Below the pieces are notes generated by a model. That model saw only the letters and a list, made by a program, of their open reading frames with translations, had not been told where the DNA came from and did no database searches. This document shows, piece after piece, positions 1 to 64,000 of a stretch of DNA of 64,000 nt (within the stretch, counting starts at the first letter, position 1; each line of letters begins with the position of its first letter). Made by a program: the position numbers and the translations under genes. The DNA is taken from the NCBI RefSeq assembly GCF_035920365.1, contig NZ_CP109150.1:5828001-5892000 (forward strand), read 5' to 3'. The DNA is from Micromonospora sp. NBC_01740 (GTDB lineage: Bacteria; Actinomycetota; Actinomycetes; Mycobacteriales; Micromonosporaceae).

Positions 1-3000
1 CACGCCCTGGTCGGGGGTGACCGGGGTGATGCCGTCGCGGGTCAGCGCCTCGACCACGGACAGCCGCTCACCCATGCCGACGCCGGACCAGACCGACCAC
101 TCCAGGCAGAGGCTGCGGCAGTTCGGGTGACGCCGGCCGAAGTCGACGGTCAACTCGGCCAGCCAGTCGTTGGCCGTGGCGTAGTGCGCCTCGCCGCGCA
201 GGCCCGCCCGGCCGATGATGCTGCCGAACGTCACCAGCAGGCGCAGCCGGTCGGGGTCGACCGCGTCGAGCACGGCGCGCAGGCCGTCGACCTTCGGCGC
301 GAACGTGCGGCGGAACGCGTCCATGGTGAGGCCGGTCAACGCCGCCGGCTCGTTGCGGCCCGCGCCGTGCAGCACCGCCGTGACCGGTCCCAGCTCGGCG
401 ACGAGCCCGTCGACGGCCTGCCGCACCTGCTCCGGGTCGGAGACGTCGGCCCGGGCGTAGCGCACCCGTACGCCGGCGTCCGCCATCCGCTTGAGGTTCG
501 CGGCCAGCTCGTCGTCCTGGGCGGGATCGGAGCGGCCCAGCACGGCCAGGCCGGCGCCGCTGTCGACGGCCATGGCCAGGGCGCACTCCGCGGTGATGCC
601 CTTGCCGCCGCCGGTGACCAGCAGCAGGTCCTCGGCGCCCAGCGGCTGCCGCGTCTCGGCGGGCCGCACCGGCAGCCCGCGCAGGGTCGGCACCCGGCGC
701 CGCCCGGCGGCGTCGTAGCGGACCTCGGCGAACCCGTCCGTGGCGCCGACCTCCGCCGTCACCCGGGCCACGGCCTCCGGCACCGGCGGGGTGTGCACGA
801 TGGTGGTGCGCAGCTGCGGCGCCTCCAGCCGTAGCGTCTTGGCCAGCCCGGCCCCGCCCGGTCCCTGCTGGACGAGGACGAAGCGGGTGCCGGGGGCGGC
901 GGCCGTCGCCGCCTGCGCGCCGCGCAGGGCCAGTTCGAGATCGGCCTCGGCGCACCGCTCCGGCAGGCACACCAGCACGCCCGCGCCGAGGCCGGCGGTC
1001 TGCAGGGCCGCGCGCAGCGGCTCGGCGAGCGGGTGACCGGCGGGGGCGAACAGCTGCCAGGCTCCGTCGGCCCCGGCCCGGGCGGCGACCGGGGCCGGCG
1101 CCTCGTCGAGGTCCACCGACCAGGCCCGGCACCAGTCTGCGACGCCGTGCACGATGGCCGGGCCGGCCGCGTCGGTGTCCCGACCGGTCCGGGCGAGCTG
1201 CTCCAGTGCCTCGGCGAGCTGCCCGACGGTGGCCGTCGCGAAGTTGGTGGGAGTCTGCGCGGCCGGCACGCCGAGCTGCTGCGCCGCCTGGTTGACCAGC
1301 TGGCCGACGGTGATCGAGCTGAGGTGGAGGTCGTCGAGGAGCTGGCTGCCGTCGTGCACCATCTCCAGCGGCAGCTCCGCCCGCTCGGCGGCCAGCCGGC
1401 GCAGCAGTTGCAGGCTCGACTCGCCGGCCGGCTGCTCCGACTCCGGCCGCTGCCCGTTCGCCGTCGACGGGACCGCCGCCCGGACGCCGGCGCCCTTGGG
1501 CAGGCTCACCACCGGGGCGGACTCGCAGGGGCTGGCGAAGAAGCGGAAGTTCTGGCCCACCTCGAGCGGCCGGACCAGCCGGTCGTGGAAGAGGGTGCCC
1601 TCCACGCCGCCGGCGCCGACGACGTACGCGGCCGCCGCGACCCGCAGCAGGCCCGCCAGCGACTCGTCGTCGGTGTTGAGCGCCACCGCCGGCAGGTCGG
1701 TGCTGGCCGCCGCGAGGCCGGAGAGCACCTGCCCCGGGCCGACCTCGACGAAGAGGTCGACCTCCTTGGCGGCGAGGGCCACGGCCTGGCTGAACAGCAC
1801 CGGGTCGGTGATCTGGCGGTGCAGGAGGGCGGAGACGTCGGTGTCGTGGGCGAGCGGTTCGCCGGTGACGGTGGAGACGACCCGCCGGGTGACGGATCCG
1901 AACCGCTCCCCCGCCAGCGCGCCGAGGAAGGCGTCCGCGGCCGGCTCGACCAGCGGGGAGTGGAACGCGTGGGACACCGACAGCCGCGTGGTCCGCAGGC
2001 CGGCGGAGCGGGCCCGCTCGCAGGCGTCCTCCACCGCGGCCTCCGAGCCGGCGATCACGGTCTGCTCCGGCCCGTTGTACGCGGCGATCACCACGGACAG
2101 GCCGGCGATCAGCCCGGCCACCCGCTCGGGCGGGGCGCCGATGTTGGCCATCGTGCCGGAGGCGCTGTGCTCCCCCATCGTCCGGCCGCGCACGCCGGCG
2201 ACCCGGAGCAGGGCCTCCTCGTCGAGCACGCCGGCCCAGTGCAGGGCGGCGATCTCGCCGAGGCTGTGCCCGACGGCGACCGTCGCGTCGAGGTTGAGCA
2301 GCGACAGCGCCCGCAGGCCGGCGAGCGAACCGGTGACGATCCGCGGCTGGGCCACCGCGGTGGCGACCATGTCGCCGCTGCTCGGCAGCGCCGCCCGCTG
2401 GTACACCTCCTCCACGTCGGCGAAGCGGCGGCGCAGCGCGCCACCCGAGGTGCCCTTGCCGGACCCCTGCCCGGGGAAGAGGAAGCCGATGCGGCCCGGG
2501 CCGCTCACGTGGCCCAGGAAGCAGCGGCCGTCGGAGGAGAACAGACGTACCTCGCCGGCGTCGAGGGCGTCGCAGATCCGGCGCAGCTGCCGCTCGCCGT
2601 CCTCCGGCGAGGAGACCACCACGCCCGCCCGGTACGGCAGGTCGCGCAGTTCCCGGTGCAGGGTGGCGGCGAGGTCGCCCAGCTGGGCGTACGACACCGT
2701 GGGCACGAACTCGACGAGACGCTGCAACCGCTCGCGCAGCTCCTGCGGGCTGCCCCCGTCGACGAGCAGCAGCTCCACGTCCTGCATCGAGGCGGCGAGG
2801 TTGCGGAAGCGGCTGTCCAGCCGGGACGAGCGACGCGGCTGCCCGTTCTCCAGCACGATGTGGGTGTTGATGCCGCCGAAGCCCATCGCCGTGATGCCGG
2901 CGCGCACCGGCAGGCCGCGCGGCCACGCCTCGGCCTTGCGCAGGGCCCGCAGCGCGGACTGCTCGGCGGTGAGGATCTCGTGCGGGTCGACGCAGCCGAT

Positions 3001-4227
3001 GGTGGGCGGCAGGACCTCGTGGTGGACGGCCATCGCGGCCTTGATCAGGCCGGCGACGCCGGCCGCCGCCTTGGTGTGCCCGATCATGCCCTTGATCGAG
3101 CTGATCGCGGCCTGGGCGGCGTTCTCGTCGGCGGTGCGCCGGGCCAGGGACAGGGCCTGGAGCTCGGTGGCGTCGCCCACCTGCGTGCCGGTGCCGTGGC
3201 CCTCGAAGAGCCCGACGGTCTCGATGCCGAAGCCGGCCCGGTCGTACGCCCGGCGCAGGGCGAGCTGGTAGCCGGCGACCTCGGGCCGGGTGATGCCGCC
3301 CTTGCCGTCGGAGGAGATGCCCCAGCCCGCGATGGTGGCGTAGATGCGGTGCCCCGCCTGGCGGGCCTCGGCCTCGCGCATCAGGACCACCATGCCGCAG
3401 CCCTCGCCGGGCCAGAAGCCGTTCGAGCCGCGGTCGTAGACCCGCATCTCGCCGCGCGCCAGCGCGCCGGTCTTGGCGAAGCCGATGATCTCGAAGGGGT
3501 CGATGGAGAGGTCGACCCCGCCGGCGACCGCCACGTCGACCTCGCCGTCGGAGAGGGTCTTGCACGCGGTGGCGACGGAGAGCAGCGACGAGGAGCAGGC
3601 GCCGTCGACGGTGTAGCCGCCGCCCTTGAAATCGAAGTGGTTGCAGATGCGCCCGGCGATGGTGTTGGACAGGCCGCCCGCGAGGGTGTCCTCGTCGACC
3701 TCCGGGAACGGGCCCTTGAAGGTCGCCTCGAAGTCGTCGAGGAACGTGGTGAGCTGGTCGTCGTCCCAGTCCTGCTCCTTGAGCGCGGCGGCGACCATGC
3801 GGCGCACGTAGGGCCAGCGCAGCCGCAGCTGGTTGGCCCGGGAGAACTCGCCGGTCAGCGTGTTGCCGACGACCACGCCGGTGCGCTCGCGGGGCAGTCC
3901 CTCCCCCATCGGGAACCCGGCGTCGGCCAGCGCCATGGCCGCCATGTCGAGGGCGAGCCAGTGGGTGAGGTCGGTGGAGCGGTAGGTGCTGCCGGCGATC
4001 TTGTAGGCGATGCGGTCGAACTCGTAGCCCTCGATGACCGCCGCGTTGCGGGCGTAGAAGCGGTCGGGCGTGGCCGGGTCCGGATCCCAGTAGTCGTCCA
4101 GACTCATCCGCACGTCGGGCAGCCGGCGGAAGGCCCGCCGCCCGGCGAGGGCGTTCTCCCACAGTTCACGGGGCGACGTGGCGTCCGGGTAGCGGCACGC
4201 CATCCCCACGACAGCGATCCTTGTCAC
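1..4227 (-). CDS. pksE: Enediyne-type iterative type I polyketide synthase, 5' part (3' end beyond window)
   Basis: The 1409 codons run without a stop from a GTG at 4227 (preceded by AAGGAGAG) to the window edge. The domain order is KS (about 1-450, active-site motif DGACSSS with Cys at residue 211), AT (about 540-900, GHSLGE with Ser655), ACP (DDLHLSSITVGQ, Ser970/971) and KR (nucleotide-binding TGGGKGI near residue 1205). A DH and a C-terminal phosphopantetheinyl transferase would be expected next, outside the window. The KS opening, the TLAGGL and FDFKGGGYTVDG stretches and the LHLSSI ACP are known PksE-family signatures. Such enzymes build the linear polyene from which an enediyne core is thought to arise. 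Two DUF1702 genes just upstream fit this. A polyene-only relative of PksE cannot be excluded without the missing 3' end and the thioesterase. Confidence 0.9.
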   Translation of the reverse strand, partial: MTRIAVVGMACRYPDATSPRELWENALAGRRAFRRLPDVRMSLDDYWDPDPATPDRFYARNAAVIEGYEFDRIAYKIAGSTYRSTDLTHWLALDMAAMALADAGFPMGEGLPRERTGVVVGNTLTGEFSRANQLRLRWPYVRRMVAAALKEQDWDDDQLTTFLDDFEATFKGPFPEVDEDTLAGGLSNTIAGRICNHFDFKGGGYTVDGACSSSLLSVATACKTLSDGEVDVAVAGGVDLSIDPFEIIGFAKTGALARGEMRVYDRGSNGFWPGEGCGMVVLMREAEARQAGHRIYATIAGWGISSDGKGGITRPEVAGYQLALRRAYDRAGFGIETVGLFEGHGTGTQVGDATELQALSLARRTADENAAQAAISSIKGMIGHTKAAAGVAGLIKAAMAVHHEVLPPTIGCVDPHEILTAEQSALRALRKAEAWPRGLPVRAGITAMGFGGINTHIVLENGQPRRSSRLDSRFRNLAASMQDVELLLVDGGSPQELRERLQRLVEFVPTVSYAQLGDLAATLHRELRDLPYRAGVVVSSPEDGERQLRRICDALDAGEVRLFSSDGRCFLGHVSGPGRIGFLFPGQGSGKGTSGGALRRRFADVEEVYQRAALPSSGDMVATAVAQPRIVTGSLAGLRALSLLNLDATVAVGHSLGEIAALHWAGVLDEEALLRVAGVRGRTMGEHSASGTMANIGAPPERVAGLIAGLSVVIAAYNGPEQTVIAGSEAAVEDACERARSAGLRTTRLSVSHAFHSPLVEPAADAFLGALAGERFGSVTRRVVSTVTGEPLAHDTDVSALLHRQITDPVLFSQAVALAAKEVDLFVEVGPGQVLSGLAAASTDLPAVALNTDDESLAGLLRVAAAAYVVGAGGVEGTLFHDRLVRPLEVGQNFRFFASPCESAPVVSLPKGAGVRAAVPSTANGQRPESEQPAGESSLQLLRRLAAERAELPLEMVHDGSQLLDDLHLSSITVGQLVNQAAQQLGVPAAQTPTNFATATVGQLAEALEQLARTGRDTDAAGPAIVHGVADWCRAWSVDLDEAPAPVAARAGADGAWQLFAPAGHPLAEPLRAALQTAGLGAGVLVCLPERCAEADLELALRGAQAATAAAPGTRFVLVQQGPGGAGLAKTLRLEAPQLRTTIVHTPPVPEAVARVTAEVGATDGFAEVRYDAAGRRRVPTLRGLPVRPAETRQPLGAEDLLLVTGGGKGITAECALAMAVDSGAGLAVLGRSDPAQDDELAANLKRMADAGVRVRYARADVSDPEQVRQAVDGLVAELGPVTAVLHGAGRNEPAALTGLTMDAFRRTFAPKVDGLRAVLDAVDPDRLRLLVTFGSIIGRAGLRGEAHYATANDWLAELTVDFGRRHPNCRSLCLEWSVWSGVGMGERLSVVEALTRDGITPVTPDQGV

Positions 4228-4300
4228 GAGGTCTCTCCTTCGTTGCGTGCGGTGGTGGACCGCCGGGGCGCGGGACGGGCCGCTGGGTGGGGCGCCACGG

Positions 4301-5263
4301 TCAGCACCGCCCCTCGAACTCGGCGGCGATGGCCTGGCGCCACCGCTCGTAGGCGGGCGTGTCGCCGTCCTGCCCGCTGGGCAGGGTCACGTCGGTCACC
4401 TTCGACGCCTCGGCGGTGGACATGCCGCAGAACACCTGCGTGGCGACCTCGTTGTGCGGGACGACCAGACCGGCGCGTACCCGGGCCCCGGCCGCGAAGG
4501 CGCTGCCCTGGGCGAGGTCCACCCGGTAGTCGCCGGCCCGGTCGCGGAACCGGTGCAGGTCCGCCTCGGTGGCTCCCCCGGCGTAGGTGGCGGCGAGGCC
4601 CGCCCCGGCGTACAGGTCGGCCCGCCGGTGCGCGGGGAACGCGGCGAAGATCTCCGTCACCCGGTCCACGTCGGTGCCGCCGACGAACCAGGTGGCCCGC
4701 CCGATGCCCTGGTCGATGACCCGGTCGGCGTACTCGCGCGGGCCCTCGGCCGGCCACGGGAACCGCGGGTGGCGGTACTGCCCGTACACGTACCGGTCGG
4801 TGTGGAAGTACGCCTGGTGGAAGCCGTAGCCGTCGAGCACCAGCCACCGCAGCAGCGGGTCCGGGGCGTACAGCTGGCCCCAGCGGATCCGGGGCAACCG
4901 GGCCATCGCCCAGCCCACGCCGACGTACGCCATGTAGACGTGCGCGTCGCCCCGACCGGCGAGCAGACCCGGCACGTGCCGGGGGCGGCCCGGCCGCAGC
5001 GCGTCCCGGACGGCGAAGCCCATCGCGGCGCCCTCGTACGCGAAACCACGAAAACGCGTCGGCACCGTTTCCAGGCGGCGTTCGGCCGCCTCGGTCGTCG
5101 GCGCCTCGGCGGCGTATCCGTAACCGGCGAGGAATGAGGCGCCGACGGTTTCGAGCAGCGCCTTCGATTCCTCGTTCTTCACGTGGAATCCGCGCACGTC
5201 CATTTTCGTCTCGGAGATATTTGGCGTCAGGATTCTGCGCCGCAGATCACGCAGGCTCTGCAT
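4301..5263 (-). CDS. DUF1702 (UnbL-type) protein, copy 1, next to the PKS
   Basis: This 320-aa protein starts at an ATG preceded by GGGGGAA and ends 73 bp before the PKS start. I recognise the DUF1702 pattern: GFAYEGAAMGFAV near residue 85, YVGVGWAMARLPR, a WLVLDGYGFHQAYFH stretch, DQGIGRATWF and GLAATYAGGA. Family members sit beside PksE in enediyne warhead cassettes, where they are called UnbL, and their biochemical role is not established. No signal peptide or membrane helix is evident. It is likely co-transcribed with the polyketide synthase from the AT-richer gap upstream of it. A second, clearly divergent copy lies directly upstream at 5449-6444. Confidence 0.85.
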   Translation of the reverse strand: MQSLRDLRRRILTPNISETKMDVRGFHVKNEESKALLETVGASFLAGYGYAAEAPTTEAAERRLETVPTRFRGFAYEGAAMGFAVRDALRPGRPRHVPGLLAGRGDAHVYMAYVGVGWAMARLPRIRWGQLYAPDPLLRWLVLDGYGFHQAYFHTDRYVYGQYRHPRFPWPAEGPREYADRVIDQGIGRATWFVGGTDVDRVTEIFAAFPAHRRADLYAGAGLAATYAGGATEADLHRFRDRAGDYRVDLAQGSAFAAGARVRAGLVVPHNEVATQVFCGMSTAEASKVTDVTLPSGQDGDTPAYERWRQAIAAEFEGRC

Positions 5264-5337
5264 GGCACGTTCCCCCAAAGGGTCGGTGTTTCCGTTTACC
5301 GGGGATGGACATCCATTTCGATGATGGCAAGCGCGGG

Positions 5338-5359
5338 AAGGATTGATTTCTTCAACCTT
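5338..5359. promoter_or_regulatory. Imperfect palindrome in the gap upstream of DUF1702 copy 1
   Basis: AAGGATTGA and TTCAACCTT are separated by four bases and form an inverted repeat with a one-base offset. It lies in the 185-bp AT-richer gap (5264-5448) between the two DUF1702 genes, about 75 bp upstream of the DUF1702-PKS transcription unit. This is a plausible operator for that unit. I could not define a convincing -35/-10 pair beside it. Confidence 0.3.
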
Positions 5360-5448
5360 GCGCACTCGTCGCAACTAGGCGGAACATTCACGTGCACCGT
5401 CGACACGCGACGGCACGGCGACCGTCCGGGGGACGACGCGGGCGGTTC

Positions 5449-6444
5449 TCAGCGACCGTGGTTGATGCCGGCCGGCTCGAAGTGCGCGCGGACGTTGCGC
5501 CGCCACACCTCGTACGCGGGCACCGGCCCGGCCGGCTCCGCGCGGACCGCCACGTCGTCGGCGAGCGCCGCGGCGGCGGCCACGGACCGGCCGCCGAGCG
5601 CGTGCATCGCCGCCTCGCTGTGCGCCGGCACGTGCCCGGCGTGGCTGCGGGCCTTGGCGGCGAAGACCGCGCCCTGGGCCAGGTCCGGCGCGCACGGGCC
5701 GGCGTCGGTGCGCAGCGCGGCGAGCGCCTCGGCGTCGGCGCCGCCGGCGAAGGTGGCGGCGAGCCCCACCCCGCTCCACAGGTCGCCGTGCCGGTCGGCG
5801 GCGAAGGCCCGCACGGCCCCGGCCACGTCGGCGGTGCGGGCGCCGTGGATGAACCACAGTGCCCGGCCGAGGCCCTGGTCCGTGGCCCGGAGGAAGTAGT
5901 CCCCGTGGCCCTGCCACGGGTACGCCGCCAGCCGCTCCTGCCGGGTCACCCAGCGGTCGAGGTGGAAGTAGGCGCGGTCGAACCCGTAGCCGTCCACGGC
6001 CAGCCAGGTCATCGTCGGGTGGTACGGGGAGCCGGTGAGGTCCGGCACGACGTGCCGCCAGAGGGGCCGCGGCAGGCGTGCCATCGCGAAGCCGATGCCG
6101 ATGTAGGCGAGGAAGAGGTGCGGCGCGCCGGGGCCCCGCAGCAGGTCCCGGGTACGGGTGCCGCGCCTTGGCCCCATCACGTCGAGGATGGTGCAGGCCA
6201 TCGTGGCGCCCTCGTAGGCGAAGCCGAGCAGTTCCCGGTCGACGAGCGCGAGCCGGCGTTCCAGCTCCCACGGGTCGCGGGTGTCGATGCCCCACTCGAA
6301 TCCGCAGACGACCGACTGCGGAACCGCCTCCAGCCGGCGGGTGACCTCCGTGGCGGGGCCGGGGAAGCCCCGACGCGCGAAGGTCACCTCCGCGAGCGTC
6401 GGCGCCATCAGCAGTCGACGCATGGAGCCCAGTACCGTCGGCAT
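5449..6444 (-). CDS. DUF1702 (UnbL-type) protein, copy 2
   Basis: This 331-aa paralogue of the gene at 4301-5263 shares the same landmarks: LGFAYEGATMACTI, AYIGIGFAMARLPR, WLAVDGYGFDRAYFHLDRW, DQGLGRALWF, GLAATFAGGA and the C-terminal AYEVWRRNVRAHFEP. The match to copy 1 is partial along the whole length, so this is an old duplication and not a recent one. The ATG at 6444 is preceded by GGGGGAT. A 185-bp gap separates it from copy 1, so the two may be transcribed separately. The function of the family is unknown. Confidence 0.85.
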   Translation of the reverse strand: MPTVLGSMRRLLMAPTLAEVTFARRGFPGPATEVTRRLEAVPQSVVCGFEWGIDTRDPWELERRLALVDRELLGFAYEGATMACTILDVMGPRRGTRTRDLLRGPGAPHLFLAYIGIGFAMARLPRPLWRHVVPDLTGSPYHPTMTWLAVDGYGFDRAYFHLDRWVTRQERLAAYPWQGHGDYFLRATDQGLGRALWFIHGARTADVAGAVRAFAADRHGDLWSGVGLAATFAGGADAEALAALRTDAGPCAPDLAQGAVFAAKARSHAGHVPAHSEAAMHALGGRSVAAAAALADDVAVRAEPAGPVPAYEVWRRNVRAHFEPAGINHGR

Positions 6445-6579
6445 GGCAGATCCCCCTGTCGTTACGACGACGCCGGCCCCGGCCGGCGGGTGACTTCATC
6501 GTCACGCCGCGCCGGCCGGGGCCGCGTCTTCTGCTGTGCGCTCATCCGCCGCGACGGGCGGGGCCGCGCGGTGGGCGGG

Positions 6580-7185
6580 TCACGGGCCGGTGACGGGCCC
6601 CCTTCCCCGCTGCGGACGGAGGAACATCAGCAGCAGGGCCACCGCGACGAGGCCCAGGTCGAGCAGGAGGAGCACGCCGTTGATGCCGTCGATCCGGGCG
6701 TGGTCGTGGCTGGCGTTCGCGGCCTCGTCCCCGATCGGCGCGGCGACGGGCCCGGCCGGAACGGCGCCGGGGGTCACCGTGAAGCCGGCCAGCCCGGCGA
6801 CCTGTCGGCCGTCGGGCAACAGGGCCCGGTAGGCCACGCGGTACGCGCCCGGCCCGGCGTCGCGTACCCGCACGGCCAGGCGGCCGTCGCGGACGGCCGC
6901 CTTCCCGATCGAGACGACCGCCCCGGTCGGTCCGGTGACGGCCAGGTGCACGTTCTCGGCCGACTCGGCGCCGCCGAGCGTGAGCGTCACCTCGGCGGGC
7001 GCGACCCCGACGACCGACCCGTCGCCCGGGTTCAGCATGAACCTCCGGCTCTCGGCCGGAGTGCCGAAGGCCAGCAGCGCCACGATCGACAGCACGATGC
7101 CGACCGCGACGGCGATGGCCGCCCGCTGCACCGCCCCGACGGACGTGGGCGGTGCCGGCGGACGGGCGCCGTCCACGGTGGTCAT
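6580..7185 (-). CDS. CopC-domain membrane-anchored protein lacking the usual copper ligands
   Basis: This 201-aa protein has an N-terminal hydrophobic segment (about 22-42), a CopC/YobA-like Ig-fold domain (about 48-140, with LNPGDGSVV, APAEVTLTL and YRVAYRALLPDG) and a C-terminal membrane helix (about 168-192). In typical CopC the mature protein begins with a copper-binding His and carries a second His in a DGHPVxG motif. Here the first position reads ESRRFM and the second reads DGRQVAG, so neither ligand His is present. The start overlaps the stop of the upstream membrane-protein gene (ATGA), so the two are translationally coupled. Export or membrane scaffolding is more likely than copper delivery, but the role is unknown. 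Confidence 0.7.
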   Translation of the reverse strand: MTTVDGARPPAPPTSVGAVQRAAIAVAVGIVLSIVALLAFGTPAESRRFMLNPGDGSVVGVAPAEVTLTLGGAESAENVHLAVTGPTGAVVSIGKAAVRDGRLAVRVRDAGPGAYRVAYRALLPDGRQVAGLAGFTVTPGAVPAGPVAAPIGDEAANASHDHARIDGINGVLLLLDLGLVAVALLLMFLRPQRGRGPVTGP

Positions 7186-7760
7186 GACGGCTGGGCCGCG
7201 ACCTCGGGCTGCCGGCAGCTGCACGACATCAGCTCCGCCTCCGCCGGGGAGGGCCGCAGGTGCAGGTACATCGCGATCACCATCGGCACGAAGACGACCG
7301 TGTTGTAGAACAGGTGCAGCTCGACCCGGGGGATCACGACCTGGAGCAGGCTGGTGGGCACGGGGCTGTCGAACAGGTGCCGGCCGGTCTGCGCCTGCAA
7401 CAGCAGCAGCAGGTGCTCGATGTGGTGCCAGAACTGGATCGCCAGGGCGGCGGTCCACCAGCTCCGGCTGCGCCCGACGAAGCCGGGGCGCAGCATCCAC
7501 AGCCCGACGAGCATCACGATGGCGTAGCCGTAGTGCAGCCACTCCGAGCTGACCAGCCACGGGAACGGCATGCCGAGCACCCCGCGGGCCTCGGGCCGCG
7601 ACCAGCCCAGGCCCCAGATCTGGTACGCCTGCACCAGGTGCTCGGCCCAGTGCGCGAGCACGATCACGAGAAAGGCGTTCAGGGCCGCCCGATGGTGTGC
7701 GCCGTTGAGTGTCGCCCAACGCCCGGAAGCTCCGGGCAGGGTCGCCTGGTAGCTGGTCAC
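7182..7760 (-). CDS. Histidine-rich polytopic membrane protein, unknown function
   Basis: This 192-aa protein has about four hydrophobic segments. Two conserved-looking histidine clusters sit in or beside helices: HWAEHLVQAYQ near residue 37 and FWHHIEHLLLLLQA near residue 112, with a further HLFYNT near 151. The spacing recalls metal- or heme-binding membrane proteins, but I do not recognise the family. The ATG at 7760 follows GGAGG. The gene is translationally coupled to the downstream CopC-domain gene, suggesting they work as a pair. A tail with CSC (about residue 180) is cytosolic or periplasmic depending on topology. Confidence 0.65.
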   Translation of the reverse strand: MTSYQATLPGASGRWATLNGAHHRAALNAFLVIVLAHWAEHLVQAYQIWGLGWSRPEARGVLGMPFPWLVSSEWLHYGYAIVMLVGLWMLRPGFVGRSRSWWTAALAIQFWHHIEHLLLLLQAQTGRHLFDSPVPTSLLQVVIPRVELHLFYNTVVFVPMVIAMYLHLRPSPAEAELMSCSCRQPEVAAQPS

Positions 7761-7873
7761 GTTTCCTCCTTGGAAGGGTCACGGGCGCGAGAGACACCAC
7801 GCCCCTCACCCAGCGTGTCGGCTCCGACACGCCGTCACGTCTCCAATGTTGCGCAGTTCGGGTCGGGGATCCG

Positions 7874-8947
7874 TCAGACCGGCTCGGGCGAGCCGGCGGG
7901 GGCGTACCAGGTGCCGACCCGGCGGGCCGCCGCGAAGCTGGCCCAGGCCACCGCGTCGACCAGGGCCGCGTCGCCCGGCTGGTGGCGGCGGAACTCCGTG
8001 ACCACCTCCTCGTCGACCTGGTAGGAGGCGAACACGGTCAGCAGGGCCAGGCGGCCGGCGGCCCGCTGCGCCTCGGGCAGCGGCGCGATCAGCCGCTCGC
8101 ACCACTGTCGACTGAGGCCGGTCTCCTCACCCCGCCAGTCGTCGAGGCGTTCCGCGACCAGCTCCCGGACCGCCGGCGGAACGGCCCGCTCGCCGGCCGC
8201 CTCGAACGCCGCGTAGGCGCGGGCCATCGCCCCGGCCACGTGCGGGCTGCCCGCCGCCCAGGCGGCCTCCGCCGGCAGCGGCGCCGGCGGCAGCAGCTCC
8301 ACCGAGCGGCCCGGCTCGCGGGCGTCGCGCAGCGTCCCCTGCAACACCCAGCCGATGCCCCGCTTCAGGCGCCGGCGCGCCCGCGGCGTCAGCCCCGGCG
8401 GGAGCAGGAAGTTGGAGAGGAACACGTTGACCACGCGGGCGATGTAGTGGAAGCCCACCACCACGCCGACCAGCTCCGGGCGGTCCCGCTCCGGAAACGG
8501 CAGGACCGGCCGCGAGGTCTGCGGCTGGTGTGCCGTACGGCCCCACTCCGCCGCCACCCGGATGCGCCGGTCGGCGATCTCGGTGAGCCGGTCGGCCACG
8601 ATCGCCTCCGCGTCGTGCTCCGTGGAGAGCTCGTAGAGCCCGACGCTGTGCATGTCCACGCAGTACGGGCAGATGTTCGCCACGGACACCGCGGCGGCCA
8701 CCGCCTCCTTGGTCGCCCGGTCCACGTTCTCCGTCGGCAGCAGCGGCTCCCGCATCACCATCCAGTACGCCGCCAGCACCTCCGGCGACGGGGAGTGCAG
8801 CTGCGCCGGCGGCACCACCAGCTGCATCTCCTGCGCGACCTGCCGGTAGACGGCGTCCACCAGGCCCCGCGCGGACCCCTGCGGCACCGGCGTGACGTAG
8901 TTGACCTGGCGCTGGACCACCGACGAGGCCACCCGACGAGCGATCAT
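7874..8947 (-). CDS. AhpD-like (carboxymuconolactone decarboxylase-fold) protein, copy 1
   Basis: This 357-aa protein carries the AhpD core in its N-terminal half: CPYCVDMHS with Cys93 and Cys96 and His100, preceded by the helix DRATKEAVAAAV. In AhpD this CxxC is a redox-active thiol pair. The protein is about twice the length of classical AhpD, and the second half (about 150-357) looks like a degenerate repeat of the all-helical fold without a CxxC. CAGGAGGCAGATC precedes the ATG. It is the first gene of the minus-strand run leading to the PKS. A close paralogue lies at 13017-14141. Proteins of this size occur as unassigned genes in enediyne clusters (recalled, not checked). Confidence 0.75.
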   Translation of the reverse strand: MIARRVASSVVQRQVNYVTPVPQGSARGLVDAVYRQVAQEMQLVVPPAQLHSPSPEVLAAYWMVMREPLLPTENVDRATKEAVAAAVSVANICPYCVDMHSVGLYELSTEHDAEAIVADRLTEIADRRIRVAAEWGRTAHQPQTSRPVLPFPERDRPELVGVVVGFHYIARVVNVFLSNFLLPPGLTPRARRRLKRGIGWVLQGTLRDAREPGRSVELLPPAPLPAEAAWAAGSPHVAGAMARAYAAFEAAGERAVPPAVRELVAERLDDWRGEETGLSRQWCERLIAPLPEAQRAAGRLALLTVFASYQVDEEVVTEFRRHQPGDAALVDAVAWASFAAARRVGTWYAPAGSPEPV

Positions 8948-9142
8948 GATCTGCCTCCTGCTCTGCGCCGCCCCGCCAGACGGTCACGACGACGGCTCCC
9001 ACGACTGCGGCAATGCCAGTATTGGGAGTCCGGGGGCGCAGGCAACGCCATCGACGCCGGTTGAGCACCCTGGGAGAAGGAGGGCCCGGCGGCGCCCGCC
9101 CATGATGGGCCACGACCCAGTCCCCCACCCGCGGGAGTCGCG
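8948..9142. promoter_or_regulatory. Divergent promoter region between AhpD-like and SDR genes
   Basis: This 195-bp gap separates the head of the minus-strand AhpD-to-PKS run from the head of the plus-strand SDR gene, so it must hold promoters for both. A less GC-rich patch (around 9000-9030) is the likeliest core. I see no repeated operator motif. Confidence 0.4.
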
Positions 9143-10204
9143 ATGCTGGTCCTGGTAACCGGTGGCACCGGATTCATCGGCTCCCACTCGACGGCGGCCC
9201 TCCTCGACGCCGGGCACCGGGTCCGGCTGCTCGTGCGCGACCCGGCCCGCGCCCGGCGGGTGCTGGCGGCGCTGGGCGCCGACGCCGGGCGCGTGGAGCT
9301 GGTCACCGGTGACGTCACCGACCCCGCCGACGTGACCCGGGCCGCCGACGGCTGTGCCGCCGCGCTGCACGCCGCCGGCGTGTACAGCTTCGACTCGCGG
9401 GACCGGGCGCGGATGCGGGCGGTCAACCTCCGCGGCACCGAGGTGGTGCTCGGGGCGGCACGGGCGGCGGGCCTCGACCCGATCGTGCACGTCTCCACCT
9501 TCGGCGCGCTGCTGCCGGCCACGGGGTCGCCGCTGACCGTCGACTCCCCGGTGGGCGCGCCCCGGGAGGCGTACCTGAGCAGCAAGGCCGCCGCCGAGCA
9601 CGTGGCGCGCCGGCACCAGGACGACGGGGCGCCGGTGGTCATCACCTATCCGCTGGCCTCGCTCGGGCCCGACGACCCGCACCTGGGCGACCAGACGACC
9701 CGGGTACGCAACGTGCTGCGCGGGTTGATGCCGCTGTGGCCGACCGGCGGCTTCCCCGTCGGGGACGTGCGGGACGTGGCCCGGCTGCACGCGGCGGTGC
9801 TCGAACCGGGGCGCGGCCCCCGCCGCTTCCCGGCCCCCGGCCGGTACGTCACGACGCGGGAGTTCGTCGACGCGCTGCGCCGGGTCACCGGGCGGGCCCT
9901 GCCCACCCTCCGGCTGCCGGCCCCGGCCCTGCTGCCGATGGGCCACCTGGTCAGCGCGGCGCAGCGGCTCTCGCCCGTGCACCTGCCCGCCGAGCACGGC
10001 GCCATCTACCTGTGCGCCACGGCCCGCCCGATGGACGGCACGCCCACCGAGGATCTGCTCGGGTCGGCGAGCCGGTCGCTGGACGAGACCCTGACCGACA
10101 CCGTGCGCTGGCTGCACCGGACCGGGCGGCTGAGCCGCCGGCAGGCCGGGCGCGCCGCGCTCCCGGCGACCGCCCCGCCGCGCCGCGCCACCGAACCGGC
10201 CTGA
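9143..10204 (+). CDS. NAD(P)-dependent extended SDR (epimerase/dehydratase family)
   Basis: This 353-aa protein opens with a Rossmann motif TGGTGFIGSH (residues 7-16). It has an HVSTFGA strand and the catalytic YLSSK (YxxxK) near residue 145, as in extended SDRs of the dihydroflavonol-reductase and 3-beta-HSD type. The substrate cannot be read from sequence. The C-terminal 30 residues are Arg/Ala/Pro-rich and probably disordered. The ATG at 9143 has GGGAG upstream. The gene diverges from the AhpD-like gene and stands alone before a 546-bp gap. A role in oxidoreductive tailoring of the polyketide or its sugar is inferred from position only. Confidence 0.8.
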   Translation: MLVLVTGGTGFIGSHSTAALLDAGHRVRLLVRDPARARRVLAALGADAGRVELVTGDVTDPADVTRAADGCAAALHAAGVYSFDSRDRARMRAVNLRGTEVVLGAARAAGLDPIVHVSTFGALLPATGSPLTVDSPVGAPREAYLSSKAAAEHVARRHQDDGAPVVITYPLASLGPDDPHLGDQTTRVRNVLRGLMPLWPTGGFPVGDVRDVARLHAAVLEPGRGPRRFPAPGRYVTTREFVDALRRVTGRALPTLRLPAPALLPMGHLVSAAQRLSPVHLPAEHGAIYLCATARPMDGTPTEDLLGSASRSLDETLTDTVRWLHRTGRLSRRQAGRAALPATAPPRRATEPA

Positions 10205-10750
10205 CCCCCGCCCCGACCCGGCCGGACTGCGCTGCGCGGGCCGCCCGCCCGCGCGGACCACGCCGCCGCAACGCGCCGGCCAGGGCACACCGCACCGGCT
10301 CCCAGATCGTGCCGCTCGCGAGAACGGGACGCGCCGCGAGGACAGGGCGCGTGGCCGGGCACCGGGCCCGGCCCCACCGTTCGCCGCGGCCGGGCCGCGG
10401 TGTCCGCCGCCCGGGACAGCCCGCCGTGTCCGCCGCACGGAGCGGTCGGCGCCGGCCGCGTGGAACGGGGCGCGGAAATTGCGCGCCCGCCGCCGTACGC
10501 AATTTCCACGCCAATCGTCCCGGCCGTCGGGACATCGGCCTCAGCAAAACAGAAGATGCGTCCCACCTGCGTCGGTAGCCACGATGATGCAGAACTTCGC
10601 GCACCGTCCACGCCGCACGGAAAGCATTTCCGGGCGACCACCAATTCATCCCTTGCATCCGTCGCCCTAGCGGGCGGTGGTCAAGGCTGCCCGAAAACGC
10701 CCTGGCGGGACCGGTAACCGACGCGCCCGCCCCAGAAGGAGGTAGCCGCC
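10205..10750. other. 546-bp intergenic region
   Basis: No credible gene is seen on either strand. The first 250 bp are extremely GC-rich. The part from about 10470 is AT-richer and contains a perfect 10-bp inverted repeat (10474-10507) and a short CGGAAA/TTTCCG repeat (10618-10632). It probably carries the promoter of the DUF5987-GMC unit, whose GTG start follows AGAAGGAGG at about 10733-10741. Confidence 0.5.
10474..10507. repeat. Perfect 10-bp inverted repeat, 14-bp spacer
   Basis: GGAAATTGCG (10474-10483) is the exact reverse complement of CGCAATTTCC (10498-10507). After one mismatch the pairing continues for four more base pairs outward. The arms are AT-rich in a GC-rich background. The centre-to-centre spacing of 24 bp would place both arms on nearly the same DNA face, as for a dimeric regulator. 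A terminator for the upstream SDR gene is possible but less likely, because no T-run follows. Confidence 0.5.
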
Positions 10751-11320
10751 GTGCAACCGGAAACACCCGAGGAGCAGCAGGCACGCGTGCTGACGCTGGA
10801 AGCGTTCGCCGACACCATCATCCCCGGGGCGAAGCGGTCCGCCGACGACCGGGCGATCGCCGGCGTCTCGACCGACGGCGGCGCCGTCGAGTGCGGGGCG
10901 CTGGCCCTGATGGAGGACCCGGCCGGCGGGTTGTCGCTGATGCTGGGGACGCTCAGTGAGGCCCTCAACGCGCACGCGACCGGGTACGCCGAGGCGAACG
11001 GCCTGGCCCTCGACCCGGCGGTGCCGCCCTTCGTCGCGCTGGCGTTCGACCACCGCACCGCGCTGCTGAGCCACCTGCTCGCCCCGGACAACCCGGAGAA
11101 GGAGATGTGGGTGGGGCTCGCCCTGTTCAGCAACATGGCCTACGACAGCGCCGCCCACATGAACACGCTCGACGCGCTCGCCGCCGGGCATCCGGGGCTG
11201 CTGGCGATTCGCATCACCCAGCCCGACGACGACGGGCTGTGGCGGTTCCCCGAGTACTCGTACGGACGCCCGCTGTCGCGACTGCACCCACACACCACCC
11301 CCACAGGGAGCCCGGCATGA
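10751..11320 (+). CDS. DUF5987-type small partner protein of the GMC oxidoreductase
   Basis: This 189-aa protein starts at a GTG with AGGAGG nine bases upstream. The opening, EEQQARVLTLEAFADTIIPG, is typical of DUF5987 and of gluconate-2-dehydrogenase subunit-3-like proteins, which accompany a flavin GMC subunit. No Tat or Sec signal is visible, so the pair should be cytoplasmic. The stop overlaps the start of the GMC gene (ATGA), so the two are translationally coupled. By size and order they resemble the small-unknown/oxidoreductase pair seen in nine-membered enediyne clusters (recalled, not verified). Confidence 0.75.
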   Translation: MQPETPEEQQARVLTLEAFADTIIPGAKRSADDRAIAGVSTDGGAVECGALALMEDPAGGLSLMLGTLSEALNAHATGYAEANGLALDPAVPPFVALAFDHRTALLSHLLAPDNPEKEMWVGLALFSNMAYDSAAHMNTLDALAAGHPGLLAIRITQPDDDGLWRFPEYSYGRPLSRLHPHTTPTGSPA

Positions 11321-12951
11321 CCAGTAGCGCAAGCACCGACGTCGTGGTGATCGGCAGCGGCTTCGGCGGCGCGATCCCGGCCTACCACCTGGCCGCGGGC
11401 GGGGCGCGGGTGGTGGTCCTGGAGCGCGGACCGTGGCTGTCCAGCGAGGAGTTCGACCACGACTTCAAGCTCGGCTCGTCGTACACCCGGATCTTCGACT
11501 TCACCGTCGGCGACGGGATGAGCGTGCTCGGCGGCAACTGCGTCGGCGGTGGCAGCGTCGTCTACTTCGCCACCATGCCGCGCGCGCCGCAGTTCGTCTT
11601 CGAGCGGCAGGGCAGCATCGGCCGCCGGATGTGGCCGGCGGCCATCACCCGCGCCACGCTCGACCCGTGGTACGACCGGGTCTGCGAGTCGCTGCCGGTG
11701 ACGATGCAGAGCTGGGACAAGGTGCCGTACGCCGGCGGCCTCTTCGCGGCGGCCTGCGCGCACGCCGGACGCACCGCCAACCCGGTGCCCTCCGCCGTGG
11801 ACGTCGACAAGTGCACCAACTGCAACTGGATGATGGCCGGGTGCCGCTTCGACGCGAAGCGCTCCCTGCTGCTCAACTACCTGCCGGCCGCCCTGGCGCA
11901 CGGCGCCGAGATCCGGCCGTTGCACGAGGTGCAGCACCTCTCCCGCACCGAGGACGGCGGGTACCGGGTGCACTACCGCATCGTCGACGCGGAGGACTAC
12001 CGGATCCTGCATGACAGCGGGACGATCGACGCCAAGATCGTCATCGTGGCGGCCGGGGCCGGGGCCACCCCGGTGATCCTGCAACGCTCGGAGCCCACGC
12101 TGGGCACGATGCCCCCCGCCGTCGGCCGGTACTTCTCCGGCAACGGCGAGCGGCTCAACACGGCCGTCTTCGACGACGACCGGGTCCGGGAGGTGCTCGG
12201 GCTCAGCCGCCCCAACGGAAAGGGCTACGACGCCAACCAGATCGGCCGCGGGCCGACGGTGGCGACCTGGGACCGGCTCGACCCCGACCTGCCCGAGTAC
12301 GAGCGGTACTCGCTGGAGCAGCTCTTCTTCCCGCTGGGGCTGGGCACGATCCTCGCCCAGGTGCCCGACGCGCAGGGCCCGAGCTGGTTCGGCCTGGAGA
12401 AGAAGGAGATGCTGCGCCGCTGGCAGTCGTGGCTGACGCTGTTCACGATGTCGGAGGACGACAACGAGGGCGTCTTCGGGCCGCCGCCAGCGACCGGCAA
12501 CGCCGACCGCATCTCCCAGCAGATGCTCGGCCGGGGCCCGTTGCGTTACCGGCCCACCGCCAACACGCTGCGGGGCTGGGCCGCCGCCGACGCGGACGCC
12601 CGGGACATCCTGGAGCGCGACGGGCTGGCCCGGGTGATGCCGTGGACCAACGACGTGGTCGGCGCGTACACGGTGCACCCGCTGTCGTCCTGCCGGATCG
12701 GCGACGACCCGGCGACGTCGGCCCTCGACGACCGGCACGAGCTGCGGCAGCACCCCGGCATCTTCGTCACCGACGGCTCGGCGGTGCCGGGCGCGCTCAC
12801 CGTCAACCCGGCCCTCACCATCGCCGCGCTGGCCGAACGCGCCGTGCCCGGCATCGTCCGCGCGGCGCAGCAGCGGGGCATCGACGTCACCTACCACGGC
12901 TCGCTGCCCGACGGCACGGTCACCGCGGTGCCCCAGGTCGTGCCCAGCTAG
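11317..12951 (+). CDS. GMC-family flavin oxidoreductase 1 (cholesterol-oxidase-like branch)
   Basis: This 544-aa protein has an FAD-binding GSGFGGAIPAYHLA motif near residue 13, the GMC-type MSVLGGNCVGGGSVVY loop near residue 68, and the C-terminal catalytic pair: His454 in HPLSSCR and Asn497 in NPALT. It also has a CTNCNWMMAGC cysteine cluster near residue 167, as in cholesterol-oxidase-like GMC proteins. The enzyme should oxidise an alcohol or dehydrogenate a carbon skeleton using FAD. Overlap with the DUF5987 gene suggests a two-subunit enzyme. The location points to modification of the enediyne or polyene core, but the substrate is unknown. Confidence 0.85.
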   Translation: MTSSASTDVVVIGSGFGGAIPAYHLAAGGARVVVLERGPWLSSEEFDHDFKLGSSYTRIFDFTVGDGMSVLGGNCVGGGSVVYFATMPRAPQFVFERQGSIGRRMWPAAITRATLDPWYDRVCESLPVTMQSWDKVPYAGGLFAAACAHAGRTANPVPSAVDVDKCTNCNWMMAGCRFDAKRSLLLNYLPAALAHGAEIRPLHEVQHLSRTEDGGYRVHYRIVDAEDYRILHDSGTIDAKIVIVAAGAGATPVILQRSEPTLGTMPPAVGRYFSGNGERLNTAVFDDDRVREVLGLSRPNGKGYDANQIGRGPTVATWDRLDPDLPEYERYSLEQLFFPLGLGTILAQVPDAQGPSWFGLEKKEMLRRWQSWLTLFTMSEDDNEGVFGPPPATGNADRISQQMLGRGPLRYRPTANTLRGWAAADADARDILERDGLARVMPWTNDVVGAYTVHPLSSCRIGDDPATSALDDRHELRQHPGIFVTDGSAVPGALTVNPALTIAALAERAVPGIVRAAQQRGIDVTYHGSLPDGTVTAVPQVVPS

Positions 12952-12960
12952 GACCACGAC

Positions 12961-12989
12961 GGGCCGGGGGCGCGCCCCGCCCCCGGCCC
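12961..12989 (+). terminator. GC-rich hairpin after the GMC gene
   Basis: GGGCCGGGGGCG pairs perfectly with CGCCCCCGGCCC over 12 bp with a five-base loop, 10 bp after the GMC stop and 28 bp before the next start. It has no U-tract, as is usual in actinomycetes. It may act as an attenuator between GMC and the downstream AhpD-like gene. Confidence 0.5.
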
Positions 12990-13016
12990 CGGCCCGCCCG
13001 ACCAGGAAGGAAACCG

Positions 13017-14141
13017 ATGGGCAGGCGACTGGCTCGGGTGACGAGCCGCACCATGCTGACCCACGTCCGGCACGTGACGCCGGTCGCCCCGGAGGCCGCC
13101 GACGGGCCCGTCGCGCGGGTCTACCGGCAGATGGCCGACGACTTCGGCGTCCTCGCGCCCCCGGTGCTGCTGCACTCCCCCGCCCCCGACGTGCTGCGGG
13201 CCTGCTGGCTGATGCTGCGCGAGACGCTGCTCGCCGAAGGGCTGGTGGGCCGCGAGGCCAAGGAGGTGGTCGCCGCCGCCGTCTCCGAGAGCAACCGGTG
13301 CCCGTACTGCGTGGAGGTGCACGGCGCCACGGCGGCCGGACTGCTGGGCGACCCGGGCGGGTGGCTGGGCGCCGGGGTCGGCGGGATCGGCGACCCCCGG
13401 CTGCGGGCCCTGGCCGAGTGGGCCCGGCACAGCGGGGACGCCAGCGCGGCGCGCCGCCGTCCCCCACCGTTCCCCGCCGCGCACGGGCCGGAACTGATCG
13501 GCGTGGCGGTGGCCTTCCACTACCTGAACCGGATGGTGAGCGTCTTCCTCCAGGACTCCCCGTTGCCGCCGGCGCCGGCCGGGATCCGCGCCGGGGTCCG
13601 GCGGACCGCCGCCCGCATCATGGGGGCGCTGGCGCGCGCCGGACGGCCACCCGGCCGGTCCCTGGAGCTGCTGCCGCCCGCGCCGCCGGAGGCCGACCTG
13701 GCCTGGGCCGTCGGCCAGCCGCACGTGGCCGCCGCCTTCGCCCGGGCCGGCCAGGCGGTCCACCACGCCGGTCAGGCCGCCCTGCCGGAGCACGTCCGGC
13801 GGCGGATCCTGGCCTGCCTGGCCGGCCCGCCGCCCCCGGAGCCGGGCGGCGGCCGGTGGTTCGACGCCGCCGTCGCCGAACTCGCGCCGGCCGAGCGACC
13901 CGTCGCCCGGCTGGCGCTGCTGACCGCGCTCGCGCCGTACCGGGTGACCGACGCCGACGTCGCCGCCTGCCGCGACGGCGGCGCCGACGACGCCGCGCTG
14001 GTCACGGTCACGGCCTGGGCGAGCCTCGCCACGGCCCGCCGGATCGGCGCGACCCTGTACGAGGACGGCCTGCGGCCCGCCCCGTTCGGCGTGCCCGACG
14101 CCGACGACGAGCAGGAGGCGTCGCGTGCGGAGCAACCGTGA
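13017..14141 (+). CDS. AhpD-like protein, copy 2
   Basis: This 374-aa paralogue of the gene at 7874-8947 has the same architecture. The redox motif CPYCVEVHG (Cys95, Cys98, His102) follows REAKEVVAAAV, then LIGVAVAFHYLNRMVSVFL and RSLELLPPAPPEADLAWAVGQPH, which match copy 1 closely. The ATG at 13017 has AGGAAGG upstream. Its last 17 bases overlap the start of the MFS gene. Two such proteins on opposite strands of the same cluster suggest sequential or heteromeric roles. Peroxide detoxification and cofactor-free chemistry are both possible. Confidence 0.75.
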   Translation: MGRRLARVTSRTMLTHVRHVTPVAPEAADGPVARVYRQMADDFGVLAPPVLLHSPAPDVLRACWLMLRETLLAEGLVGREAKEVVAAAVSESNRCPYCVEVHGATAAGLLGDPGGWLGAGVGGIGDPRLRALAEWARHSGDASAARRRPPPFPAAHGPELIGVAVAFHYLNRMVSVFLQDSPLPPAPAGIRAGVRRTAARIMGALARAGRPPGRSLELLPPAPPEADLAWAVGQPHVAAAFARAGQAVHHAGQAALPEHVRRRILACLAGPPPPEPGGGRWFDAAVAELAPAERPVARLALLTALAPYRVTDADVAACRDGGADDAALVTVTAWASLATARRIGATLYEDGLRPAPFGVPDADDEQEASRAEQP

Positions 14142-15894
14142 CCCGGAGCGGGGCGCCGAGGCGGTGACGACGCCGCGACCGGTCAACCCGTGGGCGGCCC
14201 TGCTGGTGCTGTGCCTCGGCAACTTCCTCATCCTGCTCGACACGAGCATCGTCAACACCGCCGTGCCGGACATGATGCGGTCCCTGGACACCGGGATCGA
14301 CAGCATGCTCTGGGTGCTGAACGGTTACCTGCTGGCGCTGGCGTCGCTGCTGATCGTCGCCGGGCGCCTCGGCGACCTGTTCGGCCCGCGTACCGTCTTC
14401 ATGGCCGGCATGGCGCTGTTCGCGGTGGCCTCCGTGCTCTGCGGGGCGGCCCAGTCCCCGGGGCAGCTCATCGCCGCGCGGGTGGTGCAGGGCGTGGGCG
14501 CCGCGGCGCTGCTGCCGCAGGCGCTGGTCCTCATCTCCGGCATCTTCCCGGCCGCGCGGCGGGGCGCCGCCTTCGGGATCTTCACCGCCGTCGCGGGCGT
14601 GGCCGCCGTCAGCGGCCCCACCCTCGGCGGTCTCGTGATCACCCGGCTCGGCTGGGAGTGGATCTTCTACCTGAACGTGCCGCTCAGCGTGGCGGGCGTC
14701 GCCCTCGCCTGGTGGCTCGTCCCCGACCTGCGCACCCGCCGGCCGCGCCACCTCGACGTGGTCGGCGTGCTCCTGGCCACCGCCGTGCTGGTGGGCCTCA
14801 TGTACGCCCTCATCGAGGGCGAACGGCACGACTGGGGCACGGTACGCGGGCCCGTCAGCATCCCGGCGATCCTGGCCGCCGCGGCGCTGTGCGGAGTGGT
14901 CTTCGCGCTGCGCGAGCGCCGGCAGCGGGAGCCGCTCGTCCCGCCCGGGCTGTTCCGACTCGGCAACTTCGGCCCGGCGACCCTGATCACGCTCGTCAGC
15001 TCCTTCGGGCTGTACGGCTTCCTGCTGGTCTTCGTGATCGAGACGCAGGCGCTGCTCGGCATGAGCCCGCTGGAGTCGGGCCTCGCCGCGCTGCCCTGGA
15101 CGGTGGTGCTCAGCGCCGTCGCGCCGGTCGCCGGGCGGCTCACCGACCGGCTCGGCGGTCGGCGCCTGCTCGCGGGCGGGCTCACCGTGTACGCGCTCGG
15201 CGTGCTCGGCATGGCGCTGCTGGTCACGCCGCACTCCACGGCCGGCACCTTCGTCCTGCCGCTGGTCGCCGTCGGCATCGGCATGGGGGCGTCCATCGCG
15301 CCGACCACCACCGAGGCGATGCGCCACGTCCCCGCCCAACTGGCCGGCGCCGCCGCGGGCGTGCTGAACACCGCACGGCAGGTCGGCGGCGCGCTCGGCG
15401 CGGCCGTCGTCGGTGCCGTCCTGCAACACCGGCTCGCCGACACCCTGCCCGAGGCCGCCCGCGCGGGGGCGGCGCAGCTGCCTCCCGAGGCCCGGGCGGA
15501 CTTCCTGCACGGCTTCGGCGGGGCCGCCGGGGAAGGCGTCAAGCTGGGTGCCGGCCAGGCCGGCGGGTTCGTCGTGCCGCCCGGAACCCCGCCGGAGCTC
15601 GCCGACCGGTACCGCGACGTGGCCGCCGGCGCGTTCGCCGACGCGTTCCTGCCCGCCGTCCGGCCGGCCCTGGGGGTGGTGGTGGGCGTCCTGCTGCTCG
15701 GCGGGCTGTTCGCGCTCCGGCTGCGTGGGCGCCCCCCGACCGGCGACGAGGCGGATCCGTCGGTCGACGGCACCCCGCCGGTCGACGGCGGGCCGGGCCG
15801 CGAGGCCCCGGAGACGGTCGGACCGGGACGTGGCCGCCCGTCGCGCTCCGCACAGTGGGAGAAGACACCCACCACGCCACCCGCCGATGATTGA
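14125..15894 (+). CDS. DHA2-family MFS efflux pump (EmrB/QacA type)
   Basis: This 589-aa protein is predicted to have about 14 membrane helices, with the early motif DTSIVNTAVPDMMRSL, the loop GRLGDLFGPR and the motif-C-like GPTLGGLVITRLGW. The C-terminal 60 residues are polar and disordered. The GTG start is preceded by AGGAGG and lies inside the 3' end of the AhpD-like gene. Drug:proton antiporters of this type commonly export the cluster product and give self-resistance. A second DHA2 pump lies at 30815-32416. Confidence 0.9.
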   Translation: MRSNRDPERGAEAVTTPRPVNPWAALLVLCLGNFLILLDTSIVNTAVPDMMRSLDTGIDSMLWVLNGYLLALASLLIVAGRLGDLFGPRTVFMAGMALFAVASVLCGAAQSPGQLIAARVVQGVGAAALLPQALVLISGIFPAARRGAAFGIFTAVAGVAAVSGPTLGGLVITRLGWEWIFYLNVPLSVAGVALAWWLVPDLRTRRPRHLDVVGVLLATAVLVGLMYALIEGERHDWGTVRGPVSIPAILAAAALCGVVFALRERRQREPLVPPGLFRLGNFGPATLITLVSSFGLYGFLLVFVIETQALLGMSPLESGLAALPWTVVLSAVAPVAGRLTDRLGGRRLLAGGLTVYALGVLGMALLVTPHSTAGTFVLPLVAVGIGMGASIAPTTTEAMRHVPAQLAGAAAGVLNTARQVGGALGAAVVGAVLQHRLADTLPEAARAGAAQLPPEARADFLHGFGGAAGEGVKLGAGQAGGFVVPPGTPPELADRYRDVAAGAFADAFLPAVRPALGVVVGVLLLGGLFALRLRGRPPTGDEADPSVDGTPPVDGGPGREAPETVGPGRGRPSRSAQWEKTPTTPPADD

Positions 15895-16057
15895 TGCGCC
15901 GGCACCGACCCGATCGGCCGGCTCCCCCGTCAACCGCCGGCCGTACGGCGCCGGCGACGTGCGCCACCGCACCGGTCGAGGTCACCCCCCGCGACGAAGC
16001 CCGGGGCCCGCATCGTCCGTCCGGGTCGGGGCGGCACCGCAGCGAGAGGATGAGCGC

Positions 16058-16852
16058 GTGGCAGAACAGGACGTGTTCGCCGCCCTGGAGGCCGAGGGCG
16101 ACGACGTCGACCGCATGGTCGCCGAGCTGGACGACGCCGGGTGGCGGACCCCCACCCCCGCCGAGGGCTGGACGGTCGCGCACCAGATAGCCCACCTGAC
16201 CGCCACCTTCCGGATGGCCGGCCTGGCCGCCGCCGACCCGGACGGTTTCCAGGCCCTCATGTCGCGCATGAGCGGCAACTTCGACGCGAACGTGAACGCG
16301 GCGATGGCTCCGTACCTGGCCGAGGCGCCGGCGGCGCTGCTGGCCCGGTGGCGCGAGGAGCGGACCCTCGCCGAGAAGGCCCTCGCCGCCGTCCCGGCGG
16401 GGCAGCCGGTGCCCTGGCTCGTCCGGCCGCTCCCGGCGCCGGTGCTCGCCGCGGCGGGGATGATGGAGCTGTTCGGGCACGGCCAGGACATCGCCGATGC
16501 CCTCGGCGTACGCCGCCGCCGCACCGACCGGCTCCGGCCGCTCGTCGAGTTCGCGGTCCGCACCTGGGACTTCGGCTACCTGGCACGGGGGCTGGAGGTG
16601 CCGAGCAGCACGTTCCGCTTCGTCATCACCGCCCCGTCGGGCGCGGTCTGGTACTTCGGGCCGCCGGACGCCGAGCAGATCGTCAACGGCACCGCCGAGG
16701 ACTTCTGCCTCCTGGTGACCCGGCGTCGGCACCGCGACGACCTGTCGCTGAAGGCCGTCGGCGCCGAGGCCCACCACTGGCTGGACATCGCCCAGGCGTA
16801 CCGGGGCCCGGCCGGCCCGGGGCGGCGGCCGGGACAGTTCGCCACCTCCTGA
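16058..16852 (+). CDS. DinB/MDMPI-fold protein, TIGR03084-like
   Basis: This 264-aa protein shows the maleylpyruvate-isomerase N-terminal pattern: DDAGWRTPTPAEGWTVAHQIAHLTATF, with the metal-ligand-like HQIAH near residue 45, and HGQDIADAL near residue 142. A C-terminal domain begins around 180. The family includes mycothiol-dependent enzymes and many actinobacterial proteins of unknown role. The GTG start is chosen because GAGAGG lies eight bases upstream, while an ATG at 16050 is out of frame. A mycothiol-linked detoxification or isomerisation step is possible. Two strong hairpins follow the gene. Confidence 0.75.
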   Translation: MAEQDVFAALEAEGDDVDRMVAELDDAGWRTPTPAEGWTVAHQIAHLTATFRMAGLAAADPDGFQALMSRMSGNFDANVNAAMAPYLAEAPAALLARWREERTLAEKALAAVPAGQPVPWLVRPLPAPVLAAAGMMELFGHGQDIADALGVRRRRTDRLRPLVEFAVRTWDFGYLARGLEVPSSTFRFVITAPSGAVWYFGPPDAEQIVNGTAEDFCLLVTRRRHRDDLSLKAVGAEAHHWLDIAQAYRGPAGPGRRPGQFATS

Positions 16853-16855
16853 CGT

Positions 16856-16891
16856 CCCGTGCGCCCCGGCCGGACCGCCGGGGCGCACGGG
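16856..16891 (+). terminator. 15-bp-stem terminator hairpin
   Basis: CCCGTGCGCCCCGGC (16856-16870) pairs perfectly with 16877-16891 around a six-base loop, four bases after the stop of the DinB-like gene. Confidence 0.75.
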
Positions 16892-16898
16892 CCACCCC

Positions 16899-16925
16899 GC
16901 GACCACGGCCGAGCGCCGTGGTCGC
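16899..16925. terminator. Second hairpin in tandem
   Basis: GCGACCACGGC (16899-16909) pairs with GCCGTGGTCGC (16915-16925) across five bases. It directly follows the first terminator in a convergent interval and may serve either strand. Confidence 0.55.
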
Positions 16926-17255
16926 TTCCGTGTGCCCGGCCCCGCCATCGCGTACCGCCTGCGGCCGACCGGGGTCGGCACCAGGGCCCGACGCGGCGCG
17001 ACGGCGGACCAGGACCAGGACCGGGGCCAAGGCCAAGGCCAAGGCGCCGCGAGCACGCGAACCATCGGGCCCGGCGGGCCTCGTCCCGGGAGGCGACGGA
17101 GGGCGGCCGGACGGCCGGACGTACGACGAACCGCCGCCGGCGGGCCGACGGCGGACGCGGGGTACGACGCGACCCGGGCCCGGGAGCGGGACGCGGCCGG
17201 CCGGAGCCGGTCGTCGCCTCCCGCGCCCGGGCCCGGGTCGACGGGGTGGGCCGGG
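16926..17255. other. Non-coding interval with short tandem repeats
   Basis: No gene is visible in this convergent gap. At 17006-17022 GGACCA is repeated nearly three times. At 17025-17045 GGCCAA is repeated three times followed by GGC. The rest is GC-rich low-complexity sequence. Confidence 0.5.
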
Positions 17256-17711
17256 TCAGCCCTTGACCGGGCTCGACTGGTAGGACAGGACCCGCCAGTC
17301 GTCGTCGACGCGGACGGTGACGAAGACGATGCGGCTGCTCCGCTCGGGGGCGACCCCGGTCTCGCCGGCCAGCAGGATGCCGCCCTCGGCGACGACCAGG
17401 GCGGAGTCCCGGTGCAGCATGCTGATCTCGACGGGCTCGAAGGTCATCCGGGCCCCCTTGTACGGGCCGGCGAACGCGTCGGTCAGCCAGGCGCGGATCT
17501 CGTCCCGGCTCTTCAGCTGGTCGTCGCCCATCAGCATGCTGCCGTTGTCGGTGAACATCTCGGCGATGGCGTCGGCGTCGTTGGCGTCCCAGTTGGCCCG
17601 CACGCGCAGCGGCGCGGTGAAGGCGTGGCCCTCCTCCCCGTTGCTGTACGCCCCGTAGTGCTTCGCCCACTGCTTGGACTGCTCGACGAGCGACGCTGCC
17701 TTGTTGGTCAT
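17256..17711 (-). CDS. SgcJ/EcaC-family NTF2-like protein, copy 1
   Basis: This 151-aa protein belongs to the SnoaL/NTF2-like SgcJ/EcaC group. It has NWDANDADAIAEMFTDNGSMLMG near residue 39, SRDEIRAWLTDAFAGPYKG near 69, and GGILLAGETGVAPE followed by the strand DDWRVLSYQSSPV. SgcJ is encoded in the C-1027 enediyne cluster and its fold is known, but its chemistry is unresolved. The ATG at 17711 has GGAGC upstream. The gene is the third of a minus-strand series after the flavin monooxygenase and GMC 2. It most resembles copy 3 (21650-22135) in the 'LLMGD-QL-SRDEIRA' stretch. Confidence 0.85.
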   Translation of the reverse strand: MTNKAASLVEQSKQWAKHYGAYSNGEEGHAFTAPLRVRANWDANDADAIAEMFTDNGSMLMGDDQLKSRDEIRAWLTDAFAGPYKGARMTFEPVEISMLHRDSALVVAEGGILLAGETGVAPERSSRIVFVTVRVDDDWRVLSYQSSPVKG

Positions 17712-17843
17712 GGTGTGCTCCTCTGCCGGGTGTCGGATGTGAGTGGTCGCCGGCGCTCCGGTCGCGTCGGCGCGGGTACCGCTGGTGGTCGCCGCCTCGG
17801 GCCACGGCCGGTCGCGTCGCCGGCCGCAGCCCCGCCCGACGCG

Positions 17844-19436
17844 CTACCGCGCCGGGCCCGCCGCACCGGCGGCCAGCGCGGGTTCGGTGGCCGCGGCCAC
17901 CCCCTTGATCAGGTCCGCGGCCTTCTCGCCGATGGCGATGGTCGCGGCGTTCGGGTTGCCGCTGACCAGGCGGGGCATCACGGACGCGTCCGCGACCCGC
18001 AGCCCGTCGACGCCGAGGACGCGCAGCTCCGCGTCGACCACGGCGCCCATCGCGCAGGTGCCGGCCGGGTGGTAGATGGAGTGCGCGTACTGGCGGACGT
18101 AGTCGCGCAGGTCGGCGTCGGACTCCGACGCCGGCGGCCGGAACGGCCGCTCCGTGTACGGCGCGAGGGCCGGCTGCCGGGCGATGTCCAGCCCGATCCG
18201 CAGGGCCGCCACCGCGTCGTCCAGGTCGGACTCCTCGGCGAAGTAGTTGTGCACGATCTTCGGCTTCGCGGTGGGGTCGGCCAGGGCGAGCAGCACGCTG
18301 CCCCGGCTGCGCGGCGCCAGCATCGACGGACCGTAGGACAGGGCGTGGTCCGTGGGCGTGCCCAGGCCGTTGTCGGCGAACATCACCGGCGCGGAGAGGA
18401 ACTCCACGTCCGGCGCGGCCAGGCCGTCGGAGGTCCGGACGAACCCGCCGGCCTCCGGGCCGTTGGAGGTCATCGGCCCCCGCCCCTCGGACATGAACTG
18501 CTCGAGGTCGTCCGGGGTGCCGGCGGCGATCAGGCTGACCGGGTGCGAGTGGGCGTAGATCAACGGCACCAGGACGTGGTCCTGGAGGTTCTGCCCGACC
18601 TGCGGCTGGTCCAGCACGACCGGCACTCCGAGCGCCGTGAGCAGCGCCGCCGGCCCGATGCCGGAGAGCATGAGCAGCTGCGGCGAGTTGTACGCCCCGC
18701 CGGACAGCACCACCTCCCGCTCGGCCCGGATCTCGACGTCCTCGCCGAGCCGCTGGCCCACCACGCCCACCGCCCGGCCGTTCTCGATGAGCACCCGGTG
18801 CACCTGGAGGTTCACCTCGACGGTCAGGTTGGGCCGGTCGGCCACGGGGTGCAGGAAGGCGGTGGCGGTGCTGGCCCGCCGGCCGTCGCGCTGGGTCAGC
18901 TGGAACAGCCCGAAGCCGTCCTGCTCGGCGCCGTTGAAGTCGTCGTTGGCGCCGAAGCCCGCCTCCTGGGCGGCGGCGACGAAGGCGGCGGACATCGGGT
19001 TGCGGGACCGGCCGTCGGAGACCCGCAGCGGACCGCCGGCCCCGTGGTAGGCCGACTCGCCCCGCTCGTTGTCCTCCGACCGCTTGAAGTACGGCAGCAG
19101 CTCGTCGAAGCTCCACCCGGGCTGGTTCCACCCGTCGAAGTCCGACCGGTGGCCCCGGACGTAGATCATGGTGTTGATCGAGCTGGTGCCGCCCAGCACC
19201 CGGCCGCGGGGCAGGTAGATCCGGCGGCGGTCCAGGTGCGGCTCGTCGTGCGTGTCGTAGTCCCAGTCGAGCTGGGTGCGGAACAGCTGGCCGAACGCCA
19301 CCGGAACGTGCACGTTCTGCGCCGTGTCCGCCGGGCCGGCCTCGACGAGGCAGACCCGGACGTCGGGATCCTCGCTCAGTCGCGCGGCCAGCACGCAGCC
19401 CGCCGATCCCGCCCCGACGATTACATAGTCGTACAT
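17844..19436 (-). CDS. GMC-family flavin oxidoreductase 2 (choline-dehydrogenase-like)
   Basis: This 530-aa protein has the FAD motif GAGSAGCVLAARLS at the N-terminus, the GMC signature RGRVLGGTSSINTMIYVRG near residue 80, and GGAYNSPQLLMLSGIGP near 245. The catalytic YHPAGTCAMG is near residue 455 and NPNAAT near 495. It belongs to a different branch from GMC 1 (11317-12951), so this is not a recent duplicate. It should oxidise a primary or secondary alcohol with FAD. It lies between the flavin monooxygenase and SgcJ copy 1 on the minus strand with gaps of 106 and 132 bp, probably one transcript. Confidence 0.88.
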   Translation of the reverse strand: MYDYVIVGAGSAGCVLAARLSEDPDVRVCLVEAGPADTAQNVHVPVAFGQLFRTQLDWDYDTHDEPHLDRRRIYLPRGRVLGGTSSINTMIYVRGHRSDFDGWNQPGWSFDELLPYFKRSEDNERGESAYHGAGGPLRVSDGRSRNPMSAAFVAAAQEAGFGANDDFNGAEQDGFGLFQLTQRDGRRASTATAFLHPVADRPNLTVEVNLQVHRVLIENGRAVGVVGQRLGEDVEIRAEREVVLSGGAYNSPQLLMLSGIGPAALLTALGVPVVLDQPQVGQNLQDHVLVPLIYAHSHPVSLIAAGTPDDLEQFMSEGRGPMTSNGPEAGGFVRTSDGLAAPDVEFLSAPVMFADNGLGTPTDHALSYGPSMLAPRSRGSVLLALADPTAKPKIVHNYFAEESDLDDAVAALRIGLDIARQPALAPYTERPFRPPASESDADLRDYVRQYAHSIYHPAGTCAMGAVVDAELRVLGVDGLRVADASVMPRLVSGNPNAATIAIGEKAADLIKGVAAATEPALAAGAAGPAR

Positions 19437-19542
19437 CCACCCCTCCTCGTCGCGTGCCCGCCCGCAGGCGTGACATCAGCGCAGCTGGTACGGATCCGGG
19501 GCGGCACCCGGCGTCGCCGGGTGCCGCCGCCCGGGCCCGGTG

Positions 19543-20724
19543 TCAGATGTAGAAGCTGTTCGGCTCCTGGCCGCAGAGCACCCGGCCGTAGAGCTCGAAG
19601 TTGGTCTGCGGGGTCATCAGGGCGTGCAGGTTGACCGTGTGCACGTCCCGGGCGATCCGCTGGATCGGCACCGAGCTGTAGACCGAGGAACCGCCGCTGG
19701 CCAGGGCCAGCACCTCCACCGCCTCGCGGCCCAGCTGGCAGACCGCGCCCACGTCGGCGCGCGAGCGGACCCGCTCCTCGAGCGTCCACGGCTCGCCCGA
19801 ACGGCCCTTGCTGTCGGTCAGGTCCGCGACCCGGTAGCCGTGGAACTCGGCCTGGTCGGCCTTGAGCGTCGCCTCGGCCACCTGGAGGTGGGTCACCGGC
19901 GCCTCGGCCTGGCTGCCGTAGTCGGTGTAGGTGATCTTCCGGCCGGGCAGCCGCTCGAAGAACACCTCCCGGGCGGCCCGGGCCAGCCCGATCACGGTGC
20001 CGACCGAGGACGCGGCGGCGACGCCGAGCAGGGGCGCCCGGTACATCGGCGACTCGGCGTTGAGCTTCGAGGCGTACTGGCCCTGAAGCACGGCCGGCAG
20101 CGGCAGCACCCGCTCCTGCGGCACGAAGACGTCCCGGGCGACGGTGGTGACGCTGCCCGAGCCCCGCATCCCCGCGGTGTGCCAGTCGTCGACGACCTCC
20201 AGGTCCGACATGGGCACCAGCATCATGAGGGGCATCGGGGTGCCGTCCGGCGCCGCCCCCATCGCGATGATCTCCTGCCACTGGCTGTGCAGGGCTCCGC
20301 TGATGAAGCCCCACTGGCCGTTGAGCAGCACACCCCCCGGCCGGGGCTGCGCGTTGCCGGTCGGGCTCAGCGTGCCGCAGACCCGCACGTCGGGCGTGCC
20401 GAAGACCTCGTCCTGCACCTCGTCGGGGAACATCCCGACCATCCAGCCCGGGATGCACCACACCGAGGCGGTCCAGGCGACGGAGCCGTCACCCCGGGCC
20501 AGCTGGGCCGTCACGTCGGTCAGCGTCCGGGTGTCCGACTCGTACCCCCCGTACCGCTTCGGGATCCGCATCCGGAACAGGCCGGCGTCGGCCATCGCCT
20601 CGACCACCTCGTCGTGCATGCGGCGGTTCTCCTCGGACCAGCTCGCGTGCTTCTGCAACAGGGGCACCAGCTCCGTCGCGCGACGCACCAGTTCCGTGCC
20701 GGGCACCGTCTGGGTGACGTCCAC
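19543..20724 (-). CDS. Acyl-CoA-dehydrogenase-fold flavin-dependent monooxygenase (two-component, HsaA/nitrososynthase-like)
   Basis: The GTG at 20724 follows GAGGAGG and gives 393 aa. Upstream in-frame codons lack a ribosome site. The protein has the acyl-CoA dehydrogenase fold: an N-terminal helical domain (FRMRIPKRYGGYE near residue 53), a beta-barrel with RVCGTLSPTGNA near 112, and a C-terminal helix bundle. The catalytic Glu of true acyl-CoA dehydrogenases is not evident. This matches group D flavin hydroxylases and amine N-oxidases, which use free reduced flavin from a separate reductase. No reductase gene is visible in the window. A tailoring hydroxylation, or oxidation of the cluster's amino sugar, are the leading options. 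Confidence 0.75.
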   Translation of the reverse strand: MDVTQTVPGTELVRRATELVPLLQKHASWSEENRRMHDEVVEAMADAGLFRMRIPKRYGGYESDTRTLTDVTAQLARGDGSVAWTASVWCIPGWMVGMFPDEVQDEVFGTPDVRVCGTLSPTGNAQPRPGGVLLNGQWGFISGALHSQWQEIIAMGAAPDGTPMPLMMLVPMSDLEVVDDWHTAGMRGSGSVTTVARDVFVPQERVLPLPAVLQGQYASKLNAESPMYRAPLLGVAAASSVGTVIGLARAAREVFFERLPGRKITYTDYGSQAEAPVTHLQVAEATLKADQAEFHGYRVADLTDSKGRSGEPWTLEERVRSRADVGAVCQLGREAVEVLALASGGSSVYSSVPIQRIARDVHTVNLHALMTPQTNFELYGRVLCGQEPNSFYI

Positions 20725-21144
20725 CCTGACCTCCTCGATAATCGTCGGTTCGGCGGTTACACCACCGCCGCGTGACCGCCGGGCGCACGGCACGGGACCG
20801 GGCCAGCGGGGGCATCCGCCCCGGTCGCGTCCGGTCCGGCCAGCCGTCACCGGCGGCGGGCGGCGCGGTCGCTCGGGGCGCGCCCCGCCTGGGGTGGCCC
20901 TGGCATCGTCTGCTCCCGCCGGAGGTCGACGCATCTCCGCAAGTGCGGTGTCGCGGGATTCGCCGCCGGCCACTCCCGCGCCCCGCCCCGACCGGCCGGC
21001 TCGACGGCCTGCCCCGGCCTGCCCGGCAGCGCAATCAGAGAGATGCAGTCGGTGACGGGCCCCGGCAACGATTCGGGGTAGCGATCACGACCGGTACCCG
21101 GCGTCGGCGCATCCCGCCGCCCGAACCGACGAAGGAGCACCCCC
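20725..21144. promoter_or_regulatory. 420-bp divergent promoter region
   Basis: No gene is seen. The interval separates the minus-strand monooxygenase-GMC-SgcJ unit from the plus-strand SgcJ-SgcJ-sugar cassette, so it should hold two promoters. AT-richer stretches at about 20736-20762 and 21035-21090 are the likeliest cores. No clear operator repeat was found. Confidence 0.4.
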
Positions 21145-21612
21145 ATGACCACGACCACCCAGGCCAACCGACCCGACCTCGACGCCTACTACGGCCCCTT
21201 CACCAGTGAGAAGGAGAAGGAGGCCCTCGGCGTTCCGCTGCGGCTGGTCGCCGCCTGGAGCCGCAACGACGCCGCCGGCGTCGCCGACAGCTTCACCGAG
21301 GACGGCATCCTCATCCTCCCCGGCGACGTCTACAAGAAGGGCCGCGACGAGATCTACTCGTTCATGGCCGCCGCGTACGCCGGCCCGTTCAAGGGCACCG
21401 GCGTCACCGGCAACCCCGTCGACGTGCGGTTCGTCAACGACGAGGTCGCCCTGCTGCGCACCCATGGCGGCATCCTCGCCCCCGGCGAGACCGAGATCGC
21501 CCCGGAGCTCGCCGTCCGCTCCACGTGGATCGTCGTCAAGCGCGACGGCGAGTGGAAGCTCGCCGGCTACCAGAACAGCCCGCGCGGCGCCGGCGCGACG
21601 CTGCGCTGGTGA
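21145..21612 (+). CDS. SgcJ/EcaC-family NTF2-like protein, copy 2
   Basis: This 155-aa protein reads AAWSRNDAAGVADSFTEDGILILPGDVYKKGRDEI through its first half, then FMAAAYAGPFKG and GGILAPGETEIAPELAVRS, and ends with GEWKLAGYQNSPRG. AAGGAGCACCC precedes the ATG. The SgcJ landmark GR(D/E)EI and the glycine-rich AYAGP turn are intact. It is the first gene of the plus-strand unit and is followed by copy 3 after 37 bp, which suggests a tandem pair acting together. Its substrate is unknown. Confidence 0.85.
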   Translation: MTTTTQANRPDLDAYYGPFTSEKEKEALGVPLRLVAAWSRNDAAGVADSFTEDGILILPGDVYKKGRDEIYSFMAAAYAGPFKGTGVTGNPVDVRFVNDEVALLRTHGGILAPGETEIAPELAVRSTWIVVKRDGEWKLAGYQNSPRGAGATLRW

Positions 21613-21649
21613 CCGTCCATCCCCCCGTGACGATCGGCAAGGAGCACCC

Positions 21650-22135
21650 ATGACCACCAAGGCAGCGTCGCGGTGGGGCGACGCGACGGAGATCCTCGAG
21701 GCCGCCCGCGTCGCGGAGGACCACTCCTACTACCGGGAATTCGTCAGCGACGACGAGAAGGCCGTCCTGGCCGTACCGCAGCTGATCCAGGCCGCGTGGA
21801 AGGCCAACGACCCGGACTTCTTCGCCGACCTCTTCGCGGAGAACGGCAGCCTGCTCATGGGCGACGAGCAGCTGACCAGCCGCGACGAGATCCGCGCCTT
21901 CATGACCAAGGGGTTCGCGGGCCCGTACCGGGGCGCCTACGTCAAGGGCTACCCGGTGTCGGTGAACTTCCTGCACCCGGACGTCGCCATGGTGGTCACC
22001 GGCGGCGGCATCATCCTCGCCGGCGAGAGCGAGGTCGCCCCCGAGCGGCACATCCGGGCCACCTGGATCATCGTCCGCCAGGACGACGGCCGCCCGCTGC
22101 TGCTCTCGCACCAGAGCAGCCCCGTCACCGGCTGA
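21650..22135 (+). CDS. SgcJ/EcaC-family NTF2-like protein, copy 3
   Basis: This 161-aa protein has a 40-residue N-terminal extension before the NTF2 core (AAWKANDPDFFADLFAENGSLLMGD), then TSRDEIRAFMTKGFAGPYRG, GGGIILAGESEVAPERHI, and a C-terminal strand ending SHQSSPVTG. AAGGAGCACCC precedes the ATG at 21650, the same ribosome site as copy 2. It is closer to copy 1 (17256-17711) than to its neighbour copy 2, so the tandem arrangement did not come from simple local duplication. A hairpin follows the gene. Confidence 0.85.
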   Translation: MTTKAASRWGDATEILEAARVAEDHSYYREFVSDDEKAVLAVPQLIQAAWKANDPDFFADLFAENGSLLMGDEQLTSRDEIRAFMTKGFAGPYRGAYVKGYPVSVNFLHPDVAMVVTGGGIILAGESEVAPERHIRATWIIVRQDDGRPLLLSHQSSPVTG

Positions 22136-22139
22136 CCCC

Positions 22140-22168
22140 GGGGGCCGGTCCCGTCGGGGCCGGCCCCC
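22140..22168 (+). terminator. Hairpin after SgcJ copy 3
   Basis: GGGGGCCGG (22140-22148) pairs with CCGGCCCCC (22160-22168) across an 11-base loop, four bases past the stop. It may partly separate the SgcJ pair from the sugar and methyl cassette. Confidence 0.5.
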
Positions 22169-22206
22169 ACCCGCACTCCCAACCAGCGACGTACGAGGAG
22201 AGACCG

Positions 22207-23007
22207 ATGTCGACAGAACCTGCCCAGTCCGTGGAGCGGCCGTCGCCGGCGCGGATGTACGACTACTTCCTCCACGGCACGAACAACTACCCGGTGGACC
22301 GGGCCGCGGCGGAGGCCGTGATCGGGCGGGTCGGACAGACGCTCACCCGCGACGTGGTGTGGGAGAACCGCCGGTTCCTGGGCCGCGCCGTCCGGCACCT
22401 CGCCGAGGAGTGCGGGATCCGGCAGTTCATCGACGTCGGGGCGGGCCTGCCGAGCCAGGAGAACACCCACCACGTGGCGCGGCGGGCCGTCTCCCAGCCC
22501 CGGGTGATCTACGTGGACAACGACCCGGCGGTCGCCGAGCACGGCAAGCGCCTGCTCACCGAGGACGAGCGGGCCAACACCGGGATCTTCACCGCCGACC
22601 TGCGCGACCCCGGCTCGATCCTCGACCACCCCGACACCAAGTCCCTGATCGACTTCTCCCAGCCCGTCGGCGTGCTGTTCATCGCGGTCTTCCACTTCAT
22701 CCGGGACAGCGAGGACCCGAAGGGCATCATCCGGGCCTTCCGCGACCGGCTGGCGCCCGGCTCGTACCTGGCCCTGTCCCACCTCTGCGTGGAGGGCGGG
22801 CCGGACGAGGAGCGCCAGATGATGGAGGACAGCTACCGCAACGCCACCGCGCCGATGGTCTACCGGACCGCCGCGCAGATCGCCGACCTCTTCGAGGGCT
22901 TCGAGCTCGTCGCGCCCGGGCTCGTGCCGACCGGCCGCTGGCGGCAGGACGACCCCGACGCCACCTCCACCGACCGGATGTACGCCGGGGTGGCCCGCAA
23001 GCTCTGA
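22207..23007 (+). CDS. SAM-dependent methyltransferase of the Methyltransf_19 (DUF574) family
   Basis: This 266-aa protein has the family opening SPARMYDYFLHGTNNYPVDR (residues 13-32), the SAM-binding motif FIDVGAGLPSQENTH near residue 78, VIYVDNDPAVAEHG near 100, and LALSHLC near 195. The family is large in actinomycetes and often found in biosynthetic clusters. Few members have a defined substrate. GAGGAGAGACCG precedes the ATG. It begins the sugar cassette, so methylation of the sugar or aglycone is plausible. Confidence 0.85.
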   Translation: MSTEPAQSVERPSPARMYDYFLHGTNNYPVDRAAAEAVIGRVGQTLTRDVVWENRRFLGRAVRHLAEECGIRQFIDVGAGLPSQENTHHVARRAVSQPRVIYVDNDPAVAEHGKRLLTEDERANTGIFTADLRDPGSILDHPDTKSLIDFSQPVGVLFIAVFHFIRDSEDPKGIIRAFRDRLAPGSYLALSHLCVEGGPDEERQMMEDSYRNATAPMVYRTAAQIADLFEGFELVAPGLVPTGRWRQDDPDATSTDRMYAGVARKL

Positions 23008-23063
23008 CCCGTACCGCCGACCGCCGCACCGCACCCACCAGGACCGCACAACCGAGGAGAGAC

Positions 23064-24407
23064 ATGCGCGTCGTGTTCGCCCTGTGGCCCAACCCGGCCC
23101 ACCTGTACCCGCTGGTTCCGCTCGCGTGGGCGTTGCAGAGCGCCGGCCACGAGGTCCGCGTCGCGTCCCACCCCGTCCTGGCGGAGAGCACGCTGGCGGT
23201 CGGGCTGACCCCGGTCGCGGTCGGCGACCCGGAGATCATGCCGATGGGCCCCGGTCGGCCGCAGCCGCGCAGCGTCAAGCAGCGGCTCGACCGGATCACC
23301 GAGGCGCTGGAGCTGACCCCGGCGGACAAGGAGGTCTGGGACGTCTTCTACCAGTTCATGCTGCCGTCCATGTGGGACTTCCACCCGGTCGGATCCACCG
23401 CCCGCGACCCGCACCCGGTCCTCGACGACCTGGTCGCCTTCACCCGCGACTGGCAGCCCGACCTGGTGCTCTGGGACCCGTGCTTCCCGGCCGGCGCGGT
23501 GGCGGCGCGCGTCGCCGGTGCGGCGCAGGCGCGGCTGCTCTGGGGGCTGGACTACTTCGCCTCGACCATGGACCGCTTCGCCGAGGCCGCCGCCCGACCG
23601 GGCCCGGGCCCGGAGGAGAACCCGCTGGTCGAGACCATGCGGCCGGCCGCCGAGCGGTACGGGCTGGAGATCGACGACGAGCTGCTGCTGGGCCAGTGGA
23701 CCGTCGACCCCACTCCCCCGGGCGTACGCCTGCCCACCAGCGTCCGGACCGTGCCGACGCGCTGGGTGCCCTACTCGGGGCAGACGGTGCTCCCCCGGTG
23801 GCTGCACCACCGGCCGGAGCGGCCCCGCGTCGCGCTCTCCCTCGGGCTGTCCCAGCGGATGTACTTCAAGGGCGGCTGGGACCACGTGCCCGGCCTGCTG
23901 GAGATGGTCTCCGACCTGGACGTCGAGGTGGTCGCGACGCTCAACGCCGACCAGCTGGCCGGCATGCCCACCCTGCCGAAGAACGTCCGCGCGGTGGACT
24001 ACCTGCCCCTGACCCAGCTGCTGCCGTCCTGTTCGGCGATGGTGCACCACGGCGGCATGGGCACCTTCGCCAGCGCGGTGGCGCTGCGGGTGCCGCAGCT
24101 GATCACCGACTCCGACGACGACAACGGCATGATCACCATCGAGGCCGACGGCCTGGAGTGGTCGATGGCCACGAAGCACATCGAGTCGTCGGTGACCGCC
24201 CGCTGCGTCGCCGAACGCGGCGCGGGACTGGTCCTGGACATCAAGAACCTCTCCGTGGACGCGATGCGCAAGCAGCTCGTCCGCGTGCTGGACGAGCCGG
24301 CGTTCCGGCAGGGGGCCGACTCCCTCTACGACGACCTGCTCGCCACGCCCAGCCCGACCGAGACCGTCCCGGTGCTGGAGAAGCTCACCCGGCGGTACCG
24401 GGCCTGA
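23064..24407 (+). CDS. GT1-family glycosyltransferase (EryCIII/DesVII-like)
   Basis: This 447-aa GT-B enzyme has an N-terminal acceptor domain starting VVFALWPNPAHLYPLVPLAW and a C-terminal donor domain with the diphosphate-binding VHHGGMGTFASAVALRVPQL near residue 328. It resembles antibiotic glycosyltransferases that add NDP-deoxysugars. Some of these need a P450-like activator, which is not seen here. GAGGAGAGAC precedes the ATG. As the only such glycosyltransferase in the cassette it should transfer the aminosugar made by the downstream genes. A 183-bp GC-rich gap follows. Confidence 0.9.
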   Translation: MRVVFALWPNPAHLYPLVPLAWALQSAGHEVRVASHPVLAESTLAVGLTPVAVGDPEIMPMGPGRPQPRSVKQRLDRITEALELTPADKEVWDVFYQFMLPSMWDFHPVGSTARDPHPVLDDLVAFTRDWQPDLVLWDPCFPAGAVAARVAGAAQARLLWGLDYFASTMDRFAEAAARPGPGPEENPLVETMRPAAERYGLEIDDELLLGQWTVDPTPPGVRLPTSVRTVPTRWVPYSGQTVLPRWLHHRPERPRVALSLGLSQRMYFKGGWDHVPGLLEMVSDLDVEVVATLNADQLAGMPTLPKNVRAVDYLPLTQLLPSCSAMVHHGGMGTFASAVALRVPQLITDSDDDNGMITIEADGLEWSMATKHIESSVTARCVAERGAGLVLDIKNLSVDAMRKQLVRVLDEPAFRQGADSLYDDLLATPSPTETVPVLEKLTRRYRA

Positions 24408-24590
24408 CCCGGCACCGCCGTCGCCGCCGGCGGGCGGGCCCCTGCGCACGCCCGCCGGCACCGTCCGCTCCCGCACCGCCCGCCCGCGGCCCACCCGGGT
24501 GGCGCGCCCCGCGCCGCCCCGCTGCCGGCTGCCCGCCGCCGCCCCCGCGTCGCCGCCGGTGCACGGGCGTCCTCGACGACAGGAGAAGCG

Positions 24591-25745
24591 ATGATCAACG
24601 TCTTCCAGCCGACCCTCGGCGCCGAGGAGCTCGACGCCGTGCGCGCCGTCTTCGACAGCAGCTGGCTGGGGCACGGGCCGCGTACCAGGGAGTTCGAGCA
24701 GGAGTTCGCCGCGCACGCCGGGCTGGTGCCCGAGCGGACCATCTTCATCAACTCGGCCACGGCCGGGCTCTTCCTCGCCGTGGAGCTGTTGGCCCTCGGG
24801 CCCGGTGACGAGGTGGTGCTGCCCTCGATCAGCTTCGTCGGCGCCGCCAACGCCATCGCCTCGGCCGGCGCCCGGCCGGTCTTCTGCGATGTCGATCCGC
24901 GCACGCTCAACCCCTCCGTCGCCGACGTGGAACGGGCCCTGACCCCCACCACGAAGGCGGTGATCCTGCTGCACTACGGCGGCGTGCCCGGCGAGGTGGC
25001 CGAGATCGCCGAGCTGTGCCGCCGGCGCGGGGTCGCCCTGGTGGAGGACGCGGCGTGCGCCGTCGCGTCGACCGTCGACGGGCGTCCCTGCGGCAGCTTC
25101 GGCGACATCGCCATGTGGAGCTTCGACGCGATGAAGATCCTGGTCACCGGCGACGGCGGGATGCTGCACGTACGCGACGCGGAACTGGCCCGGCGGGCCC
25201 ACCGCCTGGCGTACCACGGCCTGGAGCACGCCAGCGGCTTCTCCGCCGCCGGCAAGGGGGTGCCGCACCGCTGGTGGGAGCTGGACGTGCGGGAGTTCGG
25301 CCGCCGGGTGGTCGGCAACGACCTCACCGCGGCGATCGGCCTGGTCCAGCTCCGCCGCCTGCCCGGGTTCGTCGCGCGCCGGCGGGAGATCGCCGCGGAG
25401 TACGACCGCCTACTCGCCGACGTCGAGGGCGTCCGGCTCCCCCCGCCGTTGCCCGCCGGGCAGCGCAGCTCGCACTACTTCTACTGGGTGCAACTCGACC
25501 CGGAGATCCGCGACCAGGTGGCCGCCGACCTGCTCGACATCGGCATCTACACCACGTTCCGCTACGCGCCGCTGCACAAGGTGCCCGCGTACGGCGCCGG
25601 TTGGCACCTGCCCGGCGCCGACGAGGCGGCACGGACCACCCTCCTCCTACCGCTCCACCAGGGACTGGACGATGCAGACGTACGAACGGTCGTCGACGGC
25701 TTGCGCAAGTCCGTCGAGCAGCGGCAGGGCGGCACCCGTGACTGA
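24591..25745 (+). CDS. DegT/DnrJ/EryC1/StrS-family sugar aminotransferase
   Basis: This 384-aa PLP enzyme has the Schiff-base Lys182 in SFDAMKILVTGDGG, the PLP-contact VEDAACAV near residue 150, and the N-terminal SSWLGHGPRTREFEQEF. It transfers an amino group to a ketosugar nucleotide. Companion genes for glucuronate formation and decarboxylation suggest a 4-ketopentose substrate, as for CalS13-type enzymes. C3 transamination cannot be excluded. AGGAGAAGCG precedes the ATG. Confidence 0.88.
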   Translation: MINVFQPTLGAEELDAVRAVFDSSWLGHGPRTREFEQEFAAHAGLVPERTIFINSATAGLFLAVELLALGPGDEVVLPSISFVGAANAIASAGARPVFCDVDPRTLNPSVADVERALTPTTKAVILLHYGGVPGEVAEIAELCRRRGVALVEDAACAVASTVDGRPCGSFGDIAMWSFDAMKILVTGDGGMLHVRDAELARRAHRLAYHGLEHASGFSAAGKGVPHRWWELDVREFGRRVVGNDLTAAIGLVQLRRLPGFVARRREIAAEYDRLLADVEGVRLPPPLPAGQRSSHYFYWVQLDPEIRDQVAADLLDIGIYTTFRYAPLHKVPAYGAGWHLPGADEAARTTLLLPLHQGLDDADVRTVVDGLRKSVEQRQGGTRD

Positions 25746-25802
25746 CCCGACGGCGCGGCCGGCCGCCGGCCCACCCGGGCGGCGGGGCGCCGGGGGTACG
25801 CG

Positions 25803-26864
25803 ATGAAGGCCCTGGTGCTCTCCGGCGGCGCCGGCACCCGGCTGCGCCCGCTGAGCCACTCGATGCCCAAGCAGCTCGTCCCGGTGGCGAACAAGCCGGT
25901 CCTGGAGCACGTGCTGGAGAACGTCCGCGACGCCGGGGTGACCGAGATCGGCGTGATCGTGGGCGCCTGGGCCGACCAGATCAGCGAGGTCCTCTCCGAC
26001 GGCTCCCGCCTCGGGGTGCGGCTGACCTACCTGCGTCAGGACCGGCCCCGCGGGCTGGCCGACTGCGTCCGGCTGGCCCGGCCGTTCCTCGGCGACGACG
26101 ACTTCGTCATGTACCTCGGCGACGTCATGCTGCCCGACGGCGTGGCCCGGTACGCCGACCGGTTCCGCCGCCACCGGCCCGCGGCCCAGGTGCTCGTGCA
26201 CAAGGTGGACGATCCGCGCGCCTTCGGCATCGTCGAACTCGACCCCGACGGTACGGTACGCCGCCTGGTGGAGAAGCCCCGGCAGCCGCGCGGGGACCTC
26301 GCCCTGGTCGGCGTCTACTTCTTCACCCCGGCCATCCACGCCGGCGTCGACGCCATCACGCCCAGTGCGCGCGGCGAGCTGGAGATCACCGACGCGGTGC
26401 AGTGGCTGGTCACCAACGGCGCCGAGGTGCGCGCCAGCGAGTACGACGGGTACTGGCGCGACACCGGCCAGGTGGCGGACCTGCTGGCCTGCAACCGGCA
26501 CCTGCTCGACGCCCAGCCGCGCGCGGTCGCCGGCAGCGTCGATCCGGCCAGCGAGCTGACCGGCGCCGTGGTCGTGGAGCCGGGCGCCCGCATCGTCGCC
26601 AGCCGCGTCGAGGGGCCGGTGGTCATCGGCGCGGGCGCCGTGGTCGAGGGCTCCCGGATCGGCCCGCACACCGCGATCGGGCCCGGCTGCCGGCTCGTCG
26701 ACGCCGAGGTGGCCGACTCGATCGTGCTGGCGGACGCCTCGATCACCGCCGTCCGTGGACTGCGCGGCTGCCTGATCGGCCGCTCCGCCACGGTCAGCCT
26801 CAGCCCGGCGGCCGGAAGCCGGCTGGTGGTCGGCGACCACAGCCGGATCGAGTTCGCCGCATGA
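25803..26864 (+). CDS. rmlA: Glucose-1-phosphate thymidylyltransferase, long form with left-handed beta-helix
   Basis: This 353-aa protein has the nucleotidyltransferase signature GGAGTRLRPLSHSMPKQLVP (residues 8-27), YLGDVM near residue 100, and RAFGIVELD. Residues from about 250 form a hexapeptide-repeat beta-helix (VVVEPGARIVASRV and onward), as in the StrD-like long RmlA group. It makes dTDP-glucose, the presumed entry to the sugar pathway here. The ATG is preceded by GGGGG. It lies 57 bp after the aminotransferase and 58 bp before the dehydratase, in one operon. Confidence 0.9.
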   Translation: MKALVLSGGAGTRLRPLSHSMPKQLVPVANKPVLEHVLENVRDAGVTEIGVIVGAWADQISEVLSDGSRLGVRLTYLRQDRPRGLADCVRLARPFLGDDDFVMYLGDVMLPDGVARYADRFRRHRPAAQVLVHKVDDPRAFGIVELDPDGTVRRLVEKPRQPRGDLALVGVYFFTPAIHAGVDAITPSARGELEITDAVQWLVTNGAEVRASEYDGYWRDTGQVADLLACNRHLLDAQPRAVAGSVDPASELTGAVVVEPGARIVASRVEGPVVIGAGAVVEGSRIGPHTAIGPGCRLVDAEVADSIVLADASITAVRGLRGCLIGRSATVSLSPAAGSRLVVGDHSRIEFAA

Positions 26865-26922
26865 CGCCCGTACGGCCGCCGACCGACGCCCGCTGCCGGG
26901 CACGATCCGAGAGGAAGATGGG

Positions 26923-28227
26923 ATGAGCGACCCCAAGGCACTGCTGCTGGACAGCGTCCGCAAGTACCACCAGGAGGTCCAGGAGGAGCGGCCGTTCGTC
27001 CCGGGCGAGACCGAGATCTGGCCCTCGGGCGCGGTGCTGGGCGCCGAGGAGCGGGTGGCGCTGGTCGAGGCCGCGCTGGACCTGCGCATCGCGTCCGGGC
27101 AGAACGCCCGCCGGTTCGAGTCGGCCTTCGCCCGCAAGCTGCGGGTCCGCAAGGCGCACCTGTGCAACTCCGGCTCCTCGGCCAACCTGCTGGCGGTCTC
27201 GGCGCTCACCTCCGCCCAGCTCGGCGACCGGCGGCTGCGCCGCGGCGACGAGGTGATCACGGTGGCGGCCGGGTTCCCCACCACGGTCAACCCGATCCTG
27301 CAGAACGGGCTGGTGCCGGTCTTCGTCGACATCGAGCTGGGCACCTACAACGCCACCGTCGAGCGGGTGGCCGCCGCGATCGGCCCGAAGACCAGGGCCA
27401 TCATCCTGGCCCACGCGGTGGGCAACCCGTTCGCGGTCGCCGAGATGGCGCAGCTCGCCAAGGAGCACGACCTGTTCCTCATCGAGGACAACTGCGACGC
27501 GGTCGGTTCCTTCTACGACGGCCGGCCCACCGGCAGCTTCGGCGACCTGGCCTCGGCGAGCTTCTATCCCGCGCACCACATGACGATGGGCGAGGGCGGG
27601 TGCGTGGTCACCAACAACCTGGCCCTGGCCCGGATCGTGGAGTCGCTGCGCGACTGGGGCCGGGACTGCTGGTGCGACCCGGGCAAGAGCAACACCTGCA
27701 TGAAGCGGTTCGAGCACCAGCTGGGCACCCTCCCGGAGGGCTACGACCACAAGTACATCTACTCGCACGTCGGGTACAACCTGAAGACCACCGACCTGCA
27801 GGCCGCCCTGGGGTTGGCCCAGCTGGCCCGGGTCGACGAGTTCTGCGCCGCCCGGCGGCACAACTGGCGGCGCCTGCGCGAGGGCCTGGACGGGGTGCCG
27901 CACCTGCTGCTGCCCCACGCCACGCCGCGCAGCGACCCGAGCTGGTACGGCTTCGTGATCACCGTGGAGCCGGGGGCGCCGTTCGACGTGCCCGAGCTGG
28001 TGGGCTTCCTGGAGGACCGCAAGATCGGCACGCGGCGGCTGTTCGCGGGCAACCTGACCCGCCACCCCGCGTACGCCGACCAGCAGTACCGGGTGGTCGG
28101 CGAGCTGACCAACAGCGACATCGTGACCAGCCAGACCTTCCACGTCGGGGTCTTCCCCGGGCTCACCGACGAGATGATCGACTACGTCGTCTCGTCCATC
28201 CGGGAGTTCGTCAAGACCTACGGCTGA
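26923..28227 (+). CDS. PLP-dependent NDP-sugar 3,4-dehydratase (E1/RfbH/SpnQ type)
   Basis: This 434-aa DegT-fold protein has His218 in SFYPAHHMTMGEGG in place of the Schiff-base Lys, the hallmark of the C3-dehydratase E1 group. The Cys-rich stretch CWCDPGKSNTCMKRF near residue 247, which ligates a [2Fe-2S] cluster in E1, is also present. Such enzymes remove the C3 hydroxyl from a 4-ketosugar nucleotide, using reducing equivalents from a separate reductase. No dedicated reductase is visible, so a host ferredoxin or flavodoxin system would be needed, as for SpnQ. In a glucuronate-derived pathway its substrate would be an NDP-4-ketopentose, which is unusual. Confidence 0.9.
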   Translation: MSDPKALLLDSVRKYHQEVQEERPFVPGETEIWPSGAVLGAEERVALVEAALDLRIASGQNARRFESAFARKLRVRKAHLCNSGSSANLLAVSALTSAQLGDRRLRRGDEVITVAAGFPTTVNPILQNGLVPVFVDIELGTYNATVERVAAAIGPKTRAIILAHAVGNPFAVAEMAQLAKEHDLFLIEDNCDAVGSFYDGRPTGSFGDLASASFYPAHHMTMGEGGCVVTNNLALARIVESLRDWGRDCWCDPGKSNTCMKRFEHQLGTLPEGYDHKYIYSHVGYNLKTTDLQAALGLAQLARVDEFCAARRHNWRRLREGLDGVPHLLLPHATPRSDPSWYGFVITVEPGAPFDVPELVGFLEDRKIGTRRLFAGNLTRHPAYADQQYRVVGELTNSDIVTSQTFHVGVFPGLTDEMIDYVVSSIREFVKTYG

Positions 28228-28277
28228 CCGGCGGGATCCCGCCCTGGGACCCGGCAGCTTCCCTGATTGGAGCACAG

Positions 28278-29624
28278 ATGGGCGTTCTGTCCGACCGACG
28301 AGATCCTCGGGTGGCGGTCGTCGGGCTCGGCTACGTCGGGTCCTGCATCGCCGCGGTCCTGGCCGAACGGGGCCTGGACGTGGTGGGCGTGGACGTCGAC
28401 CCACACCTGGTCGACGAGTTGCGCGCCGGGCACTGCCGGTTCGAGGAGCCCGGCCTGCCGGAGCTGGTCCGCGCCGGCATCGAGGGCGGCCGGCTGCGGG
28501 TGTCCACCGACTACGCGGCGCTGGCGGAGACCGACGTCGTCCTCGTCACCGTCGGCACGCCGGTGCGCCGCGACGGCTCGCTCGCCGACGAGCAGCTCCG
28601 CGGCGCCTGCGTCGAGCTGGCCCGCCACCTGCGACCCGGCCAACTGGTCGTGATCAAGAGCACGGTCCCGCCGGGCACCACCCGGGACTTCGTCCTGCCG
28701 CTGCTGGAGCGCGGCGGGCTGAGCGGCGGGAAGGACTTCGGGATCGCCTTCACCCCGGAGCGGCTCGCCGAGGGCACCGCACTGCGGGAGTTGCGGACCT
28801 TTCCCATCGTCGCCGGCGGCCTGGACGCCGACAGCACCCGGGCGGCCGGCGGGTTCTGGCAGCGGGCGCTGGGGGTGGACGTGATCCCGGTGGACTCGCT
28901 GGAGGCGGCGGAGATCGTCAAGCTCGCCGACAACTGGTGGATCGACCTCAACATCGCGCTCGCCAACGAGCTGGCCAAGTTCAGCGCGCTGTTCGACGTC
29001 GACGTCCTGGACGTGATCGCCGCCGCCAACAGCATCCCGAAGGGCAAGAGCAACATCAACATCCTGCTGCCCAGCGTCGGGGTGGGCGGCTCCTGCCTGA
29101 CCAAGGACCCCTGGATGGTCTGGCACTCGGCCCGGGAGCGGGGCCTGGAGATCCTCACCGCGCCGGCCGGCCGGCAGGTGAACGCGGGGATGCCGGGTTA
29201 CACGGCGCGCCTGGTGCTGGACGAGCTGGCCGCGCTCGGCAGGTCGGCGGAGACGGCGACGGTGACCGTGCTGGGGTTGGCGTTCAAGAACGACACCGGC
29301 GACCTGCGGGCCACCCCGACGCTGCCGGCCGTCGCGGCCCTGCGCGAGGCCGGCTGCGAGGTCCGCCTGCACGATCCCCTGGTCGACCCGGACGAGGCGG
29401 AGAAGCTCTTCGGGCTGCGGCCGGTCGCCGACCTCGACGAGGCGGTGCGGGGCGCGGACTGCCTGGCCGTCCTGGCCCACCACCGGCGGTTCGCCGAGAT
29501 CGACTACGCCGCGCTGCCGGTGGCCCGGCCGTGCCTGGTGCTCGACGGGCGCGCGTACTTCCCGAAGGACAGGATCGCCGGGCTGCGGGCCGCCGGGTAC
29601 CACTACCGGGGGATCGGCCGGTGA
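28278..29624 (+). CDS. UDP/TDP-glucose 6-dehydrogenase (CalS8-like)
   Basis: This 448-aa protein has an N-terminal Rossmann motif GLGYVGSCIAAVLAERG near residue 16, VGTPV near 93, the catalytic Cys273 in GGSCLTKDP, and the C-terminal FKNDTGDLRATPTLP near 336. It oxidises C6 of NDP-glucose to a carboxylate in two NAD-dependent steps. The decarboxylase-like gene overlaps its stop (GTGA), which supports an NDP-glucose to NDP-glucuronate to NDP-pentose sequence as in calicheamicin aminopentose biosynthesis. All catalytic landmarks are present. Confidence 0.9.
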   Translation: MGVLSDRRDPRVAVVGLGYVGSCIAAVLAERGLDVVGVDVDPHLVDELRAGHCRFEEPGLPELVRAGIEGGRLRVSTDYAALAETDVVLVTVGTPVRRDGSLADEQLRGACVELARHLRPGQLVVIKSTVPPGTTRDFVLPLLERGGLSGGKDFGIAFTPERLAEGTALRELRTFPIVAGGLDADSTRAAGGFWQRALGVDVIPVDSLEAAEIVKLADNWWIDLNIALANELAKFSALFDVDVLDVIAAANSIPKGKSNINILLPSVGVGGSCLTKDPWMVWHSARERGLEILTAPAGRQVNAGMPGYTARLVLDELAALGRSAETATVTVLGLAFKNDTGDLRATPTLPAVAALREAGCEVRLHDPLVDPDEAEKLFGLRPVADLDEAVRGADCLAVLAHHRRFAEIDYAALPVARPCLVLDGRAYFPKDRIAGLRAAGYHYRGIGR

Positions 29625-30607
29625 GCGCGCGGGTGGTGGTGACCGGCGGGCACGGCTTCATCGGCGGTCACCTGGTGGACCGGTTGCTGGAGCGCGGCGA
29701 CGACGTCACCGTCTTCGACGGCCCGGCGCCGCCGGTGGGGCGCTCGCCGGCCGCGGCGCACGCCCGGCTGGTGGAGGGCGACGTGCGCGACCCGGGCCGG
29801 CTGGCCGAGGCGATCACCTCCGGGGTCGACGTCGTCTACCACCTGGCCGCCGTGGTGGGCGTCGACCAGTACCTGTCCCGCCCGCTGGACGTCGTCGACA
29901 TCAACTTCACCGGTACCCGCAACGTGCTGGACCTGGCCTGCCGGGCCGGCGCCCGCGTCGTGCTGGCCAGCACCAGCGAGGTCTTCGGCAAGAACCCGGC
30001 GGTGCCGTGGGCGGAGGAGGACGACCGGGTGCTCGGCGCGACGTCCGCCGACCGCTGGACGTACTCGTCGAGCAAGGCCCTCACCGAGCACCTCACGTAC
30101 GCCTTCGCCCGGCAGCACGGGCTGGCGGCCACCATCGTCCGCTACTTCAACGTCTACGGTCCCCGGCAGCGCCCGGCGTACCTGGTCAGCCGTTCCGTGC
30201 ACCGGGCGTTGAACGGGCGTCCGGTGGTGGTCTACGACCAGGGGCGGCAGACCCGCTGCTTCACCTTCGTCGACGACGCCGTCGCCGGTACGCTCGCCGC
30301 CGCCACCAGCCCGGCGGCGCTCGGCGAGTCGTTCAACATCGGCAGCATGGTGGAGAACACCATCGGCGAGGTGGCGGAGATGATCGGCACGCTCACCGGC
30401 ACCGCCGCGGTGACCGACGTGGACACCAGCCGGGCGCTGGGCAGTGCCTACGAGGACCTGGCCCGGCGGATCCCGGACACCACGAAGGCGCGCACGGTGC
30501 TGGGCTGGAAGTGCGAGGTGCCGTTGCGTACCGGCCTGGAGCGGACGGTGCACTGGGCCCGGGAGAACCCGTGGTGGTTGGCCCTGCCCGACACCGGCGC
30601 GAACTGA
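29621..30607 (+). CDS. Extended SDR, probable NDP-glucuronate decarboxylase/UXS-like (CalS9-like)
   Basis: This 328-aa protein starts at a GTG overlapping the dehydrogenase stop. It has GGHGFIGGHLVDRLLERG near residue 9, TSEVFGKNPAVPW near 113, the catalytic YSSSK, and RYFNVYGPRQRP near 175, all typical of UXS and NDP-sugar epimerases. Position directly after a glucose 6-dehydrogenase favours oxidative decarboxylation of NDP-glucuronate to a 4-ketopentose. A C4-epimerase is the alternative. It is the last gene of the sugar operon and is followed by a strong terminator. Confidence 0.82.
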   Translation: MSARVVVTGGHGFIGGHLVDRLLERGDDVTVFDGPAPPVGRSPAAAHARLVEGDVRDPGRLAEAITSGVDVVYHLAAVVGVDQYLSRPLDVVDINFTGTRNVLDLACRAGARVVLASTSEVFGKNPAVPWAEEDDRVLGATSADRWTYSSSKALTEHLTYAFARQHGLAATIVRYFNVYGPRQRPAYLVSRSVHRALNGRPVVVYDQGRQTRCFTFVDDAVAGTLAAATSPAALGESFNIGSMVENTIGEVAEMIGTLTGTAAVTDVDTSRALGSAYEDLARRIPDTTKARTVLGWKCEVPLRTGLERTVHWARENPWWLALPDTGAN

Positions 30608-30621
30608 CGTCCCGACACCGA

Positions 30622-30655
30622 GGCGCCGCCCGACCCGCCGGGGTCGGGCGGCGCC
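30622..30655 (+). terminator. Terminator of the sugar operon
   Basis: GGCGCCGCCCGACCC (30622-30636) pairs perfectly with 30641-30655 around GCCG, 14 bases after the stop. The 15-bp stem is continuous. Confidence 0.8.
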
Positions 30656-30756
30656 GTCGTGCGTGCACCCGGTCCGCCGGCACCGCCGACGGGGGACGCG
30701 GGTCCCGCCAGGCGACCCGCGACAGCTCCGGGTGCCGCTCGGACGTACGCGAACGG

Positions 30757-30794
30757 CGTGCGGCCGGGGTGGACTGCTCCACCCCGGCCGCACG
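30757..30794 (-). terminator. Terminator of the convergent MFS gene
   Basis: A perfect 17-bp stem (30757-30773 with 30778-30794) closes on a four-base loop CTGC, 20 bp beyond the stop of the minus-strand MFS gene. Confidence 0.75.
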
Positions 30795-30814
30795 GTCGCG
30801 CCGCGACCGACCCG

Positions 30815-32416
30815 TCAGCGCCGGGCCGACGCGGGCGTCTCGTCGGTGCCGCCGGCCGGGACCGCCGGGGCATCGACGACCGGTTCCTCGGCCGCCGGGC
30901 GTACTCGGCGCAGCAGCAGCGCCGAGGCCACGGCCGCGATCACCGCGATCACCGCGCTGACCAACCCGGCCACGTTGAACCCGCTGGTGAACGCCGCCCT
31001 GGCGGCCTCGAGCAGGGCGCTCCCGGTCTGCTCGGAGAGCTGCCCGGTCACCGCGCTCGCGCCGGCCAGCGAGTCGCCGGCCGCCTCCCTGACCTGCGCG
31101 GGCAGGTCGGCGGGGAGGGCCGGGGCGATCTCGCTGCGGTAGACGGCGGTGCCGACGCTGCCCAGCACCGCGACGCCGAGCGCCACCCCCAGCTCGGTGC
31201 TCGTCTCCGACATCGACGACGCCGAGCCGGCACGTTCGGGCGGCGCCGCCCCGATGATCAGGTCCGTGCCCAGCACGGCACCGGGACCGAAGCCGAGATA
31301 GACGATCACCAGACCGGTCACCGCGAGGCCGAGCCCACCGGCGGTGCCCACCTGGCTCAGCAGCGCGAAGCCGACCGCGGCGATCGCCATGCCGCCGGCG
31401 ACCACGTAGCCCGGGGCGAACTTCTGCGCGATCATCGGCGCCAGCATCGAACCGACCAGCATGGACACCGCGTACGGCAGCATCCAGAGCCCGGCCCGCA
31501 GCGGGGAGAGGCCCTCGACCAGCTGGGCGTACTGGGCGAAGAGCAGCGCGATGCCACCGATGGTCGACCCGCCGAGCAGCATGATGCCCAGGGCCGCGCT
31601 GAAGGTCCGGTTGGCGAACAGCCGCACCTCGAGCAGCGGGTTGGTGAGGCGGCGCTGCCGCGCCACGAAGATCACGCCCACCACCACACCGACGACCATG
31701 GCCAGGATGGGCCGGACGCCGAAGCCGTCCTTCGCCAGCTCCTTGAGGCCGTAGACGAAAGGCAGGATGGTGGCCAGCGACAGCACCACGCTGAACAGGT
31801 CGAGCCGCCCTGCCTCCGGGTTGCGGTACTCGGGCAGCAGCAGCGGCGCGGCCACCAGCAGCACGACCATCACCGGTACGCCCAGCAGGAAGACCCCGCC
31901 CCACCAGAACGACTCGAGCAGCACGCCGCCGACCAGCGGTCCGATGATCGCGCCGATCATGAAGCAGCTCATCCAGAGGCCGATGGCCATGGTGCGCTGC
32001 TGCGCGTTGCGGAACATGTTGCTGATCAGCGACAGCGTGGAGGGCATCAGGGTCGCCCCGGCCACGCCCAGCAGCGCCCGGGTGGCGATCAACATCTCGG
32101 CGCTGCTCGAGTAGGCGGCGATCACCGACGCCACGCCGAAGGCCGCCGCGCCGATCATGAGCAGCCGGCGGCGGCCGATCCGGTCACCGAGGGTCCCCAT
32201 GGTCACCAGGAATCCGGCGATCATGAAGCCGTAGATGTCCATGATCCAGAGCAGCTGGGCGGCGTCCGGCGCCAGGTCGGCGCTCAGCTGCGGTAGCGCC
32301 AGGTAGAGCACGTTGAGATCCAGCGACAGCAGCAGGGTGGGCAGCGTGAGCACGGCCAGGCCGATCCACTCGCGCCGGCCCGCTCTCGGTTCCGCCTCGC
32401 TCGCGTTCACATCCAT
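30815..32416 (-). CDS. DHA2-family MFS efflux pump 2
   Basis: This 533-aa protein has about 14 predicted helices, with LDLNVLYLALPQLSADL at the start, GDRIGRRRLLMIG near residue 85, and IGPLVGGVLLESFWWGGVF in helix 5. It resembles SmvA/QacA-type multidrug exporters. AAGGACC precedes the ATG. It probably forms a unit with the DUF899 gene upstream, with a 30-bp gap. Together with the pump at 14125-15894 it gives the locus two export routes. Self-resistance is likely but not shown. Confidence 0.9.
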   Translation of the reverse strand: MDVNASEAEPRAGRREWIGLAVLTLPTLLLSLDLNVLYLALPQLSADLAPDAAQLLWIMDIYGFMIAGFLVTMGTLGDRIGRRRLLMIGAAAFGVASVIAAYSSSAEMLIATRALLGVAGATLMPSTLSLISNMFRNAQQRTMAIGLWMSCFMIGAIIGPLVGGVLLESFWWGGVFLLGVPVMVVLLVAAPLLLPEYRNPEAGRLDLFSVVLSLATILPFVYGLKELAKDGFGVRPILAMVVGVVVGVIFVARQRRLTNPLLEVRLFANRTFSAALGIMLLGGSTIGGIALLFAQYAQLVEGLSPLRAGLWMLPYAVSMLVGSMLAPMIAQKFAPGYVVAGGMAIAAVGFALLSQVGTAGGLGLAVTGLVIVYLGFGPGAVLGTDLIIGAAPPERAGSASSMSETSTELGVALGVAVLGSVGTAVYRSEIAPALPADLPAQVREAAGDSLAGASAVTGQLSEQTGSALLEAARAAFTSGFNVAGLVSAVIAVIAAVASALLLRRVRPAAEEPVVDAPAVPAGGTDETPASARR

Positions 32417-32446
32417 CGTGGTCCTTCCTCCGTATCGGTGCGGCGC

Positions 32447-33115
32447 CTAGTTGTCGTACTCGTCGTGCAGCCGCCACCAGCCGTACGGCTCCTCCTGCGG
32501 GCGTCCGTCCGGGGTGTCCTCCCAGGTCTCCTGGCGGCCGAGCGGGGTGAGGTCGAGCAGCGTCCAGTTGCTGCCGAGCGCCTCGACGCCCCGCTCCGAG
32601 GTGAAGTAGGTGCGGTACACCTCGTCGCCGTCGCGCAGGAAGACGCTCAGCCCGAACGCCTCCCCCGCCTTCGTGGTGAGCCCGAGGTCGGTGTTGAAGT
32701 CGGTGCCGTGGGACGAGTACCAGGGCAGCGTCCAGCCCATCCGCTCCTTGAGCGGGGTGATCTCCGCCAGCGGCGCCCGGGAGATCAGCGCCAGGGTGGT
32801 GTCCCGGGCGTTCAGGTGGGCGGGGTGGCCGAGGTTGTCGACGAACATCGAGCACCCCTCGCAGTAGTGCGACTCGCCCGGCCTGAGCATGAAGTGGTAG
32901 ACGATCAGCTGACGCCGACCGTCGAAGATGTCGGCGAGGTTGGCCTTGCCGCCCGGGCCCTCGAAGACGTATTCCTTGTGGATCCGTGTCATGGGCTGCC
33001 TGCGGCGCTCCGCGGCCAGCGCGTCCCGGGCCCGGGTCGCCTCCTTCTCCTTGGCGAGCAGCCGCTCCCGGGCGGTGTCCCATTCCGACTGCGACACGAT
33101 CGTCGGCAGGTTCAT
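32447..33115 (-). CDS. DUF899 thioredoxin-fold protein
   Basis: This 222-aa protein shows the DUF899 layout: KEKEATRARDALAAERRRQPM near residue 22, EYVFEGPGGKANLADIF near 50, and YHFMLRPGESHYCEGCSMFVDNL with a CxxC near 75. It ends WWRLHDEYDN. The family has a thioredoxin-like fold and unproven function. It starts at an ATG with GGAGAGACAGC upstream and precedes the MFS pump in the same direction. A redox or stress role beside an exporter is plausible. Confidence 0.85.
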   Translation of the reverse strand: MNLPTIVSQSEWDTARERLLAKEKEATRARDALAAERRRQPMTRIHKEYVFEGPGGKANLADIFDGRRQLIVYHFMLRPGESHYCEGCSMFVDNLGHPAHLNARDTTLALISRAPLAEITPLKERMGWTLPWYSSHGTDFNTDLGLTTKAGEAFGLSVFLRDGDEVYRTYFTSERGVEALGSNWTLLDLTPLGRQETWEDTPDGRPQEEPYGWWRLHDEYDN

Positions 33116-33504
33116 GCTGTCTCTCCATTCGTGGTCACGGACGCCCCCTGCCGGGAGCGGTGGCGACGGGCGCGGGCGCTCCGGCGTACCGGAGGGGGCG
33201 CGGGCCGTCGCACGGCACGGACGCCGACCGACGCCCTGGGCACGCTCCCGCGCCGGTGTCGCCCGCCCTCCGGCCGGCTCGTTGGCGGTCGACCTGGATC
33301 TGCCGGCCCGGGACGCGCACGCGGTCGCACCATGACATCCGGTGGGCCTCCCTCGCCTCGCCGGGCCGGATCCGTCGCCGGTCCCACTCTGCCGCCCACC
33401 GCTCCCGGTCCACTCCCGGTCTTCTCCCGGTGCGCTCCCGGTCGCCGCGCCGCCGCGCCGCGCCGTGACCGCGCGTCGTCGGTGCGCTGCGCTACGGTGA
33501 CGCC
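33116..33504. other. 389-bp divergent intergenic region
   Basis: No gene is seen. It separates the DUF899-MFS unit (minus) from the BTAD regulator (plus). It contains the four-fold 11-bp repeat at 33402-33442 and a -10-like TACGGT at 33493-33498, six bases before the regulator ATG. No Shine-Dalgarno sequence precedes that ATG, so a leaderless transcript is likely. Confidence 0.5.
33402..33442 (+). promoter_or_regulatory. Four direct repeats CTCCCGGT at exact 11-bp spacing (SARP-type box)
   Basis: CTCCCGGT occurs at 33402, 33413, 33424 and 33435, each 11 bp apart, 63-103 bp upstream of the BTAD regulator. SARP/BTAD-type activators bind heptamer direct repeats with one-helical-turn spacing, so this is a strong candidate site for the adjacent regulator or a related SARP. 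Confidence 0.65.
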
Positions 33505-36500
33505 ATGCGTTTCGGGCTCCTCGGTCCGTTGGCGGTCTGGACGACGGACGGCGCACCGGTCACCGTGCCCGATCTGAAGGTTCGTGTCCTGCTCGCCGAC
33601 CTGCTGGCGCACCAGGGCCGCCCCGTCCCCGTCGACCGGCTGGTCGAGGACCTGTGGGGCGAGCGCCGGCCGGCCAATCCCAGCGGGGCGCTACAGACCA
33701 AGGTCTGGCAGCTGCGGCGGGCGTTGAACGACGCGGAGGCCGGCGGCAGGGACGCGGTGGTGTCCCGACCGCCCGGATATCTGCTGCGCACCGCACCCGG
33801 GCAGACCGACGCAGACCGGTTCGGCGCGCTGGTCGAGCGGGCCACCGGCACGGCCGCCCCACCCGCCCGGGTCGCGCTGTTGGACGAGGCCCTGGCCCTG
33901 TGGCGTGGCCCGGTGCTGGCCGACTTCGCCGACGAGCCGTTCACCCGCCCGCTGGCCACCCGGCTGGAGGAGCAGCGCCTGGTGGCCGTCGAGGAGCGGG
34001 CCGAGGCCCGGCTGGTCCTCGGCGAGCACCAGCTGCTGGTCGGGGAGCTCGCCGACCTGGTGGCGCGGCACCCGTTCCGGGAACGGGCCCGCGCCCTGCA
34101 ACTGCGCGCCCTCTACCGGGCCGGGCGACAGGGCGAGGCGCTGGAGAGCTACGCCCGCTTCCGCCGGCAGCTCGCCGAGGAGCTGGGCCTGGACCCGGGC
34201 CCGGAGCTGGTGGCGCTGCACCGGGCGATCCTGGCGCACGACCCGGCGCTGCTCGCCGACCAGCTTGGCTCGGGCGACCGGAGCGGCCCGAGCGGTGCAA
34301 GCGACCAGGGCGACCAGGGCGATACAAGCGGCCAGGGCGGCGGGAGCGGCCCGAGGGATCCGCGCGGCGCCGAGCCGAGCGGCGCGGACGATCCGCTGGC
34401 CGCGCCACGCCCGGCAGGTGCGGGACGGGTGATGCCGAGGACCAACCTGCCCGCCCCGCTGACCCCGCTGGTCGGGCGCGCGGAGGCCGTGCGGCACGTC
34501 CACGACCTGCTGCGCGTCGAACGGCTGCTCACCCTCGTCGGTCCGGGCGGAGTGGGCAAGACCCGGCTGGCGGTCGAGGCGGCGCACCAGCTCGTCGAGG
34601 CGTACCCGGACGGGGTGTGGCTGGTCGAGCTGGCCTCGCTGCGCCCGGACGACCCCGCCGCGCTGGCCGGGTCGCTGCTGGCGGTGCTCGGCATCCGCGA
34701 GGCCACCGGGGCCGACCGTGGGCCGACGGGCGCCCCGGCCACCCCCGCCGACCGTCTCGTCGACGTGCTGGGCGGCCGGTCCCTGCTGCTGGTCCTGGAC
34801 AACTGCGAGCACGTCGTGGAGCCGGTCGCCGAGCTGGCCCAGCGGATGCTGCCGCACGCCCCGGGCGTACGCCTGCTGGCCACCAGCCAGGATCCGCTCG
34901 GCGTGGCGGGTGAGCGGGTCTGGCCGGTCCCCCCGTTGGAGCTGCCCGACCCGGAGGTCACCGAGCCCGAGGTGCTCGCCCGTTCCAGCGCGGTGCAGCT
35001 CTTCGTCGCCCGGGCCACCGCCGCCGCCCCCGGATTCGCCCTGGACGCGACCAACGCCCGTGACGTCGCCGAGCTGTGCCGCCGCCTCGACGCGGTGCCG
35101 CTCGCGCTGGAGCTGGCCGCGACCCGGGTACGCGCGCTGGGCGTGCACGGGCTGGTCACCCGGCTGGACGACCGGTTCCGGCTGCTCTCCGGCGGCCACC
35201 GGGGCGCCCCGCCGCGCCAGCAGACCCTGCGCGCGATGATCGACTGGAGCTGGGAGCTGCTTTCCGACCCGGAGCGGGTGGTGCTGCGGCGCCTCGCCGC
35301 GCACGCCGACGGCTGCACCCTGGAGGCCGCGGAGGCGGTCTGCGCCGACCCGGACCTGCCCGCCGACGAGGTGCTCGGGCTGCTCGTCCGGCTGGTCGAC
35401 CGCTCGCTGGTGGTGATGACCGAGGGCGCCGGTGAACCGCGCTACCGGCTGCTCGAGTCGGTCGCCGAGTACTGCCTGGCGCGGCTGCGCGCGGCCGACG
35501 AGGTGGCGGTGGTGCGCCGCCGCCACCGGCGCCACTACCTCGAGCTGGCGCGGCGGGCCGACGACGAACTGCGCGGGGCGGCGCAGCGGCGCTGGCTCGC
35601 GCGGCTGGACCAGGAGACGGCCAACCTGCGCCGCGCGCTCGACGGCGCGCTGGCCGACGACGACGCGGCCGGTGCGCTGGAGCTGGCGACCGCGCTGGCC
35701 TGGTACCGGTACCTGCGCGGCCGGCTGCGCGAGGCGCGCCGGTCGATCGAGGCGGCGCTCGCCGTGCCCGGTGCCGTGCCGACCTCGCTAAGGGCGGCGG
35801 CCACCTGCTGGCGGGCCGGGCTCGCCCTGCTGGAGGCCGGTGGCGACCACGCCCCGCTGGTGGCCCCGGCGTTGGCGGGCTGGCCGCCGGACGAGGACCC
35901 GGCGGGGCGGGCCCGGGCCACCTGCTTCCTCGGCCTCGCGCTGCTCAACACGGGGGACGTAACGACCAGCCAGGAGCTGGTCGACGACGCGCTGGCGCAG
36001 TTCGAGATGCTCGGCGACCGGTGGGGGGTGGCGACGGCGCTGAGCCTGCGGGCCGGGCACGCGCAGTCCCGGGGCGACCTGGAGGCGGCCAGCCGGGACA
36101 GCGCGCGCAGCGTGGCGCTCTTTCGCGAGTTGGGCGACCGGTGGGGCCAGCTCCAGGCGTCCTTCGCGCTGACCACGCGGGCGGAGGCGACCGGCGACTA
36201 CCCGGAGGCGGCCAGGCTGCACCGGGAGGGCCTGCGGATGGCCGAGGAACTCGGGCTGTGGCTGGAGGCCTCCGACCGGCTCTCCGGCCTGGGCCGCATC
36301 GCGCTGCTCAGCGGCGACTACGACCGGGCCCGGGAGTTCCACGAGCGGGCGCTGCGGCTGGCCGCCGAACAGAACTTCAAGCCCGGGGAGCTGTACGCGC
36401 AGATCGGCCTCGGGCTCGGGGCCCGCCGCGAGGGCCGGCTGGACGCCGCCGAGGAGCTGCTGCGCGGCGTCCTGGCGTGGACCCGCCAGCCGGGCCTGGA

Positions 36501-36906
36501 CGCCGACGTGGTGCGGGCACTGCTCCTGGCCGAGCTGGGCTTCGTCGCGGAGCAGCGCGGCACCGCCCGCGACGCGCACGAGTTGCACGCCGAGGCGTTC
36601 GAGGTCGCCACCGCCATCGGCGATCCCCGGGCGCAGGCGCTCGCGCTGGAGGGGCTCGCCGGCACGGCGACGCTCGACGGCCGGCACGGCGACGCCGCCC
36701 GGCTGCTCGGCGCGGCGGCCATGGCGCGGGCCTCGGTGGGCGCGCCGCTGCCGGCCGGCGAACGGGGCGACGTCGACCGGATCACTCAGGCCGCGCGCGA
36801 CGCGCTCAGCCCGACCGCGTTCACGGAGGAGTTCGACCGGGGCACCGCGCTGACCCCCGCCGAGGCCTACCGCTCGCTGGTGGCCGGCCTCCCCCGCCCC
36901 GCCTGA
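33505..36906 (+). CDS. AfsR/SARP-like regulator: winged helix, BTAD, NB-ARC ATPase, TPR (1133 aa)
   Basis: Domains in order are a winged-helix DNA-binding domain (about 1-95), BTAD (about 100-250), a Gly/Ser/Asp-rich linker (about 255-305), an NB-ARC ATPase with Walker A GPGGVGKT (Lys352) and Walker B-like LLLVLDNCEHV, and TPR-like repeats to the C-terminus (LAEELGLWLEASDRLSGLGR and similar). Large SARPs of this layout are usually cluster-situated activators. The ATG has no ribosome site and a TACGGT just upstream. Perfect 11-bp repeats lie 60-100 bp upstream. It is the obvious pathway regulator of the enediyne-type locus. Confidence 0.9.
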   Translation: MRFGLLGPLAVWTTDGAPVTVPDLKVRVLLADLLAHQGRPVPVDRLVEDLWGERRPANPSGALQTKVWQLRRALNDAEAGGRDAVVSRPPGYLLRTAPGQTDADRFGALVERATGTAAPPARVALLDEALALWRGPVLADFADEPFTRPLATRLEEQRLVAVEERAEARLVLGEHQLLVGELADLVARHPFRERARALQLRALYRAGRQGEALESYARFRRQLAEELGLDPGPELVALHRAILAHDPALLADQLGSGDRSGPSGASDQGDQGDTSGQGGGSGPRDPRGAEPSGADDPLAAPRPAGAGRVMPRTNLPAPLTPLVGRAEAVRHVHDLLRVERLLTLVGPGGVGKTRLAVEAAHQLVEAYPDGVWLVELASLRPDDPAALAGSLLAVLGIREATGADRGPTGAPATPADRLVDVLGGRSLLLVLDNCEHVVEPVAELAQRMLPHAPGVRLLATSQDPLGVAGERVWPVPPLELPDPEVTEPEVLARSSAVQLFVARATAAAPGFALDATNARDVAELCRRLDAVPLALELAATRVRALGVHGLVTRLDDRFRLLSGGHRGAPPRQQTLRAMIDWSWELLSDPERVVLRRLAAHADGCTLEAAEAVCADPDLPADEVLGLLVRLVDRSLVVMTEGAGEPRYRLLESVAEYCLARLRAADEVAVVRRRHRRHYLELARRADDELRGAAQRRWLARLDQETANLRRALDGALADDDAAGALELATALAWYRYLRGRLREARRSIEAALAVPGAVPTSLRAAATCWRAGLALLEAGGDHAPLVAPALAGWPPDEDPAGRARATCFLGLALLNTGDVTTSQELVDDALAQFEMLGDRWGVATALSLRAGHAQSRGDLEAASRDSARSVALFRELGDRWGQLQASFALTTRAEATGDYPEAARLHREGLRMAEELGLWLEASDRLSGLGRIALLSGDYDRAREFHERALRLAAEQNFKPGELYAQIGLGLGARREGRLDAAEELLRGVLAWTRQPGLDADVVRALLLAELGFVAEQRGTARDAHELHAEAFEVATAIGDPRAQALALEGLAGTATLDGRHGDAARLLGAAAMARASVGAPLPAGERGDVDRITQAARDALSPTAFTEEFDRGTALTPAEAYRSLVAGLPRPA

Positions 36907-36951
36907 GCGGGCGGGGCTCAGCCCGGGCGGCGGTCACCCGGACGCACCGAC

Positions 36952-36985
36952 GCACCCCGCACCGCCCGTGGGCGGTGCGGGGTGC
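36952..36985. terminator. Bidirectional terminator between BTAD regulator and SgcJ copy 4
   Basis: A perfect 16-bp stem (36952-36967 with 36970-36985) with a two-base apex lies midway between two convergent stops. Confidence 0.75.
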
Positions 36986-37023
36986 AGTCGGACGTCGGGC
37001 GACCCGCCGTTGCGTACGCGTCG

Positions 37024-37437
37024 TCAGCGTTTGGCCGTGCCCTTGGAGTTCTGGTAGGCGGCGATGCTCCACCCCCCGTCCACCCGGACCACCGTGGAGG
37101 TGGCGAGGAAGGCGCGCTCGGCGACGAACTCGGTCTCCCCCTCCAGGAGCACGCTGCCCTGGGTCACCAGCAGCGCGATGTCGTCGGTCAGGAAGCGGAC
37201 GTCGAGCGGCTCGACGAGGACGTGGGTCCCCCCGTACGGCCCGGCGAACCCGGCGGCCATGTAGGAGCGGATCTCCTCCCGGCCCTTCATGTAGGCGTCA
37301 CCGATGAGCGTGCCGTCCTCGACGAAGATCGCCGCGAACGCGTCGGCGTCGTTGGCCGCCCAGGCCGTCACGATGCGCCGCGCGACGTCCCGTACGGCCG
37401 TCTCGTCGCTCACGACAGCGGCATTGCCTGCGGACAT
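37024..37437 (-). CDS. SgcJ/EcaC-family NTF2-like protein, copy 4
   Basis: This 137-aa protein, shortest of the four copies, has no N-terminal extension. It has TAWAANDADAFAAIFVEDGTLIGDAYMKGREEIRSYMAAGFAGPYGG, then LLVTQGSVLLEGETEF and VDGGWSIAAYQNSKG. GAGGAGGAACG precedes the ATG. It differs from the other copies in having LIGDAY where copies 1 and 3 have LLMGD. It lies next to two secreted proteins on the same strand, the farthest SgcJ copy from the PKS. Confidence 0.85.
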   Translation of the reverse strand: MSAGNAAVVSDETAVRDVARRIVTAWAANDADAFAAIFVEDGTLIGDAYMKGREEIRSYMAAGFAGPYGGTHVLVEPLDVRFLTDDIALLVTQGSVLLEGETEFVAERAFLATSTVVRVDGGWSIAAYQNSKGTAKR

Positions 37438-37503
37438 GTCGTTCCTCCTCCTCGTGTCACCGGTACGCCGCGGGCGTCCGGACGTGCGGGCCGCGTGGGC
37501 GGG

Positions 37504-37896
37504 TCAGCAGGTGATGCGGACCTCGGGAGAGGTCAGGTAGGCCATCATGTTCGGATCCCAGACGACGGACCGGTAGATCCGGGTGCCGCTGGCCCGGCAC
37601 GGGAATTCGAGCCGGGTCGTCGACCCGGGGTCCATGTAGCGATCCAGCACCGTCCGCCAGCCGGTGTCGGTGGTTTCGTAGCGCATCAGCCAGATGACCG
37701 CGAGGACGACGCAGTCGTTGGTCGCCACGCTACGGACCATCAGGCCGGCGGGGCTCTTCTCCGGGGTGCTCGGCGCGCTTATGCAGCTCCGCGGTTCCGC
37801 AGCCGCCGCCGCGGCGGCGGTCGGGCCCGAGCCGACCGCCCCGACGGCGAGGACGACGGCCAGCGTCAGCGACAGCCATCTCGATACCGTTGCCAT
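37504..37896 (-). CDS. Small secreted protein with four cysteines, unknown
   Basis: The ATG at 37896 with GGAGGAAGC upstream gives 130 aa. Residues 1-33 form a Sec signal peptide (hydrophobic LSLTLAVVLAVGAVG, then an Ala-rich cleavage region). The mature part is about 97 aa with Cys38, Cys62, Cys100 and a C-terminal Cys130, enough for two disulfides. I do not recognise a family. Size and secretion recall enediyne-binding apoproteins, but the sequence does not resemble the neocarzinostatin or C-1027 fold. It lies between SgcJ copy 4 and the degenerate subtilase, probably in one transcript. Confidence 0.7.
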   Translation of the reverse strand: MATVSRWLSLTLAVVLAVGAVGSGPTAAAAAAAEPRSCISAPSTPEKSPAGLMVRSVATNDCVVLAVIWLMRYETTDTGWRTVLDRYMDPGSTTRLEFPCRASGTRIYRSVVWDPNMMAYLTSPEVRITC

Positions 37897-37976
37897 GCTT
37901 CCTCCTGTCCGGCCGGCCGGCCGGCTTCCGCACCTGGGCGCGAAAGCGGCGGCCGGCCTGCCCGTGTCGTACCGGA

Positions 37977-40900
37977 TCACTTCACGAACCGGTACGCGTT
38001 GACGATGGTCTGGTCCAGCCGGTTGCCGTGCGAGTCGACCAGGGTGGCGCGCAGCGACACCGTCCGGGTTCCCTTCGGCGCGTGCACCACCGCGCGGTAG
38101 CCGCCGTCGCCCGCCGGCACCACCGGGGCCTTGCGCCAGGTGCGGCCCCCGTCGACGGAGACCCGCACGGCCAGCTGCCGGACCCGACCCACGCGGGCCT
38201 CCGGCTGGGACATCACCGACACCGGCAGCAGGGTCACCGGCGCCCAGCGGGCGACGTTGTGGTCGTCGACCGTCGGCGCGTACCGGACGACCCACAGCGG
38301 GAAGGACTCGCCGGCCTCGCCGGCGGTGTCCGACCGGAACGTCCACGTCGCGTCCACCCGCGTCGACAGGGGGGAGTACGACGGTCGGCTGGTCCGCTTC
38401 TCCACGCGGAACGTCGCGGGCCCCGGCGGCACCTCGGCCTCCAGGTTCCCGGCGCCGGACGCGGCCACCAGGCGGCCGTCGCGGTACATCCGGGTCGTCG
38501 CCGCGTCGGTGAGGGAACCGGCCCGATGCCCGTCCTGGTCGGAGTACATGGGGATGCCGAACCAGACGGTGTCGCCGCGCCGGCCGGCGTGACCGGCGAA
38601 GTCGAACATCGGCCCGAGCACCGACGCGTTCCACCGGTCGGTATACCGCTGCCCGGCCTGGTACGACTGGTTCGCCTGGCCGAAAGCCGTGATCTCGACC
38701 GGTAGCCCGTCCCCGCCCGGGACGTTCTCGCCGAAGGCGGCGCTCCACAGGGTGGCGCCGCCCTCCAGCAGGTGCGTCGTGCGCGCCGGCAGCCTGAACG
38801 GCAGCAGCGGAGTCAGCGTGCCGATGACGCCGGGCGCGTTGGGGAACAGGGCCTTGGTCGCCGCGCGGCCGGTCACCTGGGCGACCAGCCGGCTGTCCAC
38901 CGTCGCCAGGTCCCGATCGGCCACCTTCCGGTCGAAGCCGGTGAAGAAGCCGCCCGGGCGGGTGTCGAGCAGCCCGTAGGTGTAGGGGGTGTCGCGGAAG
39001 TCGCCAGCCGGGCCGGGCACCGCCCAGGTGGAGTGGAGGTAACCGGTCATCCGCTCGGCGGGCAGGTCGGGGCCGAGCTGCCCGGAGCGCAGACCCTCGA
39101 AGCCGTCGAGGGCCAGGGCGAGGCCGAACCCGGTGCCGTCCTCGGCGCGCCGGTTGAAGCCGAGGTCGACCATGGCGGTCCGCGCGTCCGGGCGGGGCAC
39201 GGTGGTGCGTACCGGGGCGGTCCGTCGGGCGTCCATGGTCACCGTGGCGTCGGCGTCGAGGGCCAACTTCGGCTGGACCAGGCGGTGCCAGGTCGAATCG
39301 GTGTCGCCGAAGTCGACCACGTCGCCGACGAGGACGTAGCTGCCCTTCGGCAGCCGGGTGGTGGCGGTGCCGTCCTCGCCGTACAGCAACGCCCTCAGCT
39401 CGCCGGTGAGGTCCAGCACCATCGTCTCGGCCCGGCCGGTGGGCCGCCCGTCCGGCCCGAGGTGCCGGACGGTGAGCGTGTGGCTCTCGACCTCCTTCTC
39501 CACCTCGACGCGCGAGCGCACGGCCAGGTCGGGCGCGCCCGCCGGGGTGGCGGTGACGGTGCCCGTGTAGCGGCCGTCGGGCCCGTCGTGGCGGGTGTCG
39601 GCGGTGACGGTGACGCCGGCCGACCCGCCCGCCGGCACGGTCACCGTGGTCGCGTCGAGCCACAGCGCCCCGGCGGGGGCGGGCGTGCCGTCGGGGCCGG
39701 TCAGCGCGACGTCGAGCCGCAGCTCGACGGGCCGGTCGCCGTGGTTGTGCCAGGTGAGCGTCCGCTGTTGCGGGCGGTCGTCGGCGTGCGGCCACTGCTG
39801 CACCCCGAAGGCGAGCGAGGCCGTGGCCGGGAGCACGTTCCGCCGGGCCAGCGCCGGCGCGTCGAGCGCACCGTCCACCGCGGAGGCGGCGAGGGCGGCG
39901 CGGAGCCGGTCCACGGACCAGTCCGGGTGACGCTGGGCGAGCAGTGCCGCGCCCGTCACCGTGCCGGCCGGCAGCCCGGCCGCACGCCCGTCGGGCCTGT
40001 CGTGGGTGGCGATCGCTCCGGCAGCCCCGTCCGCAGCGGGGGCCAGCACGAGGGCCCCGGTGCGGTCGCCGATCCGTTCGATCGCCCGGCCGAGCGGGCC
40101 GGTGCCGAGCTGCTCCGCGCCACCGACGCCGAGGTCGACGACGTCGGCCCGGCCGGCGGCCCACTCCAGGCCGGCCAGGATCGCCGACTCCGGGCACCGG
40201 CCGTCGTCGTCACATACCTTGCCGTCGAGCAGCGTCGCGCCGGGCACGGCGGCGGCGGTGCGGGTGCCGTGTCCGTGCCGGTCACCGGTGCTCGCGCCGG
40301 CGAAGACCTGCCGGCGCGCCACCCGGGCGGCCGGCCTGGCCCGCTCGGCGTCGACGCCGGTGCTCAGCACGGCCACGGTCGGCGCGGCGCCACCCGCCGA
40401 CAGAGCCGGGGGCGGGTCGGTGGGCGGCGCCGGCACGGGCGCCGGGGTCAACGGCCTGTCCAGCCAGATCCTCTCGATGCCTGCCCGCTGCTCGCGAATC
40501 GCCGACCAGGCCGAGGCGGCGTCCGTCTTGACCATGGTCACCGCGCTCATCCCGGCTACGGCGAACCGGCCGGTCGTGCGCAGCCCCGGCCCGGTCAGAC
40601 CGGCCGCGGGATCGGCGCCGCGTCGCGACACGATCAGCGGCAGCCCGGGGCTGCGGGCGTCGTCGTAGCCGGCCCGGACCAGCGCCGTGACGTCGAACAG
40701 GCGCCGGTCCAGCAGCCCGGCGGCGACCAGCGGGCGGGCGTCCTCCGGGAGGACGGTGCGGTGCCCGCCGGCACGGTGGCTGGTGAAACGGGTGCCGGCG
40801 CGGCCCGGGGCGGCGGTCACGGTGACCCGCGCGCCGTCCGGGGAGACGGTGACCCGGTCGCCGGTGATCAGGGTGACCCGATGGTCGGACTGGCTGGCGG

Positions 40901-41051
40901 GCGCCGGCGCGGGGTCCGCGTCTCCGCCCGCGACGGCGGGGGTCTGCTGCCCGGTGATCACCAGTACTGCCGCCAGGGCCGCCACGCCCCCGACCGCGAT
41001 GGCCCTTCGGCCGCGCCCTCCGCTACCGGTTGCCGCACGTTTCTCGCCCAC
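37977..41051 (-). CDS. Secreted subtilase-like (S8) protein with lost catalytic residues
   Basis: The GTG at 41051, nine bases after GGAGGGG, gives 1024 aa. There is a signal peptide (about 1-42), an S8 propeptide start (HRVTLITGDRVTVSPDG, 57-73), a shrunken subtilase domain (about 224-395) and a long beta-rich C-terminal part. The usual VAVLDTGVD reads VAVLSTGVD, with Ser230 replacing the catalytic Asp. The His motif survives as HGHGTRTA (His261). The oxyanion Asn region reads LAPAADGAAG, and the GTSMA(A/T)PHVAG loop carrying the nucleophile Ser is missing before ALLAQRHPDWS. All of this is in one continuous frame. It should not be a protease. Binding or scaffolding is inferred. Confidence 0.8.
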   Translation of the reverse strand: MGEKRAATGSGGRGRRAIAVGGVAALAAVLVITGQQTPAVAGGDADPAPAPASQSDHRVTLITGDRVTVSPDGARVTVTAAPGRAGTRFTSHRAGGHRTVLPEDARPLVAAGLLDRRLFDVTALVRAGYDDARSPGLPLIVSRRGADPAAGLTGPGLRTTGRFAVAGMSAVTMVKTDAASAWSAIREQRAGIERIWLDRPLTPAPVPAPPTDPPPALSAGGAAPTVAVLSTGVDAERARPAARVARRQVFAGASTGDRHGHGTRTAAAVPGATLLDGKVCDDDGRCPESAILAGLEWAAGRADVVDLGVGGAEQLGTGPLGRAIERIGDRTGALVLAPAADGAAGAIATHDRPDGRAAGLPAGTVTGAALLAQRHPDWSVDRLRAALAASAVDGALDAPALARRNVLPATASLAFGVQQWPHADDRPQQRTLTWHNHGDRPVELRLDVALTGPDGTPAPAGALWLDATTVTVPAGGSAGVTVTADTRHDGPDGRYTGTVTATPAGAPDLAVRSRVEVEKEVESHTLTVRHLGPDGRPTGRAETMVLDLTGELRALLYGEDGTATTRLPKGSYVLVGDVVDFGDTDSTWHRLVQPKLALDADATVTMDARRTAPVRTTVPRPDARTAMVDLGFNRRAEDGTGFGLALALDGFEGLRSGQLGPDLPAERMTGYLHSTWAVPGPAGDFRDTPYTYGLLDTRPGGFFTGFDRKVADRDLATVDSRLVAQVTGRAATKALFPNAPGVIGTLTPLLPFRLPARTTHLLEGGATLWSAAFGENVPGGDGLPVEITAFGQANQSYQAGQRYTDRWNASVLGPMFDFAGHAGRRGDTVWFGIPMYSDQDGHRAGSLTDAATTRMYRDGRLVAASGAGNLEAEVPPGPATFRVEKRTSRPSYSPLSTRVDATWTFRSDTAGEAGESFPLWVVRYAPTVDDHNVARWAPVTLLPVSVMSQPEARVGRVRQLAVRVSVDGGRTWRKAPVVPAGDGGYRAVVHAPKGTRTVSLRATLVDSHGNRLDQTIVNAYRFVK

Positions 41052-41331
41052 CCTGTGTCCCCTCCGCCGCTTCGGTCCGCCGCACGTGCGGCGGTCATCG
41101 CTGGTGTCTGGTCATCAGGGATCGTCGTCCGGCCCCTCTGGGCCCCGCATCTCCCGTCGTGCGCTCATCCCGTCGCCGGGCACGGGGTTGCGCACGGTGG
41201 AAGGTGCGCCGGGTCCGGCCGAGCAGCACGATCCGACAGTGGAGCGGACGGACGCGCCGGGGCGCCCGGTTCTGCCGAGGCAAGGCTCAACAGATCCTTT
41301 TCGGACAGTGCGGGTGCGTGAGGAGCGGACG

Positions 41332-42681
41332 ATGACATCAGTGCGAGGGGACGCGCCGGGGGCGACATCCGCCACCGGCGAGCGGGCCCGACCGAGGATC
41401 TTCTTCCCCGAGCTGGAGGGCATGCGCGGGGTCGCCGCCGTGATGGTCATGCTGACCCACATCGCGCTGACCACGGGCATGATCGCCTCCGACATGTACG
41501 GCGCGGCCGGCAACCCGGTCGCCGGACCGATCTTCAACACCATGGACGTCAGCCTGCCGATCTTCTTCGTCCTCTCCGGGCTGGTGCTCTACCGGCCGTT
41601 CGCGCTGGCCACCCTCACCGACCGGCCGCCGATGGCGCTGAAGCCGTACTTCTGGCGGCGGGCCCTGCGGATCCTGCCGGCGTACTGGTTGCTGGCCGTG
41701 ACGGCGCTGCTCGTGCTCAATGCCGACGCCGTCACCGGGCTGTGGCACGTGCTGCGCCCGCTGCTCGTGCTGCACGTCTACCAGCCGAACGCGATGCCCA
41801 CGGGCATGGAGCAGACGTGGAGCCTCGCGACCGAGGTCGCGTTCTACGTCACCCTGCCGCTGCTGGCCTGGGCGTTGCGCCGCTGGGCGGTACGCGCCGC
41901 CGACCCGGGGACCCGCGCGAGGCGGCTGCTGGTGCCACTGGGCGCCCTGGTGCTGACCGGCGCCGGCTTCGCCGCGTACCACCACCTGCCCTCGATGGGC
42001 CCCTTCCCGATGCAGCACCTCTGGCCGACCGAGTACATGGGCTACCTGGCGGTCGGCATGATCCTGGCGACCCTCTCCGCCGTCGCCGAGGTGGCGCCCG
42101 AGCGGACGCCGGCCCCGTACCGGTTCCTCATCCGGCACCCGGGCGCAGCGTGGATCGGCGCGGCGCTGGCGTACGCGACGGCCTGCTCCCCCCTGGGCGG
42201 CCCGAACGACATGAACTACCCGCCGCTGGGCTCGGCGATGGTCGACCACGCCCTCTACCTGGCCATCTCCCTGCTGCTGGTGGCGCCGCTGACCCTGCCG
42301 GCGGGCCGTCCCGGCTACATGCGGGCGGCCCTGTCCAACCCCGTGCTGCGCTTCCTCGGCCGGATCTCCTACGGGGTCTTCCTCTGGCACGTCTTCTACC
42401 TGTGGGTCTACTACGGAACGACAGGCACGCCGCTGGGCACCGGCAACTTCTGGCTCGTCACCGCGGCGGTGGCCGGTGCCAGCGTGGTGACGGCGACGCT
42501 GAGCTTCTACCTGTTGGAGCGCCCGGCGATGGGGCTGCGGCCGTGGTTGGGCCGGGCGCCCGTGGACCCGGGGGCCCAGGCGCCGAGCACGGTCCGCGAG
42601 CAACTCCCGACCGGCCGCGAGGCGGCGCAGTGGGAGTCGCGCAGCACCGAGCCGGCCGCCCCCGCAGTAGCGGCCGAGTGA
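41332..42681 (+). CDS. Acyltransferase-3 family membrane protein
   Basis: This 449-aa protein has about ten membrane helices and the acyltransferase-3 pattern: FPELEGMRGVAAVMVMLTH near residue 26 (catalytic His at its end), FFVLSGLVLYRPF near 82, YFWRRALRILPAYWLLA near 105, and EQTWSLATEVAFYVTLPLL near 163. Members O-acylate cell-surface or secreted glycans and antibiotic sugars. AGGAGCGGACG precedes the ATG. Acylation of the cluster's sugar is possible, and cell-envelope modification is the alternative. Confidence 0.85.
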   Translation: MTSVRGDAPGATSATGERARPRIFFPELEGMRGVAAVMVMLTHIALTTGMIASDMYGAAGNPVAGPIFNTMDVSLPIFFVLSGLVLYRPFALATLTDRPPMALKPYFWRRALRILPAYWLLAVTALLVLNADAVTGLWHVLRPLLVLHVYQPNAMPTGMEQTWSLATEVAFYVTLPLLAWALRRWAVRAADPGTRARRLLVPLGALVLTGAGFAAYHHLPSMGPFPMQHLWPTEYMGYLAVGMILATLSAVAEVAPERTPAPYRFLIRHPGAAWIGAALAYATACSPLGGPNDMNYPPLGSAMVDHALYLAISLLLVAPLTLPAGRPGYMRAALSNPVLRFLGRISYGVFLWHVFYLWVYYGTTGTPLGTGNFWLVTAAVAGASVVTATLSFYLLERPAMGLRPWLGRAPVDPGAQAPSTVREQLPTGREAAQWESRSTEPAAPAVAAE

Positions 42682-42754
42682 GAGCGACCGCAGACCGGCA
42701 CCCCCTGTACCGGGCGGGAGGTCCGCCCGGCGGCGAACCGAGAGGAACCACACG

Positions 42755-44143
42755 ATGAGCGACACCGCGAGAGGCCGGGCCGTCGTCCTCGGCGCGAGCA
42801 TGGCCGGGCTGTTCGCCGCCAAGGTGCTCGCCGAGGCGTACCGGGAGGTGGTCCTGGTGGACCGGGACCGGCTCGCCGACGCGACCGAGGTGCGCCGCGG
42901 CGCACCGCAGGGGCGGCACCTGCACGGCCTGCTCGCCCGAGGTCAGCAGGCCATCGAGGAGCTGCTGCCCGGCTTCACCGACGAGGCGACCGCGGCCGGA
43001 CTGCGCTCGGGCGACCTCGGCACCCGGATCCGCTGGTACTTCAACGGCCACCGGCTGAAGCCGGCGGAGACCGGCCTGCTGGTCGTCGGGGGCTACCGGC
43101 CGGGCATAGAGGCGCTGGTGCGGCGCAGGGTACTGGCCCTGTCGGGGGTGCGGCTCGTCGAGGACGCCGACGTCGTCGCCCCGGTCGCCACCGCCGACGG
43201 CAACCGGATCACCGGCGTACGGATCCACCACCGCGGCGCCGACGTCGCCGAGGTCATCGACGCCGACCTGGTGGTGGACGCCACCGGCCGCGGCTCCCGG
43301 ACCCCCGCCTGGCTGACCGAGCTCGGCCACGGCCCGGTGCCGGAGGAGCGGATCAAGATCGGGCTCACCTACACCAGCGCGCGGTTCCGCTTCTCCCACG
43401 ACCCGTTCCACGGCGACGTCTCGATCAACCCGGTGGCCACCCCCGCCCATCCGCGCGGCGCGTTCCTTGCCACGCTGGGCGGCGACACCGGGCTGCTCTC
43501 GCTCACCGGCATCCTCGGCGACGAGCCGCCGACCGACCGCGAGGGCTTCCTGGCGTACGCGGCCTCGCTGCCCGTGCCCGACATCATCGACGCCATCCGG
43601 GACGCCGAGTTCCTCGACGAGCCGGCCTCGTTCCGGTTCCCGGCCAGCGTCCGGCGCCGCTACGAGCGGGTGTCCCGGCTGCCGGAGGGGCTGCTCGTGG
43701 TCGGCGACGCGGTCTGCACGTTCAACCCGGTGTACGGCCAGGGCATGACCGTCGCCGCCCTGGAGGCGCTGATCCTGCGCCGGCACCTCGCCAGCGGTGG
43801 GGCGCCCCGGCCGCGGGCCTTCTTCGCCGACATCTCCCGGCAGCTCGACGCCCCGTGGGAGGTCGCCGCCGGCGGTGACCTGGCCCACCCGCGGGTGGAG
43901 GGTCCGCGCCCGTTCAAGGTGCGGATGGCCAACGCCTACATCGCCCGGGTGCACGCCGCCGCCACCCGGGACAGCCGGGTCACGGACGCCTTCCTGCGGG
44001 TGGCCGGGCTGATCGACCCGCCGCAGGCGATCATGCGCCCCTCGGTGATGCTGCGCGTGCTGCGGGCGGGCGGGCAGCCGGCCGGCTCCGTCGCCACCCC
44101 GTCCGGCCCGGTGGCCCGTCCCCCGGCACGCGACCGCGGCTGA
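42755..44143 (+). CDS. FAD-dependent oxidoreductase/monooxygenase
   Basis: This 462-aa protein has an N-terminal dinucleotide motif LGASMAGLFAAKVLAEA, RGAPQGRHLHGLLARGQQAIEELLPGF near residue 48, VDATGRGSRTPAWL near 174, and the FAD-phosphate motif VVGDAVCTFNPVYGQGMT near 313. This is the PHBH-like flavoprotein fold used by hydroxylases and some saturating reductases. GAGAGGAACCACACG precedes the ATG. It lies 73 bp after the acyltransferase gene, likely the same transcript, and a strong terminator follows. The substrate is unknown. Confidence 0.85.
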   Translation: MSDTARGRAVVLGASMAGLFAAKVLAEAYREVVLVDRDRLADATEVRRGAPQGRHLHGLLARGQQAIEELLPGFTDEATAAGLRSGDLGTRIRWYFNGHRLKPAETGLLVVGGYRPGIEALVRRRVLALSGVRLVEDADVVAPVATADGNRITGVRIHHRGADVAEVIDADLVVDATGRGSRTPAWLTELGHGPVPEERIKIGLTYTSARFRFSHDPFHGDVSINPVATPAHPRGAFLATLGGDTGLLSLTGILGDEPPTDREGFLAYAASLPVPDIIDAIRDAEFLDEPASFRFPASVRRRYERVSRLPEGLLVVGDAVCTFNPVYGQGMTVAALEALILRRHLASGGAPRPRAFFADISRQLDAPWEVAAGGDLAHPRVEGPRPFKVRMANAYIARVHAAATRDSRVTDAFLRVAGLIDPPQAIMRPSVMLRVLRAGGQPAGSVATPSGPVARPPARDRG

Positions 44144-44183
44144 GGCGGGTCCACACCCGCGGAGGCCACTACCCCACACGAGC

Positions 44184-44216
44184 TACGGCCCGTCGTGCCG
44201 CGCACGACGGGCCGTA
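44184..44216. terminator. Terminator between FAD oxidoreductase and tpx
   Basis: TACGGCCCGTCGTGC (44184-44198) pairs perfectly with 44202-44216 across CGC, in a convergent gap. It probably marks the right end of the enediyne-type region. Confidence 0.75.
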
Positions 44217-44437
44217 CCGGTGGACGGAGGTGGGGACGCCGCCGGCGGCGCACCTGACGGGGATGCGGCCGGCGCGCGCACGTGCCTAGAAGCGCGAGAG
44301 CAGGGCCCGGCGCGGGCACGCGCACATGGCCGCGAGCGGGCGCAGGCCTGGTGGCGGGCAGCGTCACGCGGTGACCACGACGCATCGACGTCGTGGCCAC
44401 CTCGTGCGCGCACCGGCGGGTGGCGACCCGGGGCGGG
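44217..44437. other. Remaining convergent interval, no gene
   Basis: No coding region is seen. An 8-bp inverted repeat CCACGACG/CGTCGTGG (44375-44382 and 44389-44396) lies 42 bp beyond the tpx stop and may be its terminator. Confidence 0.4.
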
Positions 44438-44965
44438 TCAGCGGGACGACGCCGACCTCGCCGCGGCGACCGCCTCCTCGTAGCGCGGGTGCTCGCCGAC
44501 CTCGCGCACGTACTCGACGTGCACGACGCGGTCCTCGGCGTCGACCACGAAGACCGCCCGGGCGAGCAGCCGGAACTCCGCGATCACCACGCCGTAGGCG
44601 AGCCCGAAGGACAGGTCGCGGTGGTCCGAGGCCGTCCGGACCCCCTCGATGCCGGCGTTGCCGCACCACCTGGCCTGCGCGAAGGGCAGGTCCACGGAGA
44701 TGGTCAGCACGCTCACCCCCGGCAGGGCGGCGGCCTCCTCGTTGAACCGCCGCGTCTGCTGGTCGCAGACGCCGGTGTCGAGCGACGGCACCACGGACAG
44801 GATCCGCACCGTACCGGCCGACGAGGCCAGGTCGACCGGCGAGAAGTCGTTGGCCAGCGCGGTGAAGGCCGGCGCGGGATCGCCCACACGCACCTCCGGC
44901 CCGAGCAGCGTGACCGGGCGGCCCCGGAACGTCGTGACGCCGGCACGTTCCAACGCGACTGTCAT
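44438..44965 (-). CDS. tpx: Thiol peroxidase (Tpx-type atypical 2-Cys peroxiredoxin)
   Basis: This 175-aa protein has the peroxidatic Cys67 in PSLDTGVCDQQTRRFNEEA and the resolving Cys101 in FAQARWCGNAGIEG. The 34-residue spacing matches the Cys61/Cys95 spacing of E. coli Tpx. It reduces hydroperoxides with electrons from thioredoxin. The ATG at 44965 has AGGAGAACC upstream. It lies 179 bp downstream of the thiosugar-like operon on the same strand, so co-transcription is possible. A housekeeping peroxidase is the default reading, but a link to thiol protection in that operon is worth noting. Confidence 0.9.
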   Translation of the reverse strand: MTVALERAGVTTFRGRPVTLLGPEVRVGDPAPAFTALANDFSPVDLASSAGTVRILSVVPSLDTGVCDQQTRRFNEEAAALPGVSVLTISVDLPFAQARWCGNAGIEGVRTASDHRDLSFGLAYGVVIAEFRLLARAVFVVDAEDRVVHVEYVREVGEHPRYEEAVAAARSASSR

Positions 44966-45144
44966 CAGGTTCTCCTAGCGTCCAGCGGGAGTGGGCGGGT
45001 CGGCCGGCGCCGGCGGGACCCACCGGGCACCGGCGGCCCCAGGGAGGCGCGGCCGGTACCGGGCGGTACGCCGGCCCGCGCCGCACCCAGCATCGTCCGC
45101 CGCGCCCGACGGCCGCACCTTCGCACGTGCCGCCTCGCGCCGGG

Positions 45145-46380
45145 TCAGCGCACCGCGTCGGCGTGCTCGGGGGCGGTGGCCGACTCCTCGGCCGGCGGCC
45201 GGCGGCGCAGCATCGGCACCGGGATCAGCGAGACGACCCCGGCCGCGACCGACAGCACCACGTAGTTGGTGGTCGCCAGCACCACCCCGGCCACCACGCT
45301 GGCCACGGCCGAGGCGGCCCACACGAGGGCGTCCACCCGGCCCTGCACCGCCCGCCGCGCGGCCGGGGTCAGTGCCTGGGTGAGCAGGGCGCTACCGCCG
45401 ACGAAGGTGAGGTTCCAGCCCCAGCCGAGCAGGAAGAGCGAGACCACCAGGCGGGTGAGGCCGCTGCCGTGGGCCGCCGGCCACGACGCCACCACGACGG
45501 AGGTGACCAGCAGGCCGATGCCCATCAGGATCGCGGCCCGACCGCCGAAACGGTCCGACAGGTAGCCGGAGAGCGGCGCCAGCGCGAACATGCCGATCAT
45601 GTGGCCGCTGAGCACCACGCCCACCGCCGTGAGGCCGTGGTGGTTGCTGCTCATGTGCAGCGGCGTCATGGTCATCAGGGCGACCATGGCCAGCTGCCCG
45701 GCGATCATGGACACCAGCGCGACGGACACCACCGGGTGTCGCCACACCTGCGCCGGGGTCGGATCGTTGGCGCCCCGCCGGGCCGCCGTCCGCGACCGGG
45801 GCATGGCGGCGGAGGCAAGCACGCAGATGCCGGCCGCCAGCAGCGCCACGAGGAACGGCCCGGCCAGGTCCGGCAGACCCAGCCGGCTGGCCGCGGTGGC
45901 GCTCGGTTCCATCAGGTTGGGCCCGAAGACCGCCCCGACGGTGCCCGCCCAGACGATGACCCCGACGGCCAGCCCCTGCCGGCGGGGCGGGTACAGGTCC
46001 GCCGCGCAGTACCGCGACAGCTGCGCCCCGCCGTTGCCCACCCCGAGCAGCACCATGCCGAAGATCAGCAGCAACACCTGCCCGGAGGCCACCGCCGCGC
46101 CGGCCACCGCCGCGCCCACGATCGCGACCAGGTAGCCCAGCGACAGCGCGGAACGGGTGCCCCGACGCGCCATCAGCGCGGCCAGCCAGAGCGTGCCGGC
46201 GGCGGTACCCAGCACGCCGGCCGCGTTCGGCACGCCGCTCCAGAGCTCGGTCAGTTCCTCCGCGCCGATCAGCGTGGACGCCGTGCTGGCCCCCACCATG
46301 GAGGTGTTGGTGGCGGCCACCCCACCGAGCAGGGCCGCCATCGACCGTCGCCGGCCGGTGGTTTCCACGTCGACGCTCAT
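45145..46380 (-). CDS. MFS transporter at the end of the thiosugar-like operon
   Basis: This 411-aa protein has about 12 membrane helices, with MARRGTRSALSLGYL in the helix 2-3 loop, VLLGVGNGGAQLSRY near residue 117 and GYLSDRFGGRAAILMGIG near 275. The ATG overlaps the TreY stop (ATGA), so it is translated with the operon. As the last gene after ThiG-like, CysO-like, HAD, GlgA, MalQ and TreY, export of the operon product is the natural inference. Sugar uptake is the alternative. Confidence 0.88.
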   Translation of the reverse strand: MSVDVETTGRRRSMAALLGGVAATNTSMVGASTASTLIGAEELTELWSGVPNAAGVLGTAAGTLWLAALMARRGTRSALSLGYLVAIVGAAVAGAAVASGQVLLLIFGMVLLGVGNGGAQLSRYCAADLYPPRRQGLAVGVIVWAGTVGAVFGPNLMEPSATAASRLGLPDLAGPFLVALLAAGICVLASAAMPRSRTAARRGANDPTPAQVWRHPVVSVALVSMIAGQLAMVALMTMTPLHMSSNHHGLTAVGVVLSGHMIGMFALAPLSGYLSDRFGGRAAILMGIGLLVTSVVVASWPAAHGSGLTRLVVSLFLLGWGWNLTFVGGSALLTQALTPAARRAVQGRVDALVWAASAVASVVAGVVLATTNYVVLSVAAGVVSLIPVPMLRRRPPAEESATAPEHADAVR

Positions 46381-48698
46381 GATCCTCTTTTCTTGACGAG
46401 CAGTGCCACCGGCAGGCGGCCGAACAGGTCCTCGACGCGGGGCGCCGACGAACGGACCGGCGCGCCGGTGAACACGTCCACCCAGCCGTCGGCGTCACCG
46501 GGCAGGGGCACCACGGTGTCGGCCCAGCCGCCCCGTTCGGCGAGCCCCACCGGCAGCCGGGTGGCCAGCGCCACGACGCCGTCGTCACCGCCGCGCGAGA
46601 AGCCGATGAGGTGCTCCGCCGCGCCGCCCTCCGCACGGACCGGGCGGTAACCGCGGAACAGCCGCGGACTGTCCCGGCGCAGCCGCAGCACCCGGGAGGT
46701 GACCAGCAGCTTGGCCGCCCCCGTGTCGTCGACCCGCGGCGTCCGTCCCGCGTCGATCTCCGCCAGCAGTCGCCGGCGGGCCGCGAAGTCGACCGGGCGG
46801 CGGTTGTCCGGATCGACAAGCGAGTAGTCCCACAGCTCGGTGCCCTGGTAGACGTCGGGCACCCCGGGACCGGCGAGCTGCAGCAGCTTCTGGCCCAACG
46901 AGTTCGACCAGCCGGGCGCGGCGATCCGGTCGACGAAGGCACGGACCTCCGCCGTGAGGGACCCGTCGGCGAGCACCCGGGCGGGCCAGCTCGTGACGCC
47001 GTCCTCGTAGTCGAGGTCGGGATCGTGCCAGTTCGTGCGCACCCGCGTCTCGCGGGCGACCTTGAGCAGGTAGGCGGAGAGCCGCTCGGGGCCGATCGGC
47101 CAGGCGCCGAGCAGGGTCTGCCACGCCAGCGGTTCGAGCAGGGGATCGCCCAACGGCTGCCGGGCGGACCAACGGCGGAAGCGCTCGGCGTACGCCTCCG
47201 GCAGCTCGCTGAGCACCGCCAGGCGGGCCCGTACGTCCTCCGAGCGCTTGGTGTCGTGGGTGGACAGCGTGGTCATGGTGGCGGGCCAGCCGGCCTCCCG
47301 GGCCGCGTTCGCCGCGTGCAGCTCACCCGGCGACACCCCGAACCGGCCCGGGTCGACGCCCACCTCGTTGACCGCGACCAGGCTGTTGTGCCGGTAGATC
47401 GCCGTGTCCTCGACGCCCTTGGCCATCACCGGGCCGGTCGCCTGCTGCACCCGCACCGCGAGCGGGCCGGTCGGCCGGGCGACCATCTCGTCCCGGACGG
47501 CGGTGAGGATCCCCCGCAGCGCCGGCCGACGCCGGGCGGCCCGCTCGACCGCCTCGTCCAGCGCCCAGCGGTGCTGCGGGAGATAGGACCGGTAGACGGG
47601 AAACTCCACCAGCAGGGCCCGGACGGCGTCCGCGCGCTCGGCCGCCGGGCAGCGGGGCAGCAGCGCCGCGACGAGCGCCTCCACCCGTCGCGCCTCGGCG
47701 ACCAGCATCGTCGCGACGACCTGCTCGCGCGCCTCGCGCACGACGTCGGCCAGCGCGGTGTCGGTCAGGCCGGCCGCCTCGGTCAGCCGCTGCCGGCCCG
47801 CCGGGGCCACGAAGACGCCCGAGATCTCGGCCAGCGCGTCGTAGCCCGTGGTGCCGTCCACCGGCCAGCCCGCCGGCAGCTCCTCGCCGACGCCCAGCAC
47901 CTTCTCCACGACGATCCACGCTGCGGGCGCCGCGGCCCGCAGCCGTCGCAGGTATCCCGAGGGGTCCGCCAGGCCGTCCGGATGGTCGACGCGCAGCCCG
48001 GTGACCTGCCCCTCCCGGACCCAGCGCAGCGTCTCGGCGTGCAGCGCCCCGAACACCTCCGGGTCCTCCGTGCGCAGGCAGGCCAGCGTGTCGATGTTGA
48101 AGAACCGGCGGTACGTCAGGTCGGCCGCCCCCCGGCGCCAGGACACCAGCCGGTAGTGCTGCCGGCCGTGCACCTGCGCCACCGTGCCGTGCCCGGTGCC
48201 GGGCGCCAGCGGGAACCGGTGCTCGTGGTAGACCAGCGAGTCGTCGGCGAGCTTCAGCTCCCCCTCGGCCGCCGCGCCGCCGTCGCCGTCGTCGCCCAGC
48301 ACCGGCAGCAACAGCGGCCCCGCCGACCAGTCGACGTCGAAGAACCGGGCGTAGCGGGACTCCGGCCCGTGCCGCAGCACGTCGGACCACCACGGGTTGG
48401 CCGCCGCGTCGGCGACGCCCATGTGGTTGCAGACCACGTCGACCACGAAGCCGAGCCCGGCCTCGGCGAGCCGGCGGGCGAGCGCGAGGCGCGCCCGCTC
48501 GCCGCCCCGGCCCGGGTCGGCGCGCGTGGGGTCGACCAGGTCGTAGCCGTGCGTCGAGCCCGGCGCCGCGGCGAGCAGCGGGGAGGCGTAGAGCGCGCCG
48601 ACACCGAGGTCGACCAGGTAGTCGGTCAGCACGACGGCGTCGGGGAGACCGAGGTGGGGGCCGAACTGGAGACGGTACGTGGAGGTCGGTGCCGCCAT
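46377..48698 (-). CDS. treY: Maltooligosyltrehalose synthase (GH13)
   Basis: This 773-aa protein begins TSTYRLQFGPHLGLPDAV. It has the GH13 regions VVDVVCNHMG near residue 90, GLRVDHPDGL (nucleophile Asp) near 236, VVEKVLGVGEELP (acid/base Glu) near 265, and LSTHDTKRSEDVRARL near 480. TreY turns the reducing-end alpha-1,4 bond of maltooligosaccharides into an alpha,alpha-1,1 bond. Trehalose release normally needs TreZ, which is not in this operon, and neither is GlgX. The start shares one base with the MalQ stop (TGATG). The missing TreZ and the sulfur genes upstream suggest a use other than trehalose supply. Confidence 0.92.
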   Translation of the reverse strand: MAAPTSTYRLQFGPHLGLPDAVVLTDYLVDLGVGALYASPLLAAAPGSTHGYDLVDPTRADPGRGGERARLALARRLAEAGLGFVVDVVCNHMGVADAAANPWWSDVLRHGPESRYARFFDVDWSAGPLLLPVLGDDGDGGAAAEGELKLADDSLVYHEHRFPLAPGTGHGTVAQVHGRQHYRLVSWRRGAADLTYRRFFNIDTLACLRTEDPEVFGALHAETLRWVREGQVTGLRVDHPDGLADPSGYLRRLRAAAPAAWIVVEKVLGVGEELPAGWPVDGTTGYDALAEISGVFVAPAGRQRLTEAAGLTDTALADVVREAREQVVATMLVAEARRVEALVAALLPRCPAAERADAVRALLVEFPVYRSYLPQHRWALDEAVERAARRRPALRGILTAVRDEMVARPTGPLAVRVQQATGPVMAKGVEDTAIYRHNSLVAVNEVGVDPGRFGVSPGELHAANAAREAGWPATMTTLSTHDTKRSEDVRARLAVLSELPEAYAERFRRWSARQPLGDPLLEPLAWQTLLGAWPIGPERLSAYLLKVARETRVRTNWHDPDLDYEDGVTSWPARVLADGSLTAEVRAFVDRIAAPGWSNSLGQKLLQLAGPGVPDVYQGTELWDYSLVDPDNRRPVDFAARRRLLAEIDAGRTPRVDDTGAAKLLVTSRVLRLRRDSPRLFRGYRPVRAEGGAAEHLIGFSRGGDDGVVALATRLPVGLAERGGWADTVVPLPGDADGWVDVFTGAPVRSSAPRVEDLFGRLPVALLVKKRGS

Positions 48699-50200
48699 CA
48701 GCCGGTGAACCCCCTGGCCCGTCGGGTGGACGCCCGCCGGTCCCGGCCGTACGTCTCGGTCAGCCGGCGCAGCCGGAACTCCAGGCCCGGGGTCAGCGCC
48801 TCCGCCCGGAACCGCCACCGCCAGCTCCCCTCGGCCTGCCCCGGGACGTTCATCCGGGCCGCCGGGCCCAGCTCCAGCACGTCCTGCAACGGCAGGACGG
48901 CGAGCTCGGCCACCGACGCGAAGACCGCCCGCGCCATCGACCGGCAGATGCCGTCCGGTACGCCCCCGAGGTAGCGCTCCACCCGCAGCCGCTGGTCGGC
49001 GCTCGACTCCTCCCACCAGCCCAGTGTGGTGTCGTTGTCGTGGGTTCCCGTGTAGGCCACGCAGTCGGTCGGGTAGTGGTGCGGCAGATGCTGGTTCTCG
49101 TCGCCGGCGAAGGCGAACTGGAGCAGCCGCATGCCGGGAATGCCGGCGTCGATGCGCAGCTGCTGCACCTCCGCCGAGGCGGGCCCCAGGTCCTCGGCCA
49201 GCATCACCACCTCGCCGAGTTCCTTGCGGACGGCCTGGAACAGCGACGGGCCCGGCCCGTCGCGCCAGCGCCCCGCACTCGCCGGCCGGCCCACCGGCAC
49301 GGCCCAGTAGCGCAGGAAGCCCCGGAAGTGGTCGAGCCGGATCATGTCGTACAGCTGGGTCATCCGGCGGATCCGGTCGACCCACCAGGCGTACTGGTCC
49401 TCCGCCATCAGCTCCCAGCGGTAGAGCGCGTTGCCCCAGACCTGGCCGTCGGCGCTGAACTCGTCGGGCGGGAACCCGGCCACGGCGGTCGGACGGCCCG
49501 CCGCGTCCAGCTGGAACAGCTCCGGCGCCGCCCACGTCTCGCAGCTGTCCGTGCCGGCGAACATGGCCACGTCGCCGATAAGCTCGATGCCGAGCCGGCG
49601 GGCATGGTCGCGGACGGCGGTGAAGTGCGAGGCGAACAGGTACTGCTCGAAACGGTAGTAGTCGAGGCGGTCCCGCTCGGTGTCGTCGAGCCGGGCCAGC
49701 GCGTCCGGGTCCCGCCGGGCCAGCGGCGCCGGCCAGCTCGTCCACGGCCCGCCGTACCGCTCCCGCAGGGTCATGTAGCGGGCGTAGTCGTCCAGCCACC
49801 ACGCCTGTTCCCGGGCGAACGCCTCGCTCTCGGCGGTCGGCGTGAAGGCGGCGTACGCCCGGGCCAGCAGGTCGGCCTTGACGGCGCCCGCCGCCGGGTA
49901 GTCCACGGTGTCCGGCGGCAGCGCCGGCACGTCCGCCAGGTCGGCGGCGGTGAGCAGACCCTCGTCGCGCAGCCGCTCGACGCTGACGTAGAGCGGGCTG
50001 CCGGCCAGCGTGGAGCTGGCCTGGTACGGGCAGCCGTCCGCGCCGACGGGGTTGAGCGGCAGCATCTGCCACACGCTCTGCTCGGCGGCCGCGAGGAAGT
50101 CCAGCCACTCGATCGCGGCCGGCCCGAACTCACCCACCCCGAACCGGCCCGGTAGTGAACTGGGATGCAGCAGGATCCCGCTACGTCGGTTGACCGGCAC
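48698..50200 (-). CDS. malQ: 4-alpha-glucanotransferase (amylomaltase, GH77)
   Basis: This 500-aa protein starts at a GTG, with RRSGILLHPSSLPGRFGVGE at the N-terminus, GDVAMFAGTDS near residue 214, MIRLDHFRGF (nucleophile Asp) near 293, VMLAEDLGP (acid/base Glu) near 340 and YTGTHDNDT near 391. It transfers maltodextrin segments onto glucose-like acceptors with a free reducing end. Its length equals the short bacterial amylomaltase form. The gene overlaps GlgA by 20 bp and TreY by one base. Acceptor promiscuity of amylomaltases would allow a modified glucose as acceptor (inference). Confidence 0.92.
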   Translation of the reverse strand: MPVNRRSGILLHPSSLPGRFGVGEFGPAAIEWLDFLAAAEQSVWQMLPLNPVGADGCPYQASSTLAGSPLYVSVERLRDEGLLTAADLADVPALPPDTVDYPAAGAVKADLLARAYAAFTPTAESEAFAREQAWWLDDYARYMTLRERYGGPWTSWPAPLARRDPDALARLDDTERDRLDYYRFEQYLFASHFTAVRDHARRLGIELIGDVAMFAGTDSCETWAAPELFQLDAAGRPTAVAGFPPDEFSADGQVWGNALYRWELMAEDQYAWWVDRIRRMTQLYDMIRLDHFRGFLRYWAVPVGRPASAGRWRDGPGPSLFQAVRKELGEVVMLAEDLGPASAEVQQLRIDAGIPGMRLLQFAFAGDENQHLPHHYPTDCVAYTGTHDNDTTLGWWEESSADQRLRVERYLGGVPDGICRSMARAVFASVAELAVLPLQDVLELGPAARMNVPGQAEGSWRWRFRAEALTPGLEFRLRRLTETYGRDRRASTRRARGFTG

Positions 50201-51590
50201 CCGAGTCGTCCTCCCGTCCTGTCCCGTGCGCCGGCGCGCGCACGTACAACTGCTCGTACCGCTCGGCGGCCTCGTCCCACGAGAACCGGGCCCGCATGCC
50301 GCGCTCCCGCAACCGCGCCCACGCCTGCCGGTCGGCCCAGCGCGCGACCACCTGCGCGATCAGGTCGACCAGGTCCGGCGCGCGGTAGCCGTCGAACGAG
50401 AAGCCGAGCCCCGTCGCGGCGACCGTCTCCGCCATGCCGCCGACCCGCCGCACCACGGGCACCGACCCGTAGCGCAGCGCGATCAGCGGCGCCAGCCCGC
50501 ACGGCTCGAACCGGGAGGGCGCCAGGAAGGCGTCCGAGCCGGCGTACGCCAGCCGGGCGATCGCCTCCCCGCTGTCCGGGTGGTAGGCGACGTGCGGGTA
50601 GTAGCGGGCGGCGCGGCGGAACGACCGCTCGTACTCGGCCCCGACGCCGACGACGACGAGTTGCAGGCCGAGGGCGGCGATCTCGTCGATGCCCTCCAGC
50701 AGCAGGTCGACGCCCTTCTGGTCGACCAACCGGCCGACGAAGGCGAACAGCGGCACCTCCGCATCCGTCGCCAGGCCGCTGCGCTGCTGGAGCGCGCGCT
50801 TCGCCACCGCCTTGCCCGCGAGGTCGTGCACGTCGAAGCGGGCCGGCAGGTGCGGGTCCGTGGCGGGGTCGAAGTCGTCGTAGTCGACCCCGTTGCGGAT
50901 CCCGTGGTAGTCCTCGCCCCGGGCCCGCAGCAACCCTTGCAGCCCGACCCCGTGCGCGGGGGCGAGGGTCTCGTCCCGGTAGCGGGCGCTGACGGTGGTG
51001 ACCGCGTCGGCATACCGGATGCCCTGGGCCAGCAGGTTGCCGGTGCCGTAGCGGGTCAGGTCCAGCTCGTCGGCCTTGTCGTGCGGGAACAACCCCTGGT
51101 AGGCGAGGTTGTGGATGGTCATCACGGTCCGCGGCGACGCGTCGAGGGCGCGCAGGTACGCCGGGACGTGCCCGACGTGCCAGTCGTTGCAGTGCACCGC
51201 GTCGGGCGGGCTCGCCGACCGCGCGGCCAACTCGGCGACCGCCCGGGAGAACAGCACGAAGGACGACAGGTGCTTCTCCACGTACCCCTCGGGCCGCTGC
51301 CAGTCGGGATGCTGCGGCGTCCGCAGGGTGAGGTACCGGACGCCGTCGTGGTCGCCCAGGTCGTCGACGGTGAACTCGGCGCGCGCCGAGCCCGCCGCGA
51401 CCGCCACCGTGCCGACCCGGCGGCCGTCCGGCAGCCCCGCGTAGCCGGGCAGGAACAGCCGTACGTCGTGCCCCCGGCCGGCCAGCGCCCGGGGCAGGGC
51501 CCGGGCGACATCCCCGAGACCGCCCACCTTGACCAGGGGCGCCACCTCGGAGGTGGCGAAGAAGACCCGCAGCGGGCGGCCGGCGCTCAC
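50181..51590 (-). CDS. glgA: Glycogen/starch synthase-type GT5 glycosyltransferase
   Basis: This 469-aa GT-B enzyme has the N-terminal donor loop EVAPLVKVGGLGDVARALPR near residue 15, where KVGGLGD replaces the usual KTGGLGD. The C-terminal PSRFEPCGLAPLIALRYGSVPVVR is near 370. The GTG start overlaps the HAD stop (GTGA). It should elongate alpha-1,4-glucan from ADP-glucose. No branching enzyme, GlgC or GlgP lies in the operon, so this is not a standard glycogen cluster. It probably makes a linear maltooligosaccharide for MalQ and TreY. Confidence 0.9.
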   Translation of the reverse strand: MSAGRPLRVFFATSEVAPLVKVGGLGDVARALPRALAGRGHDVRLFLPGYAGLPDGRRVGTVAVAAGSARAEFTVDDLGDHDGVRYLTLRTPQHPDWQRPEGYVEKHLSSFVLFSRAVAELAARSASPPDAVHCNDWHVGHVPAYLRALDASPRTVMTIHNLAYQGLFPHDKADELDLTRYGTGNLLAQGIRYADAVTTVSARYRDETLAPAHGVGLQGLLRARGEDYHGIRNGVDYDDFDPATDPHLPARFDVHDLAGKAVAKRALQQRSGLATDAEVPLFAFVGRLVDQKGVDLLLEGIDEIAALGLQLVVVGVGAEYERSFRRAARYYPHVAYHPDSGEAIARLAYAGSDAFLAPSRFEPCGLAPLIALRYGSVPVVRRVGGMAETVAATGLGFSFDGYRAPDLVDLIAQVVARWADRQAWARLRERGMRARFSWDEAAERYEQLYVRAPAHGTGREDDSGAGQPT

Positions 51591-52321
51591 GCCCGCGTCC
51601 CCGACAGCGTGGCCGGCCCCGCGACCGTGGACAGGCCCGCGATCGGGGCGCCGGCCAGGCGCAGCTCGACCGCGCCGGCGGCGCGGGCGACGCTCAGCGC
51701 GGCGAGGTCCGGCGCGGTCCAGGTCGCCCCGGCGGCCCGCAGGGCCGGCGCGTCGCCGACGCCGACCGTCACCGCCCCGGCGGACGAGGCCGCGCGGACG
51801 CCGCTGGGGGCGTCCTCGACGACCAGGCAGCCCGCCGGGGCCAGCCCGAGCCGGCGCGCCGCGAGCAGGTAGCAGTCCGGCGCCGGCTTGCCGCGCGCCG
51901 TCTCGCCCCAGGTGACCATGGCGTCGAAGGCCGCGGCGACGCCCAGGTGCGCCACCACCCGCCGGGCCCGGCGCGCGGAGGCGCCGGTGACCAGCGCCAG
52001 CCGGACACCGGCGCCGCCGAGCGTCGCCAGGATCTCCCGGGCACCCGGCACCTCGACGAACGCGAGGTCGGTCTCGGCGACCCGCACCCGGCGCAGGATC
52101 TCCTCCCGCGTGTCGGCGTCGAGGTCGCCGAAGAGCGCCGAGACCGAGTGTTCCGGGGAGCAGCCGAGCACGTCGTCGCGGATCGCCGACGCGGACAGCG
52201 CCCGATCGTGCTCGGCGGCCAGGCCCCGCCAGAGCGACAGGATGGCCTCGGTCGAGTCGATCAGGACGCCGTCCAGGTCGAACAGCACACCGGCGAAGAC
52301 AGGGACCGGTCCGGACGCCAT
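51587..52321 (-). CDS. HAD-superfamily phosphatase (subfamily IA, beta-phosphoglucomutase-like)
   Basis: This 244-aa protein has motif I LFDLDGVLIDS with Asp15 and Asp17, motif II VTGAS near residue 105, and motif III-IV GKPAPDCYLLAARRLG followed by VVEDAPSG. These are intact, so it should be active on a sugar phosphate. Its position between the sulfur-carrier gene and GlgA (TGATG and GTGA overlaps) suggests it dephosphorylates, or less likely isomerises, a hexose phosphate made by the ThiG-like enzyme. In the BE-7585A thiosugar pathway a phosphatase also acts after thiolation. Confidence 0.85.
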   Translation of the reverse strand: MASGPVPVFAGVLFDLDGVLIDSTEAILSLWRGLAAEHDRALSASAIRDDVLGCSPEHSVSALFGDLDADTREEILRRVRVAETDLAFVEVPGAREILATLGGAGVRLALVTGASARRARRVVAHLGVAAAFDAMVTWGETARGKPAPDCYLLAARRLGLAPAGCLVVEDAPSGVRAASSAGAVTVGVGDAPALRAAGATWTAPDLAALSVARAAGAVELRLAGAPIAGLSTVAGPATLSGTRA

Positions 52322-52596
52322 CAGCCCCCCGCCACGGCGGGCAGGATGGTCAGCGAGTCGCCGTCGCGCAGGCGGGAGTCGAGCATCCCGCTGGTGCGCA
52401 CGTCGACGTCGTTGATGTAGAGGTTGACGAAGCGGCGCAGCTGCCCGTCCTCCCCCATCACGCGGCTGCCCAGCCCCGGGTGCCGGGCCTCGAGGTCGGC
52501 CAGCACCTCGGCGACGGTCGAGCCGTCCGCGGTCACGTACTTGCTGCCACTGGTGTAGTTGCGGAACACGGTCGGGATGCACACCTCGACGGCCAT
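52321..52596 (-). CDS. CysO-like ubiquitin-fold sulfur carrier protein
   Basis: This 91-aa protein starts VEVCIPTVFRNYTSGSKYV and ends TILPAVAGG. The C-terminal Gly-Gly can be adenylated and converted to a thiocarboxylate. The length and the FVNLYINDVDVR stretch match mycobacterial CysO more closely than ThiS (about 66 aa). No activating E1-like enzyme (MoeZ/ThiF) and no CysM or Mec+ protease is in the window, so activation must come from elsewhere. The ribosome site GAGG lies before the ATG. It is 14 bp after the ThiG-like gene and its stop overlaps the HAD start. Confidence 0.88.
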   Translation of the reverse strand: MAVEVCIPTVFRNYTSGSKYVTADGSTVAEVLADLEARHPGLGSRVMGEDGQLRRFVNLYINDVDVRTSGMLDSRLRDGDSLTILPAVAGG

Positions 52597-52610
52597 GGTC
52601 GGCTCCTCGG

Positions 52611-53384
52611 TCAGTAGGGGATCTCGTCGCCGGGCATGGCGCCGGCCAGGTACGACAGCCGACCGGCCTCCACGGCGTGCTTCATCGCCTGCGCCATCAG
52701 CATCGGCTCCCGGGCCTTCACCAGGGCGGTGTTGACCAGTACCGCCGCCGCCCCGAGCTCCATCGCCAGGGTGGCGTGCCGGGCGCTGCCCAGCCCGCCC
52801 TCGACGACCACCGGAATGTCGACCGTGTCGATGATCTGGCGGATCGGGCCGGGGTCGGGGATGCCGTGGCCGGAGGCCACGGGGGCGCTCATCACGCGCA
52901 GCGCCGAGCAGCCGAGCGCCGCCAACTCCTTGGCGGTCGCGAGGTCGGGCAGGATGAACGGCATGACCTCCCAGCCCTGCTCGCGCAGCTGGGCGGCGAC
53001 CTCGACGGTGGCCCGGTTGTCCGGCTCGTTGGTCCGGCCGCGGACGTCCAGCTTGAACACGGTGATGCCGTAGGCGTCGTGCAGGATGTTGACGGTCTTC
53101 CACGCGCTCTCGGCCGACCGGGCGAACGAGGTGGTGCCGATCCACAGGTACTGCTCGATGGGAATCTCGTCGGCCAGATCGGACAGCAGGAGACTCGAAC
53201 GGTTGTTGTCGGGGTCCACGGTGGTGATGAAGACCTGCGAACCGGTCGCCTCGAGCACCTGGCGGATCACCGACGGCGACGTGTACTGCTCGATACCGAC
53301 GAGCAGGCGCGAGGTCAGCTCCGTGTCGCCGAGCCTGACCCATGCGTCCCGGAGGCCAGCGACCTCCATCGAATCCACGGACAT
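52611..53384 (-). CDS. ThiG-like (beta/alpha)8 enzyme, candidate BexX-type thiosugar synthase
   Basis: The ATG at 53384 (AGAAAGGG five bases upstream) gives 257 aa and is preferred to an in-frame GTG at 53390. ThiG landmarks are TSRLLVGIEQY, the Schiff-base Lys111 in VFKLDVRG, GWEVMPFILPDLATAKELAALG, APVASGHGI, VVVEGGLGSARHATLAMELGA, VLVNTAL and AVEAGRLSYLAG. It differs from thiamin ThiG at several active-site stretches: ThiG DAGIG is EGGLG, and the MPGASPIGSG region reads VMSAPVASG. Thiamin genes are absent. ThiG takes sulfur from a carrier thiocarboxylate, and BexX uses the same chemistry on glucose-6-phosphate. Here it heads a carrier-HAD-glucan operon. Confidence 0.85.
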   Translation of the reverse strand: MSVDSMEVAGLRDAWVRLGDTELTSRLLVGIEQYTSPSVIRQVLEATGSQVFITTVDPDNNRSSLLLSDLADEIPIEQYLWIGTTSFARSAESAWKTVNILHDAYGITVFKLDVRGRTNEPDNRATVEVAAQLREQGWEVMPFILPDLATAKELAALGCSALRVMSAPVASGHGIPDPGPIRQIIDTVDIPVVVEGGLGSARHATLAMELGAAAVLVNTALVKAREPMLMAQAMKHAVEAGRLSYLAGAMPGDEIPY

Positions 53385-53664
53385 GTACACCCTTTCTGGT
53401 CGAGCCGGGCACGACCGGCGGCGGGAGCGTCAGCCCGGGCCAGGGTGGGGCGGGGGCGGGGCCCCCGAAGCCCGCCAAGACCCGGACGCACCGCCGGCCG
53501 GCGAATCACCGATCGGTCCGTCACAGGAGTTGCGAAAAGAATCTTGGTTGCCACGGCGCAGCGCGGCATCTTCCAACGTGCGGCACTTCATTACGCGCGG
53601 ATCATTGATTGTTTACGAGAACGGTGATATTCGGCCGGCCCGCGTCGGCGCGGGGAAGGGGCCG
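53385..53664 (-). promoter_or_regulatory. AT-richer leader/promoter region of the ThiG-like operon
   Basis: This 280-bp gap contains a marked AT-rich stretch (about 53525-53635) in an otherwise very GC-rich window. It must hold the promoter for the seven-gene minus-strand operon. I could not fix a -35/-10 pair. The length leaves room for a regulated leader, but I do not see a recognisable riboswitch such as a TPP element. Confidence 0.4.
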
Positions 53665-54321
53665 TCACCGCCGGATCAGGACCTCCGGCAGCGGCTTGCG
53701 GACCAGGTCCGGCACCGTCGCGTCCGGCGCCGGATAGCCGACCGGCATGACCAGGTACGGGCGCTCCTCCGGCGGGCGTTCGCACACCTCGTTGAGGAAG
53801 CGCATCGGGCTCGGCGTGTGCGTCAGGGTGGCCAGGCCGGCGTGGTGCAGCGCCGTGATCAGCACGCCGACCGCGATGCCCACGGACTCCTTGACGTAGT
53901 AGGGCTTCGGGGACCGGGGACCCTGGTGCACCTCGAACACCACGATCACGACCGGCGCCACCTCCAGGAAGGGCTTGTGCCAGTCCGTACCGATCGGGGC
54001 GATCGCCTCCAGCCACTGCGCCGACGCGCGCCGGGCGTAGAACTCGCGCTCCTCGGCCTCGGCGGCCTCCCGGAGCCGGCGCTTGCGGGCCGCGTCGGTG
54101 ATTACGACGAACCGCCACGGTTGCAGGTTCGCGCCGCTCGGCGCGGTCGCCGCCGCGCGGATCGCCTCATCGATGACCTCCATCGGCACCGGCTGCGGCG
54201 AGAAGTGCCGGATGGAGCGTCTGGCGGCCATCCGGTCGGCGAAGGTACGCGCGTTGTGCACCATGTCCCCCGCCGCCGCCAGCGGCGAGTCGGGTCCGGG
54301 GTCACCGGTCATTCCAGCCAT
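53665..54321 (-). CDS. Nitroreductase-family FMN protein (BluB/iodotyrosine-deiodinase-like)
   Basis: The start at 54321 is chosen for GGAGGCGTTC just upstream and gives 218 aa. An ATG at 54354 is possible. Landmarks are the FMN-phosphate contact RRSIRHFSPQPVP (34-46), APSGANLQPWRFVV near residue 60, KESVGIAVGVLITALHHAGLATLTHTPSP near 145 and ERPYLVMPVGYPA. The middle lid region resembles the deiodinase/BluB branch. It reduces or dehalogenates an aromatic or redox cofactor with FMN. It lies 280 bp upstream of the ThiG-like operon on the same strand and is probably independent. Confidence 0.85.
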   Translation of the reverse strand: MAGMTGDPGPDSPLAAAGDMVHNARTFADRMAARRSIRHFSPQPVPMEVIDEAIRAAATAPSGANLQPWRFVVITDAARKRRLREAAEAEEREFYARRASAQWLEAIAPIGTDWHKPFLEVAPVVIVVFEVHQGPRSPKPYYVKESVGIAVGVLITALHHAGLATLTHTPSPMRFLNEVCERPPEERPYLVMPVGYPAPDATVPDLVRKPLPEVLIRR

Positions 54322-54432
54322 GAACGCCTCCCGCGTGATCGACGGATCCAGCATCGCCCAACGGCGCCGGGCGCGTTTACGCAACCGTGCGGAACTTCGA
54401 CCGCCGGCCGCCGCCCGGGGCGGGTGGGCGGC

Positions 54433-55629
54433 TCACCCGTCCGTCGACGAGCCCTGCCCGGCGGGTACCGCGCCGAGCGGCCGGTGCTCCTCGGCGGCTT
54501 CGGTCGGGCCGGGCGTGGCGAGGAGGCGGGCCGTCAGGGCGGCCAGCAGCGCGGTGCGCTCCGGCATCCGCGCGACGTCGACGTACTCGCCACGCGCGTG
54601 CGGCAGGCCCCCCACCCCACCCAGACCGTCCAGGGTCGGTACGCCGAGGGCGCCGGTGAAGTTGGCGTCGGAGGCGCCCGGGGCGGCGACGCCGCGTACG
54701 GCCGGCAGCCCGAGGTCCACCGCCACCGACTGCGCGACCCGCAGCAGCGGCGTCGACACCGAGGCCGGCAGCGGGTACCGGTTGATCCCGCCGCTGACGG
54801 CCAACCGCGCGTCGGGCAGCCGGGGGGTCAGCTCGCGGACCAGCCGGTCCACCCGGTGCAGCTCCTCGCGGGTCCAGGCGCGTACGTCGACGCAGAGGAC
54901 CGCGGACTCCGGCACCACGTTCGTCATCGTGCCGGCGGTGAGGGCCGTCGGGGTCACGCTCGTCTCCCCCGCGGCGAAGGCCTGCACCGCGAGGACGTGG
55001 TGCGCGAGTTCGACCCCGGCGTTGACGCCCCGGTGCGGTTCGACACCGGCGTGCGCCGCCCGGCCCCGCACCGTGATCCGGTAGACGGAGCCGCCCTTGC
55101 GCGCGACCTTCAGATCGCCGCCCTCGGTGCTCGGCTCGCCGACCAGCACCGCCCCGGAGCGCCGGGCCTGCTCCTCGATCAGCGGCCGGGAGGTGGCCGA
55201 CCCGCTCTCCTCGTCGCAGGTGAGCAGCAGCCCCACCCGCGAGGTGTCCGGCAGCAGTTCCAGCGCGGTGAGCATCTGCACGATCCCGGCCTTCATGTCG
55301 CAGACCCCGGGCCCCGTCGCGGTGCTTCCGGTGATCGTGAACGGCCAGTCCCGGATGGTGCCCGCCGGCCAGACCGTGTCGTAGTGGCCCAGCAGCAGCA
55401 CGCGTTGGTCGGGGGCCGCCCAGAGCAGGTGCGGCAGTCCGTCGAGGACGACACGACGCCCCCGCCGGCCCAGCGCGGCGTCGCCCCACGCCTCGAGCAG
55501 GTCGGCGCAGGTCGCCAGTTCCCGGCCCCGCCCCGGCGGCGACTCGCAGGTCACCAACCGGCGCAACCGCGCCGTCATCACCGCTGCCCGGGCCTGCGCC
55601 CCACGCCGAAATACATCGACATCCACCAT
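54433..55629 (-). CDS. M20-family zinc metallopeptidase (carboxypeptidase G2-like)
   Basis: This 398-aa protein has zinc ligands in LLLGHYDTVWP near residue 78 and GPGVCDMKAGIV near 107 (metal-bridging Asp). The catalytic Glu and ligand Glu are in LTCDEESGS near 140. It has LVGEPST near 165 and a dimerisation domain with GRAAHAGVEPHRGVNAG near 190. It should cleave N-acyl amino acids or C-terminal glutamate. The last 25 residues are polar. No pathway link to neighbours is evident. Confidence 0.88.
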   Translation of the reverse strand: MVDVDVFRRGAQARAAVMTARLRRLVTCESPPGRGRELATCADLLEAWGDAALGRRGRRVVLDGLPHLLWAAPDQRVLLLGHYDTVWPAGTIRDWPFTITGSTATGPGVCDMKAGIVQMLTALELLPDTSRVGLLLTCDEESGSATSRPLIEEQARRSGAVLVGEPSTEGGDLKVARKGGSVYRITVRGRAAHAGVEPHRGVNAGVELAHHVLAVQAFAAGETSVTPTALTAGTMTNVVPESAVLCVDVRAWTREELHRVDRLVRELTPRLPDARLAVSGGINRYPLPASVSTPLLRVAQSVAVDLGLPAVRGVAAPGASDANFTGALGVPTLDGLGGVGGLPHARGEYVDVARMPERTALLAALTARLLATPGPTEAAEEHRPLGAVPAGQGSSTDG

Positions 55630-55862
55630 GGTCTGATGGTGGCATCGCCACCCCCGGCGACCACAGGGCGCGTCGCCGACACCGCACGGATGCGGTGGGT
55701 GCGGCGCCCAACACGGCAACCTGGAAGACAGGGCCACGAGGCGGACCGGCCACCCATACGGAAACGGACTCGTCCGCCCCGCCGGGCACGGCGGGGCGGA
55801 CGAGGACGGTACGTCGAGGCGGGTGTCGGACGGCTACGTGGCCGCCCGCCGCGGGGGTGTCG

Positions 55863-56675
55863 TCAGCGGCTGCCCTCGAGCTGGCCGCGCAGCTTGCCCA
55901 ACGCGCGGGCGAGCAGGCGGGAGACGTGCATCTGGGAGACGCCGACCTGCGTGGCGATCTCGCTCTGGGTCAGGTTGCCGTAGAAGCGGAGGGTGAGGAT
56001 CTTCTGCTCCCGCTCGTCGAGGGTGGCGAGCGCCGGGCCGAGGGCGACCCGCAGCTCGGCCAGCTCGAACTCGCTGTCCTCTGCGCCCAGGGTGTCGCCC
56101 AGCTCGGTGGCGCTGTCGCCGTCGCCGATGGGGGTGGACAGGGAGACCGCGTTGTAGGCGCGGGCGCCTTCGAGCCCCTCCAGGACCTCTTCCTCGGTGA
56201 CGCCGAGGTGGACGGCGATGTCGGCGACCGTCGGCGCGCGGTTGAGCGTCTGGGTGAGGGTGCCGTTGGCCTCGGAGATGCGCAGCCGCAGCTCCTGCAG
56301 GCGGCGCGGCACGCGGATGTTCCAGGTGCGGTCGCGGAAGTGACGCTTGATCTCACCGAGGATCGTCGGGATGGCGAAGCCGGCGAAGTCCACGCCACGG
56401 GAGGCGTCGAACCGGTCCACGGCCTTGATCAGCCCGAGGGCGGCGGTCTGGGCCAGGTCCCCGTTGGGCTCGCCGCGCCCGCTGTAGCGGAAGGCGAGGT
56501 GGTGGGCCAGCGGCAGCCACGCCTCGATCACCCGCGCCCGCAGCGCCGGCCGGTCGGGGTGCCCCTCCGGCAGGGCGGCGAGGGCGGCGGTCAGCTCACT
56601 CGCGCGGGTCTCGTCACCGGGGGCCGTGGTGGTGGCGTCGGTGGTGGTGGTCGGCGCGGTCGTCGTGGTGATCAT
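55863..56675 (-). CDS. SigB/SigF/SigG-type alternative sigma factor
   Basis: This 270-aa protein has a Thr-rich N-terminus (TTTTAPTTTTDATTTA), region 2 with LAHHLAFRYSGRGEPNGDLAQ and GLIKAVDRFDASRGVDFAGFA, RHFRDRTWNIRVPRRLQEL, region 3, and region 4 LTLRFYGNLTQSEIATQVGVSQMHVSR. These are marks of the actinobacterial SigB/F group used in stress or development. No anti-sigma or anti-anti-sigma genes adjoin it. AGGAAGGGCAGC precedes the ATG. A TTGATA-N18-TAGGGT promoter lies upstream. Confidence 0.92.
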   Translation of the reverse strand: MITTTTAPTTTTDATTTAPGDETRASELTAALAALPEGHPDRPALRARVIEAWLPLAHHLAFRYSGRGEPNGDLAQTAALGLIKAVDRFDASRGVDFAGFAIPTILGEIKRHFRDRTWNIRVPRRLQELRLRISEANGTLTQTLNRAPTVADIAVHLGVTEEEVLEGLEGARAYNAVSLSTPIGDGDSATELGDTLGAEDSEFELAELRVALGPALATLDEREQKILTLRFYGNLTQSEIATQVGVSQMHVSRLLARALGKLRGQLEGSR

Positions 56676-56733
56676 GCTGCCCTTCCTGTCCTACAGATGC
56701 GGCGACGCCGGGTACCGGCGACCGCAGTGCCAC

Positions 56734-56763
56734 CACCCTAGACCAACGGCCGTCGCCATATCA
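56734..56763 (-). promoter_or_regulatory. Predicted promoter of the sigma factor gene
   Basis: On the minus strand TTGATA and TAGGGT are separated by 18 bp, 59-88 bp upstream of the ATG. This fits a housekeeping-sigma promoter with a slightly long spacer. Confidence 0.45.
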
Positions 56764-56855
56764 ACCGAACGGCCGATGGATAAAAGCGACAGAAACTCCC
56801 GAACAAGGCGCTAACCATGTGGTCCCCGCCACGCGCGGCTGGTGCCGCCCGTGGT

Positions 56856-57323
56856 TCAGGAGGCCGCCGGTCCCACGTGGAGCCGGCTCACCGTCTCGGC
56901 GACGCAGACCGGCTTGCCGCCGGCGTCGCACTCCACGGTCGCGGCGGTGACCAGTTGCACCCCGCCGGCCACCGGCGACACCTCGGCGATGGTGGCGACG
57001 GCCCGGACCGCTGTGCCGACCCGCAGCGGGGCGGGGAACCGCACCCGGTTCAACCCGTAGTTGACCCCCATCCGCACACCCCGTACCCGGTAGAGCCGCC
57101 CCACCAGCGCCGGCAGCAGCGACAGGGTGAGGAAGCCGTGCGCGATAGTGCCCCCGTACGGGCCGGCGGCGGCCCGCTCCGGGTCGAGGTGGATCCACTG
57201 GTGGTCGTCGGTGGCGTCGGCGAACAGGTCGACGCGCCCCTGCTCGATGCGCTGCCACGGCCCCGGGCCCAGGGTCTCCCCGACCGCGGCGGCCAGCTCG
57301 TCGACGGAGTCGAAGGTCCTCAT
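56856..57323 (-). CDS. MaoC-like (R)-specific enoyl-CoA hydratase
   Basis: This 155-aa hot-dog protein has the catalytic hydratase motif DATDDHQWIHLDPERAA (Asp and His dyad) near residue 37, then GPYGGTIAHGFLTLSLLPAL and NYGLNRVRFPAPLRVG. It hydrates trans-2-enoyl-CoA. The ATG overlaps the upstream acyl-CoA dehydrogenase stop (ATGA). It is the last gene of a four-gene catabolic operon (acyl-CoA dehydrogenase, SDR, acyl-CoA dehydrogenase, MaoC). Confidence 0.9.
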   Translation of the reverse strand: MRTFDSVDELAAAVGETLGPGPWQRIEQGRVDLFADATDDHQWIHLDPERAAAGPYGGTIAHGFLTLSLLPALVGRLYRVRGVRMGVNYGLNRVRFPAPLRVGTAVRAVATIAEVSPVAGGVQLVTAATVECDAGGKPVCVAETVSRLHVGPAAS

Positions 57324-58492
57324 GCCAGGTGCCCTCCCAGTCGGGTGTAGCCGCGCAGCAGGTCCCGCGCGATGATGAGCCGCTGCATCTCGTCGGTGCC
57401 CTCGAAGATCCGGTAGAGCCGGACCTGCCGGTACCACCGCTCGACGGGCAGCTCCCGGGTGTAGCCCATGCCGCCGTGGATCTGCAGCACGCGGTCCACC
57501 ACCCGGTTGACCATGCCGGCGCCGTAGAGCTTCGCCATCGAGGAGGCGTGCCGCGGGTCCATGCCCTGGTCCACGGTCCAGGCCGCCCGCAGGATGAGCC
57601 AGCGGGCCGCCTCCAGCTCGGTCTCGGAGTCGGCGATCATCCACTGGATCGCCTGGTTGTCGCCGATGGGCCGGCCGAACGTCTGCCGGGTGGTGGCGTG
57701 GTCGATCGCCATCCGCAGCGCCCGCTCGGCGATGCCGACCGCGTGCGAGGGGATGGTGTAACGGCCCTTGCCTATCCACTCCATCGCGAGCGCGAAGCCC
57801 TGGCCGGGCTCGCCGAGGATGTTCCGCTCCGGCACCCGTACGTCGTCGAAGACCAGCGCGGCCGGCCCGCCCTCGCCCATGGTCTGGATGAACTCCGAGC
57901 GCCAGCCCATGGACCGGTCCACCAGGAAGGCCGTGGCGCCGCCGTTGCGGGGGCCCTTCTCCCGGTCGGTGACCGCGATGACGATGGCGAAGTCGGCCTC
58001 GTTGCCGCCGGTGATGAAGGTCTTCTCGCCGTTGAGCACCCAGTCGCCGCCGTCGCGGCGGGCGCTGAGCCGGATGTTGGCGGCGTCGGAACCGGCGCCC
58101 GGCTCGGTGATCGCGAAGCAGCTACGCCGCTCCCCCTCGATCGTCGGGACCAGGAACTCCCGCTGCTGCTCCTCGTTGGCCCGGAACAGGATGTTGTCGG
58201 CCTCGCCGCCGAAGCGGAACGGCACGTACGAGCGGCCGATCTCGGTCCAGATCAGCGACTGGGTGACGGCCGGCAGGTCCATGCCGCCGTACGCCTCGGG
58301 GGTGGCCAGCCCCCAGAAGCCGAACGCCCGCGCCTTGAGCTGCAACTCGCGCAGCTCGTCCGGCTCCAGCCCGGGCCGGTGGGCGCGTTCGCGCCGCAGC
58401 AGCTCCGGCTCCAGCGGCATGACCTCCCTGGCGATGAAGTCGCGGGCCGTGTCGCGGATGGCCCGTTCGGTGTCCGAGAGCGCGAAGTCCAT
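57320..58492 (-). CDS. Acyl-CoA dehydrogenase 2
   Basis: This 390-aa protein has the FAD/substrate signature CFAITEPGAGSDAANIR near residue 120, GEKTFITGGNEADFAIVIA near 153, and the C-terminal QIHGGMGYTRELPVERWYRQVR near 340. It introduces a 2,3 double bond into an acyl-CoA and passes electrons to ETF. It is coupled to MaoC by ATGA and lies 35 bp after the SDR gene. It differs enough from the dehydrogenase at 59301-60449 to suggest a different acyl substrate or step. Confidence 0.92.
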   Translation of the reverse strand: MDFALSDTERAIRDTARDFIAREVMPLEPELLRRERAHRPGLEPDELRELQLKARAFGFWGLATPEAYGGMDLPAVTQSLIWTEIGRSYVPFRFGGEADNILFRANEEQQREFLVPTIEGERRSCFAITEPGAGSDAANIRLSARRDGGDWVLNGEKTFITGGNEADFAIVIAVTDREKGPRNGGATAFLVDRSMGWRSEFIQTMGEGGPAALVFDDVRVPERNILGEPGQGFALAMEWIGKGRYTIPSHAVGIAERALRMAIDHATTRQTFGRPIGDNQAIQWMIADSETELEAARWLILRAAWTVDQGMDPRHASSMAKLYGAGMVNRVVDRVLQIHGGMGYTRELPVERWYRQVRLYRIFEGTDEMQRLIIARDLLRGYTRLGGHLA

Positions 58493-58527
58493 GTCCCCTC
58501 CGGGGTCGGTGCGGTGCTACGCGCGGC

Positions 58528-59286
58528 TCAGCGCGCGCCGCCGTTGACGTACAGGGTCTGGCCGCTGACGTACGAGGCGTCGTCGCTGGCCAGGAAGGCG
58601 ATCACCGAGGCGATCTCGGCGGGCTGGGCGACCCGGCGCAGCGGGGTGTGCTCGGCGACCGCCCGCTGGTGCTCCTCGGGGCTGCTGCCCACCCGCTCGG
58701 CGGTGGCCGCGGTCATCGCGGTCGCCACGTAGCCGGGCGCGACCGCGTTCACGGTCACGTTGAACGGGCCCAGCTCGGCGGCCAACGTGGCGGTGAGGCC
58801 CTGCACGCCGGCCTTGGCCGCCGCGTAGTTGACCTGGCCCCGGTTGCCCAGCGCGGAGCGGCTGCTGAGGTTGACGATCCGGCCGTAGCGGGCCGCCACC
58901 ATGTGCTGCTGCGCCGCCTGGCAGCAGAGGAACATGCTCGTCAGGTTGGTGGTCAGCACCGCCTCCCACTCGGGCAGCGGCATCCTGAACAGCAGGTTGT
59001 CGCGGGTGATCCCGGCGTTGTTGACGAGCACGTGCAGCCCCCCGTACGCCTGGACCACCTGGTCGGTCATGGCGGCGACGGCTTCGGCGTCGGTCACGTC
59101 GCAGCCGATGCCGACGGCCCGGCCACCAGCGGCGGCGATCTCGTCGGCGACGGCCCGGGCGCGCACGGCGTCGAGGTCCACCACCGCGACGGCCGCGCCC
59201 TCGGCGGCGAGTCGGTGCGCGGTGGCCGCGCCGATGCCCTGCGCGGCGCCGGTGACGACGGCGACCCGGTCGGCGAATCTGGTCAC
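58528..59286 (-). CDS. FabG-like short-chain dehydrogenase
   Basis: This 252-aa classical SDR starts at a GTG preceded by AGGAGGAACC. It has TGAAQGIGAATA (cofactor site), NNAGI near residue 90, Ser in NLSSRSALG, the catalytic YAAAK near 152, and APGYVATAMT near 180. It interconverts 3-oxoacyl and 3-hydroxyacyl thioesters. In this operon a 3-hydroxyacyl-CoA dehydrogenase role in degradation is more likely than fatty-acid synthesis. Confidence 0.9.
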   Translation of the reverse strand: MTRFADRVAVVTGAAQGIGAATAHRLAAEGAAVAVVDLDAVRARAVADEIAAAGGRAVGIGCDVTDAEAVAAMTDQVVQAYGGLHVLVNNAGITRDNLLFRMPLPEWEAVLTTNLTSMFLCCQAAQQHMVAARYGRIVNLSSRSALGNRGQVNYAAAKAGVQGLTATLAAELGPFNVTVNAVAPGYVATAMTAATAERVGSSPEEHQRAVAEHTPLRRVAQPAEIASVIAFLASDDASYVSGQTLYVNGGAR

Positions 59287-59300
59287 GGTTCCTCCTGGCT

Positions 59301-60449
59301 CTAGAAGGCGTTGACGCCGGTGAGCGCGCGTCCGATGAGCAGCTGCTGGATCTGGCTGGTGCCCTCGTAGAGGGTGGCGACGCGGGCGTCGCGCAGGTAC
59401 TTGCCGACGGGGTACTCGTCGATGTAGCCGTAGCCGCCGAAGACCTGGACCGCGTTGTTGGCGGCGCGCACGGCGGCCTCGCTCGCGAAGAGCTTGGCCA
59501 TCGACGCCTCGGTGGCGAACGGCTCGCCCCGGTCGATCAGGTCGGCCACCCGCCACACCAGCAGCCGCGCGGCGTCGGTGTCGACGGCGATGGCGGCGAG
59601 CAGTTGCTGCACGAGCTGGTGGCCGGCGATGGGCTTGCCGAACTGGGTGCGCTGCCCGGCGTAGCCGACGGCCGCGTCCAGGCAGCCCTGGGCGATGCCG
59701 ACGCAGCCGGCAGCCACGGACATCCGGCCCTTGGCCAGGGTGGCGAGGGCGAGCCGGAAGCCGGCGCCCTCCTCGCCGAGGAGCGCGGATTCCGGCACCC
59801 GTACGCCGTCGAAGCGCAGCTCCCCGGTGGCCTGCCCGCGCAGGCCCAGCTTGCCGTGGATCTCCCGCCGGGTCAGGCCCGGCGCGTCGGTGGGCACCAG
59901 GAACGCGCTGATGCCCCGGTGTCCCGGGCCGCCGGTGCGGACGAAGACCAGCGCGACGTCGGCCGTGGTGCCGTTGGTGATGAACATCTTCGCGCCGGTG
60001 ATCAGCCAGTCGGTGCCGTCGCGGACCGCCCGGGTGGTCAGCGCGGCGGCGTCGGAGCCGCTGTCCGGCTCGGTCAGCGCGAAGCAGCCGAGCGCCGCGC
60101 CGGAGCAGAGCCGGGGCAGCCACTGCTCCCGCTGCTCGGCGGAGCCGTGCGCGGCGATCGACTTGGCGACCAGGCCGAGGGAGACCGAGACGATGCCCCG
60201 CACGGCGGAGTCGCCCCGGCCGAGCTCCTCCAGTACGAGGCAGTAGGAGAGGTGGTCGCCGCCCGAACCGCCGTCGTCCTCGCCGATGGTGAGCCCCAGG
60301 AAGCCCAGGTCGCCGAGCTTGCCGACGATGTCCGGATCCACGGACTCGCGGCGGTCCCAGGTGGCCGCGTGCGGCACCACTTCACGGTCGACGAAGTCCG
60401 CGGCGAGCCGGCGGACCGCCGCCTGCTCGGCGGAGAGTTCCAGATCCAT
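59301..60449 (-). CDS. Acyl-CoA dehydrogenase 1
   Basis: This 382-aa protein has CFALTEPDSGSDAAALTTRA near residue 120, GAKMFITNGTTADVALVFV near 150, and the C-terminal QVFGGYGYIDEYPVGKYLRDAR near 340. It is the first gene of the catabolic operon. A palindromic operator candidate lies 8-26 bp upstream of its ATG, in the 90-bp gap shared with the divergent TetR gene, so TetR control is likely. Confidence 0.92.
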   Translation of the reverse strand: MDLELSAEQAAVRRLAADFVDREVVPHAATWDRRESVDPDIVGKLGDLGFLGLTIGEDDGGSGGDHLSYCLVLEELGRGDSAVRGIVSVSLGLVAKSIAAHGSAEQREQWLPRLCSGAALGCFALTEPDSGSDAAALTTRAVRDGTDWLITGAKMFITNGTTADVALVFVRTGGPGHRGISAFLVPTDAPGLTRREIHGKLGLRGQATGELRFDGVRVPESALLGEEGAGFRLALATLAKGRMSVAAGCVGIAQGCLDAAVGYAGQRTQFGKPIAGHQLVQQLLAAIAVDTDAARLLVWRVADLIDRGEPFATEASMAKLFASEAAVRAANNAVQVFGGYGYIDEYPVGKYLRDARVATLYEGTSQIQQLLIGRALTGVNAF

Positions 60450-60456
60450 GAGGCTT

Positions 60457-60475
60457 AAACTAGCGGTGCAAGTTT
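60457..60475. promoter_or_regulatory. TetR operator candidate 1
   Basis: AAACTAGCGGTGCAAGTTT is a near-palindrome whose outer arms extend to TTAAACT/AGTTTAA (60455-60477). It lies between the divergent acyl-CoA dehydrogenase and TetR genes. It matches operator 2 at 17 of 19 positions when one is reverse-complemented. Confidence 0.75.
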
Positions 60476-60539
60476 AATTCCGTCCAGACCCGGCTGTGGC
60501 AGAGTCTGCGACGGACCACCCTGAGCGAAGGAGGACCGG

Positions 60540-61205
60540 ATGCCCCGGCCGCGGCAGGCGCTGCTCAGCCGGCAGCGGATCGTCGAGACCGCCGCCGCGC
60601 TGATCGACGCCGAAGGGCTGGAGGGCTTCTCCACCCGCCGGCTCGCCGCCGAACTCGGGGTACGCGGACCCTCGCTCTACAACCACTTCGCCACCAAGGA
60701 CGAGATCCTCGACGCGGTGGCCGACAGCGTCACCGGCCAGGTGGACGTGTCGTTCTTCGGCAGCGTCGACTGGCGCGAGGCGCTGCGCAGGTGGGGACAC
60801 TCCTACCGGGCGGCGCTGGCCGCGCACCCGAACATCGTGCCGTACCTGGCCCGGGGGCCGGGGCGCCGACCGGCGGCGCTGGCCATGGCCGACGCCGTCT
60901 ACGGCGGGCTGGTCGCCGCCGGGTGGCCGCCAGCCCGGGCGACCCACGTCGGCGCGCTCATGCGCTACTTCGTGGCCGGCTCGGCGCTGGGCTCGTTCGC
61001 GCGGGGCTTCGTCGAGGACCCCGGGCTGTACGCGGAGCAGTACCCGCACCTGACCCAGGCCCACCGGCTGGCCGAGCACCAGCAGCGGGTGGACGAGGGC
61101 GCCTTCGCGCTGGGCCTCGACGCGCTGATCCACGGACTGTCGCGCACCTACGAGGAGCACATCGGGCCGCTGCCGCCCCTCCCGCCGGCCGACGACGCGT
61201 ACTAG
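60540..61205 (+). CDS. TetR-family repressor of the acyl-CoA/aldehyde catabolic genes
   Basis: This 221-aa protein has an N-terminal helix-turn-helix, [45 protein letters not shown] (about 14-58). A C-terminal ligand domain follows with no recognised subfamily motif. GAAGGAGGACCGG precedes the ATG. It is divergent from one catabolic operon and followed by another, each with the same palindrome upstream. Repression relieved by an acyl-CoA or related metabolite is the simplest model. Confidence 0.88.
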
Positions 61206-61210
61206 AGTCA

Positions 61211-61229
61211 AAACTTGCGCTGCTAGTTT
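61211..61229. promoter_or_regulatory. TetR operator candidate 2
   Basis: AAACTTGCGCTGCTAGTTT lies between the TetR stop and the aldehyde dehydrogenase start, 25-43 bp before that ATG. The common pattern of the two sites is AAACTwGCnnnGCwAGTTT. Confidence 0.75.
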
Positions 61230-61253
61230 CGGCCGACGTACGTGAGGGGCACG

Positions 61254-62668
<1,415 letters not shown>

Positions 62669-62672
<4 letters not shown>

Positions 62673-63742
62673 GGGCGCTGGTCGTCCGGGCCGTCGACGC
62701 CCCGCTGCGGGTGGAGGAGATCGAACTGCCGGCCCCCGGCCCGGACGAGGTACGGGTGAGCGTCCGCGCCGCTGGCGTCTGCCACTCCGACCTGTCCATG
62801 GTCGACGGCACGCTGGCACCCCCGTACCCGCTGGTGCTGGGGCACGAGGCGGCCGGGGTGGTGCTCGCGGTCGGCGACGCCGTCACGCGGGTCGCGCCCG
62901 GCGCGCACGTGGTGCTGAACTGGGCCCCGCCGTGCCGCAGCTGCTGGTACTGCGGGCGGGACGAGCCGTGGCTGTGCGAGCGCACGGGGTCGCCCTCGGC
63001 CCCCCGGGGACGCACGCCGGCCGGCGAAGCGCTGCACGTCACGCTCGGCCTCGGCGCCCTCGCCGAGGAGGTGGTGGTGCCCCAGGCCGCCGTCATCCCG
63101 GTTCCCGCGGAGCTGCCCTTCGAGGCGGCGGCGCTGCTGGGCTGCGCCGTGCTCACCGGCGTCGGCGCGGTCCGCCGCACGGCGAGGGTGGCCCCCGGCG
63201 AGTCGGTGGCCGTGATCGGCCTCGGCGGGGTGGGGCTGTCGGTGGTCGCCGCCGCGCGGGCCGCCGGCGCCGACCAGGTGCTCGCCGTCGACGTCTCCCC
63301 GACCAAGAAGGCGCTGGCCGTCGCGGCCGGCGCCACCGACTTCCTGCTCGCCGACGAGACGCTCAGCCGGGCGGTCCGGGAGCGGACGGCAGGTCGGGGC
63401 GTCGACCACGCGCTGGAGTGCGTCGGGCGGTCGGCCACGATCCGCACCGCCTGGCGCGCCACCCGCCGGGGCGGTCAGGTGACAGTCGTCGGCATGGGCG
63501 CCAAGGACGACATCGTCGGGCTGGGCGCGCTGGACATCTTCCACTCGGCCCGGACCCTGCGCTCCTCGGTCTACGGCTCCTCCGACCCGGACCGGGACGT
63601 GCCCGAGCTCGCCCGGGCCGTACTCGACGGCACCCTCGACCTCGGCTATCTGATCACCGACCGGACCACCCTCGACGGCGCCCCCGAGGCCTTCGCCCGC
63701 ATGTCCCGCGGCGAGGGCGCCCGCACCGTGATCCTCCCCTGA
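62669..63742 (+). CDS. Zinc-dependent medium-chain alcohol dehydrogenase
   Basis: This 357-aa protein has catalytic zinc ligands in AGVCHSDLS (Cys38) and GHEAAGVV (His/Glu near residue 63), a structural zinc cluster CRSCWYCGRDEPWLC (about 91-105), and the NAD motif GLGGVGLSVVAAARAAGA near 185. It resembles class III/MDR dehydrogenases acting on alcohols or S-hydroxymethyl thiols. Together with the aldehyde dehydrogenase it would convert an alcohol to an acid feeding the acyl-CoA genes across the TetR gene. Confidence 0.92.
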
Positions 63743-63781
63743 CCCCCGGGCTCCCCCTCCCCGCCCCGCCCCGCCCCCCCC

Positions 63782-63868
63782 ACCGGCGTCGATCATGCAG
63801 TTGTGGTGGGCGGTCGATGCCACTTCGCGGCTTTCGCGGGGCACCACAACTGCATGATCGACGCCGGT
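63782..63868. repeat. Perfect 27-bp inverted repeat, 33-bp loop
   Basis: The arm at 63782-63808 (ACCGGCGTCGATCATGCAGT...) is the exact reverse complement of 63842-63868. It lies between the convergent alcohol dehydrogenase and LuxR genes, so it can terminate both. The arms are less GC-rich than ordinary terminators here and contain GATCATGCAGTTGTGG, which looks like a dispersed intergenic repeat element rather than a simple terminator. Confidence 0.8.
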
Positions 63869-63890
63869 CAGGGCCGGAGGCAGAAGAGGG

Positions 63891-64000
63891 TCAGGAGAGG
63901 GCGCGGGCGAGTTCCGTGCGGGAGCGGATGTTGAGGCGGTGGAAGATGTTGCGGAGGTGATGGTCGACCGTACGGGTGGAGAGGAACATCCGGGCGGCGA
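63891..64000 (-). CDS. LuxR-type HTH regulator, 3' end only
   Basis: The last 35 codons before a TGA at 63891-63893 read AARMFLSTRTVDHHLRNIF followed by HRLNIRSRTELARALS. This is the recognition half of a LuxR/GerE helix-turn-helix at a protein C-terminus. The rest of the gene is outside the window, so the sensor or ATPase part is unknown. Confidence 0.8.
   Translation of the reverse strand, partial: AARMFLSTRTVDHHLRNIFHRLNIRSRTELARALS

Follow-up and report, generated by a model that had tools for sequence, protein, structure and literature searches.

A conserved actinomycete operon joins a BexX-like enzyme to trehalose-building genes and may direct synthesis of a thiotrehalose

Introduction

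Few biosynthetic routes to thiosugars have been described, and in the excerpts of the literature available to us (all papers cited here are cited from such excerpts) BexX, from the pathway to one antibiotic, is the 2-thiosugar example. That antibiotic is BE-7585A of Amycolatopsis orientalis, whose BexG2 is a trehalose-type glycosyltransferase; BexG2 was not named among the literature matches listed. According to the excerpted account, no ThiS paralog specific to the pathway is encoded in the BE-7585A cluster, which borrows its sulfur carriers (PMC6225789), and MoeZ activates the carriers for BexX (PMC5321127).

A second group of described systems concerns the assembly of trehalose from glucan. 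In Pseudomonas aeruginosa an operon of glgA, treY, treZ, glgX and malQ leads from the linear glucan of GlgA to trehalose, and MalQ can take glucose as an acceptor (PMC11046441). Trestatin and acarviostatin are glucan-like oligosaccharides, and trestatin B carries an alpha,alpha-1,1 terminal bond (PMC12498427). Trehalose analogues have been tested as trehalase inhibitors in the thiotrehalose literature, which includes PMC10054017. Here we describe an operon of a soil actinomycete, Micromonospora sp. NBC_01740, that probably makes and exports a sulfur-containing trehalose, since it joins a relative of BexX with trehalose-building enzymes.

Results

A conserved seven-gene operon

The window analysed is a 64,000-nucleotide stretch of the Micromonospora genome, which consists of one contig of 7.3 Mb. 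Between 45145 and 53384 on the minus strand lie seven genes in the order ThiG-like, CysO-like, HAD, GlgA, MalQ, TreY and MFS:

52611..53384, minus strand: putative BexX-like (ThiG-fold) 2-thiosugar synthase; 257 aa; 4n6e_A at 314 bits; placed by tree; K111 corresponds to BexX 110
52321..52596, minus strand: dedicated CysO-like sulfur carrier; 91 aa; AVAGG end; 4n6e_B at 99.7 bits
51587..52321, minus strand: HAD of the beta-phosphoglucomutase type, proposed 2-thioglucose-6-phosphate phosphatase; 244 aa; subfamily adjoining BexX-like genes
50181..51590, minus strand: GlgA, ADP-glucose-type glycogen/starch synthase; 469 aa; TIGR02095 at 422 bits; KVGGL and SRFEP motifs
48698..50200, minus strand: MalQ, 4-alpha-glucanotransferase (GH77); 500 aa; Pfam GH77 at 518 bits, TIGR00217 at 314 bits; motifs present
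46377..48698, minus strand: TreY, maltooligosyltrehalose synthase; 773 aa from the ATG at 48698; TIGR02401 at 805 bits; 6lcv/6lcu
45145..46380, minus strand: MFS transporter, proposed exporter; 411 aa; Pfam MFS_1 at 90 bits; end of the block in all four loci

The TreY query used for searches began at 48701, one codon before the ATG. In Pfam the first two proteins match ThiG (190 bits) and ThiS (54 bits). A 14-bp gap separates the ThiG-like and CysO-like genes, and the remaining junctions are overlaps, of 1 bp between CysO and HAD, 4 bp between HAD and GlgA, 20 bp between GlgA and MalQ, 1 bp between MalQ and TreY and 4 bp between TreY and MFS. Families and junction positions bear out the first-pass annotation on the seven genes, their common strand, the overlaps of 1-20 bp and the 14-bp gap. 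It had also reported TreZ, GlgX, GlgC, branching enzyme and thiamin genes as absent; none of these occurs among the 20 window ORFs scanned, but TreZ does follow the MFS gene in the Catellatospora loci described below. Elsewhere in the genome a second TreY gene is followed by TreZ, and a thiamin-type ThiG and a ThiS also lie outside the operon. The window has no Rfam match and no tRNA. The region 37977-42681 holds two candidate ORFs on opposite strands, of which the minus-strand one, of 1024 aa and with no Pfam match, extends over the beginning of the plus-strand one, for an acyltransferase-3 (40687-42681).

The same seven genes are present, in the same order and orientation, in Micromonospora sp. 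C31 (L005), the nearest named relative, where they are 91-98% identical, and in two Catellatospora genomes (L013 and L014), Catellatospora sp. KI3 (G016) and Catellatospora tritici (G136), where they are 60-72% identical. Frames overlap or abut from ThiG through TreY in all four loci, with a 50-bp gap between TreY and MFS in Catellatospora. Because all seven genes keep their order and orientation in the three further loci, the block is a real unit and not a chance association. Co-occurrence in other actinomycetes, a check that the first-pass annotation had proposed, is therefore seen, and the arrangement is not confined to this strain.

Three flanking genes, encoding a nitroreductase, an M20 peptidase and a thiol peroxidase, were considered as further members and rejected, as the two 20-kb Catellatospora loci yielded no match to any of the three. 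At the C31 locus the nitroreductase and thiol peroxidase genes are present and the M20 peptidase gene was not found. The thiol peroxidase gene (44438-44965) shares the strand of the operon and lies downstream of it. Upstream DNA aligned poorly between Micromonospora and Catellatospora, and no common element was drawn from it.

The BexX-like gene is rare. At an E-value of 1e-70 or better five of the 300 family genomes searched have it, the window genome among them, and three of these five carry the seven-gene block. At 1e-60 it was found in one of 396 genomes sampled from the phylum (the window genome itself), three of 397 from the order, four of 343 from the genus of G322, taken as Streptomyces, and six of 297 from the family of G889; the family, phylum, order and genus samples overlap. 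Indirect evidence points to one 61,803-base contig of Streptomyces sp. NPDC059740 that carries relatives of the BexX-like, GlgA and MFS genes, and to one contig of Solwaraspora sp. WMMD937 with relatives of the BexX-like and MFS genes.

The sulfur half of the operon

Among solved structures the ThiG-like protein scores best against 4n6e_A, the "putative thiosugar synthase" BexX, at 314 bits, compared with 140 bits for the best chain of a thiamin ThiG. We built a tree of 76 rows, 22 of them from the loci, the window and BexX and 54 taken from the 120 matches listed, of 1412. Three rows, taken as thiamin ThiG, come from the window genome and from two Helicobacteraceae copies. The 73 BexX-family rows separate from these three with support of 100/100, at a split where long branches meet. 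The window protein and the other operon copies fall in a 14-row clade (100/99), and BexX itself sits in a different subclade alongside L022. At least 72 of the 73 BexX-family rows share each of seven residues, E32, T55, D57, W81, D113, R115 and R163, that differ in all three ThiG rows. Lysine 111, aligned with BexX residue 110, which we take to be the active-site, sugar-binding lysine, is present in all 76 rows.

The phylogeny against ThiG and BexX that had been suggested earlier thus places the operon protein with BexX, apart from thiamin ThiG, and judged from its sequence it is a BexX-type enzyme. A thiamin role was rejected on the bit scores, the tree split and the BexX-type residues. Formation of 2-thioglucose-6-phosphate by this putative synthase is well supported by kinship, and the earlier proposal that it thiolates a hexose phosphate gains support from the BexX grouping and the family residues. 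Six BexX-family proteins of 333-354 aa (P0054, P0096, P0098, P0103, P0106 and P0107) carry both ThiG and ThiS domains and so constitute enzyme-carrier fusions.

The operon carrier is nearest to 4n6e_B (99.7 bits), the carrier chain of the BexX crystal entry, and also matches 3dwg_C. It ends in AVAGG, with a bare Gly-Gly, in all four operon copies. The other CysO of the genome (L032:1489-1842), which adjoins a JAB-domain gene and a PALP-family gene, has in contrast a 26-residue Ala-rich tail beyond the Gly-Gly, so that the operon carrier, with its bare end, should need no trimming. One ThiF-family gene in the genome scores above the family cut-off, and its rhodanese domain gives it the MoeZ layout.

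A similar association was found for the HAD protein. Where a HAD of the operon type adjoins a BexX-like gene, it scores 158-252 bits (G016, G136, G1026, G1408 and G1106), compared with no more than 87 bits for other HADs among the matches listed in the 14 genomes searched. This contrast indicates that the subfamily accompanies BexX-like genes, even in the absence of glucan genes, as at L046, L047 and L050. AlnB, a distant PDB match of the operon HAD, is a precedent for a HAD phosphatase acting after sugar-phosphate coupling (PMC5321127). Dephosphorylation by the putative phosphatase is well supported by kinship, and the phosphate-removing role first suggested for it is strengthened by its membership of a subfamily found near BexX-like genes.

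The glucan half of the operon

All of the motifs that were searched for in GlgA, MalQ and TreY are intact, with meanings that we assume for each family. Among the 31 relatives searched, the operon GlgA was matched in two, one of them being the window genome; the 18 other members of its genus gave no match. In a tree made with 59 of the 120 proteins among the matches listed, the four operon copies fall in an 18-row clade (100/99). The best solved relatives of TreY are 6lcv and 6lcu. In a 13-row tree, from which L063 was left out, the four operon TreYs form one clade (100/99), with the TreY of G1408 next and the eight others outside. Eighteen positions differ in all four operon copies from at least eight of the nine other TreYs, and none of the 18 could be tied to the acceptor site. 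Residue 91, in the DxVxNH motif, is Cys in all four operon TreYs and Pro in all nine others.

The blocks of the window and of C31 contain no TreZ gene. In both Catellatospora loci TreZ follows the MFS gene on the same strand (695 and 718 bits, cut-off 539), at distances of 86 and 26 bp in our own gene calls, so that GlgA, MalQ, TreY and TreZ are all in one operon there. No TreY besides that of the operon was found in these two genomes, where the operon enzyme may therefore make ordinary trehalose.

Trehalose-forming enzymes beside other BexX-like genes

We examined 19 BexX-like loci, a non-random choice that includes three of the four close Streptomyces plasmid matches, H3 being left out. In 10 of them a trehalose-forming enzyme belongs to the same gene group. 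Four have TreY (the window, L005, L013 and L014) and six a divergent OtsA-like protein (L017, L018, L019, L022, L044 and L045). The second class counts as fewer than six, because L017 and L019 share an identical BexX-like protein accession and the genes of L018 and L045 are near-identical. Three of the OtsA-like proteins were scored, at 182-199 bits against a cut-off of 565, and for this reason look like a specialised branch. Neither CysO nor the operon-type HAD was seen in the OtsA-type three-gene group, with no match at the loci searched and none annotated at L017-L019. On the linear Streptomyces plasmids L017 and L018 the BexX-like, MFS and OtsA-like genes lie near type II polyketide genes, and these loci may be BE-7585A-like clusters.

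The other 9 of the 19 loci have no recognised trehalose-forming enzyme, and at L048 and L049 no partner of the BexX-like gene was recognised. At L047:9829-12893, in a genome taken as Streptomyces, BexX-like, HAD, CysO-like and MFS genes are found in the absence of glucan genes. Judged by its gene content, L047 is possibly a minimal 2-thioglucose maker.

The transporter was also considered as an argument for a common product. In a tree of 45 rows the OtsA-type MFS proteins group by themselves, apart from the relatives of the window MFS, and those of L047 and L050 are distant; the OtsA-type proteins are 34-37% identical to the window MFS, and many other MFS proteins are nearer to it, at about 50%. 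Since the TreY-type and OtsA-type transporters are not closest kin, the tree gives no support to a shared product.

Discussion

A possible pathway and its alternatives

We lean towards the view that the operon serves to synthesise and export 2-thiotrehalose, or else a maltooligosyl precursor of this sugar. Built on the observed gene set, its conservation, the family placement, the intact motifs and the dedicated carrier, the route would begin with a MoeZ-type enzyme, encoded elsewhere in the genome, loading sulfur onto the dedicated CysO-like carrier. The BexX-like enzyme and the carrier thiocarboxylate would then convert glucose-6-phosphate to 2-thioglucose-6-phosphate, from which the HAD would strip the phosphate to give 2-thioglucose. 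Close kinship is the basis for these three steps of sulfur loading, thiolation and dephosphorylation. GlgA would polymerise NDP-glucose into a linear alpha-1,4-glucan, which MalQ would transfer onto 2-thioglucose, leaving the thiosugar as the reducing end. TreY could convert the last bond to alpha,alpha-1,1, TreZ (in the operon in Catellatospora, elsewhere in the genome here) would free 2-thiotrehalose, and the MFS protein would export it. For these later steps, from glucan to export, we infer the roles from gene order and family chemistry, and the pathway presumes that MalQ and TreY would accept 2-thioglucose.

The first-pass annotation had proposed a thiosugar or thio-oligosaccharide pathway. 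Its thiosugar core stands, and an open-ended thio-oligosaccharide now appears less likely than 2-thiotrehalose or a maltooligosyl precursor. 2-Thiotrehalose is the likelier product because TreZ is present in the Catellatospora operons and glgA-malQ-treY-treZ is a published trehalose set (PMC11046441). Against this reading of the product stand a window operon that has no TreZ, the nine of 19 loci with no recognised trehalose enzyme, and L047, which has no glucan gene. The distant kinship of the TreY-type and OtsA-type transporters, the sole TreY of each Catellatospora genome and the 50-bp gap before the MFS gene there also weigh against it.

The strongest rival, which we regard as unlikely but serious, is that the transcript carries two uncoupled modules, with free 2-thioglucose exported by the MFS protein and ordinary trehalose made by GlgA-MalQ-TreY (and TreZ), for instance as a protectant that the cell requires simultaneously. 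L047, with its ThiG-HAD-CysO-MFS group and no glucan genes, is consistent with such a division, as are the plain trehalose operon of like make-up in P. aeruginosa (PMC11046441) and the sole TreY of the two Catellatospora genomes. The gene layout argues the other way. The glucan genes lie between HAD and MFS in all four loci, in frames that overlap or abut from ThiG to TreY; the window genome already has a TreY-TreZ pair elsewhere; and BexX-like genes also adjoin a different trehalose-forming enzyme, the OtsA-like protein.

Less probable again is a longer final product, a maltooligosyl-2-thiotrehalose left untrimmed by TreZ, which could for example be an amylase or trehalase inhibitor with a trestatin-like end. 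The operons of the window and C31 would suit it in having no TreZ, trestatin B does end in an alpha,alpha-1,1 bond (PMC12498427), and a synthetic 5-thiotrehalose is reported to resist enzymatic breakdown (PMC10054017). However, a TreZ gene comes after the operon at each Catellatospora locus, and the TreZ of the window genome could act in trans. A reading of the ThiG-like enzyme as a further thiazole synthase for thiamin is very improbable: Pfam and public names do call the family ThiG or thiazole synthase, but the protein has 36% identity to the other ThiG of the genome, which itself adjoins ThiS, and its grouping and residues are of the BexX type.

Comparison with described systems

The 2-thiotrehalose reading draws on BE-7585A for its sulfur chemistry. 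Among solved structures BexX is the closest to the enzyme and its crystal entry also supplies the chain nearest to the carrier, and the lysine and family residues are the same. Unlike the BE-7585A cluster, in which the excerpted account reports no pathway-specific ThiS paralog (PMC6225789), the present operon contains its carrier gene. The seven genes also hold no polyketide genes and add the glucan/TreY set, and the enzyme belongs to another subclade than BexX; none of the 20 window ORFs scanned is a type II polyketide gene beside the BexX-like gene.

With the P. aeruginosa glgA-malQ-treY-treZ-glgX operon (PMC11046441) the locus has in common the grouping of GlgA, MalQ and TreY, to which the Catellatospora loci add TreZ. 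It differs in that the block is joined to BexX-like, CysO, HAD and MFS genes, that no glgX was found and that the window has no TreZ. On Streptomyces plasmids and in other actinomycetes, the OtsA-type loci likewise bring BexX-like and MFS genes together with one for a trehalose-forming enzyme, but there an OtsA-like protein replaces TreY, CysO and HAD were not seen, and the MFS comes from another branch. Trestatin and acarviostatin resemble the proposed product as glucan-like oligosaccharides, trestatin B also in its terminal bond (PMC12498427), but contain an aminocyclitol, for which there is no gene among the seven, and sulfur chemistry would be expected here.

The first-pass annotation knew of no described system with this gene set. 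This holds for the whole set as far as the literature was searched, with no paper found for ThiG together with malto-oligosyltrehalose synthase or for ThiG, CysO and trehalose together, and nothing on the sugar found in the excerpt of PMC7284819; the two halves, on the other hand, are both known.

We consider it nearly as likely as not that actinomycetes make free 2-thiotrehalose, not as a polyketide ornament, by two independently assembled routes, one through the BexX-like enzyme and the OtsA-like protein, a divergent trehalose-6-phosphate synthase, and the other through the BexX-like enzyme and, with it, a glucan route, through GlgA-MalQ-TreY(-TreZ) with its own carrier. If the operon does act as proposed, it would encode a complete thiosugar pathway, sulfur carrier included, that is compact enough for reconstitution in vitro and puts the TreY route to a new use. 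The product would be an undescribed exported thiol disaccharide, and a secreted thiol trehalose could act as a redox thiol, imitate trehalose or be built into an antibiotic. The wider BexX-like family, with its varied gene contexts and ThiS-domain fusions, points to further candidate thiosugar clusters.

Two other settings of BexX-like genes were observed among the loci. At L015:6772-10211 and L016:5898-10110 the genes, about 53% identical, lie near NB-ARC/TPR proteins in surroundings unlike a metabolic operon, and L016 also has a trypsin-like protein with an EAD8 domain. At L023:8754-10475 and L051:10481-12229 the BexX-like gene adjoins one for a protein of 574-583 aa with no Pfam match.
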